A DNA stretch of 51,330 bases from an uncultured Pelagibacteraceae bacterium (GTDB taxonomy: Bacteria; Pseudomonadota; Alphaproteobacteria; Pelagibacterales; Pelagibacteraceae). The notes under the pieces are model-generated. The model was not told where the DNA came from. It saw only the letters and a list, made by a program, of their open reading frames with translations, and did not search any database. The translations under genes and the position numbers were made by a program. This document shows, piece after piece, positions 1 to 51,330 of the stretch. The stretch is from assembly GCA_902623215.1 (NCBI GenBank), contig CACNSS010000003.1:1-51330 (forward strand). The letters are read 5' to 3'. Numbering within the stretch: the first letter of the stretch is position 1; each line of letters starts with the position of its first letter.

Positions 1-423
1 TTTGGATTTTCTGCATTAGTTGTTGTAGGAAATCAATCGGGTAAAATCGGTATAGCTCATGCTAAAGCTAAGCAAGTTCCTGATGCGATCAAAAAAGCTA
101 ATGAAATGGCAAGAAGAAAGCTTGTACAAATCCCTTTAAGAGAGGGAAGAACTATCCATCATGATGTAAAAGCTAAAGATGGATCTGGAAGAATAGTTTT
201 AAGAGCTGCATCTAAGGGTACAGGTATTATAGCGGGTGGACCTGTTAGAGCAGTCTGTGAGGTTTTAGGCGTTAAAGATATAGTTGCAAAATCAATGGGA
301 ACCTCCAATGCTCATAATGTTATTAGAGCTACAATGAAAGCATTATTAAAACAAAATTCTCCAAAACAAATATCTAATATAAGAAATAAAAAAATCTCTG
401 AAATTATTGAGAAAAGAGGATAA
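1..423 (+). CDS. rpsE: 30S ribosomal protein S5 (5'-truncated by window edge)
   Basis: Small-subunit protein S5, which helps decoding accuracy and lies near the S4/S8 region. The frame is open from base 1; 140 residues are visible, beginning [10 protein letters not shown]. Against a usual length of about 165 residues, some 25-35 N-terminal residues lie outside the window. The glycine-rich core and the segment [16 protein letters not shown] are typical of S5. An in-frame ATG at 106 is internal (Met before ARRKLVQ), not the true start. The stop TAA at 421-423 overlaps the ATG of rplO by one base, so the two are translationally linked. The usual rpmD (L30) gene is absent between them. Confidence 0.96.
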
Positions 424-875
424 TGATAAGTTTAAATAATAGAACTAAAATTAATAAGAAGAAAATCAGAGTAGGTAGAGGGATAGGATCTGGCAAAGGA
501 AAAACATCAGGGCGAGGCGTTAAGGGCCAAAAATCAAGATCTGGTGTATCAATAAAAAGTTTTGAGGGTGGTCAGATGCCTTTATATAGAAGATTACCAA
601 AGAGAGGCTTCAATCCAATTGGAAAGAAAAATATCGCAGTATTAAATTTGGAAAAAATTCAGTCTTTTATAGATAAAAAGAGTATCAAAACTACAGAAAT
701 TTTAAATTCTAATTTATTAAAGAAATTAAGTTTGATCGATAAAAAATCAGCTAGATTAAAGATTTTGGGTTCTGGTCAAATAAAAGATAAGATAAATATT
801 GAAGCAGACTTGGCCTCTAAATCAGCAATTGATAAGCTTGAAAAGATTGGTGGATCTATTCACATTAAGAAATAG
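423..875 (+). CDS. rplO: 50S ribosomal protein L15
   Basis: Large-subunit protein L15, 150 residues, a normal length. The basic glycine-rich N-terminus ([20 protein letters not shown]) and the segment [16 protein letters not shown] are diagnostic of the family. Its ATG at 423 overlaps the rpsE stop by one base, and secY follows after 8 bases, so all three belong to the spc operon. In most bacteria rpmD would precede this gene; here it does not. Confidence 0.97.
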
Positions 876-883
876 CAAAATCT

Positions 884-2164
884 ATGAGTGCGTCATCTTC
901 TAGTAACGATTTAAGAAACAGAATATTTTTTACTTTAGCCTTGCTTTCCGTCTATAGGTTTGGAACTTTTGTTCCATTACCAGGTATAGATCCTGAACAG
1001 TTAAAAATATTGATGGAGGGTAATCAAAAAGGTTTACTAGGAATGTTTAATGTATTTGCAGGCGGTGCAGTCAGTAGAATGGCAATTTTTGCTTTAGGTA
1101 TTATGCCTTATATTTCTTCATCTATTATTGTGCAATTGTTAACTGGTGTGTCTGATTATTTCAAAAATTTAAAATCCCAGGGAGAAATTGGAAGGTCTAA
1201 AATAACTCAAATTACTCGCTATGGAACGGTATTACTGGCAACATTACAAGGTTATGGTCTTTCAGTTGGTTTAGAGTCTTCAGCAAATTTAGTTATTAAT
1301 CCAGGTGCTTTTTTTAAAATTTCAACAGTCACAACAATAGTTGCAGGCACAATCTTTTTGATGTGGTTGGGTGAACAGATTACACAAAGAGGTATAGGGA
1401 ACGGAATTTCTTTGATAATTTTTGCTGGTATTGTGGCAGAGATTCCTAGAGCATTGGTAACAACGTTTGAACTTGGAAGAACAGGAGCTATTTCAACAGT
1501 TATGATTTTAGCAATATTTGTGCTTCTTATAATAACAATTCTTTTTATTGTTTTTATGGAAAGGGCTTTGAGAAAAATACTTATCAATTATCCTAAACGT
1601 CAAATGGGTAATAAAATGTATGGTGGTGAGTCGTCACATTTACCTTTAAAGATTAATCAAGCAGGTGTTATTCCAGCAATTTTTGCATCTGCTTTATTAT
1701 TATTACCTGTAACATTTTCAAACTTTAATTTTTCTGAAAGTGATACATTTCTTAATATAAGTTCGTATTTTACTCAGGGACAACCCTTATACATGTTATT
1801 ATATGCTTCAGGAATAATATTTTTTACCTTTTTTTATACTTCTATTACGTTTAATCCAAATGAAACTGCAGATAATTTAAGAAAATACGGAGGATTTATT
1901 CCAGGAATTAGACCTGGTGAAAGCACTGCTATATATATAGAAAATATACTTACAAAATTAACTACAATTGGTGCCCTGTATTTAACGTTAGTATGTTTAA
2001 TGCCAGAATTCTTAATTGCTAAATATCCAATTCCATTTTATCTAGGTGGAACTTCAATTTTGATCGTTGTAGTTGTTGCTATAGATACTGTGACACAAAT
2101 TCAAACTAGATTGATGAGTTCTCAGTACGAACAACTCATTAAAAAAACCAAACTTAGTAAGTAA
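884..2164 (+). CDS. secY: Preprotein translocase subunit SecY
   Basis: Channel-forming subunit of the SecYEG translocon in the inner membrane. The 426 residues contain about ten hydrophobic segments. Family signatures are the N-terminal RFGTFVPLPGID stretch, GISLIIFAGI in the middle, and the cytoplasmic loop NLRKYGGFIPGIRPGE. Length is close to the usual 435-445, with a short serine-rich N-terminus (MSASSSSNDLR). ATG at 884 follows rplO by 8 bases. The stop TAA (2162-2164) abuts the GTG start of adk, the usual secY-adk order. Confidence 0.97.
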   Translation: MSASSSSNDLRNRIFFTLALLSVYRFGTFVPLPGIDPEQLKILMEGNQKGLLGMFNVFAGGAVSRMAIFALGIMPYISSSIIVQLLTGVSDYFKNLKSQGEIGRSKITQITRYGTVLLATLQGYGLSVGLESSANLVINPGAFFKISTVTTIVAGTIFLMWLGEQITQRGIGNGISLIIFAGIVAEIPRALVTTFELGRTGAISTVMILAIFVLLIITILFIVFMERALRKILINYPKRQMGNKMYGGESSHLPLKINQAGVIPAIFASALLLLPVTFSNFNFSESDTFLNISSYFTQGQPLYMLLYASGIIFFTFFYTSITFNPNETADNLRKYGGFIPGIRPGESTAIYIENILTKLTTIGALYLTLVCLMPEFLIAKYPIPFYLGGTSILIVVVVAIDTVTQIQTRLMSSQYEQLIKKTKLSK

Positions 2165-2728
2165 GTGAATATTATTTTATTTGGGCCACCTGGTGCTGGG
2201 AAGGGAACGCAAGCTAGATATTTAGTTAAAAAATTAAATGGTTTTCAAATATCAACTGGGGATATTTTAAGGGATGAAATTAAAAAAGATACTGAGATTG
2301 GAAAAAAAATAGTAAATAATATGAATGATGGAAAATTTGTGAGTGATGAAATTGTCAATGATCTTATAAGAGATATTATTAATGATCCTCAAAAAAAAAA
2401 TCGACTTATTTTCGATGGATATCCTCGCTCGTTAAGTCAGGCAAAAAATCTTGATTCTTTATTGGAAAATTCTAATCAAGAGATTGGCTTAATTTTCCTC
2501 CTTAATGTTAGTAAAGACACTATTATAAGAAGAATTAAAAAAAGAAAAATTGAAGAAAAAAGATCTGATGATAATTTGGAAACAATAATTAAAAGATATG
2601 ACACATATATAAAAACTACAAAACCTGTTTTAGATTTTTACTCAAAAAATTCAAATTTTCATGAAATAGATGGTGCTTTAGAAATTGATCAAATAACCAA
2701 TAAAATCAACAATTTTATTAATGTTTAA
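2165..2728 (+). CDS. adk: Adenylate kinase (short LID form)
   Basis: Catalyses ATP + AMP = 2 ADP in the cytosol. The 187-residue protein opens with the P-loop GPPGAGKGTQAR at residues 8-19. It has the AMP-binding segment STGDILRDEI and the lid-adjacent FDGYPRS motif. The LID is the short version: after RRIKKRKIEEKRSDD the zinc-type LID of about 27 residues and its four Cys are missing, as in many Alphaproteobacteria. The start is GTG at 2165, directly abutting the secY stop, so translation is probably coupled. A 54-base gap with a possible promoter separates it from rpsM. Confidence 0.96.
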   Translation: MNIILFGPPGAGKGTQARYLVKKLNGFQISTGDILRDEIKKDTEIGKKIVNNMNDGKFVSDEIVNDLIRDIINDPQKKNRLIFDGYPRSLSQAKNLDSLLENSNQEIGLIFLLNVSKDTIIRRIKKRKIEEKRSDDNLETIIKRYDTYIKTTKPVLDFYSKNSNFHEIDGALEIDQITNKINNFINV

Positions 2729-2732
2729 GTCG

Positions 2733-2760
2733 TTGACTTTAAAAGATCTTCTTATATAAA
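2733..2760 (+). promoter_or_regulatory. Candidate sigma-70 promoter upstream of rpsM
   Basis: The adk-rpsM gap holds TTGACT at 2733-2738 and TATAAA at 2755-2760, separated by 16 bases. The predicted start point near 2767 would leave a leader of about 15 bases before the rpsM ATG at 2783. It could drive rpsM-rpsK-rpoA-rplQ separately from the upstream spc genes. The region is AT-rich, so chance -10 matches are common. The good -35 hexamer at near-ideal spacing is the main argument. Confidence 0.42.
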
Positions 2761-2782
2761 GGCTACAATTTATCTCGAAATT

Positions 2783-3166
2783 ATGGCTCGTATAGCAGGT
2801 ATTAATATTCCGCAAAATAAATTGGTTCATATAGGACTTACTTACATTTATGGAATTGGTGATAAACATTCAAAACAAATTTGTGATGCTCTTAAATTCC
2901 CTAAAGAAAAGAGAGTCAATCAACTCACTGATGATGAGATTTTAAAAATAAGAGAATATATAGATCAAAATTTTAAAGTGGAAGGGGATTTGAGAAGAGA
3001 TTATTCTTTAAGTATTAAAAGATTAATTGATTTAGCTTGTTATAGAGGTTCTAGACATAGAAAAAAATTACCAGTTAGGGGTCAAAGAACTAGGTGTAAT
3101 TCAAGAACAAGAAAAGGAAAAGCTATTGCGATTGCTGGAAAAAAATTAACTCCACTTAAAAAATAA
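2783..3166 (+). CDS. rpsM: 30S ribosomal protein S13
   Basis: S13 of the 30S head, contacting tRNA and the 50S subunit. The 127 residues start [13 protein letters not shown] and contain the conserved [20 protein letters not shown] segment. The basic C-terminal tail is typical and brings the length slightly above the usual 118-123. It leads the rpsM-rpsK-rpoA-rplQ group; rpsK begins 2 bases after its stop. The preceding 54-base gap, unusually long for this window, carries a possible promoter. Confidence 0.97.
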
Positions 3167-3168
3167 TT

Positions 3169-3618
3169 ATGGTTAAATTAGATAAACTTGAAAATAAAAA
3201 AAAAGATAACGAAAAATCTTCAAAAAAGGTTTTAAAGAGTACTTATTCAAAAAAGAAAAAGACTAAAAAAAATATTTTAAATGGAATTGCTTATGTTCAA
3301 TCTACTTTTAATAATACCATAATCTCTATTGCAGACATTAATGGCAATGTTGTATCTTGGGCCTCGGCTGGTCAAAAAGGTTTTAAAGGTTCGAGAAAAT
3401 CCACACCTTATGCTGCGCAAGTAGCTGCTGATGCTGCTGCATCTAAAGCTTTAGAGTATGGAATGAAAACATTAAATGTTGAAATTAAAGGACCTGGTTC
3501 TGGCAGAGAAACTGCGTTAAGAGCATTACAAGCCAGAGGTTTCAAGATTTTATCAATCAAAGATACAACACCGATGCCACATAATGGAACAAGGCCACCC
3601 AAAAAAAGGAGAGTTTGA
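3169..3618 (+). CDS. rpsK: 30S ribosomal protein S11 with Lys-rich N-terminal extension
   Basis: S11 of the 30S platform. The core from about residue 38 ([19 protein letters not shown]) through [17 protein letters not shown] to the C-terminal [12 protein letters not shown] is fully conserved. The protein has 149 residues against the usual 125-130. The surplus lies in a lysine/serine-rich N-terminus ([20 protein letters not shown]). ATG at 3169 lies 2 bases after the rpsM stop and is the natural start by operon spacing, so the extension appears to be translated. The stop TGA (3616-3618) overlaps the rpoA ATG. Confidence 0.96.
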
Positions 3619-4646
3619 TGGAAACTGAAAATGTAAATATAAAAAATTGGAAATCGTTAATAAAACCCTCGAAGTTAGATGTTAAGTTAAGTGAAGATCT
3701 AACCCATGCAAAAATTATTGCTGAACCTTTAGAGAAAGGTTATGGATTAACATTAGGAAATTCTTTAAGGAGAATTTTGTTATCATCTATAAGAGGTGCA
3801 GCAGTTACCTCTATACAAATAGATGGTGTTTTACATGAATTCACATCAATTAAAGGGGTTAGAGAAGATGTTACGGACATAGTGTTAAATATTAAATCTC
3901 TTGCTTTAAAATGTAATTCTGAAGGTACAAAAAAATTAATTCTTGATGCAAAAGGACCTGGTGAAATAAAAGCTTCTGATATAACACCAGTCGCAGATGT
4001 TGAAATTTTAAATCCAGACTTAGTTATATGTAATTTAGATGAAAATACAAACTTTCATATGGAAATGAATGTTAATACTGGCAAAGGTTATGTGCCTGCT
4101 GAACTTAACAAACCAGAGGAGCCACCATTGGGATTAATTGCAATCGACTCTTTGTATAGTCCAGTTAAAAAAGTTTCTTATTCAGTAAGTACTGCAAGAG
4201 AAGGTAAAGCACTTGATTATGATAAACTGACTATTGAAGTTGAGACTAATGGATCCATTTCTGCAGAAGATGCTGTTGCTTATTCTGCTAGAATATTTCA
4301 AGACCAACTAAAAATGTTTGTTAATTTTGATGAACCTGTTGAAGCACCCGTTAAAGAGGTATCTTCAGAACCAGAATTTAATAAAAACTTGTTAAGAAAA
4401 GTAGATGAACTTGAATTATCAGTTAGATCAATGAACTGCTTAAAAAATGATAATATCATTTATATAGGTGATCTTGTCCAAAAATCCGAAGGAGAAATGT
4501 TAAGAACACCTAATTTTGGAAGAAAATCTTTAAATGAAATTAAAGAAGTTTTAACTGGGATGTCTTTATATTTAGGTATGGAAATTCCAAATTGGCCTCC
4601 AGACAATATAGCAGAAATGTCTAAAAAATTGGAGGAAGCTATCTAA
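3618..4646 (+). CDS. rpoA: DNA-directed RNA polymerase subunit alpha
   Basis: Alpha subunit that nucleates RNA polymerase assembly and contacts upstream promoter DNA. It has 342 residues. The N-terminal domain covers about 1-235 ([40 protein letters not shown]). A linker of about 20 residues follows, then the C-terminal domain with [19 protein letters not shown] place the start at ATG 3618, overlapping the rpsK stop by one base. A TTG codon immediately upstream (3615) is a less likely alternative. The stop TAA at 4644-4646 overlaps the rplQ start. Confidence 0.97.
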
Positions 4647-5092
4647 TGAGACATGGCTTTGCCAACAAAAAATTAAATAGAACCTCAGAGCATAGAAAAG
4701 CATTACTTAAGAATATGCTAAATTCTTTAATTAAATATGAGCAAATCAAAACTACTTTACCTAAAGCTAAATTTTTAAAACCTCAAGCAGACAAAATTAT
4801 AACTCTAGGAAAAAAAAATAACTTAACATCTACTAAGAACTTAATTTCACAACTTCAGGACAAAAAATCAGCTAACAAAGTTGCAAAAACGTTATCTAAA
4901 AGATATGAAAAAAGAAGCGGAGGCTACACAAGAATAATTAAAGCCGGGTTTAGATATGGCGATAATGCTCCAATGGCTATAATTGAGTTCGTAGATAGAG
5001 ATGTTGAAGCTAAAAGAGTTGATAAAAAGAAAAAAGATCAATCTGAAAATACAGAGAATAAAGACAGTAAAAAAGAAGCTGTTAGTAAATAA
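4646..5092 (+). CDS. rplQ: 50S ribosomal protein L17 with charged C-terminal tail
   Basis: L17 near the peptide exit tunnel. The N-terminus [20 protein letters not shown] and the segment YTRIIKAGFRYGDNAPMAII are family hallmarks. The conserved core ends near residue 125. The last 20-25 residues (KKKKDQSENTENKDSKKEA) form a charged, low-complexity tail, as seen in several alphaproteobacterial L17 proteins. It overlaps rpoA by one base and closes the ribosomal operon. No hairpin terminator is visible in the 9 bases before the next gene, so read-through is likely. Confidence 0.97.
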   Translation: MRHGFANKKLNRTSEHRKALLKNMLNSLIKYEQIKTTLPKAKFLKPQADKIITLGKKNNLTSTKNLISQLQDKKSANKVAKTLSKRYEKRSGGYTRIIKAGFRYGDNAPMAIIEFVDRDVEAKRVDKKKKDQSENTENKDSKKEAVSK

Positions 5093-5101
5093 ATTTTAAA
5101 A

Positions 5102-6010
5102 ATGATAAAAAATTTTGTTGTAGACGCAACATTTAATAATATGCGTCTGGATAGATTTTTAAGAAACAAATTAGGAAAGATACCTCAAAGTTTAATTGAA
5201 AAAAAATTACGAACTGGAAAAATTAAACTTAATAAAAAAAAAGTAAAAAGTTCTACAAAAGTCACTTTAAATGACAAAGTAGAATTATTTAATTTAGATT
5301 TTAAAGAAAAATTTAATGATAAAAAAATAAATTTCAAACCTTCTAATATAATTATCAAGTCTAATGAAAAGTTAATAATTGAAAATAATGAGGATTTTAT
5401 AGTAATTAATAAGGATTCTGGAATATCAGTACAAGGCGGAACTAAGTCAAAAAAAAATTTAATAGATATTTTTAAAAAAAGTAAGATATTTGAAAATACA
5501 AAACCTTACTCTGTTCACAGACTGGACAAAGATACATCAGGTGTTTTTATAATTGCCAAAAAAAGAGAAATGGCCCAACTTTTAACTTCGCTATTTAGGC
5601 TAAGAAAAATACATAAAACGTATTTAGCAATTTGTCACGGTGAATTAGAAAAAAATTCTGGAGAATTAAATGATGATTTAATTAGATATGATAATGGAAA
5701 AAAGATAGTTGAAAAAGCTAAAACAATTTTTAAGGTAATAGATAAAAACTCAGAAGCTAGCTTACTTGAACTTAAACCAATCACTGGTAGAAAACATCAA
5801 TTAAGAAAGCAACTGTATAATATTGGTTATCCGATTTATGGTGATAAAAAATATAAACATATTACTCTTAAAGGTATAAACAAAAAACTAATGCTTCATT
5901 CTTATCAAGTCAAATTTTTAATCAATGATCAAAAACATACCTATGAGGCTTTATTACCAGATTACTTTAAAAATTTACTTAAATCGAAAAGACTTAAATT
6001 TTTAAATTAA
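5102..6010 (+). CDS. rluC: RluA-family 23S rRNA pseudouridine synthase (RluC-like)
   Basis: Isomerises uridines to pseudouridine in 23S rRNA (positions 955/2504/2580 if truly RluC). The 302 residues contain an N-terminal S4 RNA-binding domain (about 13-75) and a catalytic domain with HRLDKDTSG at 139-147; Asp142 is the presumed catalytic residue. The C-terminal motif [15 protein letters not shown] is also conserved. ATG at 5102 lies 9 bases after rplQ on the same strand. Its 3' end overlaps the convergent lipB by 17 bases. Family assignment is firm; the rluC versus rluD distinction rests on overall resemblance. Confidence 0.85.
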
Positions 6011-6614
6011 CTAAAAAATTTTCTACTAATTTATTCTCCAGTTCATCGTAATTTTGATCAACAATTGTTTTTAAGTTAGTCACACCTCTGTCACTTATAC
6101 CACAAGGTATTATAGCATCGTATTTATCAAGTTTATTATTGATATTTATTGAAAAACCATGGTAAGCAATCCATTTACTCACTCTAACACCAATAGCTGC
6201 AACTTTTTTTATTTCTTTATTATCATTGTACCAAATCCCAATGTTTTCTTTATCTGCAAATGTCTCAATTTTAAAAAATTTTATTGTATCAATAATTGTT
6301 TTTTCAATTAGGGATATAAATTTTCTTATATCTTTGCCCCTTTTTTTAAGATCAATGACAAAATAACAAATTAGTTGACCTGGCCCATGATATGTAATTT
6401 TACCACCTCTATTAGTTCTAATAATTTTTACTGATTTATCTAAAATTTCATTTTCTTTAAAGCTTGTTCCTGCTGTGTAAATTTCTTTATGCTCTAAAAT
6501 CCAAATTAGCTCGTTTACTTTATTTTCATTTATCTCATGAATCTTCGACTCCATAAAACTGATGGCTTCATCGTATTTTATTGGTTTTTTTGATTTTTTA
6601 ACGTCAATATTCAT
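5994..6614 (-). CDS. lipB: Octanoyl-[ACP]-protein N-octanoyltransferase
   Basis: Transfers octanoate from acyl carrier protein to lipoyl-domain lysines, the first step of de novo lipoate synthesis. The 206 residues carry [16 protein letters not shown] (69-84), Lys137 in the [10 protein letters not shown] stretch, and the catalytic Cys171 in [14 protein letters not shown]. These match the Lys/Cys pair of known LipB enzymes. Length is normal. It converges on the rluC-like gene with a 17-base 3' overlap and diverges from mgtE across a 60-base gap. Confidence 0.95.
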
Positions 6615-6674
6615 TTAAAAATTGTAATCTTTTCATTTTGTATTAAAAGTGCCGACATAATAATAGGTTAATTT

Positions 6675-8048
6675 ATGACTTTAGTTAAAAAAATTAAAGA
6701 TAAAAAAGTAAATTTTGAATTTAATAAAGAATTTATAAAAGTTGTTACTGACAAAATAGCTAATAATGATGCTTTATTTATTATCAACTCATTCAAAGAA
6801 ATGCATCCTGCAGATGCAGCAGATATTATTGAACATTTAAGTGAAAATGATAGAGAAAGTTTAATTAAATTAAACAGTTTTAAAATAGATCCAGAGGTAT
6901 TTGTAGAATTAAATGAGTCAGTTCAAACAGAAATAATTAAATTTTTATCTTCAGATTCAATTGTTAGAATTTTAAAAAATCTTGAGTCTGATGATGCAAT
7001 AGCAATTTTAGAAAATGTTGAAGAAAAGAATAAGAATTCTATTCTAAGCGCTTTACCACCTAAAGATCGTTTTGCTTTACTAGAGGGACTTAGTTATCCG
7101 GAGGATAGTGCTGCTAGAATAATGCAAAGAGAGTTTACAGCAATACCAAGTAATTGGTCAGTTGGTCAGACAATAGATTATTTGAGAGAAAATAAAGATT
7201 TACCAGAACAATTTTTAGAAATCTTCATTGTCGATGAAAATTTTAAACCAATCGGTACCGTACCCTCATCTAAAGTTTTACGAACAGCAAGAGAAACAAA
7301 AATGTCTGATATTATGGAGGAGACAATTTTTTTAGTTCCTGTAGATATGGATAAAGAGGAGGTAGGTAACTCATTTGAAAATTATGGATTAAATTCAGCA
7401 TGTGTAGTTGATAAAAATAATAAACTTGTTGGAATGATAACTTCTGATGACATTTTAACAGTTCTAAAAGAAGAAGCTGAAGAAGATACGTTGAGACTTG
7501 CTGGTGTTGGTGATGAAGAAATTACAGATGGTGTATTTACTAAAACAAAAAGAAGATTTAATTGGTTATTATTAAATTTATTTACTGCTTTCCTAGCAAC
7601 TTGGTGCATAAGTTTATTTGGAGCAACAATTGAACAAATGGTGGTACTCGCTTTTTTAATGCCAATAGTAGCTTCAATGGGCGGCAATGCTGGGATGCAA
7701 ACATTAGCAGTAACAGTAAGATCTTTAGCTACAAATGATTTAACAAAAAATAATTTTAGTCAAAATATATTAAAAGAATTTAATATTGGAGTCTTGAATG
7801 GAGTAATTTTTGCTATCATTAGTTCATTAATAGTTCAATTATGGTTTCAAGATAGTCAACTTTCTTTAATAATTTCTATTTCAATGATTTTGACTATGAT
7901 AATAGCTGGTCTATTTGGAATCCTAGTTCCTGTTTCATTAAAAAAAATGAATATTGATCCAGCTATAGCATCCAGTGTGTTTGTCACAACAATTACTGAT
8001 GTAATTGGATTCGTATCCTTTTTAGGTGTTGGTGCATATTATTTTTAA
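6675..8048 (+). CDS. mgtE: Magnesium transporter MgtE
   Basis: Mg2+-gated Mg2+ channel of the inner membrane. The 457 residues show the expected order: helical N domain (about 35-130, MHPADAADIIEHL), a pair of CBS domains (about 140-265), a connecting helix, and five transmembrane segments from about 295. Within the membrane part, LMPIVASMGGNAGMQTLAVTVRSLA is the diagnostic pore region. The 60-base region before the ATG is too short for a Mg2+ riboswitch, so any Mg2+ sensing is presumably by the N and CBS domains. The 3' end overlaps the convergent panC by 4 bases. Confidence 0.95.
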   Translation: MTLVKKIKDKKVNFEFNKEFIKVVTDKIANNDALFIINSFKEMHPADAADIIEHLSENDRESLIKLNSFKIDPEVFVELNESVQTEIIKFLSSDSIVRILKNLESDDAIAILENVEEKNKNSILSALPPKDRFALLEGLSYPEDSAARIMQREFTAIPSNWSVGQTIDYLRENKDLPEQFLEIFIVDENFKPIGTVPSSKVLRTARETKMSDIMEETIFLVPVDMDKEEVGNSFENYGLNSACVVDKNNKLVGMITSDDILTVLKEEAEEDTLRLAGVGDEEITDGVFTKTKRRFNWLLLNLFTAFLATWCISLFGATIEQMVVLAFLMPIVASMGGNAGMQTLAVTVRSLATNDLTKNNFSQNILKEFNIGVLNGVIFAIISSLIVQLWFQDSQLSLIISISMILTMIIAGLFGILVPVSLKKMNIDPAIASSVFVTTITDVIGFVSFLGVGAYYF

Positions 8049-8857
8049 AAATTATCTATCAATCTCACTTTATTGATATAATACGCAATAAAAATTTTTG
8101 AATTTTTTATGATTGATGAAGATTTAAGATTATTTTTTTTTCTAATCTCTAAGTAGTCAATTTTAACACCAAAATTTTTTTTTAAAAATATTTTTTTCTT
8201 TTGTAAAAGATATTTTGTTTTTTTCTTATTTTTAAGAAATTTTTTAAGATTGAATAATTCTTTAGCTATTTTACTTGCTTTAATTAAATCTTGTTTATTT
8301 AATAGATGATTTCTTGAAGATAAAGCAAGTTTATCTTTATTTCTTATAGTTTTGCATGAAACAATTTTTGTTTTGTATTTTTTTTCAATAAACTTTTTAA
8401 CCAACATTAGCTGTTGATAGTCTTTTTCACCCATAAATATTTTGTTTGGTCTAATAATACTTGTCAATCTATCCATTACGTCAATCACACCCTCAAAATG
8501 ACCTTTTCTAAATTTTGCACAAAGCACTTTGTTTTCTTTTTTTAGAACTATTGATTTCTTCCTTTTAAATGAATAGACATCTTTTTTATTTGGAATGTAA
8601 ACATAATTAACTTTTAATTTTCTTAAGATATTAAGATCTTTTCTTAAATTCTTTGGGTATGACAAATAATCTTTTTTGTTATTAAATTGAGTGGGATTTA
8701 TAAAAATACTTACAAGTGTTTTATTGCATTTTTTTTTTGACTGATTTATTAAATATTCATGTCCTTTATGAAGACTCCCCATTGTTGGAACAAAGCCCAA
8801 ACCTGAAACTTTTTTGATTGCCTCATTTATATCTTTATTTTTTAATAAAATTTTCAT
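8045..8857 (-). CDS. panC: Pantothenate synthetase
   Basis: Condenses pantoate and beta-alanine with ATP to give pantothenate for coenzyme A. The 270 residues contain FVPTMGSLHKGHEYLI (His30 and His33 of the HxGH-type ATP site) and SIFINPTQFN. GEKDYQQLMLVKKF and SSRNHLL also match the family. The C-terminal third is very lysine-rich and slightly shorter than usual. panB and panD are not in the window. The start at 8857 lies 35 bases from the divergent galU, and the 3' end overlaps mgtE by 4 bases. Confidence 0.95.
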   Translation of the reverse strand: MKILLKNKDINEAIKKVSGLGFVPTMGSLHKGHEYLINQSKKKCNKTLVSIFINPTQFNNKKDYLSYPKNLRKDLNILRKLKVNYVYIPNKKDVYSFKRKKSIVLKKENKVLCAKFRKGHFEGVIDVMDRLTSIIRPNKIFMGEKDYQQLMLVKKFIEKKYKTKIVSCKTIRNKDKLALSSRNHLLNKQDLIKASKIAKELFNLKKFLKNKKKTKYLLQKKKIFLKKNFGVKIDYLEIRKKNNLKSSSIIKNSKIFIAYYINKVRLIDNF

Positions 8858-8892
8858 TTGTATAAAATAATTTTTATAAGTAAAACATTCAA

Positions 8893-9708
8893 ATGATTAA
8901 ACAAGCAATTATTCCTTTAGCTGGATTAGGGACTAGATTATTACCATTAACTAGTGTTTTTGCTAAAGAGCTTTTACCTATAAACGGTAAACCTGGAATT
9001 GAGTATATTTTAGATGAGTGTATTGAGGCTGGAATAAAAGAAGTTGTTTTAATTATTTCTAAAAAAAAAAAGATGATTAAAAAATATTTTTATAATGATA
9101 ATTTTTATAAAAAAATAATCAAAAAAAAAAAAGATCCTAGAACATTAAAAGAATATAAAAAGATTCTAAAATATAAAAAAATTATAAAATTTGTTTATCA
9201 AAATAAACCCTTGGGCACAGGTGATGCAGTTCTTAAAACTAAAAATATTATTAAAGATAAATTCTTTTTAATGCTACTACCAGATGATCTGATTGTAAAA
9301 AAAAACTGTTCCAAATCTATGATCCAAATACACAAAAAATATAAAGCATCAGTTATGGCAAGTATGAATGTTAATAAAAAAACAGTGTCTAGGTGGGGTA
9401 TCTATAAATTGAAAAAAAAAATGGATAAAAATAATTTTTTAATCGAGGATGTAATTGAAAAGCCATCAATAAAAGAGGCGCCGTCCAATAAAGCTGTAAT
9501 TGGAAGATATATTTTACCAAAAACAATATTTACAAAATTATTGTCACAAAAGCCAGGTAAAGGTGGCGAAATACACATTACTGACTCTATTCAAACTTTA
9601 ATTAAAGAAAATCAAAAATTTATAGCTCATAACTTTTCTGGTAAATACTTGGACTGTGGAAGTATGAGGGGTTATATAAAATCTGGAATTGAGATTTCAA
9701 AATTATGA
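8893..9708 (+). CDS. galU: UTP-glucose-1-phosphate uridylyltransferase
   Basis: Makes UDP-glucose from UTP and glucose-1-phosphate. The 271 residues start with the nucleotidyltransferase signature PLAGLGTRLLPLTSVFAKELLPI. They also contain NKPLGTGDAVL, LLPDDLI, a substrate-binding stretch VIEKPSIKEAPSNKAVIGRYIL and the C-terminal YLDCGSMRGYI. The middle (residues 56-100) is packed with lysine and includes runs of 11 and 12 A's at 9061-9071 and 9121-9132. The stop overlaps the ugd ATG by 4 bases (ATGA), so the two products are made together for UDP-glucuronate. Confidence 0.94.
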   Translation: MIKQAIIPLAGLGTRLLPLTSVFAKELLPINGKPGIEYILDECIEAGIKEVVLIISKKKKMIKKYFYNDNFYKKIIKKKKDPRTLKEYKKILKYKKIIKFVYQNKPLGTGDAVLKTKNIIKDKFFLMLLPDDLIVKKNCSKSMIQIHKKYKASVMASMNVNKKTVSRWGIYKLKKKMDKNNFLIEDVIEKPSIKEAPSNKAVIGRYILPKTIFTKLLSQKPGKGGEIHITDSIQTLIKENQKFIAHNFSGKYLDCGSMRGYIKSGIEISKL

Positions 9709-11003
9709 AATTATGCATGATAGGGACTGGCTATGTTGGACTTGTCAGTGGTGTTTGTTTTTCTGATGTAGGAAATGTTGTTTATTGTGTTGATAAAGAT
9801 AGAAATAAAATTGATTCACTTAATAAAGGAAAAGTACCTATTTATGAACCAGGATTAGAAGAAATATTAAAAAGAAACTATAAAGCTAAAAGATTATTTT
9901 TTACTTCAAATTTAAGTGAAGCAGTTAAGAAATCTGATATTATATTTATTTGTGTCGGAACCCCTACACAAAAAAAAGGTAATTCAGCTGATTTAAAGCA
10001 TGTATTTAATGTAGCAAAACAATTAAAAAAAAGTATTTCCAAATACAAAATCATCATAACAAAATCTACGGTCCCAGTAACTACAGGAGATAAAATTGAA
10101 AAAATTTTAAGAAATTTAAAGAAAAAAAAATTAATAGATGTTGTTTCAAATCCTGAATTTTTAAGAGAGGGTGAAGCTATAAGAGATTTTATTTATCCTG
10201 ATAGAGTTGTTATTGGTACTGACAGTAGCAAAGCAAATAGAATTTTAAAATCCTTATATTTACCCATAATAAAAAAATCTAGCAGATATTTTAAAACTTC
10301 AAGAAGAGGTGCTGAAATGGTAAAATATGCGTCCAATGCTTTTTTAGCCACAAAAATTTCCTACATAAACGAATTAGCTAATTTATGTGAAAAAATTGGT
10401 GTTAATATTCAAGATATTTCTATTGGCATGGGTTTGGATCAAAGAATTGGTGATAGATTTTTAAGGGCAGGGCCTGCCTATGGAGGATCATGCTTTCCAA
10501 AAGATACAAGAGCCTTAATTGACGTTGCTAATAAATATAAAACTGATCTTTCAATAATAAAAAGTGTTATTAAATCAAATAATCAAAGAAAAATAACTCT
10601 TACAAAAAGAATTGATAAAATTTTGAATAATAGGCTTAAGAATAAAAATATTACTTTTTTAGGAGTAACTTTCAAACCTAATACTGATGATATGAGAGAA
10701 GCATCAAGTATTCCAATGATTAATTATTTAAATAAGAAAGGTAGCAAAATTAGATATTATGATCCTTCTGGAAGAAAAAATGAATTCGATAAGTTAAAGA
10801 ATGTTAAATTCTATAGTACTCTTTCTTCAGCCTGCATCAAAAGTGATCTTATAATTATTCACACTGAGTGGAATGCTTTTAAGTTACTAGACTTTAAAAG
10901 ACTTGTAAAAAAAAAAATTTTTAAAGTTTTTGATATGAGGAATATCTATTCTCATGATAAAATGAGAGATTTAGGAATAGATTACACCAGTATTGGAAGA
11001 TAA
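9705..11003 (+). CDS. ugd: UDP-glucose 6-dehydrogenase
   Basis: Oxidises UDP-glucose twice with NAD+ to UDP-glucuronate. The 432 residues have the Rossmann motif MIGTGYVGLVSGVCF at the N-terminus, TKSTVPVTTG, NPEFLREGEAI and the catalytic Cys263 in AYGGSCFPKDT. A second Rossmann domain (ITFLGVTFKPNTDDMREA) binds the UDP-sugar. It is coupled to galU by a 4-base overlap. One base separates its stop from the convergent ridA-family gene. No glycosyltransferase lies beside the pair, so the acceptor of glucuronate is not evident here. Confidence 0.95.
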   Translation: MKLCMIGTGYVGLVSGVCFSDVGNVVYCVDKDRNKIDSLNKGKVPIYEPGLEEILKRNYKAKRLFFTSNLSEAVKKSDIIFICVGTPTQKKGNSADLKHVFNVAKQLKKSISKYKIIITKSTVPVTTGDKIEKILRNLKKKKLIDVVSNPEFLREGEAIRDFIYPDRVVIGTDSSKANRILKSLYLPIIKKSSRYFKTSRRGAEMVKYASNAFLATKISYINELANLCEKIGVNIQDISIGMGLDQRIGDRFLRAGPAYGGSCFPKDTRALIDVANKYKTDLSIIKSVIKSNNQRKITLTKRIDKILNNRLKNKNITFLGVTFKPNTDDMREASSIPMINYLNKKGSKIRYYDPSGRKNEFDKLKNVKFYSTLSSACIKSDLIIIHTEWNAFKLLDFKRLVKKKIFKVFDMRNIYSHDKMRDLGIDYTSIGR

Positions 11004-11004
11004 T

Positions 11005-11466
11005 TTAATTTAATTCAAATATAGCATCTACCTCAACCGAAACTCCTAATGGCAAACTATTTGCGCTAACAGCTGCCCTTGTATGCATTCCAGCTTTATC
11101 AAATATTGATGCTATTAAATCTGAAGCTCCATTGATAACTTTAGGCTGATCAGTAAAATCATCTGTTGAATTAACAAATCCAGTAAGTTTAATACATGAT
11201 TTGATTTTGGTTAAATCTCCATCACATGCCTCTTTTGCTTGTGAAACAATACTTAAACCACATCTTTTTGCAGCGTTATAGCCATCATCCACAGATAAAT
11301 CTTTTCCTATTTTGCCCTTGATCAGTTTACCATTTTCATCAATAGATATTTGACCTGAAATAAATAACAAGTTACCAGTAATTTTAGTAGCTACGTAAGA
11401 CCCAACAGGTGGTTTAGCTTGTGGTAATTTAATGTTTAGTTTTTCAATTCTATCATTAATTGTCAT
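11005..11466 (-). CDS. RidA/YjgF/YER057c/UK114-family protein
   Basis: Member of the RidA superfamily, whose best-known members hydrolyse reactive enamine/imine intermediates to ketoacids. At 153 residues it belongs to the longer subgroup with an N-terminal segment (RIEKLNIKLPQAKPPVGSYV) before the core VATKITGNLLFISGQIS. It ends with AVSANSLPLGVSVEVDAIFEL. I do not see the catalytic Arg in the context typical of true RidA, so activity is uncertain. It overlaps the upstream small secreted protein by 11 bases and is the last gene of the minus-strand operon. Confidence 0.85.
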   Translation of the reverse strand: MTINDRIEKLNIKLPQAKPPVGSYVATKITGNLLFISGQISIDENGKLIKGKIGKDLSVDDGYNAAKRCGLSIVSQAKEACDGDLTKIKSCIKLTGFVNSTDDFTDQPKVINGASDLIASIFDKAGMHTRAAVSANSLPLGVSVEVDAIFELN

Positions 11467-11722
11467 CTTTTAATTTTTCCATAAATTCTTTACCATTTTT
11501 ACTACTTTTAAATTTGGTCCAAGTATCTTTTAATGAAGATTTATCAAATTTTTTTTTACCTGCACTTAACTTTTCGCCTGTACTTGTTTTAAGTTTTTTT
11601 GCGGTACACTCAATATATTTTGCACTTAGTTTATCAAATTGATTACAATCAGTCTCATTTGCAAATAAAGAAGTTGAAATCAATAAAATAAAAAACGATT
11701 TAAATAATAATTTTTTTTTCAT
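11456..11722 (-). CDS. Small secreted protein of unknown function (88 aa)
   Basis: I do not recognise this gene. The product has a clear Sec signal peptide (MKKKLLFKSFFILLISTSLFA, cleavage expected after Ala21). The mature part of about 67 residues is lysine-rich and probably helical. It has just two cysteines (Cys26 and Cys39, spaced C-x12-C), which could form a disulfide in the periplasm. It starts 8 bases after topA and overlaps the next gene by 11 bases, so it is co-transcribed with them. The start is supported by the signal peptide and the spacing to topA. Confidence 0.75.
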   Translation of the reverse strand: MKKKLLFKSFFILLISTSLFANETDCNQFDKLSAKYIECTAKKLKTSTGEKLSAGKKKFDKSSLKDTWTKFKSSKNGKEFMEKLKDDN

Positions 11723-11730
11723 ATTTTTTC

Positions 11731-14328
11731 CTATTTTTTTTTCTTTTTTTTATCTTTATCGTATTCTTTTCTTTTCTCAATTAAAATTAATGCCTCTTCC
11801 ATAGTTAACTCATTTGGATCCTTTTCCTCTGGTATTGTGGCATTAAGAGATTTGTATTTAATGTATGGACCGTATTGTCCTTTCATAATTCTAATTGGTT
11901 TGCCATCCTCAGGATGTGTGCCCAAGTCTTTTATAATAGATGAAGACATTCGGCCTGGTTTAGCTTCAGCAATTAAAGTTATTGCTCTGTTTAGGCCAAT
12001 AGAAAAAATTTCTTCGATATTTTCAATTCTCGCTGATTTATTTTCACATTTTAGATATGGACCGAATCTTCCAGTGTTTAATGTTATTTCTTTTTGATTT
12101 TCTGGATTGAGACCTAAAGATTTTGGTAAAGAACATAAGAATTGAGCTTTTTCTAAATCAATATCTTTTAAATCTAAACCCTTAGGAATTGATACATTTT
12201 TTAAGAGTTCGTTAACTTCAGTTTTAGATTTCTTTTTCTTTTTCTTCTTTTTTGTATTTTCTTCTAGTTCTTTTTCACTTAATATTTTTTCATATTGAAG
12301 ATAGGGCCCAAATCTTCCATTTTTTAAATATATATCATTACCATTTTCATGCTTTCCAATAAATTTTGGTTCTGCCAGCTGAGCTTGAGCTGCAGCTTTT
12401 GCTTTAGATAACGGCCTTGTATATTTACAATCAGGGTAATTTGAACATCCTATAAAAGCTCCACCTCTAAAACTATTTTTCAGACTTAAGGTACCTCCAT
12501 CGGGATTTTTACAACTTTCATTATATAATTTACAATTTCTGTCAACTTTTCCCTCTTTATTCTTACTAAATACTAAATCTCCTAAACTATCATTGAGCAT
12601 ATCTAAAACTTCTCTAGTCCTTATTTCTTTTACTTCTGTTACATTATTATTAAAGTCTCTCCAGAAAAGTTCTAAGACCCTTATCCAGCTTTCTTTACCT
12701 GAGGTAATCTCGTCAAGTTGATCTTCTAATCCTGCTGTAAAATTATAATCTACATATCTTGAGAACAATTTTTCTAAGAAAGCAGAAATTAATTTTCCTC
12801 TATCTGTAGGAAAAAATCTTTTATTTAGTATTTCTGCATATCCTCTGTTAGCTATGGTAGAGATAATGCTTGCATACGTTGATGGTCTACCAATTCCAAG
12901 CTCTTCGAGTTTTTTTACTAAACTTGCTTCAGAGTATCTTGGTGGGGGTTGTGTAAAATGTTGTTCATCTATTAAAGACTCAATATTTACTAAACCCTTT
13001 GTCATAGCTGGTAATATACTTTCGTCATCTTCTTTATTTTGGTTGTTATAGATTTTTAAAAAACCATCAAATTTGAGAACAGATCCACTAGCCTTACAAA
13101 CTGTGTCATTATCATCAGAAGTTACAGTAATTGTATTTCTGTCAAATTTTGCAGATGACATTTGGGAGGACAAAGCTCGACGCCAAATTAAGTCATATAA
13201 TTTATTTTGATCGGTGCTTAAATATTTTTTAACACTTTGTGGAGTTCTAATTATATCTGTAGGTCTAATTGCTTCATGAGCCTCTTGTGCATTTTTAGCT
13301 TTTTTTCCTGAATAGTTTAGAGAGCTCTCAGGTAAATATTCATTACCAATTTCTTTTTTAATATAGTCTCTAAAAGCTGAGACTGCATCTTTTGACAAAT
13401 TTGTACCATCAGTTCTCATGTATGTAATCAACCCTATAGTTTCTCCCTCTATTTCTATTCCTTGATAAAGCTTTTGTGCAATTTGCATTGTTCTTGATGC
13501 GCCAAAACCTAGTCTACTCGAGGCTGTTTGTTGCAGTGTAGATGTTGTGAAAGGCCCTGAGGGATTTCGATTTATAATTTTACTTGAAATATCAGTAATA
13601 CTAAATTTTTTTTTATTAATAATTGATATAGCTTTATTTATTTCCTCTTTATTACTAAAAGAAAATTTTTCTATTTTGTTGTTTTCAAGCTGACTTATAC
13701 TAGCAGTTATAGTTTGGTTATTTTCATCTTTGAATTTAACACTTAGAGTCCAGAATTCCTCTGGATTGAATGACTCAATTTCATGCTCTCTCTCAGTTAT
13801 TAACTTTAATGCTACAGACTGAACTCTCCCAGCGGACTTTGAGCCTGGTAATTTAGTCCAAAGAATAGGTGAAATGTTGAAACCAACTAGGTAGTCCAAA
13901 GCTCGTCTAGCCATATAAGCATCTACTAACAAAGGTTCAATTTGTCTTGGATTATCAATACCATGTAACACAGCTTTTTTTGTAATTTCGTTAAAAACAA
14001 CTCTTTCAATTTCCTTATCTTTTAAAAGTTTTTTTTCATTTAAATATTCTTTTACATGCCATGCTATTGCCTCACCCTCACGATCAGGGTCAGTAGCAAG
14101 GATAATTTTAGAGGAGTTTTTTGCTGCATCAGTAATTTCTTTAAGATATTTTTTTGAAAAACTGTCTACTTCCCACTCCATTTTAAAGTCATGATCAGGA
14201 TCAACAGAACCATTTTTTGAAGGTAAATCTCTTATATGTCCATAACTTGCTAAAACTTTATAATCATCACCTAAATATTTATTGATGGTTTTTGCTTTAG
14301 CAGGACTTTCTACAATCACCAAGTTCAT
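11731..14328 (-). CDS. topA: DNA topoisomerase I
   Basis: Type IA topoisomerase that relaxes negative supercoils. The 865 residues begin with the TOPRIM domain (VIVESPAKAKTINKYLG; acidic TDPDREGEA at 79-87). The active-site Tyr303 lies in LITYMRTDGTNLS. After the core there is one four-Cys zinc ribbon (about 597-630, CSNYPDC at its end) and three repeats around GRFGPYLQY, GRFGPYLKC and GQYGPYIKY. A lysine run separates the first two repeats. The gene follows plsY by 36 bases in a minus-strand operon; the dprA gene often found at this position is missing. Confidence 0.97.
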   Translation of the reverse strand: MNLVIVESPAKAKTINKYLGDDYKVLASYGHIRDLPSKNGSVDPDHDFKMEWEVDSFSKKYLKEITDAAKNSSKIILATDPDREGEAIAWHVKEYLNEKKLLKDKEIERVVFNEITKKAVLHGIDNPRQIEPLLVDAYMARRALDYLVGFNISPILWTKLPGSKSAGRVQSVALKLITEREHEIESFNPEEFWTLSVKFKDENNQTITASISQLENNKIEKFSFSNKEEINKAISIINKKKFSITDISSKIINRNPSGPFTTSTLQQTASSRLGFGASRTMQIAQKLYQGIEIEGETIGLITYMRTDGTNLSKDAVSAFRDYIKKEIGNEYLPESSLNYSGKKAKNAQEAHEAIRPTDIIRTPQSVKKYLSTDQNKLYDLIWRRALSSQMSSAKFDRNTITVTSDDNDTVCKASGSVLKFDGFLKIYNNQNKEDDESILPAMTKGLVNIESLIDEQHFTQPPPRYSEASLVKKLEELGIGRPSTYASIISTIANRGYAEILNKRFFPTDRGKLISAFLEKLFSRYVDYNFTAGLEDQLDEITSGKESWIRVLELFWRDFNNNVTEVKEIRTREVLDMLNDSLGDLVFSKNKEGKVDRNCKLYNESCKNPDGGTLSLKNSFRGGAFIGCSNYPDCKYTRPLSKAKAAAQAQLAEPKFIGKHENGNDIYLKNGRFGPYLQYEKILSEKELEENTKKKKKKKKSKTEVNELLKNVSIPKGLDLKDIDLEKAQFLCSLPKSLGLNPENQKEITLNTGRFGPYLKCENKSARIENIEEIFSIGLNRAITLIAEAKPGRMSSSIIKDLGTHPEDGKPIRIMKGQYGPYIKYKSLNATIPEEKDPNELTMEEALILIEKRKEYDKDKKKKKK

Positions 14329-14364
14329 TAACTACAAACTACTCAAATGAGTTAGATAGTCAAA

Positions 14365-14943
14365 TTAATAAATTTTTGTCTTTGTTTCTTCTTTATTTTT
14401 CAATCTTTTAATATTTTCTCTGTGAGTAAAAAATATCAAAATGAACATAATAGTAAAAAAAATCACTTGATTAAATTGTGATGAAAATAACAAATATATC
14501 GGAATAGAAATTGATGCAACCAATGAAGCTAATGATGAATATTTAGAAAGACCAAATGTAATAAGCCAAAAAATTATAAAGATTAAACTGAAATAAATAT
14601 TTAATGCAAATAAAATTCCCAAATAAGTTGCAACACCCTTACCGCCCTTGAATTTTAACCAGATAGGAAAAACATGACCTAAGAAAACACAAAGTGAAGA
14701 TACATAAACTAATTCTGGGAAATGAATTTTAACATAAATAACTGGAAGGATAGCTTTAAGAATATCAAAAATTAAAGTTGAATAACCAATAATTTTATTT
14801 CCTGTTCTTAGAGCATTTGTGGCACCTATATTTCCGGAACCTATTTCTCTAATATCTTTTTTTAAAAAAATTTTTGTTAATATCAAACCAAATGGAATTG
14901 ATCCCATTAGGTACGAAATAATACCAATAATTAAAATTTCCAT
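14365..14943 (-). CDS. plsY: Acyl-phosphate glycerol-3-phosphate acyltransferase PlsY
   Basis: Integral membrane enzyme that acylates glycerol-3-phosphate using acyl-phosphate, the first step of phospholipid synthesis. The 192 residues have about five hydrophobic helices. The three PlsY motifs are visible: YLMGSIPFGLIL, GSGNIGATNALRTGN and FKGGKGVATYLG. The start ATG is 1 base from the pyrC stop, so it is part of the pyrBC-plsY-topA transcript. The acyl-phosphate-making partner plsX is not in the window. Confidence 0.95.
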   Translation of the reverse strand: MEILIIGIISYLMGSIPFGLILTKIFLKKDIREIGSGNIGATNALRTGNKIIGYSTLIFDILKAILPVIYVKIHFPELVYVSSLCVFLGHVFPIWLKFKGGKGVATYLGILFALNIYFSLIFIIFWLITFGLSKYSSLASLVASISIPIYLLFSSQFNQVIFFTIMFILIFFTHRENIKRLKNKEETKTKIY

Positions 14944-14944
14944 A

Positions 14945-16231
14945 TTATAACTTAAATAATTCTTTTCCTTTTACAAAAGTATTTGTAACTTTACCTTGAA
15001 GTTTTTTATCTTCTATTGATGTGTTTTTTGATTTTGATACTAGTTTTTCTTTTTTTACAATCCAGGGTTTATCTAAGTCGACAATACAAAAGTCAGCATC
15101 ATTACCAATTGATAGATTTCCTTTATTAATCTTTAGAATTTTTGCAGGATTTGAGGTCATAGCTTTAATTATAGTTTCTAATTTAAGTGACTCATTATGA
15201 TATAGTTCTAAACTTAATGATAATAGAGTTTCAATTCCAGAGGCACCTGTAGCTGCTTGTGCAAAAGTAAGTCTTTTTGACTCTTCATCCTCAGGTTTGT
15301 GATCAGATACGATTACATCTATCAATTCACTTTTTAATCCTTGAATTAGAGCTAATCTATCTTCCTCTCTTCTTAAAGGTGGTGAGAGTTTTAAAAAAGT
15401 TCTAAAGTCACCAATGTCATTCTCATTTAATGAGAGATTATTGATTGATACACCGGAAGAAAATTTAACAATTTCTTTTCTGTGCTTAAGCACTTCAACT
15501 GATTTTTGTGATGAAAGTTGTGAAATATGATATCTACATTTAACTTTTTCCAACAAAGTTAAGTCTCTTTCTATTAAAACTCTCTCAGCTATTTCTGGTA
15601 TACCTGATAAACCTAATTTTGTTGCTATTATTCCAGAATTTATCATTCCATTCTTGGCAAGCTCATAATCCTCAGCGTGTTGCATAATCAAACAGCCAAG
15701 ATCTTTTGCAGAATTCATGATTCTTGACATTAATCTTGGATTTTGGATTGTCTTAATTCCATCTGTAAATGCAATAATACCTTTTTTTTGTAAGAGGCCA
15801 AATTCAGTCATGTTAGTACCCTCAATATTTTTTGTTAGTGAGGCACATGGAAAAATATTAATTTTGGATTTATCTCTTCCTCTTCTTTTTAAAAAATCAA
15901 CTATCGATACGTTATCAATAATTGGATTAGTATTAGGCATGGTGACTACTGAGGTCACTCCACCTGAAAGGGCTGCATCACTAAGTGTTCTAAAGTTTTC
16001 TTTATACTCAAAACCAGGTTCACCAACAAAGACCCTCATATCAACTAATCCTGGAAAAAGATGCTTTCTCTTTAAATCCACTGGTTTTTCGCGAGTTGGG
16101 AGATTATTTGTATTTACTTTTTTTCCTACAGCTTCGATTTTACCATCTTCTCCAATAATCAAACCACCAACTTCATTAATAGAATTATGAGGGTCAACTA
16201 TATTTGCATTTATAAAATATTGTTTTTTCAT
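14945..16231 (-). CDS. pyrC: Dihydroorotase-like protein lacking the HxH metal motif
   Basis: Amidohydrolase-fold protein of the type I dihydroorotase family, 428 residues, beside pyrB. The canonical GLVDxHxH metal motif reads GLVDMRVFVGEPG here, so Arg66 and Phe68 replace both His ligands. The AFTDD motif reads AFTDG. Other family positions persist: HAED, the YHISQ His, and SDHKPED. This resembles pseudo-dihydroorotases that support aspartate transcarbamoylase in other bacteria. Whether it is catalytic is open. I place the start at ATG 16231, overlapping the pyrB stop by one base; an upstream start 8 codons earlier is unlikely. Confidence 0.85.
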   Translation of the reverse strand: MKKQYFINANIVDPHNSINEVGGLIIGEDGKIEAVGKKVNTNNLPTREKPVDLKRKHLFPGLVDMRVFVGEPGFEYKENFRTLSDAALSGGVTSVVTMPNTNPIIDNVSIVDFLKRRGRDKSKINIFPCASLTKNIEGTNMTEFGLLQKKGIIAFTDGIKTIQNPRLMSRIMNSAKDLGCLIMQHAEDYELAKNGMINSGIIATKLGLSGIPEIAERVLIERDLTLLEKVKCRYHISQLSSQKSVEVLKHRKEIVKFSSGVSINNLSLNENDIGDFRTFLKLSPPLRREEDRLALIQGLKSELIDVIVSDHKPEDEESKRLTFAQAATGASGIETLLSLSLELYHNESLKLETIIKAMTSNPAKILKINKGNLSIGNDADFCIVDLDKPWIVKKEKLVSKSKNTSIEDKKLQGKVTNTFVKGKELFKL

Positions 16232-17172
16232 TATGTACAAAATATTTTTAAACAAGCCATTCTTACTGCAACACCAAGTTCAACTTGTTCTTTAATTACA
16301 CTTTTATTAATATCATCTGCAAGAATTGTATCTATTTCGATACCTCTATTCATTGGACCTGGATGCATTATTAAAGCATCTGATTTTGCATATTCTAATT
16401 TATCAGGTGTTAATCCGAAGTATTCATAATATTCTCTATTTGAGGAAAGATATGAGCTACTCATTCTTTCATTTTGCAATCTTAACATCATAACAATGTC
16501 GCAATCTTTTAATCCTTTTTTCATATCTGTAAAAGGGTTCACACCAAATCTATCTATTTCCTTTGGCATTAAATTAGTTGGTGCAATAATATTCAACTCA
16601 GCACCAAGCATATTTAGTAAATAGATATTTGACCTAGCCACTCGAGAGTGCAATATATCTCCACAAATTGCTATTTTTAAACCTTCTATTTTTTTTTTAC
16701 GGTTAATAATTGTTAAAGCATCAAGTAAAGCTTGTGTTGGGTGTTCACGTCTACCATCACCTGCATTTAAAACTGCACAATTAACTTTTTGTGAAAGTAA
16801 ATTACATGCACCAGAATCTTGGTGTCTAATGACAATAATATCTGGATGCATTGCATTTAATGTCATTGCAGTATCAATTAAAGTTTCACCTTTTTTTATG
16901 GCTGAATTACTAATGTTCATAGACATTACATCGGCCCCAAGTCTTTTTCCTGCAAGTTCAAAAGAACTCTGTGTTCTTGTGGATGGCTCAAAAAATAAAT
17001 TTATTTGAGTTTTGCCTTTTAGTACATCTATTTTTTTGTTTTTACTTTGATTAACACTTATAAAGTTTTTAGCTTCATCAAGTATCAAATTTACATCATT
17101 TATTGATAAATCTTGGATTCCTAACAAATGTTTTTGGGAAATTTTAATAGCTTTATTAGTTGGTATTGCCAT
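16231..17172 (-). CDS. pyrB: Aspartate carbamoyltransferase catalytic subunit
   Basis: Joins carbamoyl phosphate and aspartate in the second step of pyrimidine synthesis. The 313 residues contain the carbamoyl-phosphate motif [15 protein letters not shown], the [12 protein letters not shown] motif and the C-terminal [13 protein letters not shown] choose ATG 17172 ([10 protein letters not shown]); a TTG three codons upstream is possible but weaker. There is no pyrI-like regulatory gene nearby. The gene follows ruvX by about 40 bases and overlaps the dihydroorotase-like gene by one base, suggesting a stoichiometric complex of the two. Confidence 0.96.
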
Positions 17173-17214
17173 TAAAACCAACTCTATAACTATAATTCTT
17201 TACAATAGCAAGTG

Positions 17215-17670
17215 TTAATTATTTAAAAAATCAATTGCACCCTGCAGTATAAATGTAGCTGCATTCTCATCAATTTTTTTTTCCCTTTTTGTAACATTTA
17301 CGTCCAATTGGCTTGACAAATTAAAAGCCCCAACTGTTGATAACCTTTCATCCCATAAACAAACAGGTATATTAATATTCTTTTCTATGTTTTTAGACAC
17401 GTCTTTAATTGACTGTGTTGATCTGCCCGATGAACCATCCATATTAAGAGGGTTTCCAATTATGATACCTCCTATATTATTCTCCTTAATAATTTTCTTT
17501 AATTCCATTATTAGTTTTTCAGATGAAGTTTTGATAATAGTTCTAAATGGTGTTGCAATTAATTGCTTATCATCACATATTGAAACACCGATTCTTTTAG
17601 AACCAAGGTCTAATCCTATTAATCTACACTTATCTGAGTGTTTTTTTTTGAATTCATCTAATGTCACCAT
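17215..17670 (-). CDS. ruvX: RuvX/YqgF RNase H-fold nuclease
   Basis: Putative pre-16S rRNA nuclease or Holliday junction resolvase of the YqgF family. The 151 residues start with GLDLGSKRIGVSI (first acidic residue of an RNase H-like site). They contain IGNPLNMDGSSGRST and end with LWDERLSTVGAF and DENAATFILQ, carrying the remaining acidic residues. Length is normal. It heads the minus-strand pyrimidine operon and is divergent from gatC across 50 bases, a conserved alphaproteobacterial arrangement. Confidence 0.93.
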   Translation of the reverse strand: MVTLDEFKKKHSDKCRLIGLDLGSKRIGVSICDDKQLIATPFRTIIKTSSEKLIMELKKIIKENNIGGIIIGNPLNMDGSSGRSTQSIKDVSKNIEKNINIPVCLWDERLSTVGAFNLSSQLDVNVTKREKKIDENAATFILQGAIDFLNN

Positions 17671-17720
17671 ATTGTATAATTTAAACTTAAGTGATAGTTT
17701 TCGTCATATTTAAATAGCAT
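17671..17720. promoter_or_regulatory. Divergent ruvX/gatC intergenic region with -10-like element
   Basis: This 50-base gap must hold start signals for both the ruvX-pyrBC operon and gatCAB. A perfect TATAAT sits at 17675-17680 on the plus strand, about 40 bases before the gatC ATG, preceded by TG. I see no good -35 hexamer at 16-18 bases. On the minus strand the sequence reads AAATTATACAAT just before the ruvX ATG. In DNA this AT-rich, such matches are weak evidence. Confidence 0.3.
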
Positions 17721-18008
17721 ATGAGCATAGATCTTAAAACAATAAAACATATTTCTAAATTATCAAGAATTTCAGTTGATGAGCAAAGGGCTAAAAAATT
17801 AGTTGGTGATTTAAATTCAATTTTTGATTTTATTGAAAAGCTTAATGAATTAAAAACAGAAAATGTTAAACCATTAACTTCTATCGCAGAAACAACATTA
17901 AAATTAAGGTCTGATGAGGTTCGAAGTAAAAATATCAGAGAACAAATAATTAAGAATTCTCCTCAAGATAATGAGGATTATTTTGTTGTACCTAAGGTTA
18001 TTGAGTGA
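17721..18008 (+). CDS. gatC: Asp-tRNA(Asn)/Glu-tRNA(Gln) amidotransferase subunit C
   Basis: Small subunit that clamps GatA to GatB in the amidotransferase converting Glu-tRNA(Gln) and Asp-tRNA(Asn). The 95 residues match the family: [19 protein letters not shown] at the N-terminus and [19 protein letters not shown] in the middle. The stop TGA overlaps the gatA ATG by one base, making gatCAB a translationally coupled set. Confidence 0.94.
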
Positions 18009-19465
18009 TGACAGAAATAACTAAACAATCTCTAACAGAATTAGTTGAAAGTATTAAAAATAAAAAACTTTCTTCATCAGAAGTTACGAAAGCCTTTATT
18101 GAAAGATCTGAAAAATCAAAAGTACTTAATGCTTTTATTACTGAAGACTTCACATCCGCTTTAGATAAAGCAAAAAAATTTGATCAAAAACCCAATTTAG
18201 ATTTAAAATTACCTGGTATTCCAATGGCTGTTAAAGATTTATTTTGCACGAAGAATGTTAAAACAACTGCTGGTAGCAAGATTTTAAATAATTTTGTGCC
18301 AACATACGAGTCAACTGTAACAGAGAATATTTGGAGTGAAGGTGCAATTCTTTTGGGTAAGTTAAATTGTGATGAGTTCGCAATGGGCTCCTCGAATGAG
18401 ACTAGTTTTTTTGGCAATGTCCAAAATCCTATTGATAAAAATTTAGTACCTGGTGGTTCCTCTGGAGGATCTGCATCAGCTGTTGCTGGACAATTAACAC
18501 CGATTACAATTGGTACAGATACCGGTGGATCAATAAGGCAGCCAGCTTCTTTCACTGGAACAGTTGGTTTAAAACCAACCTATGGTAGTTGTTCAAGATA
18601 TGGAATTGTTGCTTTTGCTTCTTCCTTAGATCAAGCAGGACCAATGGCACAAAATGTTAAAGATTGTGCTTTACTTCAGGAAGTAATCAGTAGTTTTGAT
18701 GTGAAAGATTCAACTTCAATAGATTTTAAAAGAAATCATTATAGTAAAGATCTTACTAATAATATTAAAGGAAAAAAAATTGGAATACCAAAAGAATATA
18801 GAGTTGATGGTATGCCTAAAGAAATTGAGGACCTTTGGCAAAAAGGTATTGAATATGTAAGAGATTGTGGTGCAGAAATTATAAATATTTCACTTCCGCA
18901 TACTAGTTATGCTCTGCCAACTTATTATATAGTTGCTCCAGCCGAAGCATCTTCAAATTTAGCAAGATATGACGGTGTTAAGTATGGATATAGAGCAAAT
19001 GGTGAAAATTTAATTGATATGTATGAAAAAACTAGGTCGGAAGGTTTTGGTGCGGAAGTTCAAAGAAGGATTATGATTGGAACTTATGTTCTATCTTCAG
19101 GGTATTATGATGCATATTATTTAAAAGCTCAAAAGGTTAGAAGATTAATCAAAAATGATTTTGATGAAGCATATAAAAAAGTAGACGCAATTTTAACACC
19201 ATCTACGCCTAGCTCAGCTTTCAAAATTGGTGAAAAAACAAATGATCCTGTTTCCATGTATCTAAACGATATATTTACAGTGCCTGTTAATTTAGCTGGT
19301 TTACCAGGTATTTCAATTCCTGCAGGACATGACGCAAAAGGTTACCCCCTTGGTCTACAAATAATTGGTAAAGCCTTTGATGAACAAAATATATTGAATA
19401 TTGCATTTGCAATGGAGGAAAAAATAAATTTTAAAAATAAAATTACTGATTGGTGGATTAAATGA
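18008..19465 (+). CDS. gatA: Asp-tRNA(Asn)/Glu-tRNA(Gln) amidotransferase subunit A
   Basis: Amidase subunit that releases ammonia from glutamine. The 485 residues carry the amidase signature [13 protein letters not shown] (149-161). The Ser-cisSer-Lys triad is visible as Lys76 (MAVKDLF), Ser151 and Ser175 ([12 protein letters not shown]). The start is ATG 18008, overlapping the gatC stop; a GTG at 18005 would add one residue. The 3' end overlaps gatB by 4 bases. Presence of the complete gatCAB implies that Gln-tRNA, and perhaps Asn-tRNA, is made by the indirect route. Confidence 0.97.
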
Positions 19466-20937
19466 GTAAAAAGAGTGAAGAATATTTGATTAATCGTAGA
19501 GATAATCAATATGAAGTTGTAATAGGTTTAGAAGTTCATGCTCAAGTATTATCCGTGTCAAAATTATTTTCTACTTCTGCTACAAAATTTGGTGCTGAAC
19601 CTAATACTCAAGTAAGTTTAGTTGATGCTGCTTTTCCAGGAATGCTTCCAGTAATAAATGAATTTTGTGTTAAACAAGCAATAAAAACCGGTATAGGTCT
19701 TAATGCAAAAATAAATAAACGCTCAGTTTTTGATAGAAAAAATTATTTTTATGCAGATTTACCACAAGGATATCAAATTTCACAATTTAAAGATCCAATA
19801 GTGGGTGAGGGTAAAGTTATTATAGATTTGCCTGACGGTCATAAAGAAGTAGGTATAGAAAGATTACATTTAGAACAAGATGCAGGAAAGAGTATACATG
19901 ATTTAGATCCTCAAAATACTTTTGTTGATTTGAATAGATCAGGAGTAGCTTTAATGGAAATTGTAAGTAAACCAGACCTTAGATCCCCAGATGAAGTAAG
20001 TATATATATAAAAAAATTGAGATCAATCATGCGATATTTAGGTACTTGTGATGGAAATATGCAAGAGGGATCATTAAGAGCAGATGTTAATGTATCCGTA
20101 AGGAAAAAAGGGTCAAAAGAATTTGGAACAAGATGTGAAATTAAAAATGTAAACTCGATTAAATTTATGCAAATGGCTATAGAATATGAGGCTAATAGAC
20201 AAGTTGATCTAATTGAAGAAGGTAAAACAATTGATCAGGAGACTAGACTATTTGACACTAAGAAAAATGAGACAAGATCAATGAGATCGAAAGAAGATGC
20301 CCATGACTATAGATATTTCCCTGATCCAGATTTATTACCATTAGAAGTCTCAGGCGAATTTATAAATAAACTCAAAAGTGAAATTCCAGAGTTACCTGAT
20401 GATAAGAAGAAAAGATTTATTAATGAATTTAAGTTATCAGCTTATGAGGCAACAATCTTAGTTTCTGATATAGAAATAGCAAAATATTTTGAAGAAGTTG
20501 TTGCAAAAATGGGCAAAAATAAAGATATGAAACTTGCTGTCAACTGGATTACTGGAGAGCTTTTTGCTGTTTTAAATAGTAAAAATTTAGAAATTACACA
20601 AAGCCCTGTAAGTGCAAAAAATTTGGCAATATTAGTAAATTTAATTAAGAATGGAACAATCTCAGGAAAAATTGCTAAAACAGTTTTTGAACTAATGTTA
20701 AAGAATGATGAAGATCCTCAAAAAATTGTCGAAGAAAAAGGTTTAAAACAACAAAGCGATCCAAAAGCATTAGAGGAATTGATAGATAAGATAATTAACA
20801 ATAATAGAGAAAAAGCTATTGAATACAAGCAGGGCAAAGAAAAACTTTTTGGTTTTTTTGTAGGTCAAGCTATGAAAGCCTCTGGTGGAAAAGCCAATCC
20901 TCAATTAATTAATGAGATCTTAAAAAAAAAATTATAA
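19462..20937 (+). CDS. gatB: Asp-tRNA(Asn)/Glu-tRNA(Gln) amidotransferase subunit B
   Basis: Kinase/amidotransferase subunit that activates the mischarged tRNA. The 491 residues start [20 protein letters not shown], a family hallmark. They contain [31 protein letters not shown] and the [13 protein letters not shown] signature. The last 130 residues form the tRNA-binding YqeY-like tail, ending [20 protein letters not shown]. The ATG overlaps the gatA stop (ATGA). No frameshift or missing domain is seen. Confidence 0.97.
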
Positions 20938-20942
20938 GGGTT

Positions 20943-21593
20943 ATGGGTTCTGACCTTAATATTACAAAACATTTACAAGATTATATATTAAAACATGGTT
21001 TAAAACTTCATCCAGTACAAAAAGAAATAATTAATTATAATCTTAAATTAGGTGTTATTAAAAGAATGCAAATATCAATATCACAATGTCAATTTCTTCA
21101 TTTAATTATTAAAGTTTCTAAAATTAAGAAAGTATTAGAAATCGGAACCTTCACTGGCCTAAGTACATTATCCATGGCATTAGCTTTACCTGATAATGGA
21201 GAAATTATTGCTTTAGATAAAAATAGCGAGACTAATAAAATTGCTGTTAATTTTTTTAAAAAAGCTGAACAAAATCATAAGATAAAGACAATTATAAAAC
21301 CAGCCTTAGAATCTCTAATTAAGATTAGAAATAAAAAATTTGATTTAGTTTTTATAGATGCAGATAAAATGAATTATAAAAAGTATTATGAAATTTCTCT
21401 AGACTTATTAAATAAAGGAGGTTTAGTAATAATTGATAATGTATTATGGCATGGAGAAGTAGTTGATAAAAGAATAAATGATAAATTTACAAAAAATATA
21501 AGGGAACTAAATAATTTCATATCAAAAGACAAACGAATAGAGAAAGTAATTGTGCCTTTTGGTGATGGAATGAGTGTTTGTAGGAAAGTTTAA
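20943..21593 (+). CDS. SAM-dependent O-methyltransferase (family 3, COMT-like)
   Basis: Cytosolic class I methyltransferase of 216 residues. It shows the SAM-binding motif VLEIGTFTGLSTLSMA, an acidic loop IIALDKN and the metal-binding FIDADKMNYKKYYE. IIDNVLWHGEVVD also matches catechol O-methyltransferase-like enzymes. The substrate cannot be read from the sequence. It begins 5 bases after gatB and overlaps trhO by one base, so it may be co-expressed with translation functions, though no direct link is implied. Confidence 0.88.
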   Translation: MGSDLNITKHLQDYILKHGLKLHPVQKEIINYNLKLGVIKRMQISISQCQFLHLIIKVSKIKKVLEIGTFTGLSTLSMALALPDNGEIIALDKNSETNKIAVNFFKKAEQNHKIKTIIKPALESLIKIRNKKFDLVFIDADKMNYKKYYEISLDLLNKGGLVIIDNVLWHGEVVDKRINDKFTKNIRELNNFISKDKRIEKVIVPFGDGMSVCRKV

Positions 21594-22498
21594 TGTTTAC
21601 AGTATTTGGTTTTTATAAATTCAAACAAATTAATAATTTAAATAGAAATAAAAAATTATTAAATAACCTTCTTCTTAAAAAAAATATTAGAGGAACAATT
21701 ATAATTTCTAGAGAAGGAGTCAATGGATCTTTATCTGGAAAAAATAAAGATTTAAATGAAACAATTAGAAAAATTAAGACTATTTTTAAATTAAAAGAGT
21801 TTAATAGTTTTAACAAGTCAAATAGCAAATTTCAACCTTATCACAAACCAAAAATAAAAATCAAAAAAGAGTTAGTACCAATGAGTATAAATATAAAAAA
21901 TGAAATTCAAAAAATTGATAATCGTATAGAGCCAAACAAATGGAATAAGCTAATTAAAAGTAAAAAAACATTTGTACTAGATGCGAGAAAACCTTTTGAA
22001 AACAAAGTAGGATCTTTTAAAAATGCTTTTAATCCTAATGTTGATAATTTTAGAGATTTTCCAAAATATTTAAAACGATTAAAAAAGCAACAGCCTATCG
22101 CTATGTTTTGCACTGGTGGTATTAGGTGTGAAAAAGCTTCTGTATTTTTAAAAAAAAAAGGTTTTGAAAATGTTTATCAATTAAAGGGAGGTATACTAAA
22201 TTACTTAAAAAAAATCAAAATAAAGGATAGTTTATGGAAAGGGGAGTGCTTTGTTTTTGATAACAGAGTAAGTTTAAAACATGGTTTATTACAAGGCTCT
22301 TATTCGGTTTGCAGCGGATGCAGAAAACCAATTTCATTAAAAGATAAAAGATCTAAAATGTACGAGGAGGGTGTATCTTGTCCAAGTTGTTATGATAAAC
22401 TCACTAAAAAACAAAAATCTCGTTTTAGAATGAGGCAAAGTCAGATATATAAAGCAAAGTTATCAGGAAAAAAATATAATTTTCAAAAAGAATATTAG
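21593..22498 (+). CDS. trhO: tRNA uridine(34) hydroxylase, rhodanese family (TrhO/YceA)
   Basis: Oxygen-dependent 5-hydroxylation of uridine 34 in tRNA, by homology to TrhO. The 301 residues have an N-terminal ferredoxin-like domain (SREGVNGSLSGK) and a rhodanese domain with the Cys loop MFCTGGIRCEKAS (Cys173 presumed catalytic, Cys179 conserved). The C-terminal cysteine pairs CSGC and CPSC may bind a metal. The YPG segment usual after the N-terminal domain is partly changed. It overlaps the methyltransferase by one base. Confidence 0.92.
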   Translation: MFTVFGFYKFKQINNLNRNKKLLNNLLLKKNIRGTIIISREGVNGSLSGKNKDLNETIRKIKTIFKLKEFNSFNKSNSKFQPYHKPKIKIKKELVPMSINIKNEIQKIDNRIEPNKWNKLIKSKKTFVLDARKPFENKVGSFKNAFNPNVDNFRDFPKYLKRLKKQQPIAMFCTGGIRCEKASVFLKKKGFENVYQLKGGILNYLKKIKIKDSLWKGECFVFDNRVSLKHGLLQGSYSVCSGCRKPISLKDKRSKMYEEGVSCPSCYDKLTKKQKSRFRMRQSQIYKAKLSGKKYNFQKEY

Positions 22499-22509
22499 TA
22501 GGAATTAAT

Positions 22510-23880
22510 TTGCCACAATCACTTAAACTTACCAAGGACCCAATATGGTTTTTATTAAGGAAAGTCACAATCCCAGCAAGTGTTGGTTCGTTATTTCAAA
22601 CTTTTTATAATTTAGTCGACACATGGTTCGCAGGAAGAATATCAGCTGAAGCAATAGCAGCAATTGCAAAATCTTTTCCAATTTACTTTACTATAATTGC
22701 CATAGGTGTTGGTTTAACAGCTGGTACAAATACATTAATAGGTAATAATTTAGGAGCTAATAATAAAAAAAAAGCTTCATTATTTATTGCTCAATCGATA
22801 ATTTTTGCAATTTTTTTATCTGTTCTTGTTACTCTCTTTGGTTTAAACGTTTCAGATTTCTTATTGTCATTAATGGGATCTGACCCAGATGGAATTATTT
22901 TATCAAGAGAATATCTAGATATTATTTTTTATGGAACAATTATTGTTTTAATACAAATTTCCCTAAATGGGACTTTAAATGCTCAAGGAGATACTAAAAG
23001 TTACAGAAATGTATTGATATTTACTTTCTTTTTAAATATTTTTTTAAATCCTTTATTTATTTTTGGATATGGATTTATTCCTGCTTTTGGCATAGCAGGT
23101 TTAGCAATAGCCACGGTTGTTGCTCAATTTACTGGTCTGCTTTATTTGGCGCATAAGGTATATTGTTGTGAGTTAAAACAATACCTAAAACTGGAATGCT
23201 TTATTCCTAAATTTAATCTTTTGGGTGAGTTAGTATATCAAACCATACCTGTTATGTTTAGTATGTTATTAATTGGTGTGGGTTTATTTAATATTCTTTA
23301 TTTCATTGGACAATTTGGAGATCTTGCAACCGCCGGTTATGGCGCTGCCCTAAGAATTGAACAAGTTTTTTTACTACCTGTTATAGGCTTGAATACAGCT
23401 GTTTTATCTATTGGTGGACAAAACTTTGGGGCAAAAAATTATGATCGTCTTAGAGAATTATATAAAAAAGCTTTACTATTTGGCTCATCTTTCATGATTT
23501 GTGCAGGAATAATAATTTTTATCGGAGCAGAATTTTTAGTTTCATTATTTACGGATAATCCAGAGGCAGTAAAACATGGTGCAATTTACCTAAAAGTTGC
23601 AGCATTGATTGGTCCTATCTATCCAGTGTTCTTTATTACTACTGCAGTATTTCAAGCAGTCAAAAAACCTCTTTATAGTCTTTATATGAGTGTTTTAAGA
23701 TTAACAGCCCTTCCTTTTTTTTGTTTATGGTATGTAATTAATATTAGAGGAGGTGATTATGAGGACATTTTTTACACTATATTTGCAACAAATTGGTTAA
23801 TGGGAATTGCAGTTTTGATGTTTATTGGATATTTCTTAAATAATGTTTTTAAACAAAATAAGAGTCTTTTTATTAATTAA
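22510..23880 (+). CDS. MATE-family multidrug/metabolite exporter
   Basis: Multi-antimicrobial extrusion family transporter of 456 residues, with about twelve transmembrane segments in two homologous halves. TIPASVGSLFQTFYNLVDTWFAGRI in the first helix and INLNP-like NIFLNPLFIFGYGFIPAFGIAGLAIATV in the middle are characteristic. The start is TTG at 22510, supported by an AGGA ribosome site 7 bases upstream and by family alignment. No earlier in-frame ATG fits. Substrate unknown. The 3' end overlaps the next gene by 38 bases. Confidence 0.9.
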   Translation: MPQSLKLTKDPIWFLLRKVTIPASVGSLFQTFYNLVDTWFAGRISAEAIAAIAKSFPIYFTIIAIGVGLTAGTNTLIGNNLGANNKKKASLFIAQSIIFAIFLSVLVTLFGLNVSDFLLSLMGSDPDGIILSREYLDIIFYGTIIVLIQISLNGTLNAQGDTKSYRNVLIFTFFLNIFLNPLFIFGYGFIPAFGIAGLAIATVVAQFTGLLYLAHKVYCCELKQYLKLECFIPKFNLLGELVYQTIPVMFSMLLIGVGLFNILYFIGQFGDLATAGYGAALRIEQVFLLPVIGLNTAVLSIGGQNFGAKNYDRLRELYKKALLFGSSFMICAGIIIFIGAEFLVSLFTDNPEAVKHGAIYLKVAALIGPIYPVFFITTAVFQAVKKPLYSLYMSVLRLTALPFFCLWYVINIRGGDYEDIFYTIFATNWLMGIAVLMFIGYFLNNVFKQNKSLFIN

Positions 23881-24370
23881 TTTACATATAGTCATTCTTT
23901 TAATTAGCCCAGAAAATCTTAAAGCTAAAGAGTTAAAAATTATCACAGGTATTGCAAAGGTCATTGATGGTGACACAATTTTAATAAATAAAAAAAAAAT
24001 TCGTCTTTTTGGAATTGATGCCCCAGAACGGTATCAAAAATGTCAAAAAATTTGGCTAACAATCTCTTTCTTTTCATTTAAAAAAGATTATTTTTGCGGT
24101 GAGATTTCTACTAATAGGCTCAAAAAAAAAATTAACAATCAATTTATGAGCTGTAAATGGAAAAATAAAGATAGATATAAAAGATTTATCGCTGAATGTT
24201 TTAAGGGCAAGACTAACATCAATGCTTGGATGGTTCGATATGGTTATGCTGTTGCATATAGAAAATACTCAAAAAAATATGTTGCACATGAAGATATAGC
24301 AAAAAAAGACAAATTAGGTTTATGGGCTGGTACTTTTGAAATGCCTTGGGATTATAGAAAAAAAAATTAA
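23843..24370 (+). CDS. Secreted thermonuclease-like (SNase) protein
   Basis: Staphylococcal nuclease-fold protein of 175 residues with an N-terminal signal peptide ending near AKA (residue 29). The catalytic framework is visible: VIDGDTILI, RLFGIDAPE (Arg/Glu pair) and DRYKRFIAECF with the second Arg. Four to five cysteines in the mature part fit a periplasmic disulfide-bonded form. The ATG lies 38 bases inside the MATE gene; no alternative downstream start would retain the signal peptide. Likely DNA/RNA scavenging or turnover, by inference. It converges on the ABC permease with a 4-base overlap. Confidence 0.88.
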   Translation: MFLNKIRVFLLINLHIVILLISPENLKAKELKIITGIAKVIDGDTILINKKKIRLFGIDAPERYQKCQKIWLTISFFSFKKDYFCGEISTNRLKKKINNQFMSCKWKNKDRYKRFIAECFKGKTNINAWMVRYGYAVAYRKYSKKYVAHEDIAKKDKLGLWAGTFEMPWDYRKKN

Positions 24371-25098
24371 TCCTTTTGCAATTTTTTTTCAAATTTTCTC
24401 ACTAGATAGGAAACAATTAATATTAAAACTAAATACTCAAGAATTAAAAATGTATATATTTCAAGAGGGCGATAGGTTGTAACAACGAGTTCATTAGCTT
24501 TTCTTGTCAAATCACCAATGCCTATAATTGATACTAAAGAAGACATCTTTAAGACATAGACAAATTGATTTCCTATTGCAGGTAAAATATTTTTGATAGC
24601 CTGAGGAAGAATAACAAGCTTTAATTTTTTGACAAAATTTAATCCCAACGAACTTCCAGCCTCCCACTGGGACTTCTTGATGGAGTTTATGCCCGCTCTA
24701 AAAATTTCTGCTTGAAACGCACTTTCACTTATAGATAGTGCAATAATGTCAGATACAAATGGACTAAAGCTAATACCCGTCATTATTGGTAGTCCATAAT
24801 AGATCCATAATATTAATACTAATAATGGTATTGCCCTCACAATCTCAACATAGCCAATATTGATATAAGTTAAAAATTTATTTTTAGCTAATGATGGTAT
24901 AGCTACAATTAATCCAACGAAGATTGAGATAATAATTGAAACTAAAGAAATAAAAATTGTGGTGGTTAAACCACTTAATAGAAACTTTAAATTTGTTAAA
25001 CCTTCAATATTGTTTGGTGATAAGATTAGCCAATTAAGTTCACCTTTATTACATGAAGTTAAAGGAATAATTAGAAGTAAAAAAAATAAATTTCTCAC
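24367..25098 (-). CDS. Polar amino acid-type ABC transporter permease with N-terminal lipobox
   Basis: Inner-membrane permease of the HisM/GlnP family, 243 residues. The EAA loop reads WEAGSSLGLNFVKKLKLVILPQA, and SAFQAEIFRAGINSI is also typical. The N-terminus is unusual: MRNLFFLLLIIPLTSCNKG resembles a lipoprotein signal with lipobox LTSC, followed by the soluble WLILSPNNIEG stretch before the first permease helix. The start codon is GTG at 25098. It follows the binding-protein gene by 40 bases. No ATPase or second permease is adjacent, so the transporter is incomplete here. Confidence 0.88.
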   Translation of the reverse strand: MRNLFFLLLIIPLTSCNKGELNWLILSPNNIEGLTNLKFLLSGLTTTIFISLVSIIISIFVGLIVAIPSLAKNKFLTYINIGYVEIVRAIPLLVLILWIYYGLPIMTGISFSPFVSDIIALSISESAFQAEIFRAGINSIKKSQWEAGSSLGLNFVKKLKLVILPQAIKNILPAIGNQFVYVLKMSSLVSIIGIGDLTRKANELVVTTYRPLEIYTFLILEYLVLILIVSYLVRKFEKKLQKD

Positions 25099-25138
25099 CC
25101 CTCAATTTATAAAGTATTGATCAGTAAATACTAATTTA

Positions 25139-25906
25139 TTATAAACTTTTTAGATTATATTTAGCTAACAACTTAGTAAAGAAGCCCGATGATTTCTTCT
25201 TTTTAATCCAGTCATTAACATAGTTGTTCCATTTATTATCACCTTTAGGAACCATCATAGCTAAAAAAGCAGGATTTTTTTCACCGTCAGGAACGATAGC
25301 TAATTGTGGATATTTAATAACTAACTTATTTGCTTCTGTTGAACTTGTTATATTTCCATCTGCTCTTCCAGCTAATACTTCTTGAAAATCTCTAGCAGGA
25401 GCTTCTACAGAATTTAATTTCGATTTAGGAAAAAATTCTTTTGCTTTTTCTTCTTGTGATGTGCCAAGAGTAGTTGCAATAGTTACACTAGAGTTATTAA
25501 GAGAGTCCCAGGTTGAAAATTTACTTAAATTCTTTTTTAGAACAAGTGGTACAGTTCCATATTTATAGTAGGTATCTGTAAATCCAGCTACTTCAGCTCT
25601 TTTAGGAGTTTTCGTGACACTTGTTGATATATCATACCTCTCAGAAGTTATTCCAGAAACGATAGTTTTCCACTCAGCTGGTACAAATTCAATTTTAACA
25701 CCCATGTCCTTAGCTAGTTCATTCATTACATCGATATCAAATCCTTTATATTTATTAGTTGCTGGATCTTTAATAGTCATAGGATCCCAATCTCCAGTTG
25801 TTCCAACTTTTAAGATACCTGATGATAAAATCTTGTCTAAGTTTGATTCTGCATTTAAATTAAAGGGTAAAAGAGCTAAGATTGCTAAATAGATTAATTT
25901 TTTCAT
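25139..25906 (-). CDS. Periplasmic solute-binding protein related to cyclohexadienyl dehydratase
   Basis: Family 3 extracellular solute-binding fold, 255 residues from ATG 25906, with a signal peptide cleaved near Ala19 (NLNA-ES). The mature start [20 protein letters not shown] and [19 protein letters not shown] closely resemble both amino-acid binding proteins and the periplasmic dehydratase PheC. Glu191 (TSSTEANKL) aligns by eye with the catalytic Glu of PheC. The neighbouring permease argues for transport. Ligand unknown; its position after sarcosine oxidase hints at a methylated amine or amino acid, but this is weak. The frame extends 5 codons upstream to a TTG that I reject. Confidence 0.85.
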
Positions 25907-25939
25907 TCTAATTCTTAACAAATTTAAAAAAAAATGAGA

Positions 25940-26503
25940 CTATAATCTTGACGCACTATCATTCATCCAAGAAAACAAATGTTGTGAAAAAGAGCGTCTT
26001 ACAAAAAGATTCACGTCATTTTGACTCTCATTTTGTATAATTACATCAATTTTTGCTAATATTGTTTGTGTGACAGAAGCCTTTTTTTTTCTAAAATCAT
26101 TGAAATTAAATGGTGATCCAGTCTCAAATAAATCATAAATTTTGTCACCTTTAAGATTAATTAAAATAAATTGGTCAGTAACATCTGTGACAGCTCCTAA
26201 ATTTGTTTTACAAATACTTTTATTAAGTAAATTTTCTATTTGATAATCGTTGCTACCAATGTGGGAAGCCTCATTTGAAAAAACCATCCATTCATCAGGA
26301 CTTAGCCAAAGCGCAGTTAATTTATCGCTTTTAGTAAAAGTATTTGCTTCGGCTGGCAATATCAAATTTAATGATTTACCAACTGCAGATAAAAATTCTC
26401 TTTTTTTTCCCCTTAGTATTAGTTTCATTATAGGTTTAACTTCTCTCATTTGTAATCCTGAATAAGATTTTTCCTCTGTAATTGGGTTTGAATAATTAAG
26501 CAT
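25940..26503 (-). CDS. soxG: Sarcosine oxidase gamma subunit
   Basis: Small subunit of heterotetrameric sarcosine oxidase, 187 residues. It resembles the aminomethyltransferase-like fold of SoxG: LSPDEWMVFS, TNLGAVTDVTDQFILINLKG and the C-terminal FVRRSFSQHLFSWMNDSA are recognisable. It overlaps soxA by 8 bases. Divergence in this subunit is normal, so the call leans partly on position as fourth gene of soxBDAG. The next gene downstream, the binding protein, starts after about 34 bases and could be in the same transcript. Confidence 0.88.
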   Translation of the reverse strand: MLNYSNPITEEKSYSGLQMREVKPIMKLILRGKKREFLSAVGKSLNLILPAEANTFTKSDKLTALWLSPDEWMVFSNEASHIGSNDYQIENLLNKSICKTNLGAVTDVTDQFILINLKGDKIYDLFETGSPFNFNDFRKKKASVTQTILAKIDVIIQNESQNDVNLFVRRSFSQHLFSWMNDSASRL

Positions 26504-29501
26504 TCAATCTTTTATTCTCCTTGTCTAAAAACACTGGATCCGTAACCGTCACGTTGATTTGTTTATTTTCCATAGGGATGATTAGTTTTTGACCCATCAT
26601 ATTTTTTCCACCTTTAACAACCCCTAAAGCAATAGATTTTTCTAAATTTGGACTATAGTAACTCGAAGTTACGTGACCCAACATTTCAACTGGAGATTTG
26701 TTTGCGTCCAAAACTATTTGAGCGCCTTCTTCTAAAACTTCTTTTGGGTTTTCCGTAACCAAACCAATTAATTGTTTTCTATCATCTCTGATTGTATCTG
26801 ATCTATATAAAGATCTTTTACCAATAAAGTCATATTTCTTTTTACTAACTATCCAATCCATTTGTAAATCAATTGGTGTCATAGTTGCATCTGTGTCTTG
26901 TCCTACAATTATAAATCCTTTTTCAGCTCTGAGTAAATGCATTGTTTCAGTCCCATAAGGTGTGATATTAAATTCTTTTCCTGCCTGCATACACTTGTCC
27001 CATACAGATTTTCCATAGTTAGCCTGAACGTTAATTTCATAACTTTGTTCACCAGTAAAACTTATTCTCATTACTCTACATTTGACTTTGTCAATTTTGG
27101 TATTTTTAAAAGACATATGTGGAAATTTCTCATCGGACAAATCTAGATTAGGAATTACTTTTGAAATGATTTTTTTACTGTTAGGACCACAAACACTAAT
27201 TGTTGCATAATGATCTGTCACTGAAGTAAGGTATACGTCTAACTCTGGCCACTCTGTTTGAAGGTAATCTTCTAATTTACTTAAAACGGTTGCAGCTCCA
27301 CCTGTTGTTGTAGTCATAATGTAGTGATTTTCATCTAAGCGTGTGGTTACACCATCGTCATAAACCATGCCATCCTCATTAAGCATTAGTCCATATCGAC
27401 ATTTTCCAATAGCAAGCTTTGACCATGCATTGGTATAAACTCTATTTAAAAACTCTGAGGCATCTGTACCTTGAATATCAATTTTACCTAATGTTGAAGC
27501 ATCTAATATACCGGCACTGTCTCTTGCGGCCTTACTTTCTCTTTGTACAGCTTCATGCATACCCTCATTTTCTTTTGGATAAAACCAAGCTCTTTTCCAT
27601 TGTCCCACATTTTCAAATTTCGCTTTATTTTCAACGTGCCAATCATGAATTGGAGTTTTTCTAGAAACATCAAAATACTCTCCCACATTTCTTCCAACAA
27701 TTGTACCAAAAGTAAGAGGTGTGTAGGGTGGTCTAAATGTTGTTGTACCAAGCTCACCCATTTTAGAGCCAGCAGTTTCAGAGATAATTCCTAACGCATG
27801 CATATTGCCAAGTTTACCTTGATCAGTTCCCATTCCAGTTGTTGTATATCTTTTTACATGTTCAATTGATCGGAATCCTTCTCTTAAAGCTAATTTGATA
27901 TCTTTTGCTGTAGCATCATTTTGATAATCAACAAATGGTTTTGTCTTACCAATTATCTTATCAGACGGAAGTAACCATATATTTCTTTTAGTTTTATTGA
28001 AATGAGATAGGATCTCAAGATTTTCATATTCAGTTTTCTTAATATTTAAGAAATCTTTAAGTTTTTTTGAAATGCTTGATAATATTTCATCTAATGTAAA
28101 TTCTCCATTACAAGAACCTATACTTATTTGATCTGAAGGATATGTATCCGGAATAAATACTTGATCGTCATCTCTGAATTTCAATTTTCCGCCAGATTGC
28201 GTGAAAAGATGCACTGCTGGTGTCCATCCTCCAGACATGCCAAGGCAATCACAATCAATAGAAATTTTAGAGCCCACAACTTTTTGACCATCTTTAGAGA
28301 GTTGCATTATTGAAATTTTATTAATCCTTTTGTATCCAAATGTATTAACAACTGTGTAACCTTTATATATTTTTATATTATTTTTTTCTATTTCTTTGAC
28401 TAATTTTGAATCAACATTTTCTCTATTATCGATAATAGCTTCAATATTGATTCCTTTTTGAAATAAACTTATTGCTGTTTCATATGCACTATCGTTATTA
28501 GTAAAAAGAACATTTTTTTGGCCACATGCAACACCAAACAAATTCGAGTATTTTTCTATGGCGGATGATAGCAAAATTCCCGGTCGGTCATTATTGTCAA
28601 ATACCAAAGGTCTTTCTAAAGATCCCGTTGCACTTATAACCTTTTTTGCTCTAATTTTCAGTAGTCTATGACGAACTTTTCCATCTCTTTGATGCAAAGG
28701 TAAATGATCCGTTAAATTTTCTCGTGCCAATAAAAAATTGTAGCTATGAAAAGCAGCAACACTTGTTCTTGTCTTTATTTCTAAATTATCAATTTTTTTT
28801 ATTTCATTTATTTCTTTCTCTATCCATGAGCTCGAGATTTGATTGTTAATCTTGAAGTGTTCTGAATTTTGATAAATTGTAGAACCACCAAGATAAGGTT
28901 TTTCATCTAACAATAGTGTTTTAAAACCATTTTTTGCAGAAGTTTTTGCTGCAATTATACCTGAGATACCAGCACCAATAATTAGAACATCACAATGGAT
29001 ATATTTATGCTCATATATATCAGGATCAGGCTCCGTAGGTGATTTACCTAAACCCGCAGACTTTCTTATAAAATACTCATATTTTTTCCAAAAACTTGCT
29101 GGCCACATGAAAGTTTTATAATAAAAACCCGCTGGAAGCACAGGACTTAAAAAATTATTTATACCTCCAATATCAAAGTTTACACTTGGCCAACAATTTT
29201 GACTTGAAGCCTCAAGTCCTTCATAAATTTCTATTTCTGTTGCTCTAACATTTGGTTCGGTTCGAGATGTGTTTTTATGAATTTGAACAATAGCATTAGG
29301 CTCTTCTGAACCTGCAGTCATTATTCCTCTTGGTCTATGGTATTTAAAACTTCTTCCAATTAAATGAATACCATTAGCTAAAAGTGCAGATGCTAATGTA
29401 TCTCCCTTATAACCATAATAATTTTTATTATTAAACTTAAACGAAATTTTATATGTTTCATCTATAAACTTACTTGATTTAACTCTTAAATTATTTGTCA
29501 T
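26496..29501 (-). CDS. soxA: Sarcosine oxidase alpha subunit
   Basis: Large subunit of sarcosine oxidase, 1001 residues. In order it has a ferredoxin-like N-terminal domain (about 20-110; GDTLASALLANG, SFKYHRPRGIM), an NAD-binding Rossmann domain (CDVLIIGAGISGIIAAKTS near 175-195) and a glycine-cleavage T-like domain from about residue 615. The T-like domain binds tetrahydrofolate in known enzymes, so the methyl group of sarcosine can leave as 5,10-methylene-THF. It lies 3 bases after soxD and overlaps soxG. A heterotetrameric dimethylglycine-type enzyme is a less likely alternative. Confidence 0.95.
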   Translation of the reverse strand: MTNNLRVKSSKFIDETYKISFKFNNKNYYGYKGDTLASALLANGIHLIGRSFKYHRPRGIMTAGSEEPNAIVQIHKNTSRTEPNVRATEIEIYEGLEASSQNCWPSVNFDIGGINNFLSPVLPAGFYYKTFMWPASFWKKYEYFIRKSAGLGKSPTEPDPDIYEHKYIHCDVLIIGAGISGIIAAKTSAKNGFKTLLLDEKPYLGGSTIYQNSEHFKINNQISSSWIEKEINEIKKIDNLEIKTRTSVAAFHSYNFLLARENLTDHLPLHQRDGKVRHRLLKIRAKKVISATGSLERPLVFDNNDRPGILLSSAIEKYSNLFGVACGQKNVLFTNNDSAYETAISLFQKGINIEAIIDNRENVDSKLVKEIEKNNIKIYKGYTVVNTFGYKRINKISIMQLSKDGQKVVGSKISIDCDCLGMSGGWTPAVHLFTQSGGKLKFRDDDQVFIPDTYPSDQISIGSCNGEFTLDEILSSISKKLKDFLNIKKTEYENLEILSHFNKTKRNIWLLPSDKIIGKTKPFVDYQNDATAKDIKLALREGFRSIEHVKRYTTTGMGTDQGKLGNMHALGIISETAGSKMGELGTTTFRPPYTPLTFGTIVGRNVGEYFDVSRKTPIHDWHVENKAKFENVGQWKRAWFYPKENEGMHEAVQRESKAARDSAGILDASTLGKIDIQGTDASEFLNRVYTNAWSKLAIGKCRYGLMLNEDGMVYDDGVTTRLDENHYIMTTTTGGAATVLSKLEDYLQTEWPELDVYLTSVTDHYATISVCGPNSKKIISKVIPNLDLSDEKFPHMSFKNTKIDKVKCRVMRISFTGEQSYEINVQANYGKSVWDKCMQAGKEFNITPYGTETMHLLRAEKGFIIVGQDTDATMTPIDLQMDWIVSKKKYDFIGKRSLYRSDTIRDDRKQLIGLVTENPKEVLEEGAQIVLDANKSPVEMLGHVTSSYYSPNLEKSIALGVVKGGKNMMGQKLIIPMENKQINVTVTDPVFLDKENKRLNA

Positions 29502-29504
29502 TTA

Positions 29505-29780
29505 TTATTTTACTGGAGGCTTTTCACCCATTTTATAAATTGCTTTAATTTCATCATTAGATGTATCTCTCACCATATTAAACCATTTTCTACATCCATG
29601 ACTATGAACCCATCTTTCAAACTGAATACCCTTTATATTTTTTCTCATAAATAGATATTCAGCCCACTGATCATCACTTAATTCAGTTGGTTGTTTTGGT
29701 CTAACTATATGAGCCTCCCCTCCAGCTTTAAACTCACTTTGCTCTCTTTGACCACAATAAGGACAATTAATTACAAACAT
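29505..29780 (-). CDS. soxD: Sarcosine oxidase delta subunit
   Basis: Zinc-binding small subunit of sarcosine oxidase, 91 residues. It starts with the zinc knuckle CPYCGQREQSEF, followed by GGEAHIVRP, WAEYLFMRKN and a C-terminal WVHSHGCRKWFN that supplies the remaining His/Cys ligands. These are the family features. The ATG overlaps the soxB stop by one base (TAATG) and soxA starts 3 bases after its end, so all subunits are made together. Confidence 0.95.
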   Translation of the reverse strand: MFVINCPYCGQREQSEFKAGGEAHIVRPKQPTELSDDQWAEYLFMRKNIKGIQFERWVHSHGCRKWFNMVRDTSNDEIKAIYKMGEKPPVK

Positions 29781-31033
29781 TAATGTGCTACAGCAGCTGC
29801 ACCATGTTCATCAACAAGATCTCCACTTATAAATCTATTAAGATTAAATGCAGCATTTAATTTATGAGGTTCGTCATTTGCTATTGTATGAGCGAATAGA
29901 TCTCCTGAACCTGGTGTTGCTTTAAATCCTCCAGTTCCCCAACCACAGTTAAAGTATAAACCTTTGATTGGCGTCTTACTAATAATTGGACTCGCGTCAG
30001 GGCATATATCAACAATACCACCCCATTGTCTTAACATTCTCATTCGGCTAAATATTGGATATAATTCTAAAATAGCATTTAAAGTTCCCTCTACAATTTC
30101 ATGACTGCCTTTTTGAGAATAAGAAACGTAATCGTCTGTGCCTGCTCCAATCACCAGCTCTCCTTTATCAGACTGACTTACATATGCATGTACGGCATTA
30201 GACATCACTACCGTATCAATTATGGGTTTTACTGGCTCAGAAACTAGAGCTTGAAGTGGTTTACTTTCTAATGGTAACTTTAAACCTGCCATGTTTGCTA
30301 TTACACTTGAATGGCCAGCAGCAACAACACCAATTTTTTTTGTTTTGATAAAACCTTTTGTTGTTTCAACTCCATCAACACTATCACCACTTCTTTTAAT
30401 TCCTTTAACTTCACAATTTTGAATTATATCAACACCCATTTCATCAGCACCTCTTGCATAACCCCAAGCTACGGCATCATGACGTGCAGTACCAGCTCTC
30501 CGCTGGAGAGTTCCGCCTAAAACTGGATATCTAATATCTGGAGATGTGTTTATAATTGGACAAAATTTTTTTACCTGTTGTGTATTAAGATAAACTGAAT
30601 CAATACCATTCAATCTGTTAGCATGAGTCCTTCTTTTAAGATCTCTAACATCTTGTAAATTATGAGCTAGATTCATTACACCCCGTTGACTAAACATTAC
30701 ATTGTAATTTAATTCTTGAGAAAGTTTTTCCCAAATTTTTAGAGCATGATCATACAAACCTGCGCTTGCATCCCACAAATAGTTTGATCTAATTATTGTA
30801 GTGTTTCTCCCAGTGTTTCCTCCACCAATCCAACCTTTTTCTAAAACTGCAATATTTTTCACATTGTGTTTTTTAGCAAGATAATATGCAGTTGCTAAAC
30901 CATGGCCACCACCTCCAATTATGACAATATCATATTCCTTTTTTGGTTCAGGATCACCCCAAGCTTTTTGCCAATTTTCATGATAGGTAAAAGAATTTTT
31001 TATTAGAGAAATTATAGAATATTTATTTTTCAT
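29780..31033 (-). CDS. soxB: Sarcosine oxidase beta subunit
   Basis: Catalytic flavin subunit that oxidises sarcosine to glycine, with oxygen giving H2O2. The 417 residues include the FAD Rossmann motif [20 protein letters not shown] (34-53) and [18 protein letters not shown]. His185 in [19 protein letters not shown] is the likely site of covalent FMN attachment, judged from known heterotetrameric enzymes. The C-terminus has [18 protein letters not shown]. It is the first gene of soxBDAG; its upstream region of 62 bases holds a 14-base palindrome and then a divergent tRNA gene. Confidence 0.95.
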
Positions 31034-31056
31034 TGTGCTATAAATACTTGATTAAT

Positions 31057-31070
31057 ATTGAATATTCAAT
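31057..31070. repeat. Perfect 14-base palindrome between soxB and tRNA-Ser
   Basis: The sequence ATTGAATATTCAAT is a perfect palindrome, centred 30 bases upstream of the soxB ATG and about 33 bases before the mature tRNA. Its size and position would suit a dimeric regulator controlling the sarcosine oxidase operon. On the minus strand it lies between TTGAAA-like and ATTTAT-like elements. In AT-rich DNA a 14-base palindrome can occur by chance, so function is only a suggestion. Confidence 0.4.
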
Positions 31071-31095
31071 GATTTCAAGTTACACATTTATAAAA

Positions 31096-31187
31096 GGAAA
31101 GGTGGGTGAGTGGCTTAAACCAGTCGTTTGCTAAATGACCGTGCGAGGAAACTTGTACCGAGGGTTCGAATCCCTCCCTTTCCGCCA
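31096..31187 (+). tRNA. tRNA-Ser (anticodon GCU)
   Basis: A complete class II tRNA with encoded CCA. The acceptor stem pairs GGAAAGG (31096-31102) with CCTTTCC (31177-31183), followed by discriminator G and CCA (31185-31187). The anticodon stem GTCGT/ATGAC (31123-31127/31135-31139) encloses TTGCTAA with anticodon GCT at 31130-31132, reading AGC/AGU codons. The T arm is GAGGG-TTCGAAT-CCCTC (31160-31176). A long variable arm lies between them, as expected for serine. Its 3' end stops 3 bases short of the convergent lytic transglycosylase gene. Confidence 0.97.
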
Positions 31188-31190
31188 CGA

Positions 31191-33410
31191 CTAATATAGT
31201 GGATCATCTTTAAAAAAATTTTTCATTTTTATAGGTTTTTGCTCTAATATATATCTATATACATTATAATTTTCTAATACTCTTTGGACATAATTTCTAG
31301 TCTCTTTAAATTTTATTAATTCAATCCAGTTAATATAATCAATTTGCTTTTTCTGAGGATTTTTGTTTATTTTTTTCCAATATTTAACTCTTTTAGGCCC
31401 AGCATTGTACGCAGCAACAGCAAAAGGATATGCTCCGTCATAATCAAGAATTAAACCAGCAATATAATGTGATCCAAGGTTTATATTATATTCCGCATCC
31501 TTAGTTAATCTTGATTTTGAATAGGGAAGCTTTGCTTGTTTGGCGACTACTTTTGCAGTGTACGGCATTAATTGCATCAAACCTTTTGCGCCTGCATGAC
31601 TATTAGCACTTAAATCAAATTCACTTTCTTGTCTGATTATTGATAAAATAAAAGCAGTTTCTGGAATTTTTCTTCCATTGATATATTTTGGTGTACTTAT
31701 AATTGGATAATTAAATTTATTATGAAATCTTTTTTCATATGAAGCAATTTTTGCAATTTGAATTGCAAAATCAAACCTATCAATACTAGTTGCTAGTTGT
31801 GCAGCTAATATTTCACTTCCATTCTCAATATTATCATTAGCTAGATGTCGAAGAATATGTTTAGTGTATTTGTCATAGTTGAGTTCATCGAGAAGATAGA
31901 TTGTTTTTACTAAATCCTTTTTAAAAAAATAATCTTTATAATCTTTTGATACTTCTAAATCTTTTGGAAGTTCAAAAGTTTTATCAGGATTTAACTCCAT
32001 AAAAGCTAATTGACCGTAATAAGTAGTCAAAAATACTGAAGCTTTTTGAAGCCATTCAATAGCTAAGTTTTTTTCTCCGAGTTTTTGGTAAGTCTTTCCA
32101 AGCCAATAAGCACCTCGGGAAACGCTTATAGGATAGCCCACATTATTATAAAAATTTACAAAATGGTCTTTTGCTAGCAAAGGGTCATTTAAAAAACTTA
32201 GTGCTATCCATCCACTCATCCATTCAGCTGCTGCATATTCAGGTCCTTCAGTTAACGCGTGATTACTTGATATTTTATAAGCTAATTCAAATTTTTTTTT
32301 ATAAATAAGAGATCTTGAAATTATTTCTCTTTCGATCCACCATTTATCGGGTCGAACAAGATAATCTTTTGTATTATTAATCTTTAATAAAATTTCCAAA
32401 GAACTATCAACTCTACCTCTTTTCCGTCTCCATTTTAACCTGTCGTAATTTAAACCTGCATCATTTCTAAATTTAGTGGGTACTTTTGCAATAGCATTAT
32501 CTACGCCATATGACTTACTCATCAAAAGTTGCCTTGCTGTGTATAAAAGCTGATAATCTTTTGGTAAATATCTTAAAAGTCTCTTTAAATCCCAATATTT
32601 ATTATTCCAGGCAAGGTAATCTGCTCTTTTGACATAATCATCAGAATTTAGATATTTCTTAAATTTTTTCCTATAAAATTTAAGTTCAGATCTATTAAGT
32701 TCAGCTGTTACCCATCCTTCTTTAACCAAAGATATTCCCTTTTGCTTATTGCCCAATAAAATATAGCTTTCACCCAATATCATTTTTCCAAAACCACTTA
32801 ACGGTTCGCTAATTTCAAACCAATTAATAATTTTTTTTGGCGACACAGTATCTGTCGAAAGCTTATGTTCTGCTAAATATTTAATTCTACCTATTCTTGG
32901 GTAATCCTCATTTGCATTAATAAATGCTTTGTATTCATAATATGAGGCTTTATTTCCCTTTGTTAAGAGGTGTCTCCATTGTACGAAATTGTAAATTGAT
33001 TTATCCCTAGCTTTTTTTGAAGTTTTTAAAGCAGAAGTCCACTTTGCTTGTTTCATTTCGCTTAGAGCTTTTTTTGCTAATGCAAAATCTTTTTTACTAT
33101 AATATTTTGATTTTTTAACAGGATCCTTTTTTTTTGCTCCTGCTATCAAAGGTTTTTTTTTAGGTAAAATTATCCCTATATTGCTGTTTTTCTTTGTGAC
33201 CTTTTTGTAATTGGGTTGTTTTTTCTCGTTTTTGATGACTTTTTTAGTTAACGGTTTTTGTAACGGTTTTAAAACATCTATTAGTAGTTTCTGTTCTTTT
33301 TCTTTTATACTTTGGATAGGCTTTTTCAGTGGGATTATTTCAGCAAAAGTTTCAAAAGAGTGATTAAAAATTGTGAACAAACCAATAATTAATAAGAATT
33401 TTTTAAACAT
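31191..33410 (-). CDS. slt: Soluble lytic murein transglycosylase (Slt70-like)
   Basis: Periplasmic enzyme that cleaves peptidoglycan glycan strands to anhydro products. The 739 residues start with a signal peptide (LLIIGLFTIFNHSF). A Lys/Pro-rich stretch of about 100 residues follows, then a long helical superhelix domain and the C-terminal SLT domain. Catalytic Glu595 lies in IIRQESEFDLSA, followed by AGAKGLMQLMP and PFAVAAYNAGPKRV, all diagnostic. Length is greater than E. coli Slt70 because of the Lys/Pro-rich linker. It is divergent from dapA across 43 bases. Confidence 0.94.
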   Translation of the reverse strand: MFKKFLLIIGLFTIFNHSFETFAEIIPLKKPIQSIKEKEQKLLIDVLKPLQKPLTKKVIKNEKKQPNYKKVTKKNSNIGIILPKKKPLIAGAKKKDPVKKSKYYSKKDFALAKKALSEMKQAKWTSALKTSKKARDKSIYNFVQWRHLLTKGNKASYYEYKAFINANEDYPRIGRIKYLAEHKLSTDTVSPKKIINWFEISEPLSGFGKMILGESYILLGNKQKGISLVKEGWVTAELNRSELKFYRKKFKKYLNSDDYVKRADYLAWNNKYWDLKRLLRYLPKDYQLLYTARQLLMSKSYGVDNAIAKVPTKFRNDAGLNYDRLKWRRKRGRVDSSLEILLKINNTKDYLVRPDKWWIEREIISRSLIYKKKFELAYKISSNHALTEGPEYAAAEWMSGWIALSFLNDPLLAKDHFVNFYNNVGYPISVSRGAYWLGKTYQKLGEKNLAIEWLQKASVFLTTYYGQLAFMELNPDKTFELPKDLEVSKDYKDYFFKKDLVKTIYLLDELNYDKYTKHILRHLANDNIENGSEILAAQLATSIDRFDFAIQIAKIASYEKRFHNKFNYPIISTPKYINGRKIPETAFILSIIRQESEFDLSANSHAGAKGLMQLMPYTAKVVAKQAKLPYSKSRLTKDAEYNINLGSHYIAGLILDYDGAYPFAVAAYNAGPKRVKYWKKINKNPQKKQIDYINWIELIKFKETRNYVQRVLENYNVYRYILEQKPIKMKNFFKDDPLY

Positions 33411-33453
33411 ATTCTTTTACTATATGAATCTTTAAACTATGTTATAAGTATTT

Positions 33454-34335
33454 ATGTTTAAAGGTTCAAATGTTGCTTTAGTCACTCCATTTAAAAACAA
33501 TCTACTTGATGAAGAAAATTACATCAAGTTAATACATTTTCACATTGAAAATGGCACAAATGGTCTGGTGCCCGCTGGTACAACGGGGGAGTCTCCAACT
33601 TTAAGTCATGACGAGCATCAAAAAGTAATTGAACTATGCGTTAAAGAAAGTAATGGTAAATTACCTGTTATTGCAGGAACTGGATCTAACTCCACAGAGG
33701 AGGCAATTTCTTTAACAAAACATGCTGAAAAAATAGGTGCAAATGGAGCTCTTGTAGTTACTCCATATTACAATAAACCAACGCAAGAAGGTCTGTATCA
33801 ACACTACAAGGCTATAAATGATAATTGTGGGATACCAATCCTGATTTATAATATTCCAGGAAGATCCGTAATTGATATGTCTGTAGATACAATGGCAAGA
33901 TTGTTTGAATTAAAAAATATCGTTGGTGTAAAAGATGCTACTGGAGATTTGAACAGAGTAAATCAAACATTAGAGAAAATGGGAAAAGAATTTATTCAAT
34001 TAACTGGAAATGACGACAATGCAATGGACTTTAATAAAAGGGGAGGTGTTGGAGCTATAAGTGTTACAGCTAATATAGCACCTAAATTATGTTCTGAATT
34101 TCAAGAAAATTCTGTAAAAGATGATGACAAATCAATTCAAGAAACTGCAAAATTAGATGAAATATTACAGCCTTTACATAGTGCAATGTTTGTTGAGAGC
34201 AACCCAAGTCCAGTTAAATATGCAGCAAAATTATTAAATCTTTGCAATGATGATGTGAGACTTCCATTAGTTAAAGTTACAGAAAAAACAAAAGATATTG
34301 TAGAAAGAGCTCTCCATTCATCTAACTTGATTTAA
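33454..34335 (+). CDS. dapA: 4-hydroxy-tetrahydrodipicolinate synthase
   Basis: Condenses pyruvate with aspartate semialdehyde, the first committed step to diaminopimelate and lysine. In the 293 residues, Lys160 ([11 protein letters not shown]) is the Schiff-base lysine and Tyr132 (IYNIPGRS) belongs to the proton relay. Thr43-Thr44 lie in [11 protein letters not shown]. All are in family positions and the length is typical. The stop overlaps the smpB ATG by one base. The divergent lytic transglycosylase gives a shared cell-wall theme across the 43-base promoter gap. Confidence 0.96.
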
Positions 34336-34805
34336 TGAAAAAAAAAACCAATCAAGGTTTAAAAATAATCTGTTTAAATAGAAAAGCCAGTTTTAATTAT
34401 TTTTTTGAAGGTCTCTTAGAGGCTGGAATTGTTTTAAAAGGTTCGGAGATCAAATCTTTAAGGCAAGGAAAAGTTAATATAGCAGATTCTTACGCTGTTG
34501 AAAAAAATGGAGAAATTGTTTTAATTAATTCTCATATAGCATCTTACAAAGAAGCAAGTTACATAAATCACAAACCTCTGGATGAAAGAAAACTTTTACT
34601 AAATAAAAGAGAAATAAATAAACTTATAGGTAAAATGCAAAGAGAAGGGTTCACAATAATTCCAACAAAAATGTATTTTAAGAAAGGCAAAGCCAAAATT
34701 GAGTTAGCTGTCGCTAAAGGAAAAAAACAATTTGATAAAAGAGCTGCGATTAAAAGAAGAGATTGGAATCGTGATAAGGCAAGATATGTCAGAAAAACAA
34801 GCTAA
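34335..34805 (+). CDS. smpB: SsrA-binding protein SmpB
   Basis: Binds tmRNA and brings it to stalled ribosomes for trans-translation. The 156 residues match closely: [35 protein letters not shown] at the start and the C-terminal [21 protein letters not shown] tail that mimics a codon-anticodon duplex. It overlaps dapA by one base and folK by 20 bases, an arrangement that implies coupled translation. The tmRNA gene itself is not in the window. Confidence 0.96.
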
Positions 34806-35283
34806 TATTATTTATTTGAGTATTGGTTCTAATCGTGGCAACAGAAAAAAAAATATAGAAAAAACTAAATTCAGATTATATTTCAAAGGTATAAATATAA
34901 TTAAATCTTCTAATTACTACGAAACTTTATCTTGGCCAAATCCAAATAATCCAAAATATTATAATATTATCTTAAAAGTTTCATCAGATCTTAAAATATT
35001 AGAATTATTGAAAATTTGTAAGCAGATAGAAACATCTTTAGGAAGAAAAAAGGCTCCTAAAAATTCACCACGTACATGTGATATTGATATTATTGATTAT
35101 AATCAAAAAATTACTGTTAATGGCATAAATGTTCCCCATCCTAGAATGCACCTTAGAAACTTTGTATTAATACCATTATTTGAGATAGAAAAAAATTGGA
35201 GATACCCTAATTCCAAACGATATATAAAAGATCTCATTTTTTCTTTATCAAATAGTGACATTAGATCTATTAAACTTGTCTAA
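34786..35283 (+). CDS. folK: 2-amino-4-hydroxy-6-hydroxymethyldihydropteridine pyrophosphokinase
   Basis: Pyrophosphorylates the pterin precursor of folate. From ATG 34786 the product has 165 residues, the usual size. It contains [14 protein letters not shown], the signature [13 protein letters not shown] (two acidic Mg2+ ligands) and [18 protein letters not shown]. The frame is open further upstream, but that would overlap smpB by 74 bases and add nothing family-like. The chosen start overlaps by 20. folB, folP and folE are not nearby. The gene lies where rpoZ often precedes rel in Alphaproteobacteria. Confidence 0.92.
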
Positions 35284-35302
35284 ATTAATGATATAATTAA
35301 GG

Positions 35303-37048
35303 ATGTTAAATTCTCAAGAACTTATAAATAAAGTCAAAAATTATAATAAATTTTTAAATCCAGAAAGATTAAATAAAGCTTACGATTTTGCAGTTAAGGC
35401 GCACGAAAACCAAAAAAGAGCCTCAGGAGACCCATATTCGGTTCATCCAATTGAAGTAGCAAATATTTTAACAGATTTAAAGTTAGACAGTGCAACAATA
35501 ACAACTGGTTTATTACACGATACTATCGAGGATACGTATGCAACCTATGAGACGATCAAAGGAGAATTTGGAATTGAGGTGGCTGATTTAGTTGATGGAG
35601 TAACAAAAATTTCTGTATTTGAAAATACTGCATCACCAAACTCAAAAGCGGAAAACTTTAGAAAGTTAATTTTAGCTACGTCAAAAGATATAAGAGTTTT
35701 GTTAGTTAAAATTGCAGATCGGCTACATAATATGAGGACCATCAAAGCAATTAAAAAAAAAGATAAAAGACAAAGAATAGCTCAGGAAACAATGGAGATA
35801 TATGCACCTCTGGCTGACAGAATGGGTATGCATAGAATTAGAGATGAATTAGAAGATTTATCTTTTGAAATTTTAAATAATGATGCAAGGTCATTAATTC
35901 AAAAACGATTAGACGAAATAAAATTAGATAAAAAAGATATTTTTGAAACGTTATCGAATGAAATAAATACATTATTATCTCAGGACAATATTCAGTCAAA
36001 AATTTTTGGTAGAGAAAAAACCCCTTTTTCAATTTGGAGAAAACTTCAAAAGAAAAGAGTCTCATTAGAGCAAATTACAGATATAATCGGATTTAGAATT
36101 ATTCTAGATAATGTAGATGATTGTTATAAAACTTTGGGAATTGTCCATAAGGAATGGAATTGTATTCCAGGAAAATTTAAAGATTATATATCATCACCAA
36201 AAATTAATGGATATAAGTCAATACACACTGCAGTAATTGGCTCTTATAAAAAACCAATCGAAATACAAATAAGAACCAAAAAGATGCATGATTTTGCTGA
36301 GCGTGGGATTGCATCACATTGGCAATATAAATCTTCTGAAAAATTTAACTCTTTAACTTGGAAAGAATATGATTGGTTAAAAGACTTAGTTGAAATCATA
36401 GAAAAAAATGAAAATCCAGAGCATTCGTACGAATATACTAAGATGCAAATGTTCCAAGAAAATGTATTTTGTTTTACACCTAAAGGATCTGTAATAAAAT
36501 TGCCAAAAAACGCAACTCCAATTGATTTTGCATATGCTGTACATACAAAAATAGGTGATACGGCTGTTGGTTGTGAGATTAACGGTAACAAAGGAGAATT
36601 ACAAAGTATTTTAAGAAATGGAGATACTGTGAAAATTACAACATCCAAAAATAATTCACCATCACTTCATTGGATACCAATTACTAAAACAGGTAAAGCT
36701 AGATCTGCTATTAGAAAGTATTGGCATGATAAAGGAGAAAAAAAACAGGAAAGAGTAAAAAAATACAATACGACTCTATGGATTTCTTTGCCTGATAAAC
36801 CTGGTCAATTAGGTAATGTTAGTTCACTTATAGGACAACATAAATTAAACATATCAAATCTTGAAATGGCTGGGAAAAACCCAAATTATATTAATTTCAA
36901 GTTTCAACTTATAATTAGAGATCTTAAAAATTTTACTAATTTTATTGCAGAGCTTAAACAAAAAGGTATAAAATTTAAGATAATCAGACACGAAGATAAA
37001 AGAAATGCTTTCACACAAAAAATCCTTAAATATTTTAAGAAAAACTGA
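35303..37048 (+). CDS. rel: Bifunctional (p)ppGpp synthetase/hydrolase (Rel/SpoT), short C-terminus
   Basis: Makes and degrades the alarmone (p)ppGpp. Of 581 residues, the HD hydrolase domain spans about 25-180 (His48, HDTIED 72-77). The synthetase covers about 235-345, with KFKD (291-294), GYKSIHTAV and EIQIRT. The TGS domain lies near 386-448 and an ACT domain near 490-560. The RFKD-like loop indicates a bifunctional enzyme rather than RelA. Long Rel proteins have 700-780 residues; the helical and zinc-finger/RRM segments between TGS and ACT are largely missing. The 3' end overlaps pyrE by 44 bases. Confidence 0.94.
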   Translation: MLNSQELINKVKNYNKFLNPERLNKAYDFAVKAHENQKRASGDPYSVHPIEVANILTDLKLDSATITTGLLHDTIEDTYATYETIKGEFGIEVADLVDGVTKISVFENTASPNSKAENFRKLILATSKDIRVLLVKIADRLHNMRTIKAIKKKDKRQRIAQETMEIYAPLADRMGMHRIRDELEDLSFEILNNDARSLIQKRLDEIKLDKKDIFETLSNEINTLLSQDNIQSKIFGREKTPFSIWRKLQKKRVSLEQITDIIGFRIILDNVDDCYKTLGIVHKEWNCIPGKFKDYISSPKINGYKSIHTAVIGSYKKPIEIQIRTKKMHDFAERGIASHWQYKSSEKFNSLTWKEYDWLKDLVEIIEKNENPEHSYEYTKMQMFQENVFCFTPKGSVIKLPKNATPIDFAYAVHTKIGDTAVGCEINGNKGELQSILRNGDTVKITTSKNNSPSLHWIPITKTGKARSAIRKYWHDKGEKKQERVKKYNTTLWISLPDKPGQLGNVSSLIGQHKLNISNLEMAGKNPNYINFKFQLIIRDLKNFTNFIAELKQKGIKFKIIRHEDKRNAFTQKILKYFKKN

Positions 37049-37592
37049 TGCGCTTTTAGAAGGACATTTTGTATTATCATCTGGTCTCCATTCTTCAAAA
37101 TACATTCAATGTGCAAAACTTTTAAGTTATCCTCATTTAGCCGAAAAAATATGCAAATCTCTGGCAAGCAAGATTAAAAAAAATTTTAGTAAATTCGATC
37201 TTATTCTATCTCCAGCAATGGGAGGTATAATAATTGGCTATGAAATAGGTAGAATTTTAAAAAAAGAAACTATTTTTTGTGAAAGAGTAAGGGGTAAATT
37301 TACACTAAGAAGAGGATTTAAGATAAGAAAAGGGTCAAAGGTTTTAATAATTGAAGATGTTATTACTACAGGAAAGTCTAGTATCGAATGTGTCAAATTA
37401 ATAAAAAAAGCTAAAGCAAAATTAATAGGATTTGCCTCTATAATTGACAGGTCAAATAAAAGAAATCTAAAAATAAAAAGTAAAATTATTTCTCATCTTA
37501 AAATACATGTGCCAGTTTTTAATAAAAAACAAATACCAAATAGTTTAAAACTTATTCCTATAACAACTCCAGGGAGTAGATTTACAAAATGA
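37005..37592 (+). CDS. pyrE: Orotate phosphoribosyltransferase
   Basis: Adds phosphoribosyl to orotate, giving OMP in pyrimidine synthesis. The 195 residues have RKTDALLEGHFVLSSGLHSSKYIQCA at the N-terminus, a basic loop ERVRGKFTLRRGF and the PRPP-binding motif VLIIEDVITTGKS. The N-terminal match means the ATG at 37005 must be used; it lies 44 bases inside rel and no later start codon would keep these residues. The stop overlaps pdxJ by 4 bases. The rel-pyrE-pdxJ order is alphaproteobacterial. Confidence 0.94.
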   Translation: MLSHKKSLNILRKTDALLEGHFVLSSGLHSSKYIQCAKLLSYPHLAEKICKSLASKIKKNFSKFDLILSPAMGGIIIGYEIGRILKKETIFCERVRGKFTLRRGFKIRKGSKVLIIEDVITTGKSSIECVKLIKKAKAKLIGFASIIDRSNKRNLKIKSKIISHLKIHVPVFNKKQIPNSLKLIPITTPGSRFTK

Positions 37593-38305
37593 AACGTTTA
37601 GGGGTAAATATCGATCATGTAGCAACTTTAAGAAATGCTAGAGGTGAAAATCATCCAGATCCAGTTTATGCGGCCAAATTTGCTAAAAAAGTTGGGGCAG
37701 ATTCAATTACAATTCATTTAAGAGAAGATAGAAGACATATTAATGATGCTGATGCGAAAAGAATATGTTCTATAAAAGGATTACTGGTAAATTTAGAAAT
37801 TTCTACTAATTCAGATATTGTTAAAAACGCAATGAAAATAAAACCTAATTTTATTTGTATTGTTCCTGAAAAAAGAAAAGAAATAACTACCGAAGGTGGT
37901 TTAGATTTGATTAAAAATAAAAGCACAATACAAAATATAATTCAAAAATTTAAACGATTAGATATTAGAACTAGTCTTTTTGTTAATCCTTCCTTGAAAG
38001 ATATTAAAATATCAAAAGCAATTAGCGCTGATTGTGTTGAAATACACACTGGTAAATTATCTAATTTAGTAAAAAAACGAAAAAATTTTTCGAATGAATT
38101 AAAGAGAATTAAAAAATGCTCTTATCTTGCGAATGATTTGGGAATAGAAGTACACGCTGGGCATGGTCTTGACTACAAAACAACAAAAATTTTAACTAGT
38201 ATAAAAGAGATAGAAGAGTTTAATATTGGACACTTTATAATAGGGGAGTCAATTTTTATGGGTTTCAAGAATGTAGTTAAAAAATTTAAAACTATTATTA
38301 AGTAA
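37589..38305 (+). CDS. pdxJ: Pyridoxine 5'-phosphate synthase
   Basis: Condenses 1-deoxyxylulose-5-phosphate with 3-amino-2-oxopropyl phosphate to give pyridoxine phosphate. The 238 residues open with LGVNIDHVATLRNARGENHPD, then SITIHLREDRRHI. They end with the phosphate-binding EFNIGHFIIGESIF, all family motifs. The gene overlaps pyrE by 4 bases (ATGA) and acpS starts 1 base after its stop. PLP made here is required by glyA elsewhere in the window. Confidence 0.96.
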   Translation: MKRLGVNIDHVATLRNARGENHPDPVYAAKFAKKVGADSITIHLREDRRHINDADAKRICSIKGLLVNLEISTNSDIVKNAMKIKPNFICIVPEKRKEITTEGGLDLIKNKSTIQNIIQKFKRLDIRTSLFVNPSLKDIKISKAISADCVEIHTGKLSNLVKKRKNFSNELKRIKKCSYLANDLGIEVHAGHGLDYKTTKILTSIKEIEEFNIGHFIIGESIFMGFKNVVKKFKTIIK

Positions 38306-38306
38306 C

Positions 38307-38693
38307 ATGAAAATTTTAGGTGTAGGCGTAGATATAGTTAAGAATAACAGATTTAAGATCTTAACAAGAAAAAGCAACTTTATTCTTCGAACTTTTAGTA
38401 AAAATGAAATAAATTTTTCAAAAAAAAAAAATATGAAAATAGCTTTTTTTGCAAAAAGATTTGCAGCAAAAGAATCTTTTTCTAAATCTTTAGGTACTGG
38501 AATTAGAGATAATCTTAACTTTAAAGATATTGAGGTTCTGAATGATAAATTCGGTAAGCCTTATTTTCGTAAAACAAAAAAAATTGGTAATCTTATTTAT
38601 AAAAAATTTAAAGTTAAAAAGTACGATTTGTTCCTTTCAATTTCTGATGAAAAAGACTATTCAATAGCACTTACAATTATTCAAAAACAATAA
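38307..38693 (+). CDS. acpS: Holo-[acyl-carrier-protein] synthase
   Basis: Transfers 4'-phosphopantetheine from CoA to acyl carrier protein. The 128 residues carry the two metal-binding signatures: GVGVDIVKNNRF with Asp9 and KRFAAKESFSKSLGTG with Glu56. Length is normal. The stop overlaps the lepB start by one base. pdxJ-acpS-lepB-rnc is a common alphaproteobacterial order. Confidence 0.94.
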   Translation: MKILGVGVDIVKNNRFKILTRKSNFILRTFSKNEINFSKKKNMKIAFFAKRFAAKESFSKSLGTGIRDNLNFKDIEVLNDKFGKPYFRKTKKIGNLIYKKFKVKKYDLFLSISDEKDYSIALTIIQKQ

Positions 38694-39427
38694 TGTTTAA
38701 TAAAAATTTTCTAATTGAAAACACCAAAACATTGTTTTATGCACTAATAATAGCTATTTTTATAAGATCTATAATTATTCAACCATTTTATATACCCTCT
38801 TCGTCAATGGAGCCTAACCTTTTAGTTGGAGATAGATTGTTTGTTAGTAAATATTCTTTTGGTTACAGTAAACATTCTTTTCCATTTAGTCCACCAATCT
38901 TCAAAGGTAGGATTTTTTTTAATGAACCGAAAAGGGGTGATGTAGTTGTTTTTAAAACACCGGCAGATAACAGAACTGATTATATAAAAAGATTAATTGG
39001 TCTTCCAGGAGACAAAATTCAGTTTATAAACTCTGAATTATACATAAACAACAATATAATTTTTAAAAATAAAATATTAGATAATGATAAAATTTATTGT
39101 GGAAAAAAAATAGTTGATGTTTTTTCTTTTAAAGAAAAATTGCCTAATGGCTATGATTATAAAACAGTTTATTTTAAGAATGGATCTTTTCAAAATTCTG
39201 ATATTTTTATTGTGCCTAAAGATAATTACTTCTTTTTAGGAGATAATAGAGACTGCTCAAAAGATAGCAGATATTTATCAAGTGTAGGCTACGTTCACAA
39301 AGATAATCTAGTTGGCAAGGCACAATTTATTTTCTTCTCCTCGGACAGATCTTTTGGAAGTATTTTTTATTTTTGGAAATGGAATCAGTCAATTAGATTT
39401 GATAGATTTTTTAAAAAGATCAGATAA
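38693..39427 (+). CDS. lepB: Signal peptidase I
   Basis: Membrane-anchored protease that removes Sec and Tat signal peptides. The 244 residues have one N-terminal transmembrane segment (about 12-30). The nucleophile Ser38 is in YIPSSSMEPNLLVGD and the general base Lys99 in DYIKRLIGLPGDKI. The box with GDNRDCSKDSRYLSSVGYV is also conserved. It is joined to acpS and rnc by one-base overlaps. Confidence 0.96.
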   Translation: MFNKNFLIENTKTLFYALIIAIFIRSIIIQPFYIPSSSMEPNLLVGDRLFVSKYSFGYSKHSFPFSPPIFKGRIFFNEPKRGDVVVFKTPADNRTDYIKRLIGLPGDKIQFINSELYINNNIIFKNKILDNDKIYCGKKIVDVFSFKEKLPNGYDYKTVYFKNGSFQNSDIFIVPKDNYFFLGDNRDCSKDSRYLSSVGYVHKDNLVGKAQFIFFSSDRSFGSIFYFWKWNQSIRFDRFFKKIR

Positions 39428-40089
39428 TGAAAACACTCTATACAAGTCTTGAAAAGAAATTAGGTGTAAATTTTAAAGATAAAAATCTCTTAGTAAAATC
39501 ACTGACACATAAAAGTTTTGATAATCAGGATAATAACGAAAAAATTGAATTTTTGGGTGACAGAGTTTTAGGACTGGTTATTGCTAAAAAACTTTTAGAA
39601 ATTTACCCAACTGAGAAGGAGGGCATTTTAGATAAAAAATTTGCATCACTTGTTAATAGAAAAACCTGTTTACAAATTGCAAATGAAATTGAATTAGAAA
39701 AATATATATTAATTTTTCGACCTAGAAATAAGAAAACAATTATTGAGGATAAAGTTGTTGCTGACAGTTGTGAAGCCCTAATAGGTGCCATCTATTTAGA
39801 TAGAGGTTTTACAATTGTAGAAAAAACTATTCTTAATTTATGGAAAAAACATTTAGAAAGAAGTGTGATAACAGAAATCGACGCAAAAACAAAATTACAA
39901 GAATTATCTCTTAAAAAATATAAAAAATTACCAACTTATAAGCTAATATCCAATACTGGTCCAAGACACAAGCCTCTATTTAAGGTCGGTGTAAAATTAT
40001 TTAATACAAAATTATTTATATCTGAAGGCAGATCAAAAAAAGATGCTGAACAAAATGCAGCAATACTTTGTTTAAAGAATATTGTTTAA
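39427..40089 (+). CDS. rnc: Ribonuclease III
   Basis: Cleaves double-stranded RNA, including rRNA precursors. The 220 residues have the signature NEKIEFLGDRVLGLVI (Glu38 to Asp45 region) and DSCEALIGAIYLDRG with the second acidic pair. The C-terminal dsRNA-binding domain (about 150-220) includes GPRHKPLFKVGV and GRSKKDAEQNAA. It overlaps lepB by one base. recO follows 2 bases later, without the era gene that usually lies between them. Confidence 0.95.
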   Translation: MKTLYTSLEKKLGVNFKDKNLLVKSLTHKSFDNQDNNEKIEFLGDRVLGLVIAKKLLEIYPTEKEGILDKKFASLVNRKTCLQIANEIELEKYILIFRPRNKKTIIEDKVVADSCEALIGAIYLDRGFTIVEKTILNLWKKHLERSVITEIDAKTKLQELSLKKYKKLPTYKLISNTGPRHKPLFKVGVKLFNTKLFISEGRSKKDAEQNAAILCLKNIV

Positions 40090-40091
40090 TT

Positions 40092-40772
40092 ATGACTTGG
40101 GATGATGAAGGTTTTTTAATTTCAAAAAATAAATATAGCGAAAATTCGTTAATTGTTGAAATTTTTACTAAAAATTATGGAAAAGTGTCTGGGATTATTT
40201 TTGGAGGAACCTCGAGGAAAATTAAGAATTATCTTCAGTTAGGAAATCAATTGTATGTAAATTATTCCTCAAAAACAGAAAATAAGATTGGTAATTTTAA
40301 AATTGAAATACTTAAGGCTCACACCCCTGTTTTTTTTGATAATTATAGAAAACTACTGTGTATTTTTTCCGCTTTTCAATTAATCAAAATTTTAACTGCT
40401 GAGTCTCAAAAAAATTTAAAGATTTACAGTTTAATCAAAAATTTTTATACTTTTTTAGAAAAAGAAAATTGGATAAAGAATTATATTTTTTGGGAGTTAG
40501 AATTTTTTAAAGTTATTGGTTATGATCTTGAGTTAAAGAATTTAGTTAAAAAAGAACTTATAAATAATGAAGTTAAGTATTTTGTTAAATCTACAAAAGA
40601 AAATAAAATTGTTCCAAATTTCTTAATAGATAACAATCAGGATTTTTTAAATGAGGAAATTTTAATTGATGGATTAAGGCTAGTTGGTGATTATTTAGAA
40701 AAAAGTATATTGAAACCTAATAATATCAATTATCCATTAAACAGATTGAGGTTTTTAAACACATTCAAATAG
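40092..40772 (+). CDS. recO: DNA repair protein RecO
   Basis: Loads RecA on SSB-coated DNA with RecR in the RecFOR pathway. From ATG 40092 the product has 226 residues. The N-terminal OB fold is recognisable (WDDEGFLISKNKYSENSLIVEIFTKNYGKVSGI), followed by a helical domain with NFYTFLEKENWIKNYIFWELEFFKVIGYDLEL. The C-terminal four-Cys zinc motif of many RecO proteins is absent. A TTG-type start 8 codons upstream would overlap rnc and is less likely. It converges on hemB with zero gap. Confidence 0.87.
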   Translation: MTWDDEGFLISKNKYSENSLIVEIFTKNYGKVSGIIFGGTSRKIKNYLQLGNQLYVNYSSKTENKIGNFKIEILKAHTPVFFDNYRKLLCIFSAFQLIKILTAESQKNLKIYSLIKNFYTFLEKENWIKNYIFWELEFFKVIGYDLELKNLVKKELINNEVKYFVKSTKENKIVPNFLIDNNQDFLNEEILIDGLRLVGDYLEKSILKPNNINYPLNRLRFLNTFK

Positions 40773-41762
40773 TCAATCTAATATTTTATCGATCCTATCT
40801 GCATAATAACTAACAATTGCATTAGCACCCGATCGTTTAAATGAAATAAGACTTTCTAAGATAGCATTCTTATTTACAAAACCTTTATTAATAGCATTCG
40901 ATAATAAAGTGTACTCACCGGATACTTGATAGGCAAATACTGGTATTTTAAATTTTTCTTTTACAGATTTTATAATATCTAAATATGGCATACCTGGTTT
41001 AACCATTACCATATCAGCGCCTTCTTTAATATCTAAGGCAACTTCCCTTAAAGCTTCATCGCTATTCCTAAAATCCATTTGATAATTCTTTTTATTACCC
41101 TTTAAGATATTTTTAGAGCCAACTGCATCTCTAAATGGACCATAGAAACTTGAGGCATATTTAATTGCATAAGATAAAATTTGTGTCATTTTAAAACCAT
41201 TTTTATCTAATGATCTTCTAATTTTACCTATTCTTCCATCCATCATATCAGATGGTGCTATGACGTCACATCCCATTTCAGCTTGTAACAAAGATTGTTT
41301 TATTAAAATTTCTACTGTTTCATCATTTAGGACATAACTATTATTCACTAATCCATCTTGTCCATGTGAGGTATATGGATCCAATGCAACATCACACATA
41401 ATCCCGATCTCATTTCGATATTTTTTTTTGATTAACTGTAAAGCCTTACAAACTAAATTGTTTTCGTTTAATGCTTCAGTTCCAAATTTATCTTTATTTT
41501 TTTTATTAGTATATGGAAATAGAGCAATCATAGGCAGTTTTAATTTAAGTGCTCTATCAACTATTGAACTTAATTTATCTAATGAATAACGATACACGCC
41601 TGGCATAGAATTAACGCCTTGCTTTTTATTTTTTCCATCTGTGAGAAATACCGGAAGTATAAAATCACTTGGGGTTAAGTTATTTTCAGCTATTAATCTT
41701 CTAGACCAACTTTTTTTACGACTTCTTCTCAGTCTTAAATTAGGAAAACTACCGGTAATCAT
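40773..41762 (-). CDS. hemB: Delta-aminolevulinic acid dehydratase (Mg2+-type)
   Basis: Condenses two 5-aminolevulinates to porphobilinogen for heme. The 329 residues contain both Schiff-base lysines: Lys201 in YAIKYASSFYGPFRDA and Lys255 in MVMVKPGMPYLD. The metal region reads DVALDPYTSHGQDG, with Ala and Asp where zinc-type enzymes have Cys. This points to the Mg2+-dependent subclass seen in other Alphaproteobacteria. The gene diverges from the next by 90 AT-rich bases in which I see no firm motif. Confidence 0.96.
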   Translation of the reverse strand: MITGSFPNLRLRRSRKKSWSRRLIAENNLTPSDFILPVFLTDGKNKKQGVNSMPGVYRYSLDKLSSIVDRALKLKLPMIALFPYTNKKNKDKFGTEALNENNLVCKALQLIKKKYRNEIGIMCDVALDPYTSHGQDGLVNNSYVLNDETVEILIKQSLLQAEMGCDVIAPSDMMDGRIGKIRRSLDKNGFKMTQILSYAIKYASSFYGPFRDAVGSKNILKGNKKNYQMDFRNSDEALREVALDIKEGADMVMVKPGMPYLDIIKSVKEKFKIPVFAYQVSGEYTLLSNAINKGFVNKNAILESLISFKRSGANAIVSYYADRIDKILD

Positions 41763-41852
41763 ATTTTATTATATTAATAATGTGCGACAAATGATATATA
41801 CAAATATAGCTTAAAAAAGATAATAAACAACATTAAGAGACAATTAGCTACA

Positions 41853-42443
41853 ATGAATTTAAATTTTAATGACTTTCAGAAACAAGATCTAAAGTTTGAC
41901 ATCAACAAACTTAAAGAAGCCTATAAACAAGTTTTATCAATAAAGGGCTTTACGGGTGTCACCGGAGTATCAAATTTTGGAGCAATTTCTTTGACTCAAA
42001 TTCCAGGAGATCCAGGGTCTATAAAGGGTAATAAAGCTAGAGGTGTGTTTTGGACAAAACCAGACTCTAGTGGAAAAGAAGTAAGAAGAGATGAAACAAT
42101 AGATGAAGCAGCTTATTCTGAATTTATCCATGATTATAAAAACACTTATTTTAAAGAGGTCTTCGATGTTCTTTCATCCAAATACAAACTCGGAAGAGTA
42201 AGAGTTTTATTAAAAGAACCAAGATCAACATTGAGTTGGCATAGAGATCCAGAACCAAGACTTCATATTCCAATTATAACAAACCCAGGTTCAATAATGG
42301 TTATAGACAATGTTGCAAAACATATGCCAGCTGATGGTTCTGTTTGGATAACTAATAATACTAAATATCATAACGCTTTTAACGGTGGAGAAGAAGATAG
42401 AATCCATTTAGTTGCTTGCGTATTAGATTACAAATTTAATTAA
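41853..42443 (+). CDS. Aspartyl/asparaginyl beta-hydroxylase-like oxygenase
   Basis: Putative Fe(II)/2-oxoglutarate-dependent oxygenase of the AspH cupin family, 196 residues, soluble. The iron-binding triad is visible: His130 and Asp132 in STLSWHRDPEPRLHIPI and His173 in NTKYHNAFNGG. Arg183 in EEDRIHLVACV is placed to bind 2-oxoglutarate. No signal peptide or membrane anchor is seen. The substrate is unknown; it could be a protein side chain or a small metabolite. The gene stands between hemB and rpiB, and its stop is 1 base from the rpiB TTG, suggesting co-transcription. Confidence 0.82.
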   Translation: MNLNFNDFQKQDLKFDINKLKEAYKQVLSIKGFTGVTGVSNFGAISLTQIPGDPGSIKGNKARGVFWTKPDSSGKEVRRDETIDEAAYSEFIHDYKNTYFKEVFDVLSSKYKLGRVRVLLKEPRSTLSWHRDPEPRLHIPIITNPGSIMVIDNVAKHMPADGSVWITNNTKYHNAFNGGEEDRIHLVACVLDYKFN

Positions 42444-42444
42444 A

Positions 42445-42870
42445 TTGAAAAAAGTATTTATTTCATCAGATCATGCTGGATATCAACTAAAGGAACAGAT
42501 TAAAAAAAAATTTTCTAAAAAATTTATATTTGACGATTTAGGGACTCACAATTCAAAGAATTCGGTAAATTATCCAGATTATGCACATAATCTTTGTAAG
42601 AAAGTTAGTAAAAAAAAGGAAAATATGGGTATATTAGTCTGCGGATCGGGTATGGGAATGTCAATGGCGGCTAATAAACACAAGAAAATAAGAGCAGCTT
42701 TAGGTTATTCAGTAAAAAACACGAAATTATCTAGATTACATAATAATGCAAATATTATTACATTAGGTTCTAGATTGACAAAAAAAGATACAGCATTTAA
42801 ATGTATTACTGTATTTTTTAATACAAATTTTGAAGGTGGAAGACACAAAAAAAGAGTTAAAAAAATTTAG
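42445..42870 (+). CDS. rpiB: Ribose-5-phosphate isomerase B
   Basis: Interconverts ribose-5-phosphate and ribulose-5-phosphate, the substrate of the RibB reaction encoded downstream. The 141 residues start KKVFISSDHAGYQLKEQI. They contain VNYPDYAH and the Cys loop GILVCGSGMGMSMAANK, whose Cys is the likely base, then RLHNNANIITLGSRL. The start is TTG at 42445, chosen because the family begins exactly here (MKKVFISSDH). Only 6 bases separate it from glyA. Confidence 0.93.
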   Translation: MKKVFISSDHAGYQLKEQIKKKFSKKFIFDDLGTHNSKNSVNYPDYAHNLCKKVSKKKENMGILVCGSGMGMSMAANKHKKIRAALGYSVKNTKLSRLHNNANIITLGSRLTKKDTAFKCITVFFNTNFEGGRHKKRVKKI

Positions 42871-42876
42871 GTTATT

Positions 42877-44190
42877 ATGTCAAGTGAAACTAAGTATATA
42901 AATTCAGATTATAAAGATTTTTTTGAAAAAAGCTTATCCCAGTCAGATCCTGATTTATTTAAAGCTATTAACGATGAGTTAGTCAGACAACAAAATCATA
43001 TTGAACTTATAGCATCTGAAAATATTGTTTCTCAGGCAGTGCTTGAAGCACAAGGTTCAGTCCTTACAAACAAATATGCAGAGGGATACCCAGGTAAAAG
43101 ATATTATAATGGATGTGAACATGTAGATGTAGCCGAGCAATTAGCTTTAGAGAGAATTAAAAAACTTTTTAATTGTAAGTATGCAAATGTACAACCACAT
43201 TCTGGTGCACAAGCAAATGGAGCAGTATTTTTAGCTCTCCTTAAACCTAATGATACATTTATGGGCATGAGCCTAAATTCTGGAGGTCATATTACTCACG
43301 GCTTAAAAATTTCAATGTCTGGAAAGTGGTTTAATGCGATTAGTTATGATGTGGATAAAAAATCAGAGCTAATTGATTATGAAAATGTAGAGAAATTAGC
43401 TTTAGAACACAAACCAAAATTAATTATTGCTGGTGGAAGTGCATACTCAAGAGTAATTGATTTTAAAAGATTTCGTGAAATAGCAGATAAGGTAGGTGCA
43501 TACTTGATGGTTGACATGGCCCATTTTTCTGGTCTTGTTGCCGGAAAAGGTTATCCAAACCCATGTGATTATGCTCATGTGGTTACTTCAACAACTCACA
43601 AAGTTTTTAGAAGTGCAAGAGGTGGTATAATTTTATCAAATGATCTTGATCTTGGAAAAAAATTTGATACAGCAGTTTTCCCTGGATACCAAGGGGGACC
43701 ATTAATGCACATAATTGCAGCAAAAGCTGCAGGGTTTTTCGAAGCGCTTAAACCAGAATTTCAAGTTTACATAAAAAACGTTTTAGCTAATGCTAAAATG
43801 TTAGCTGAAACTTTAAAAAATAATGGATTTAAGATTTACTCTGGTGGTACAGATACCCATTTAATGTTAGTTGATCTAAGACCCTTCAATGTGAAAGGAA
43901 ATGTAGCATCTGAAAGTCTGTGTAGGGCAAATATTACTTGTAATAAAAACGGAATACCTTTTGATACTGAAAAACCTATGATCACATCTGGTATTAGGCT
44001 TGGGTCTCAAGCAGCGACAACAAGAGGATTTGGTTTAAAAGAATTTGAGAAAGTTGGTAATTTAATCACAAAAGTAATAGAAGGTTTATCTAAAAATCCT
44101 GAGGATAATAGTAAAATTGAGGAAGAAGTTAGAAACGAAGTTATAGATTTGTGTTCTCATTTCCCAATTTACAAAAATCTCAATAGATGA
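42877..44190 (+). CDS. glyA: Serine hydroxymethyltransferase
   Basis: PLP enzyme interconverting serine + THF and glycine + 5,10-methylene-THF. In the 437 residues the PLP lysine is Lys242 in [43 protein letters not shown] and [11 protein letters not shown] are also typical. Together with sarcosine oxidase it connects methylated amines to glycine, serine and C1 units. It lies 6 bases after rpiB, with no space for a glycine riboswitch. The stop overlaps nrdR by 4 bases. Confidence 0.97.
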
Positions 44191-44645
44191 TCTGTCCTTG
44201 CGAAAAGAAAGGTGAGACTTCTGTAGTAGACTCTCGCCCAACTGAAGATGGAACAGCTATTCGAAGAAGAAGATTATGTGAGTGTGGTACTAGATTTACA
44301 ACATTTGAGAGAATTCAACATCGTGAAGTAATGGTGGTAAAAAAAAACGGACGAAAATCTTCATTCGACAGGGATAAATTATCAAAATCAATTTATATAG
44401 CGCTTAAGAAAAGACCGCTAGACACTGAAACTATTGAAAAGTTTATCAGTAAAATTTCAAGATCTTTGGAGGAGTTGGGCCAAAATGAAATTTCTAGTAA
44501 TATAATTGGAACTATGGTTATGGAAGGTCTGAAAGATCTTGACCCTGTTGCATATGTTAGATTTGCATCTGTTTATAGAAATTTTAGAGAAGAAAAAGAT
44601 TTTATACAATTTGTGGACAAGATAGATGTCTACAAAAAAAGATAA
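44187..44645 (+). CDS. nrdR: Transcriptional repressor NrdR with CxC zinc knuckles
   Basis: ATP-cone repressor of ribonucleotide reductase genes. The 152 residues show the zinc-ribbon region with [17 protein letters not shown] and [11 protein letters not shown], then an ATP-cone ([20 protein letters not shown]) and [17 protein letters not shown]. The zinc ligands differ from the family: Cys3-Pro-Cys5 and Cys31-Glu-Cys33 stand where CxxC pairs are normal. It overlaps glyA by 4 bases and ribD by 20. glyA-nrdR-rib is an alphaproteobacterial order. Targets (NrdR boxes) are not in the window. Confidence 0.94.
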
Positions 44646-45729
44646 TTTTACACAAAAAGATAAGAAATTTATGAAACTTGCTTTAGATTTAGCAAGGGCT
44701 AGAAAAGGTCTAACTGGTGATAATCCATCTGTTGGGTGTGTAATTGTAAAAAAAGATAAGATTATTTCCATAGGTCAAACTGGGTACGGTGGCAGACCAC
44801 ATGCTGAGTATAATGCAATTTCAAATTGTTTTGAGAACCCAAATGGCTCTAAAATGTATATTACATTAGAACCATGCAATCATTATGGTAAAACTCCTCC
44901 TTGTACGAGAAATATAGTTAAAAATAAATTTAGCGAAGTTTATTATTCTATTGATGACATTGATGTAAAAGTGAAAGGAAAAAGTTATTCGATTTTAAAA
45001 AAGAATAACATTAAAGTTAAAAAAGGACTTTTAAAAAAAGAAGCACTAAATTTGTATAAATCATATTACATAAATAGAAAAAAAAGATTGCCTTTCATAA
45101 CTGGAAAAATCGCTTTATCAAAAAATAAAATTATTTATAGCGATATATCAAAAAAAATTACTAACAACACTTCGGATAAATTAACTCATTATCTAAGATT
45201 AAAAAATGATGGCATACTGATAACTAGCAAAACTTTGAATATAGATAATCCAAAACTTGATTGTAGGCTGGATGGATATATAAAATTTTCTCCAAAAAGA
45301 ATTATTTTAGATAAAAATTTGAGAGTTGATTTAAAAAGTTATATTATTAAGTCGATCAAAAGTAAAAATACTATTATATTTCATAATTCAGATAATGAAA
45401 ATAAAAAAAATTTCTTAGTAAAAAAAGGTGCTTTTTTAATAAATCAGCCTACTAACAAACATAAAAATTTTGATTTAAAAAAGATTATTAAAAAATTATA
45501 TATTTTAGGTATCAAAAATCTTTTAGTAGAAGGGGGTGATAAATTAACAAAAAGTTTTCTTCAAAAAAAGATGTTTAATGAATTTTATATATTTCAAAGT
45601 TCAAAAAATTTATTAAAAAAAAATAAACATGTATGTTTTACATCTTTTGATATCTTAAATTCAAAATATAATAAATATAAAACAAGTTTTAAATTAGCCA
45701 CCGACAAAATAACAATTTATACAAATTAA
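44626..45729 (+). CDS. ribD: Riboflavin biosynthesis deaminase/reductase RibD
   Basis: Bifunctional enzyme for the second and third steps from GTP to riboflavin. The N-terminal deaminase domain (about 10-140) has [10 protein letters not shown], the zinc site HAEYNAI and [11 protein letters not shown]. The reductase domain (about 150-367) has [11 protein letters not shown] and [14 protein letters not shown] and is highly lysine-rich and diverged. The total of 367 residues is normal. It overlaps nrdR by 20 bases. ribE follows after one base. Confidence 0.92.
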
Positions 45730-45730
45730 T

Positions 45731-46324
45731 ATGTTTAATGGAATTATATTCAACAAAGGTTCAGTAACCAAGATACTTAAAAGACCTAAAGGTATTAATA
45801 TATTTATAAAATCAGATCTTAAATTAAGTAAGAGGGATATTGGTGTTTCTGTATCTTGTGATGGCGTTTGCCTTACTCTCATATCAATCAAAAATAAGAT
45901 CATGGAGTTCTATCTTTCAGACGAAACAATTAGCCGTTCTAAATTTAATTATATTAAATTAAAAGATATGATTAATCTAGAACTTCCATTAAAATACGGT
46001 CAAAAAATTTCGGGTCATATTTGTCAGGGTCACGTTGATACTATTGGAAAAATATTAAGTATAAAAAGAATTGATAAATCCTATTTACTTGATTTTCAAA
46101 TTAGTAAAAAAGAGAGAAAAAATATTATAGAAAAAGCTTCAATTAGTATAAATGGTATTTCTCTAACAATTTCAAAGGTAACAAGCAAAGGTTTTCAGAT
46201 CTGGATTATTCCCCACACATATAAATTGACAAATTTATCATCTCTTAAAAAAGGAAATTTAGTTAATGTTGAGATAGATATTCTCTCAAAATACGTTAGG
46301 AATTATTTTTATGAAAAAAAATAA
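45731..46324 (+). CDS. ribE: Riboflavin synthase alpha chain
   Basis: Dismutates two 6,7-dimethyl-8-ribityllumazine molecules to riboflavin. The 197 residues consist of two homologous lumazine-binding repeats. The first has MFNGIIFNKGSV and VSVSCDGVCLTL; the second begins after GHICQGHVDTIGKI and has ASISINGISLTI. IIPHTYKLTNL near the end is conserved. Its ATG is 1 base after ribD, and it overlaps ribBA by 14 bases. It is called ribC or ribE depending on nomenclature. Confidence 0.93.
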   Translation: MFNGIIFNKGSVTKILKRPKGINIFIKSDLKLSKRDIGVSVSCDGVCLTLISIKNKIMEFYLSDETISRSKFNYIKLKDMINLELPLKYGQKISGHICQGHVDTIGKILSIKRIDKSYLLDFQISKKERKNIIEKASISINGISLTISKVTSKGFQIWIIPHTYKLTNLSSLKKGNLVNVEIDILSKYVRNYFYEKK

Positions 46325-47414
46325 TTATTCATCAATAGAGACAATAATAAACGTTGCAAAAAGAGGTGGTATGTACATTTTAGTCGATGATGAAAAAAGA
46401 GAAAATGAAGGTGACTTGGTTATGTCAAGTTCAGATACTAATGCTCGTAACATTAATTTTATGGCTAAACATGGAAGAGGCTTAATCTGTTTAGCACTGG
46501 ATAGTATTCAAGCTAAAAGATTGAATTTGTCTTTAATGTCACCTGTGAATCAATCTAGAAATCAAACGGCGTTTGCAGTTTCAATTGAAGCAAAAAAAGG
46601 AATTACAACTGGTATTTCGGCTAAAGATAGGGCCAGAACAATTAAGATTGCATCAAAAAAAAATGTGAGTAAAAAAGACATTGTGTCACCAGGTCATGTT
46701 TTTCCAATTATCGCACAAGATGGTGGTGTCCTTGTTAGAGCTGGTCACACTGAAGCATCAGTTGATATCTCAAAGTTAGCTAGAAAAAATAACTCAGCGG
46801 TGATTTGTGAGATCATGAATGAAGATGGATCTATGGCAAAGGGTAAAAAACTTCTAAACTTTGCTCATAAACACAACCTTAAAATTGGAAAAATCGAAGA
46901 TCTTATTTCTTATCGTTTAAAAAAAGAAAAATTAGTGAAACTTAAAAAAACATCAGAAATTAAGATTAAGAAACAAAAATATAAAATCAAAATATATGAA
47001 AATCTATTAGATGGATCAGAACATTTTGCACTCATTAAAGGTTCTCTAAAGAAATCTATTATTCCAAGAGTTAGAGTTATTTCATCAAATGTTGTTTATA
47101 ATTATTTAATAAGTCAAAAATTACCTAATTCATTTGATAAAACTATAAATTATTTTAGAAAATATACTAACTGTGTATTAATCTTTATTAAAGATACTAA
47201 CTTAAAATCTGTTACACAAACATTAAAAAATTTTAAAAATAAGGATTTTAAAAAAAGTAAAGGAAAAGATAATCTTATAAGAAACTACGGTATAGGCGCT
47301 CAAATTATCAAAGATTTAAAGATAAATAAAATGATATTGATTACAAAAACACCAAAAAAAGTTATTGGACTTGAGGGTTTTAATATTAAGATAACCAAAC
47401 AAGAATTAATTTAA
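46311..47414 (+). CDS. ribB: DHBP synthase fused to degenerate GTP cyclohydrolase II-like domain
   Basis: The N-terminal 205 residues are 3,4-dihydroxy-2-butanone 4-phosphate synthase, with DDEKRENEGDLVM, SPGHVFPI and RAGHTEASVDIS intact. The C-terminal 160 residues align with GTP cyclohydrolase II at RNYGIGAQIIKDLKI and KKVIGLEGFNI. The zinc-binding Cys cluster expected in GCHII (Cys-x10-Cys-x-Cys around RCDCG) is missing, and the region is lysine-rich and diverged. So this protein probably makes DHBP only; the cyclohydrolase step would need another gene. It overlaps ribH by one base. Confidence 0.9.
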   Translation: MKKNNYSSIETIINVAKRGGMYILVDDEKRENEGDLVMSSSDTNARNINFMAKHGRGLICLALDSIQAKRLNLSLMSPVNQSRNQTAFAVSIEAKKGITTGISAKDRARTIKIASKKNVSKKDIVSPGHVFPIIAQDGGVLVRAGHTEASVDISKLARKNNSAVICEIMNEDGSMAKGKKLLNFAHKHNLKIGKIEDLISYRLKKEKLVKLKKTSEIKIKKQKYKIKIYENLLDGSEHFALIKGSLKKSIIPRVRVISSNVVYNYLISQKLPNSFDKTINYFRKYTNCVLIFIKDTNLKSVTQTLKNFKNKDFKKSKGKDNLIRNYGIGAQIIKDLKINKMILITKTPKKVIGLEGFNIKITKQELI

Positions 47415-47803
47415 TGAGAAAAAAAATTTTAATTGTTATAGCTGATTATTATAAGGAAATTTCTCTAGGTTTGTTTAATAGTGCAAAAAAAAATCTTCCT
47501 AGATCTTTTGAAATAAAGATAATAAAAGTTCCTGGTGTTTTTGAAATACCAATTACCATATCAAAATATTTAAAAAAATTTGATGGTTTTATTGCTCTTG
47601 GATGTGTTATTAAAGGCAAAACTCCACATTTTGATTTTATATCTCAATCTTCAACTAATGCTATTATGAATTTAGCGATAAATTCAAAAAAACCAATAGG
47701 AAATGGAATTCTAACTTGTCTAAATATAAATCAAGCAAGGATCAGAAAAAAAAAAGGTGCTGAAGCAGCAAAAGCTATTATTTCAGTTTTATCTCAAAAA
47801 TGA
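47414..47803 (+). CDS. ribH: 6,7-dimethyl-8-ribityllumazine synthase
   Basis: Condenses DHBP with the ribitylaminouracil to form lumazine, the precursor of riboflavin. At 129 residues it is shorter than the usual 140-160, with a trimmed N-terminus starting directly at strand KKILIVIADYY. The core is present: VPGVFEIPI, ALGCVIKGKTPHFDFIS (His as proton donor) and GILTCLNINQARIR, with GAEAAKAIISV in the last helix. It overlaps ribBA by one base and nusB by 4. Confidence 0.93.
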   Translation: MRKKILIVIADYYKEISLGLFNSAKKNLPRSFEIKIIKVPGVFEIPITISKYLKKFDGFIALGCVIKGKTPHFDFISQSSTNAIMNLAINSKKPIGNGILTCLNINQARIRKKKGAEAAKAIISVLSQK

Positions 47804-48204
47804 GACTAAAGTACACTGCAAAAAATAATCCTAGAGTTATAATTATTCAAAAATTATATAGTTTTTTATATAACAATGATGACAAAATTGAATTTCCAAA
47901 ACATAGGTTTAAAAAATTTATTAAAGACATTGTTCTTGGTACAATTGAACGAAATGAAATTATCGTAGAAGAATTAGACAAAAATCTTGGTGGAAATTTT
48001 GATTTAATCAAACTAGATAAAATATTTCAAGTTATTCTAAAATCAGCGACATACGAAATTTTGTATAAACCTAATGTGTCAATAAAAATAATTATTAAAG
48101 AGTATCTTAATGCATCCAATTTTTTTTTAAATGATTCTCAAACTAAATATCTAAACGCATTATTGGATAATGCTGCTAAAAGGCTAAGATATTCAAATGC
48201 ATGA
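47800..48204 (+). CDS. nusB: Transcription antitermination protein NusB
   Basis: Binds boxA RNA with S10 and helps antitermination on rRNA operons. The 134 residues are helical, with FIKDIVLGTIERNEIIVEELDKNL and the C-terminal hallmark ATYEILYKPNVSIKIIIKEYLNASNFF followed by KYLNALLDNAAK. It overlaps ribH by 4 bases and thiL by 8. ribH-nusB adjacency is widely conserved. Confidence 0.93.
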   Translation: MRLKYTAKNNPRVIIIQKLYSFLYNNDDKIEFPKHRFKKFIKDIVLGTIERNEIIVEELDKNLGGNFDLIKLDKIFQVILKSATYEILYKPNVSIKIIIKEYLNASNFFLNDSQTKYLNALLDNAAKRLRYSNA

Positions 48205-49156
48205 ATTTGATCTAATCAAAAAATATTTCTCTAAACTATCTCTTTATAATAAAAATTCATTAAATTTGAATGATGATGTTTTCTTTGATAGATCAAAAAA
48301 ATTAGTTGTCTCTGTTGATACTTATGTAAATAAATCTCATTTCTTCGATTTTAAAAAACCTAATTTAGTAGTAAAAAAAATTCTTAGAGCATCTATCTCT
48401 GACTTAATATGTAAAGGTGTTAAACCAAAATATTATTTTATCTCAGGCTCAGGAAATAAAAAAACATTTACAAAATTGAATTTAAGCAAGATTTCCTCTT
48501 CACTTAAACAGGAACAAAAAAAATTTGGGATTTATTTGTCTGGCGGGGATACAGTTTTTTCTAATAAATTAAGTTTTACAATTATATCTGTTGGTTTTTC
48601 TGAAAATATAATATTTAGAAATAATGCGAAAATAAACGATGATATTTATGTTTCAGGTAATTTGGGAGATAGTTATGCGGGTTTAAAAATTTTAAAAAAA
48701 GATATTTCATTAAATAAATATTTAAGCAAATATTTTATTATGAAATATTATCTTCCAGAATTACATATAAATTTGGCAAAAAAATTACTTAATTTTGTAA
48801 ATACATCTATAGATATTTCTGATGGTCTATTTGCTGATTTAGACAAATTAATTAATAAACAGAAACTTTCTTACAGAATAAGTCTAGCTGATGTACCAAT
48901 ATCTAAAAAACTAAAAAATGTTATGTTACAAAAAAAATTAAAAAAAATTGACTTCATATCTAAAGGTGATGATTATCAAATATTATTTACTGCATCTAAG
49001 AAAAAAGCTAGAATCATTGAAAGAACATTTAAATCTTTAGGGATAAAAATTTCAAAAATTGGAAAAATTTGTTCAAGTAATCAAAAATCGCAAATTATTG
49101 ATGAAAAAGGGAACAAAATTACCATTAAAAATAAAGGCTATTTACACAAATTTTAA
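48197..49156 (+). CDS. thiL: Thiamine-monophosphate kinase
   Basis: Phosphorylates thiamine monophosphate to the active diphosphate. The 319 residues have LNDDVFFD and VSVDTYVNKSHF near the N-terminus, LSGGDTVFSNK in the centre and DISDGLFADLDKL and SKGDDYQILF later. These acidic clusters bind Mg2+ and the substrates. The start ATG 48197 overlaps nusB by 8 bases. No other thiamine genes lie in the window. The 81-base gap that follows is one of the longest in the region. Confidence 0.92.
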   Translation: MHEFDLIKKYFSKLSLYNKNSLNLNDDVFFDRSKKLVVSVDTYVNKSHFFDFKKPNLVVKKILRASISDLICKGVKPKYYFISGSGNKKTFTKLNLSKISSSLKQEQKKFGIYLSGGDTVFSNKLSFTIISVGFSENIIFRNNAKINDDIYVSGNLGDSYAGLKILKKDISLNKYLSKYFIMKYYLPELHINLAKKLLNFVNTSIDISDGLFADLDKLINKQKLSYRISLADVPISKKLKNVMLQKKLKKIDFISKGDDYQILFTASKKKARIIERTFKSLGIKISKIGKICSSNQKSQIIDEKGNKITIKNKGYLHKF

Positions 49157-49158
49157 AA

Positions 49159-49212
49159 GTTAGTTATTGCCTTTTATAGCTTTTTTTGTATTGTCCGCCT
49201 TTTATAACTAAC
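49159..49212 (+). repeat. Inverted and direct repeats upstream of hppA
   Basis: The 81-base gap before hppA holds a perfect 9-base inverted repeat, GTTAGTTAT at 49159-49167 and ATAACTAAC at 49204-49212, with 36 bases between the arms. In the same stretch GCCTTTTATA occurs twice in direct orientation (49169-49178 and 49197-49206). The hairpin would be weak and lacks a GC-rich stem, so it is a poor terminator for thiL. The repeats could be regulator sites for hppA or chance in AT-rich DNA. Confidence 0.4.
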
Positions 49213-49237
49213 AAGTAATAACTTAATTAAGGTTTAT

Positions 49238-51330
49238 ATGAATTCAACAATAGAGACTATTCTTTTATACACAATAGGAGCAGGGTTATTATCAATTGTT
49301 TATGGATATCTAACAGGAAAAAATATTTTAAATTCAAGTGCTGGAAACTCAAAGATGCAAGACATCGCTTCTGCAATTCAGATTGGTGCAAAGGCTTATC
49401 TTGCAAGACAATATAAGACAATTGCAATCGTTGGTGTTGTAGTTCTAGTCATTGTAAGTTTCGCATTTAGTACGCTTGTTGGGTTAGGTTATTTAATTGG
49501 TGCAACGTTATCTGGAATAGCTGGATATGTGGGAATGTTAGTTTCTGTTCAAGCAAATGTTAGAACCGCAGAAGCATCAAGAAAAGGTTTAGCTAGTGGA
49601 CTTTCTGTAGCTTTTAAGTCTGGTGCTGTAACAGGTATGCTTGTTGCTGGTTTAGCTTTATTATCAATTGCAGTTTATTACTATTTATTATTAAAATTTA
49701 ATGTTGAAGAGAGAGAAATTGTAAATGCTCTTGTTGCACTTGGTTTCGGTGCATCACTAATATCTATTTTTGCTAGACTAGGTGGTGGAATTTTTACAAA
49801 AGGTGCAGATGTTGGTGCAGATCTAGTCGGAAAAGTAGAGGCTGGAATACCAGAAGACGATCCAAGAAATCCTGCTGTTATAGCAGACAATGTTGGTGAT
49901 AATGTCGGTGATTGTGCAGGAATGGCTGCTGATTTATTTGAAACTTATGCTGTAACAATTGTTGCAACAATGGTTTTATCCTCAATTTTTTTTCCTGGTG
50001 ATTTATCTATGATGATTTACCCTCTGACTATTGGAGGTGCGTGTATTCTAACATCAATAATTGGAACTTTCTTTGTAAAACTTGGTGGAAGCAAGAATGT
50101 TATGGGAGCTTTATACAAGGGATTTGTTGTTTCTGCCTTAACTTCATTGATAATTTTATATCCAGTTACAAACTTTGTTTTGGGTTTAGAAAATTCATAT
50201 GATCTGAATAACAAGTCCTTCACAGGCATGAGTTTATATTATTGTGGTGTAATTGGATTAATTATTACAGGTCTATTAATTTGGGTGACAGAATATTACA
50301 CAGGAACCAATTATAGACCCGTAAGAAGTGTTGCGAATTCATCAACAACAGGACATGGTACCAATGTAATACAAGGCTTGGCTATTTCATTAGAAGCTAC
50401 TGCTATACCAGCACTAATTATAGTTTCAGGTATTTTACTTACTAATCATATTGCTGGTCTATATGGAATTGCTATAGCAGTAACAACTATGTTGGCATTA
50501 GCGGGTATGGTTGTAGCTTTAGATGCTTATGGACCTGTTACTGATAATGCTGGTGGTATTGCAGAAATGTCAAAGCTGCCAAATAATGTTAGAAAAACAA
50601 CGGATGCTTTAGATGCCGTAGGAAATACAACAAAAGCAGTGACAAAAGGTTATGCAATAGGTTCTGCAGGATTAGGTGCTTTAGTTTTATTTGCAGCTTA
50701 TACAGAGGATATTAAACATTTTTCAAAAGAAGCTGGATCAAAGTTAGAGGGTATCGTGGTGACGTTTGATTTATCTAACCCTTATGTTGTAGTAGGTTTA
50801 TTAATTGGTGGAATGCTTCCTTATTTATTTGGATCAATGGGTATGCAGGCTGTGGGTAGAGCAGGTGGTGCAGTAGTAATTGAAGTTAGAAGACAATTCA
50901 AGAAGTATCCTGGAATTATGAAAAGAAAACAAAAACCTGATTATGCCAAGTTAGTTGACTTGTTAACAGTTGCAGCTATTAAAGAGATGATTATTCCATC
51001 TTTACTTCCAGTATTATCACCTATTATTTTATACTTTGTAATTTTTGCAATAGGAGGACAAGTAGCTGCACTTGCATCTGTTGGAGCAATGTTGTTAGGT
51101 GTAATAATCACTGGTTTGTTTGTTGCTGTTTCAATGACGGCAGGTGGTGGAGCTTGGGATAATGCGAAAAAATATATTGAAGACGGTAATCATGGTGGAA
51201 AAGGTTCTGAAGCTCATAAAGCTGCGGTTACCGGCGATACAGTTGGAGATCCTTATAAAGATACCGCAGGTCCAGCTGTAAATCCCATGATTAAAATTAC
51301 AAATATCGTAGCTTTACTTTTACTTGCGGT
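49238..51330 (+). CDS. hppA: K+-independent H+-translocating pyrophosphatase (3'-truncated by window edge)
   Basis: Membrane pump coupling PPi hydrolysis to proton export. The frame is open from ATG 49238 to the window end, giving 697 residues with about 15-16 membrane segments; only a short C-terminus is missing. The PPi-binding site D-x7-KxE is visible in [23 protein letters not shown], followed by [35 protein letters not shown] has Lys and Thr at the positions that are Ala and Gly/Ala in K+-dependent pumps, indicating the K+-independent H+ type. An AAGG ribosome site precedes the ATG by 4 bases. Confidence 0.96.

Follow-up and report, generated by a model that had tools for sequence, protein, structure and literature searches.

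A SAR11 relative of cyclohexadienyl dehydratase is very probably the binding protein of an ABC importer whose permease carries a lipoprotein-type signal

SAR11 bacteria are among the most abundant cell types of the sea. The closest solved homologue of the SAR11 protein described here is PDB entry 5KKW/5WJP, which we take to be Pu1068, that is, SAR11_1068 of Candidatus Pelagibacter ubique, and the PDB molecule name of 5KKW reads 'Cyclohexadienyl dehydratase'. This name clashes with the published placing of Pu1068, which the accessible text of PMC7683729 describes as a non-enzymatic relative of cyclohexadienyl dehydratase (CDT, PheC) with the properties of a solute-binding protein (SBP); in the same text, Glu173 of CDT is the catalytic general acid. 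Genes SAR11_1064-1067 are identified as soxBDAG in the accessible text of PMC3160333, where it is unsettled which of two paralogous operons encodes sarcosine oxidase and which encodes N-methylglutamate dehydrogenase. SAR11_1068 carries the next number, and the linkage between sox and SBP is therefore visible in public annotation. A literature search, conducted mostly at title level, found no published discussion of the soxBDAG-SAR11_1068 linkage; it likewise found no ligand for Pu1068/SAR11_1068, which may already be in print.

We analysed a window of 51,330 nucleotides (positions 1 to 51,330 of contig CACNSS010000003.1, assembly GCA_902623215.1) from an uncultured Pelagibacteraceae bacterium. 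The window contains an SBP gene at positions 25139-25906, as an earlier note on this DNA had reported without giving the strand; the gene is on the minus strand, and its translation contains the 19-residue stretch quoted in that note. Counted from ATG, the open reading frame comprises 255 aa; the mechanical list of open reading frames starts it five codons upstream, with TTG at position 25921, and gives 260 aa. Residues 1-19 read by eye as a Sec-type signal peptide ending at LNA/ES (25850-25906, minus strand), and the phmmer match to 5KKW starts at residue 19. The protein matches PF00497 (SBP_bac_3) at 104 bits, against a curated cut-off of 26.4. It is identical to Pu1068 (5KKW, E 3.5e-137) at 209 of 237 residues (88.2%); in genome G011 the corresponding protein is identical to 5KKW at 237 of 237. 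The PF00497 match, the 5KKW match, and the tree described below identify the gene as an orthologue of Pu1068/SAR11_1068, and the SBP itself is already known, being the orthologue of a solved protein. Across the SAR11 order, the SBP is found in 102 of 197 genomes at E <= 1e-20, with a single match per genome.

To place the SBP, we built an unrooted tree, displayed from its midpoint, of 81 natural protein sequences. The tree contains a Pu1068-like clade of 44 rows (98/93), which includes the SBP, and a second group (100/99) made up of the 17 CDT rows; the two are joined (98/93), apart from a further 20 SBPs of the superfamily that include several long branches. The CDT rows comprise P. aeruginosa CDT (PaCDT), 8CQ6, and 15 loci from Alphaproteobacteria that share 42-58% identity with PaCDT and are assumed to be active. 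The other rows comprise 18 of 30 matches to the arginine-binding ancestor AncCDT-1, plus the two further SBPs of the window's own genome (L001 and L003); the remaining 12 matches were left out, 11 being already present in other groups and one containing a stop. Three of 80 named loci were used (the named loci are the 80 top-ranking relatives out of 422, each with 91% identity or more), and the near-copies L140, L141, L151, L153, and L154, together with reconstructed ancestors, were omitted. The residue counts over the larger set are from a MAFFT alignment of 124 loci (147 loci with matches, less 21 duplicates and two with internal stops), the window, and six PDB rows. In the tree, the SBP falls in the sister clade of CDT, outside the CDT clade. 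The impression that the protein resembles PheC more than a generic binder stands as a statement of kinship, given the joining with CDT apart from the 20 other SBPs; it does not extend beyond kinship, with identities of 28.5% to PaCDT, 41.6% to AncCDT-1, and 88.2% to Pu1068.

The pocket residues separate the two sister clades. Residue Glu191 (codon 25334-25336, minus strand) had been aligned by eye with the catalytic Glu of PheC, and both HMMER pairings and the MAFFT alignment agree in pairing it with CDT Glu173. In this superfamily, the Arg at the position of Arg103 binds the ligand carboxylate, and an Asp at position 188 binds the amino group. Arg103 (codon 25598-25600, minus strand) is invariant in 81 of 81 rows. 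Position 188, in contrast, is Ser in the SBP (codon 25343-25345, minus strand), where Asp is present in 17 of 17 CDT rows and in 13 of 20 other SBP rows. Specifically, Asp188 together with Glu191 occurs in 17 of 17 CDT rows and in none of the 44 Pu1068-like rows, of which 37 have Ser188 with Glu or Asp at 191 and seven have Asp188 with an aromatic residue at 191; none of the 20 other SBP rows has an acid at 191. The loop NPGxxN shows the same division, being present in 17 of 17 CDT rows and in none of the 44 Pu1068-like rows. The use of the NPGGTN loop and Asp188 as marks of CDT was drawn from the aligned rows and not from a published definition.

These observations bear on whether the SBP could be a periplasmic cyclohexadienyl or arogenate dehydratase, or a protein that both binds and catalyses, as its sister relation to CDT, the presence of Glu191 at the Glu173 position, and the PDB name of its 88% homologue would suggest. 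We consider this very improbable: the SBP has neither the NPGxxN loop nor Asp188, its permease partner is conserved, and its published orthologue stands among non-enzymatic SBPs in the accessible text of PMC7683729. A PF00800 prephenate dehydratase is encoded in 183 of 197 SAR11-order genomes, including the window's own genome (C1:75017-75541), and a periplasmic CDT should therefore be dispensable for making phenylalanine. We rejected the dehydratase reading on signature residues, tree, gene context, and published orthologue taken together, and conclude, with a probability of about 0.92, that the protein is the SBP of an ABC importer and not a dehydratase. The earlier note had treated transport and catalysis as equally open, which is not supported, given the missing loop, the Ser at 188, the adjoining ABC permease, and the PF00800 enzyme in the genome; its statement that a Pelagibacter homologue had served as a non-dehydratase relative was correct, the homologue being Pu1068 (PMC7683729, accessible text).

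Glu191 is conserved well beyond the window. In the MAFFT alignment it is present in 93 of 93 sequences of SAR11 family f1 (many of them near-copies) and in 9 of 9 other alphaproteobacterial sequences at 50% identity or above, and for this reason its presence is not due to chance. Farther out, the residue varies: the SBPs of SAR11 family f2 (L147-L154) have Asp in seven cases and Glu in one, and 15 sequences below 50% identity have Phe in seven, Glu in six, and Asp in two. Across 125 aligned sequences (again with many near-copies), the 188/191 pairs are Ser/Glu in 109, Ser/Asp in nine, and Asp/Phe in seven, such that the canonical Asp188 is replaced by Ser in 118. The most fitting interpretation of Glu191 is a ligand-binding acid in a new place, not a remnant of catalysis; the acid would have moved from 188 to 191 in the Pu1068-like clade, with Glu191 acting as a binding residue. 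An attempt at statistical replication of this swap failed: the tree has only one origin of Ser188 combined with an acidic residue at 191 (a single independent pair), and because there is a single change, its tie to ligand chemistry is without statistical replication.

A second set of pocket observations concerns the ligand. Position 37 is Thr in 44 of 44 Pu1068-like rows and acidic in 12 of 20 other SBPs; with Thr37 and Ser188 in combination, the set of residues for amino-acid recognition looks lost. The arrangement of Ser188 and Glu191 leads us to predict a small carboxylate in which the nitrogen is substituted or differently placed. An N-methyl or guanidino acid, or a lactam-derived or betaine-like compound, rather than a plain alpha-amino acid, is our tentative proposal for the ligand class, put forward as a possibility that falls short of an even chance. 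It is improbable that the SBP is instead an ordinary binder of cationic or polar amino acids (Arg, Lys, Gln) with unremarkable drift in its pocket. Such a binder would fit the PF00497 superfamily assignment with its retained carboxylate-binding Arg, the 41.6% identity to arginine-binding AncCDT-1, and the best subfamily match, TIGR01096 (lysine/arginine/ornithine binders), which is below cut-off (104.7 versus 256.35 bits); the replacement of the canonical Asp by Ser in 118 of 125 sequences and the uniform Thr37 argue against it, as does the loss of arginine binding in AncCDT-2 (PMC7683729, accessible text).

The SBP gene is the fifth of six genes in a compact minus-strand row: soxB (beta subunit, 29780-31033; TIGR01373, 710.5 bits, over cut-off), soxD (delta subunit, 29505-29780; TIGR01374, 124.5 bits, over cut-off), soxA (alpha subunit of a heterotetrameric sarcosine oxidase-type enzyme, 26496-29501; TIGR01372, 1359.8 bits, over cut-off), soxG (gamma subunit-like, 25940-26503; PF04268, with TIGR01375 below cut-off at 61 versus 143.95 bits), the SBP gene, and a permease gene. 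The soxA and soxG genes overlap by 8 bp, and gaps of 33 bp and 40 bp separate soxG from the SBP gene and the SBP gene from the permease gene. The six genes are probably co-transcribed. No ATPase gene is present in this operon, and the next gene after the permease is convergent. In all 80 named loci, the best 80 of the 422 relatives, soxG is before the SBP gene and the permease gene directly after it; in 20 of 20 further SAR11-order loci, the SBP and permease genes are paired, in tandem or divergently. The divergent arrangement is seen in SAR11 family f2 (L147-L154).

The association with sox is strong in one genus and absent in others. In genus g1, the SoxA of this operon is encoded within 5 kb of the SBP in 55 of 55 SBP-bearing genomes, while at least 55 more genomes of g1 carry the operon and lack the SBP; the mere presence of both is therefore of little weight. 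In the loci with sox and no SBP, a nuclease or MatE gene follows sox at the same site in 10 of 10; the remaining four of the 14 loci covered hold sox operons that belong to other genera or to family f2. Conversely, among the 20 further SAR11-order loci, the 16 from genera g2, g4, and g5 and family f2 all have the SBP and permease genes without an adjacent sox operon, and the remaining four, from g1, have sox. One locus, L153, has a SoxA-like match at 24% about 4 kb away. No SoxD match is present in 16 of 19 SBP-bearing genomes of g2, g4, and g5; many f2 genomes carry SoxD elsewhere. Since SBP-permease pairs occur without sox and sox operons occur without the SBP, the two behave as cassettes that can be separated, and nothing requires the ligand to be a Sox substrate.

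The site itself has a hotspot-like appearance. Between the slt gene and the MatE/TRHO genes, the soxBDAG cassette and the SBP-permease cassette come and go independently, as seen at 22510-31033 of the window and in L138-L146, L261-L268, L273, and L274.

A dedicated uptake-and-demethylation operon, in which SoxBDAG acts directly on the compound bound by the SBP (sarcosine, N-methylglutamate, or some other N-methyl amino acid), would account for the 55 of 55 co-occurrence in g1, for the short gaps and the soxA/soxG overlap, and for the Sox-like genes that also occur near the distant relatives L197 and L198. We regard this as unlikely, although less so than an ordinary amino-acid binder. In g2, g4, and g5 the pocket residues are nearly the same, yet the SBP has no adjacent sox and 16 of 19 SBP-bearing genomes lack any SoxD match; in g1, at least 55 genomes carry the sox operon of the window but no SBP; and the insertion site is hotspot-like. 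A Sox substrate as the sole explanation is thereby weakened, given SBP-permease pairs without adjacent sox and sox operons without the SBP.

Relatives outside SAR11 offer a second view of gene context. At E <= 1e-35, relatives are present in 30 of 385 genomes of the class, four of them SAR11, and wide loci were taken from 20 of the 26 non-SAR11 genomes (L182-L201). Of these 20 loci, 19 have a match to the permease query and 12 have a match to a GlnQ-like ATPase query (two only at 33-35%); an ATPase is thus linked in several non-SAR11 relatives. Genes near the SBP in the 20 loci include creatininase-family genes in 10, Fe/2OG dioxygenase genes in eight, GST genes in seven, and AhpD-like genes in six, counts that stand without a size-matched control. 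In short loci, creatininase-family genes occur in 9 of 26 family loci versus 2 of 45 comparably long control loci (Fisher test, p 0.0013, with shared ancestry uncorrected), GST genes in 6 of 26 versus 0 of 45, Fe/2OG dioxygenase genes in 1 of 26 versus 0 of 45, and AhpD genes in 0 of 26 family loci. We know of no pathway that combines these four kinds of gene. The neighbouring enzymes hint at a ring containing nitrogen, an amide, or a compound with a substituted nitrogen. No creatininase-family match is present in the 197 SAR11-order genomes, and any shared ligand would therefore be handled differently there. Creatine or creatinine was considered as the ligand and not adopted, on account of this absence and of the one scored neighbour, which is below the true creatininase cut-off (81.9 versus 235 bits).

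The permease gene (24367-25098, minus strand, GTG start) encodes an ABC permease of the polar amino acid (HisM/GlnP/ArtQ) type, with TIGR01726 over cut-off and a PF00528 match. Its N-terminus, MRNLFFLLLIIPLTSC-NKGELNWLILSP, contains a lipobox, LTSC, with Cys16 as its last residue (25051-25062, minus strand), assigned by a sequence rule applied to family and controls. The lipoprotein-type signal (25051-25098, minus strand) is present in 116 of 119 family permease hits and in 0 of 34 control hits. In particular, it is present in 92 of 92 hits from SAR11 family f1, 8 of 8 from f2, and 16 of 19 from others, at a nearly fixed position ahead of the first transmembrane helix. The 119 hits are from 121 loci searched, with none in L056, where the permease is truncated by the contig end, or in L183; of the three hits scored without a lipobox, those in L182 and L190 fall short of the N-terminus, and that in L191 is a true lack. 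The controls, drawn from other permeases of the superfamily, comprised 38 hits in 26 loci, of which 34 are true controls without a lipobox and four proved to be family members with one. A first version of the lipobox pattern gave 107 of 119; the final rule was written after that output and was applied in the same form to the controls. The count of 116 is inflated because many SAR11 loci are near-identical, and the conservation of the predicted lipobox across divergent alphaproteobacteria is the stronger point. In an alignment of 32 permeases (without L182, L183, L190, and L191, the last of which lacks the Cys at 40% identity), Cys16, Trp23, and Pro28 do not vary, even in members with as little as 37% identity.

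Permeases of the HisM/GlnP type have an N-out topology, and a cleaved and lipidated N-terminus is therefore topologically possible. An AF2 model of the permease (mean pLDDT 76.8) has a helix at residues 2-13, low confidence at residues 13-22, and a long helix from residue 31; its best structural match is 4yms_D (TM 0.71/0.79, 39% identity). 4YMS is the amino acid ABC importer Art(QN)2.

The N-terminal hydrophobic stretch could instead stay uncleaved as an additional helix, with the conserved Cys carrying no lipid, a possibility to which we give appreciable weight while holding it to be somewhat less probable than lipidation. The predicted helix at 2-13 with low model confidence around Cys16, the short leader of 15 residues ahead of the Cys, and the divergent relative L191 without the motif would all be in keeping with such a helix; the retention of the Cys in 32 of 32 aligned proteins (a set outside which L191 falls) while the preceding hydrophobic residues vary, and the division of 116 of 119 family hits from 0 of 34 control hits, point to a lipoprotein signal. 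A lipobox permease, as predicted here, would be the new and surprising part of the system. Among the papers listed by a literature search, no title or abstract opening concerned a lipoprotein permease. If the lipoprotein-type signal of this ABC permease is real, it would to our knowledge represent a new arrangement for anchoring an importer.

Taking SBP and permease together, we put at even odds the proposal that Pu1068-like importers constitute a distinct family. In this proposal, the permease itself would be a lipoprotein, cleaved by signal peptidase II and tethered through a lipidated Cys16, with the conserved Trp and Pro in a periplasmic linker that may serve SBP docking or act as a gate; and the acid of the SBP would have moved from 188 to 191 to accommodate an N-substituted carboxylate, the CDT sister branch having both acids.

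The ATPase of the importer would have to come from elsewhere in the genome. Because the operon has no ATPase gene, we infer that an ATPase is shared. The window's own genome has three SBP_bac_3 matches, the two besides the SBP described here being L003 (C3:139453) and L001 (C7:4787), and one close GlnQ-like ATPase (L004, C3:136018-136464; 64% identity to the ATPase of relatives), the next best being at 38%. The ATPase at C3:136018 and the SBP near it presumably belong to a YhdWXYZ-like system. Each of 11 near-complete SAR11 genomes has exactly one ATPase at 59% or above, with the SBP present in seven and absent in four; two of the 11 have a second ATPase at 45%, and in the others the next is at 37-39%. 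These observations suggest that a single ATPase is shared among the SBP systems of the window's own genome, which is 77.85% complete. Another SBP of this genome, L001 (C7:4787-5521), is a close match to the solved protein 8HQR (E 2.5e-125), labelled only 'ABC transporter', and its next matches are octopine- and nopaline-binding proteins.

We propose the following model. The SBP very probably works in the periplasm as the ligand-binding component of a type I ABC importer that belongs to the polar-amino-acid class. It would pass its ligand to the adjacent single-gene permease, which would form a homodimer as in 4YMS-type importers. Power would come from the shared ATPase, whose gene is probably the one situated 3 kb from the gene of another SBP in the same genome. 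In the pocket, Arg103 would grip the carboxylate; with Ser188 in place of the usual amine-binding Asp, Glu191, three residues on, would contact the cationic or amine group. In Pelagibacter, the imported product may feed the neighbouring SoxBDAG.

Naming the ligand would name a nutrient for about half of the sampled SAR11 order (102 of 197 genomes), and the 'cyclohexadienyl dehydratase' label on 5KKW invites the mis-naming of SAR11 genes. The ligand would also bear on the roles of the two paralogous SAR11 sox operons discussed in the accessible text of PMC3160333. Three points are worth following: the predicted ligand, the proposed relocation of its binding acid, and the permease with its lipobox.

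Compared with known systems, the SBP is closest to Pu1068/SAR11_1068, with which it shares the same pocket residues and, in G011, the same soxBDAG-SBP-permease order, and from which it differs by ordinary sequence divergence only. With PheC (PaCDT, PDB 3KBR/5HPQ), it shares a fold superfamily, a sister clade, Glu at 191, and a TTGD motif; it differs in having Ser for Asp188, LGT in place of the NPGGTN loop, and only 28.5% identity, and, as a statement about the SBP side alone, in adjoining a permease. With AncCDT-1 and arginine-binding proteins, it has in common the SBP superfamily, Arg103, and the LGT loop, and differs in having Thr for Asp37 and Ser for Asp188. The permease, in turn, is modelled with 4YMS as its best structural match and differs, as stated for the permease described here alone, in carrying a lipoprotein-type signal and in having no linked ATPase gene.
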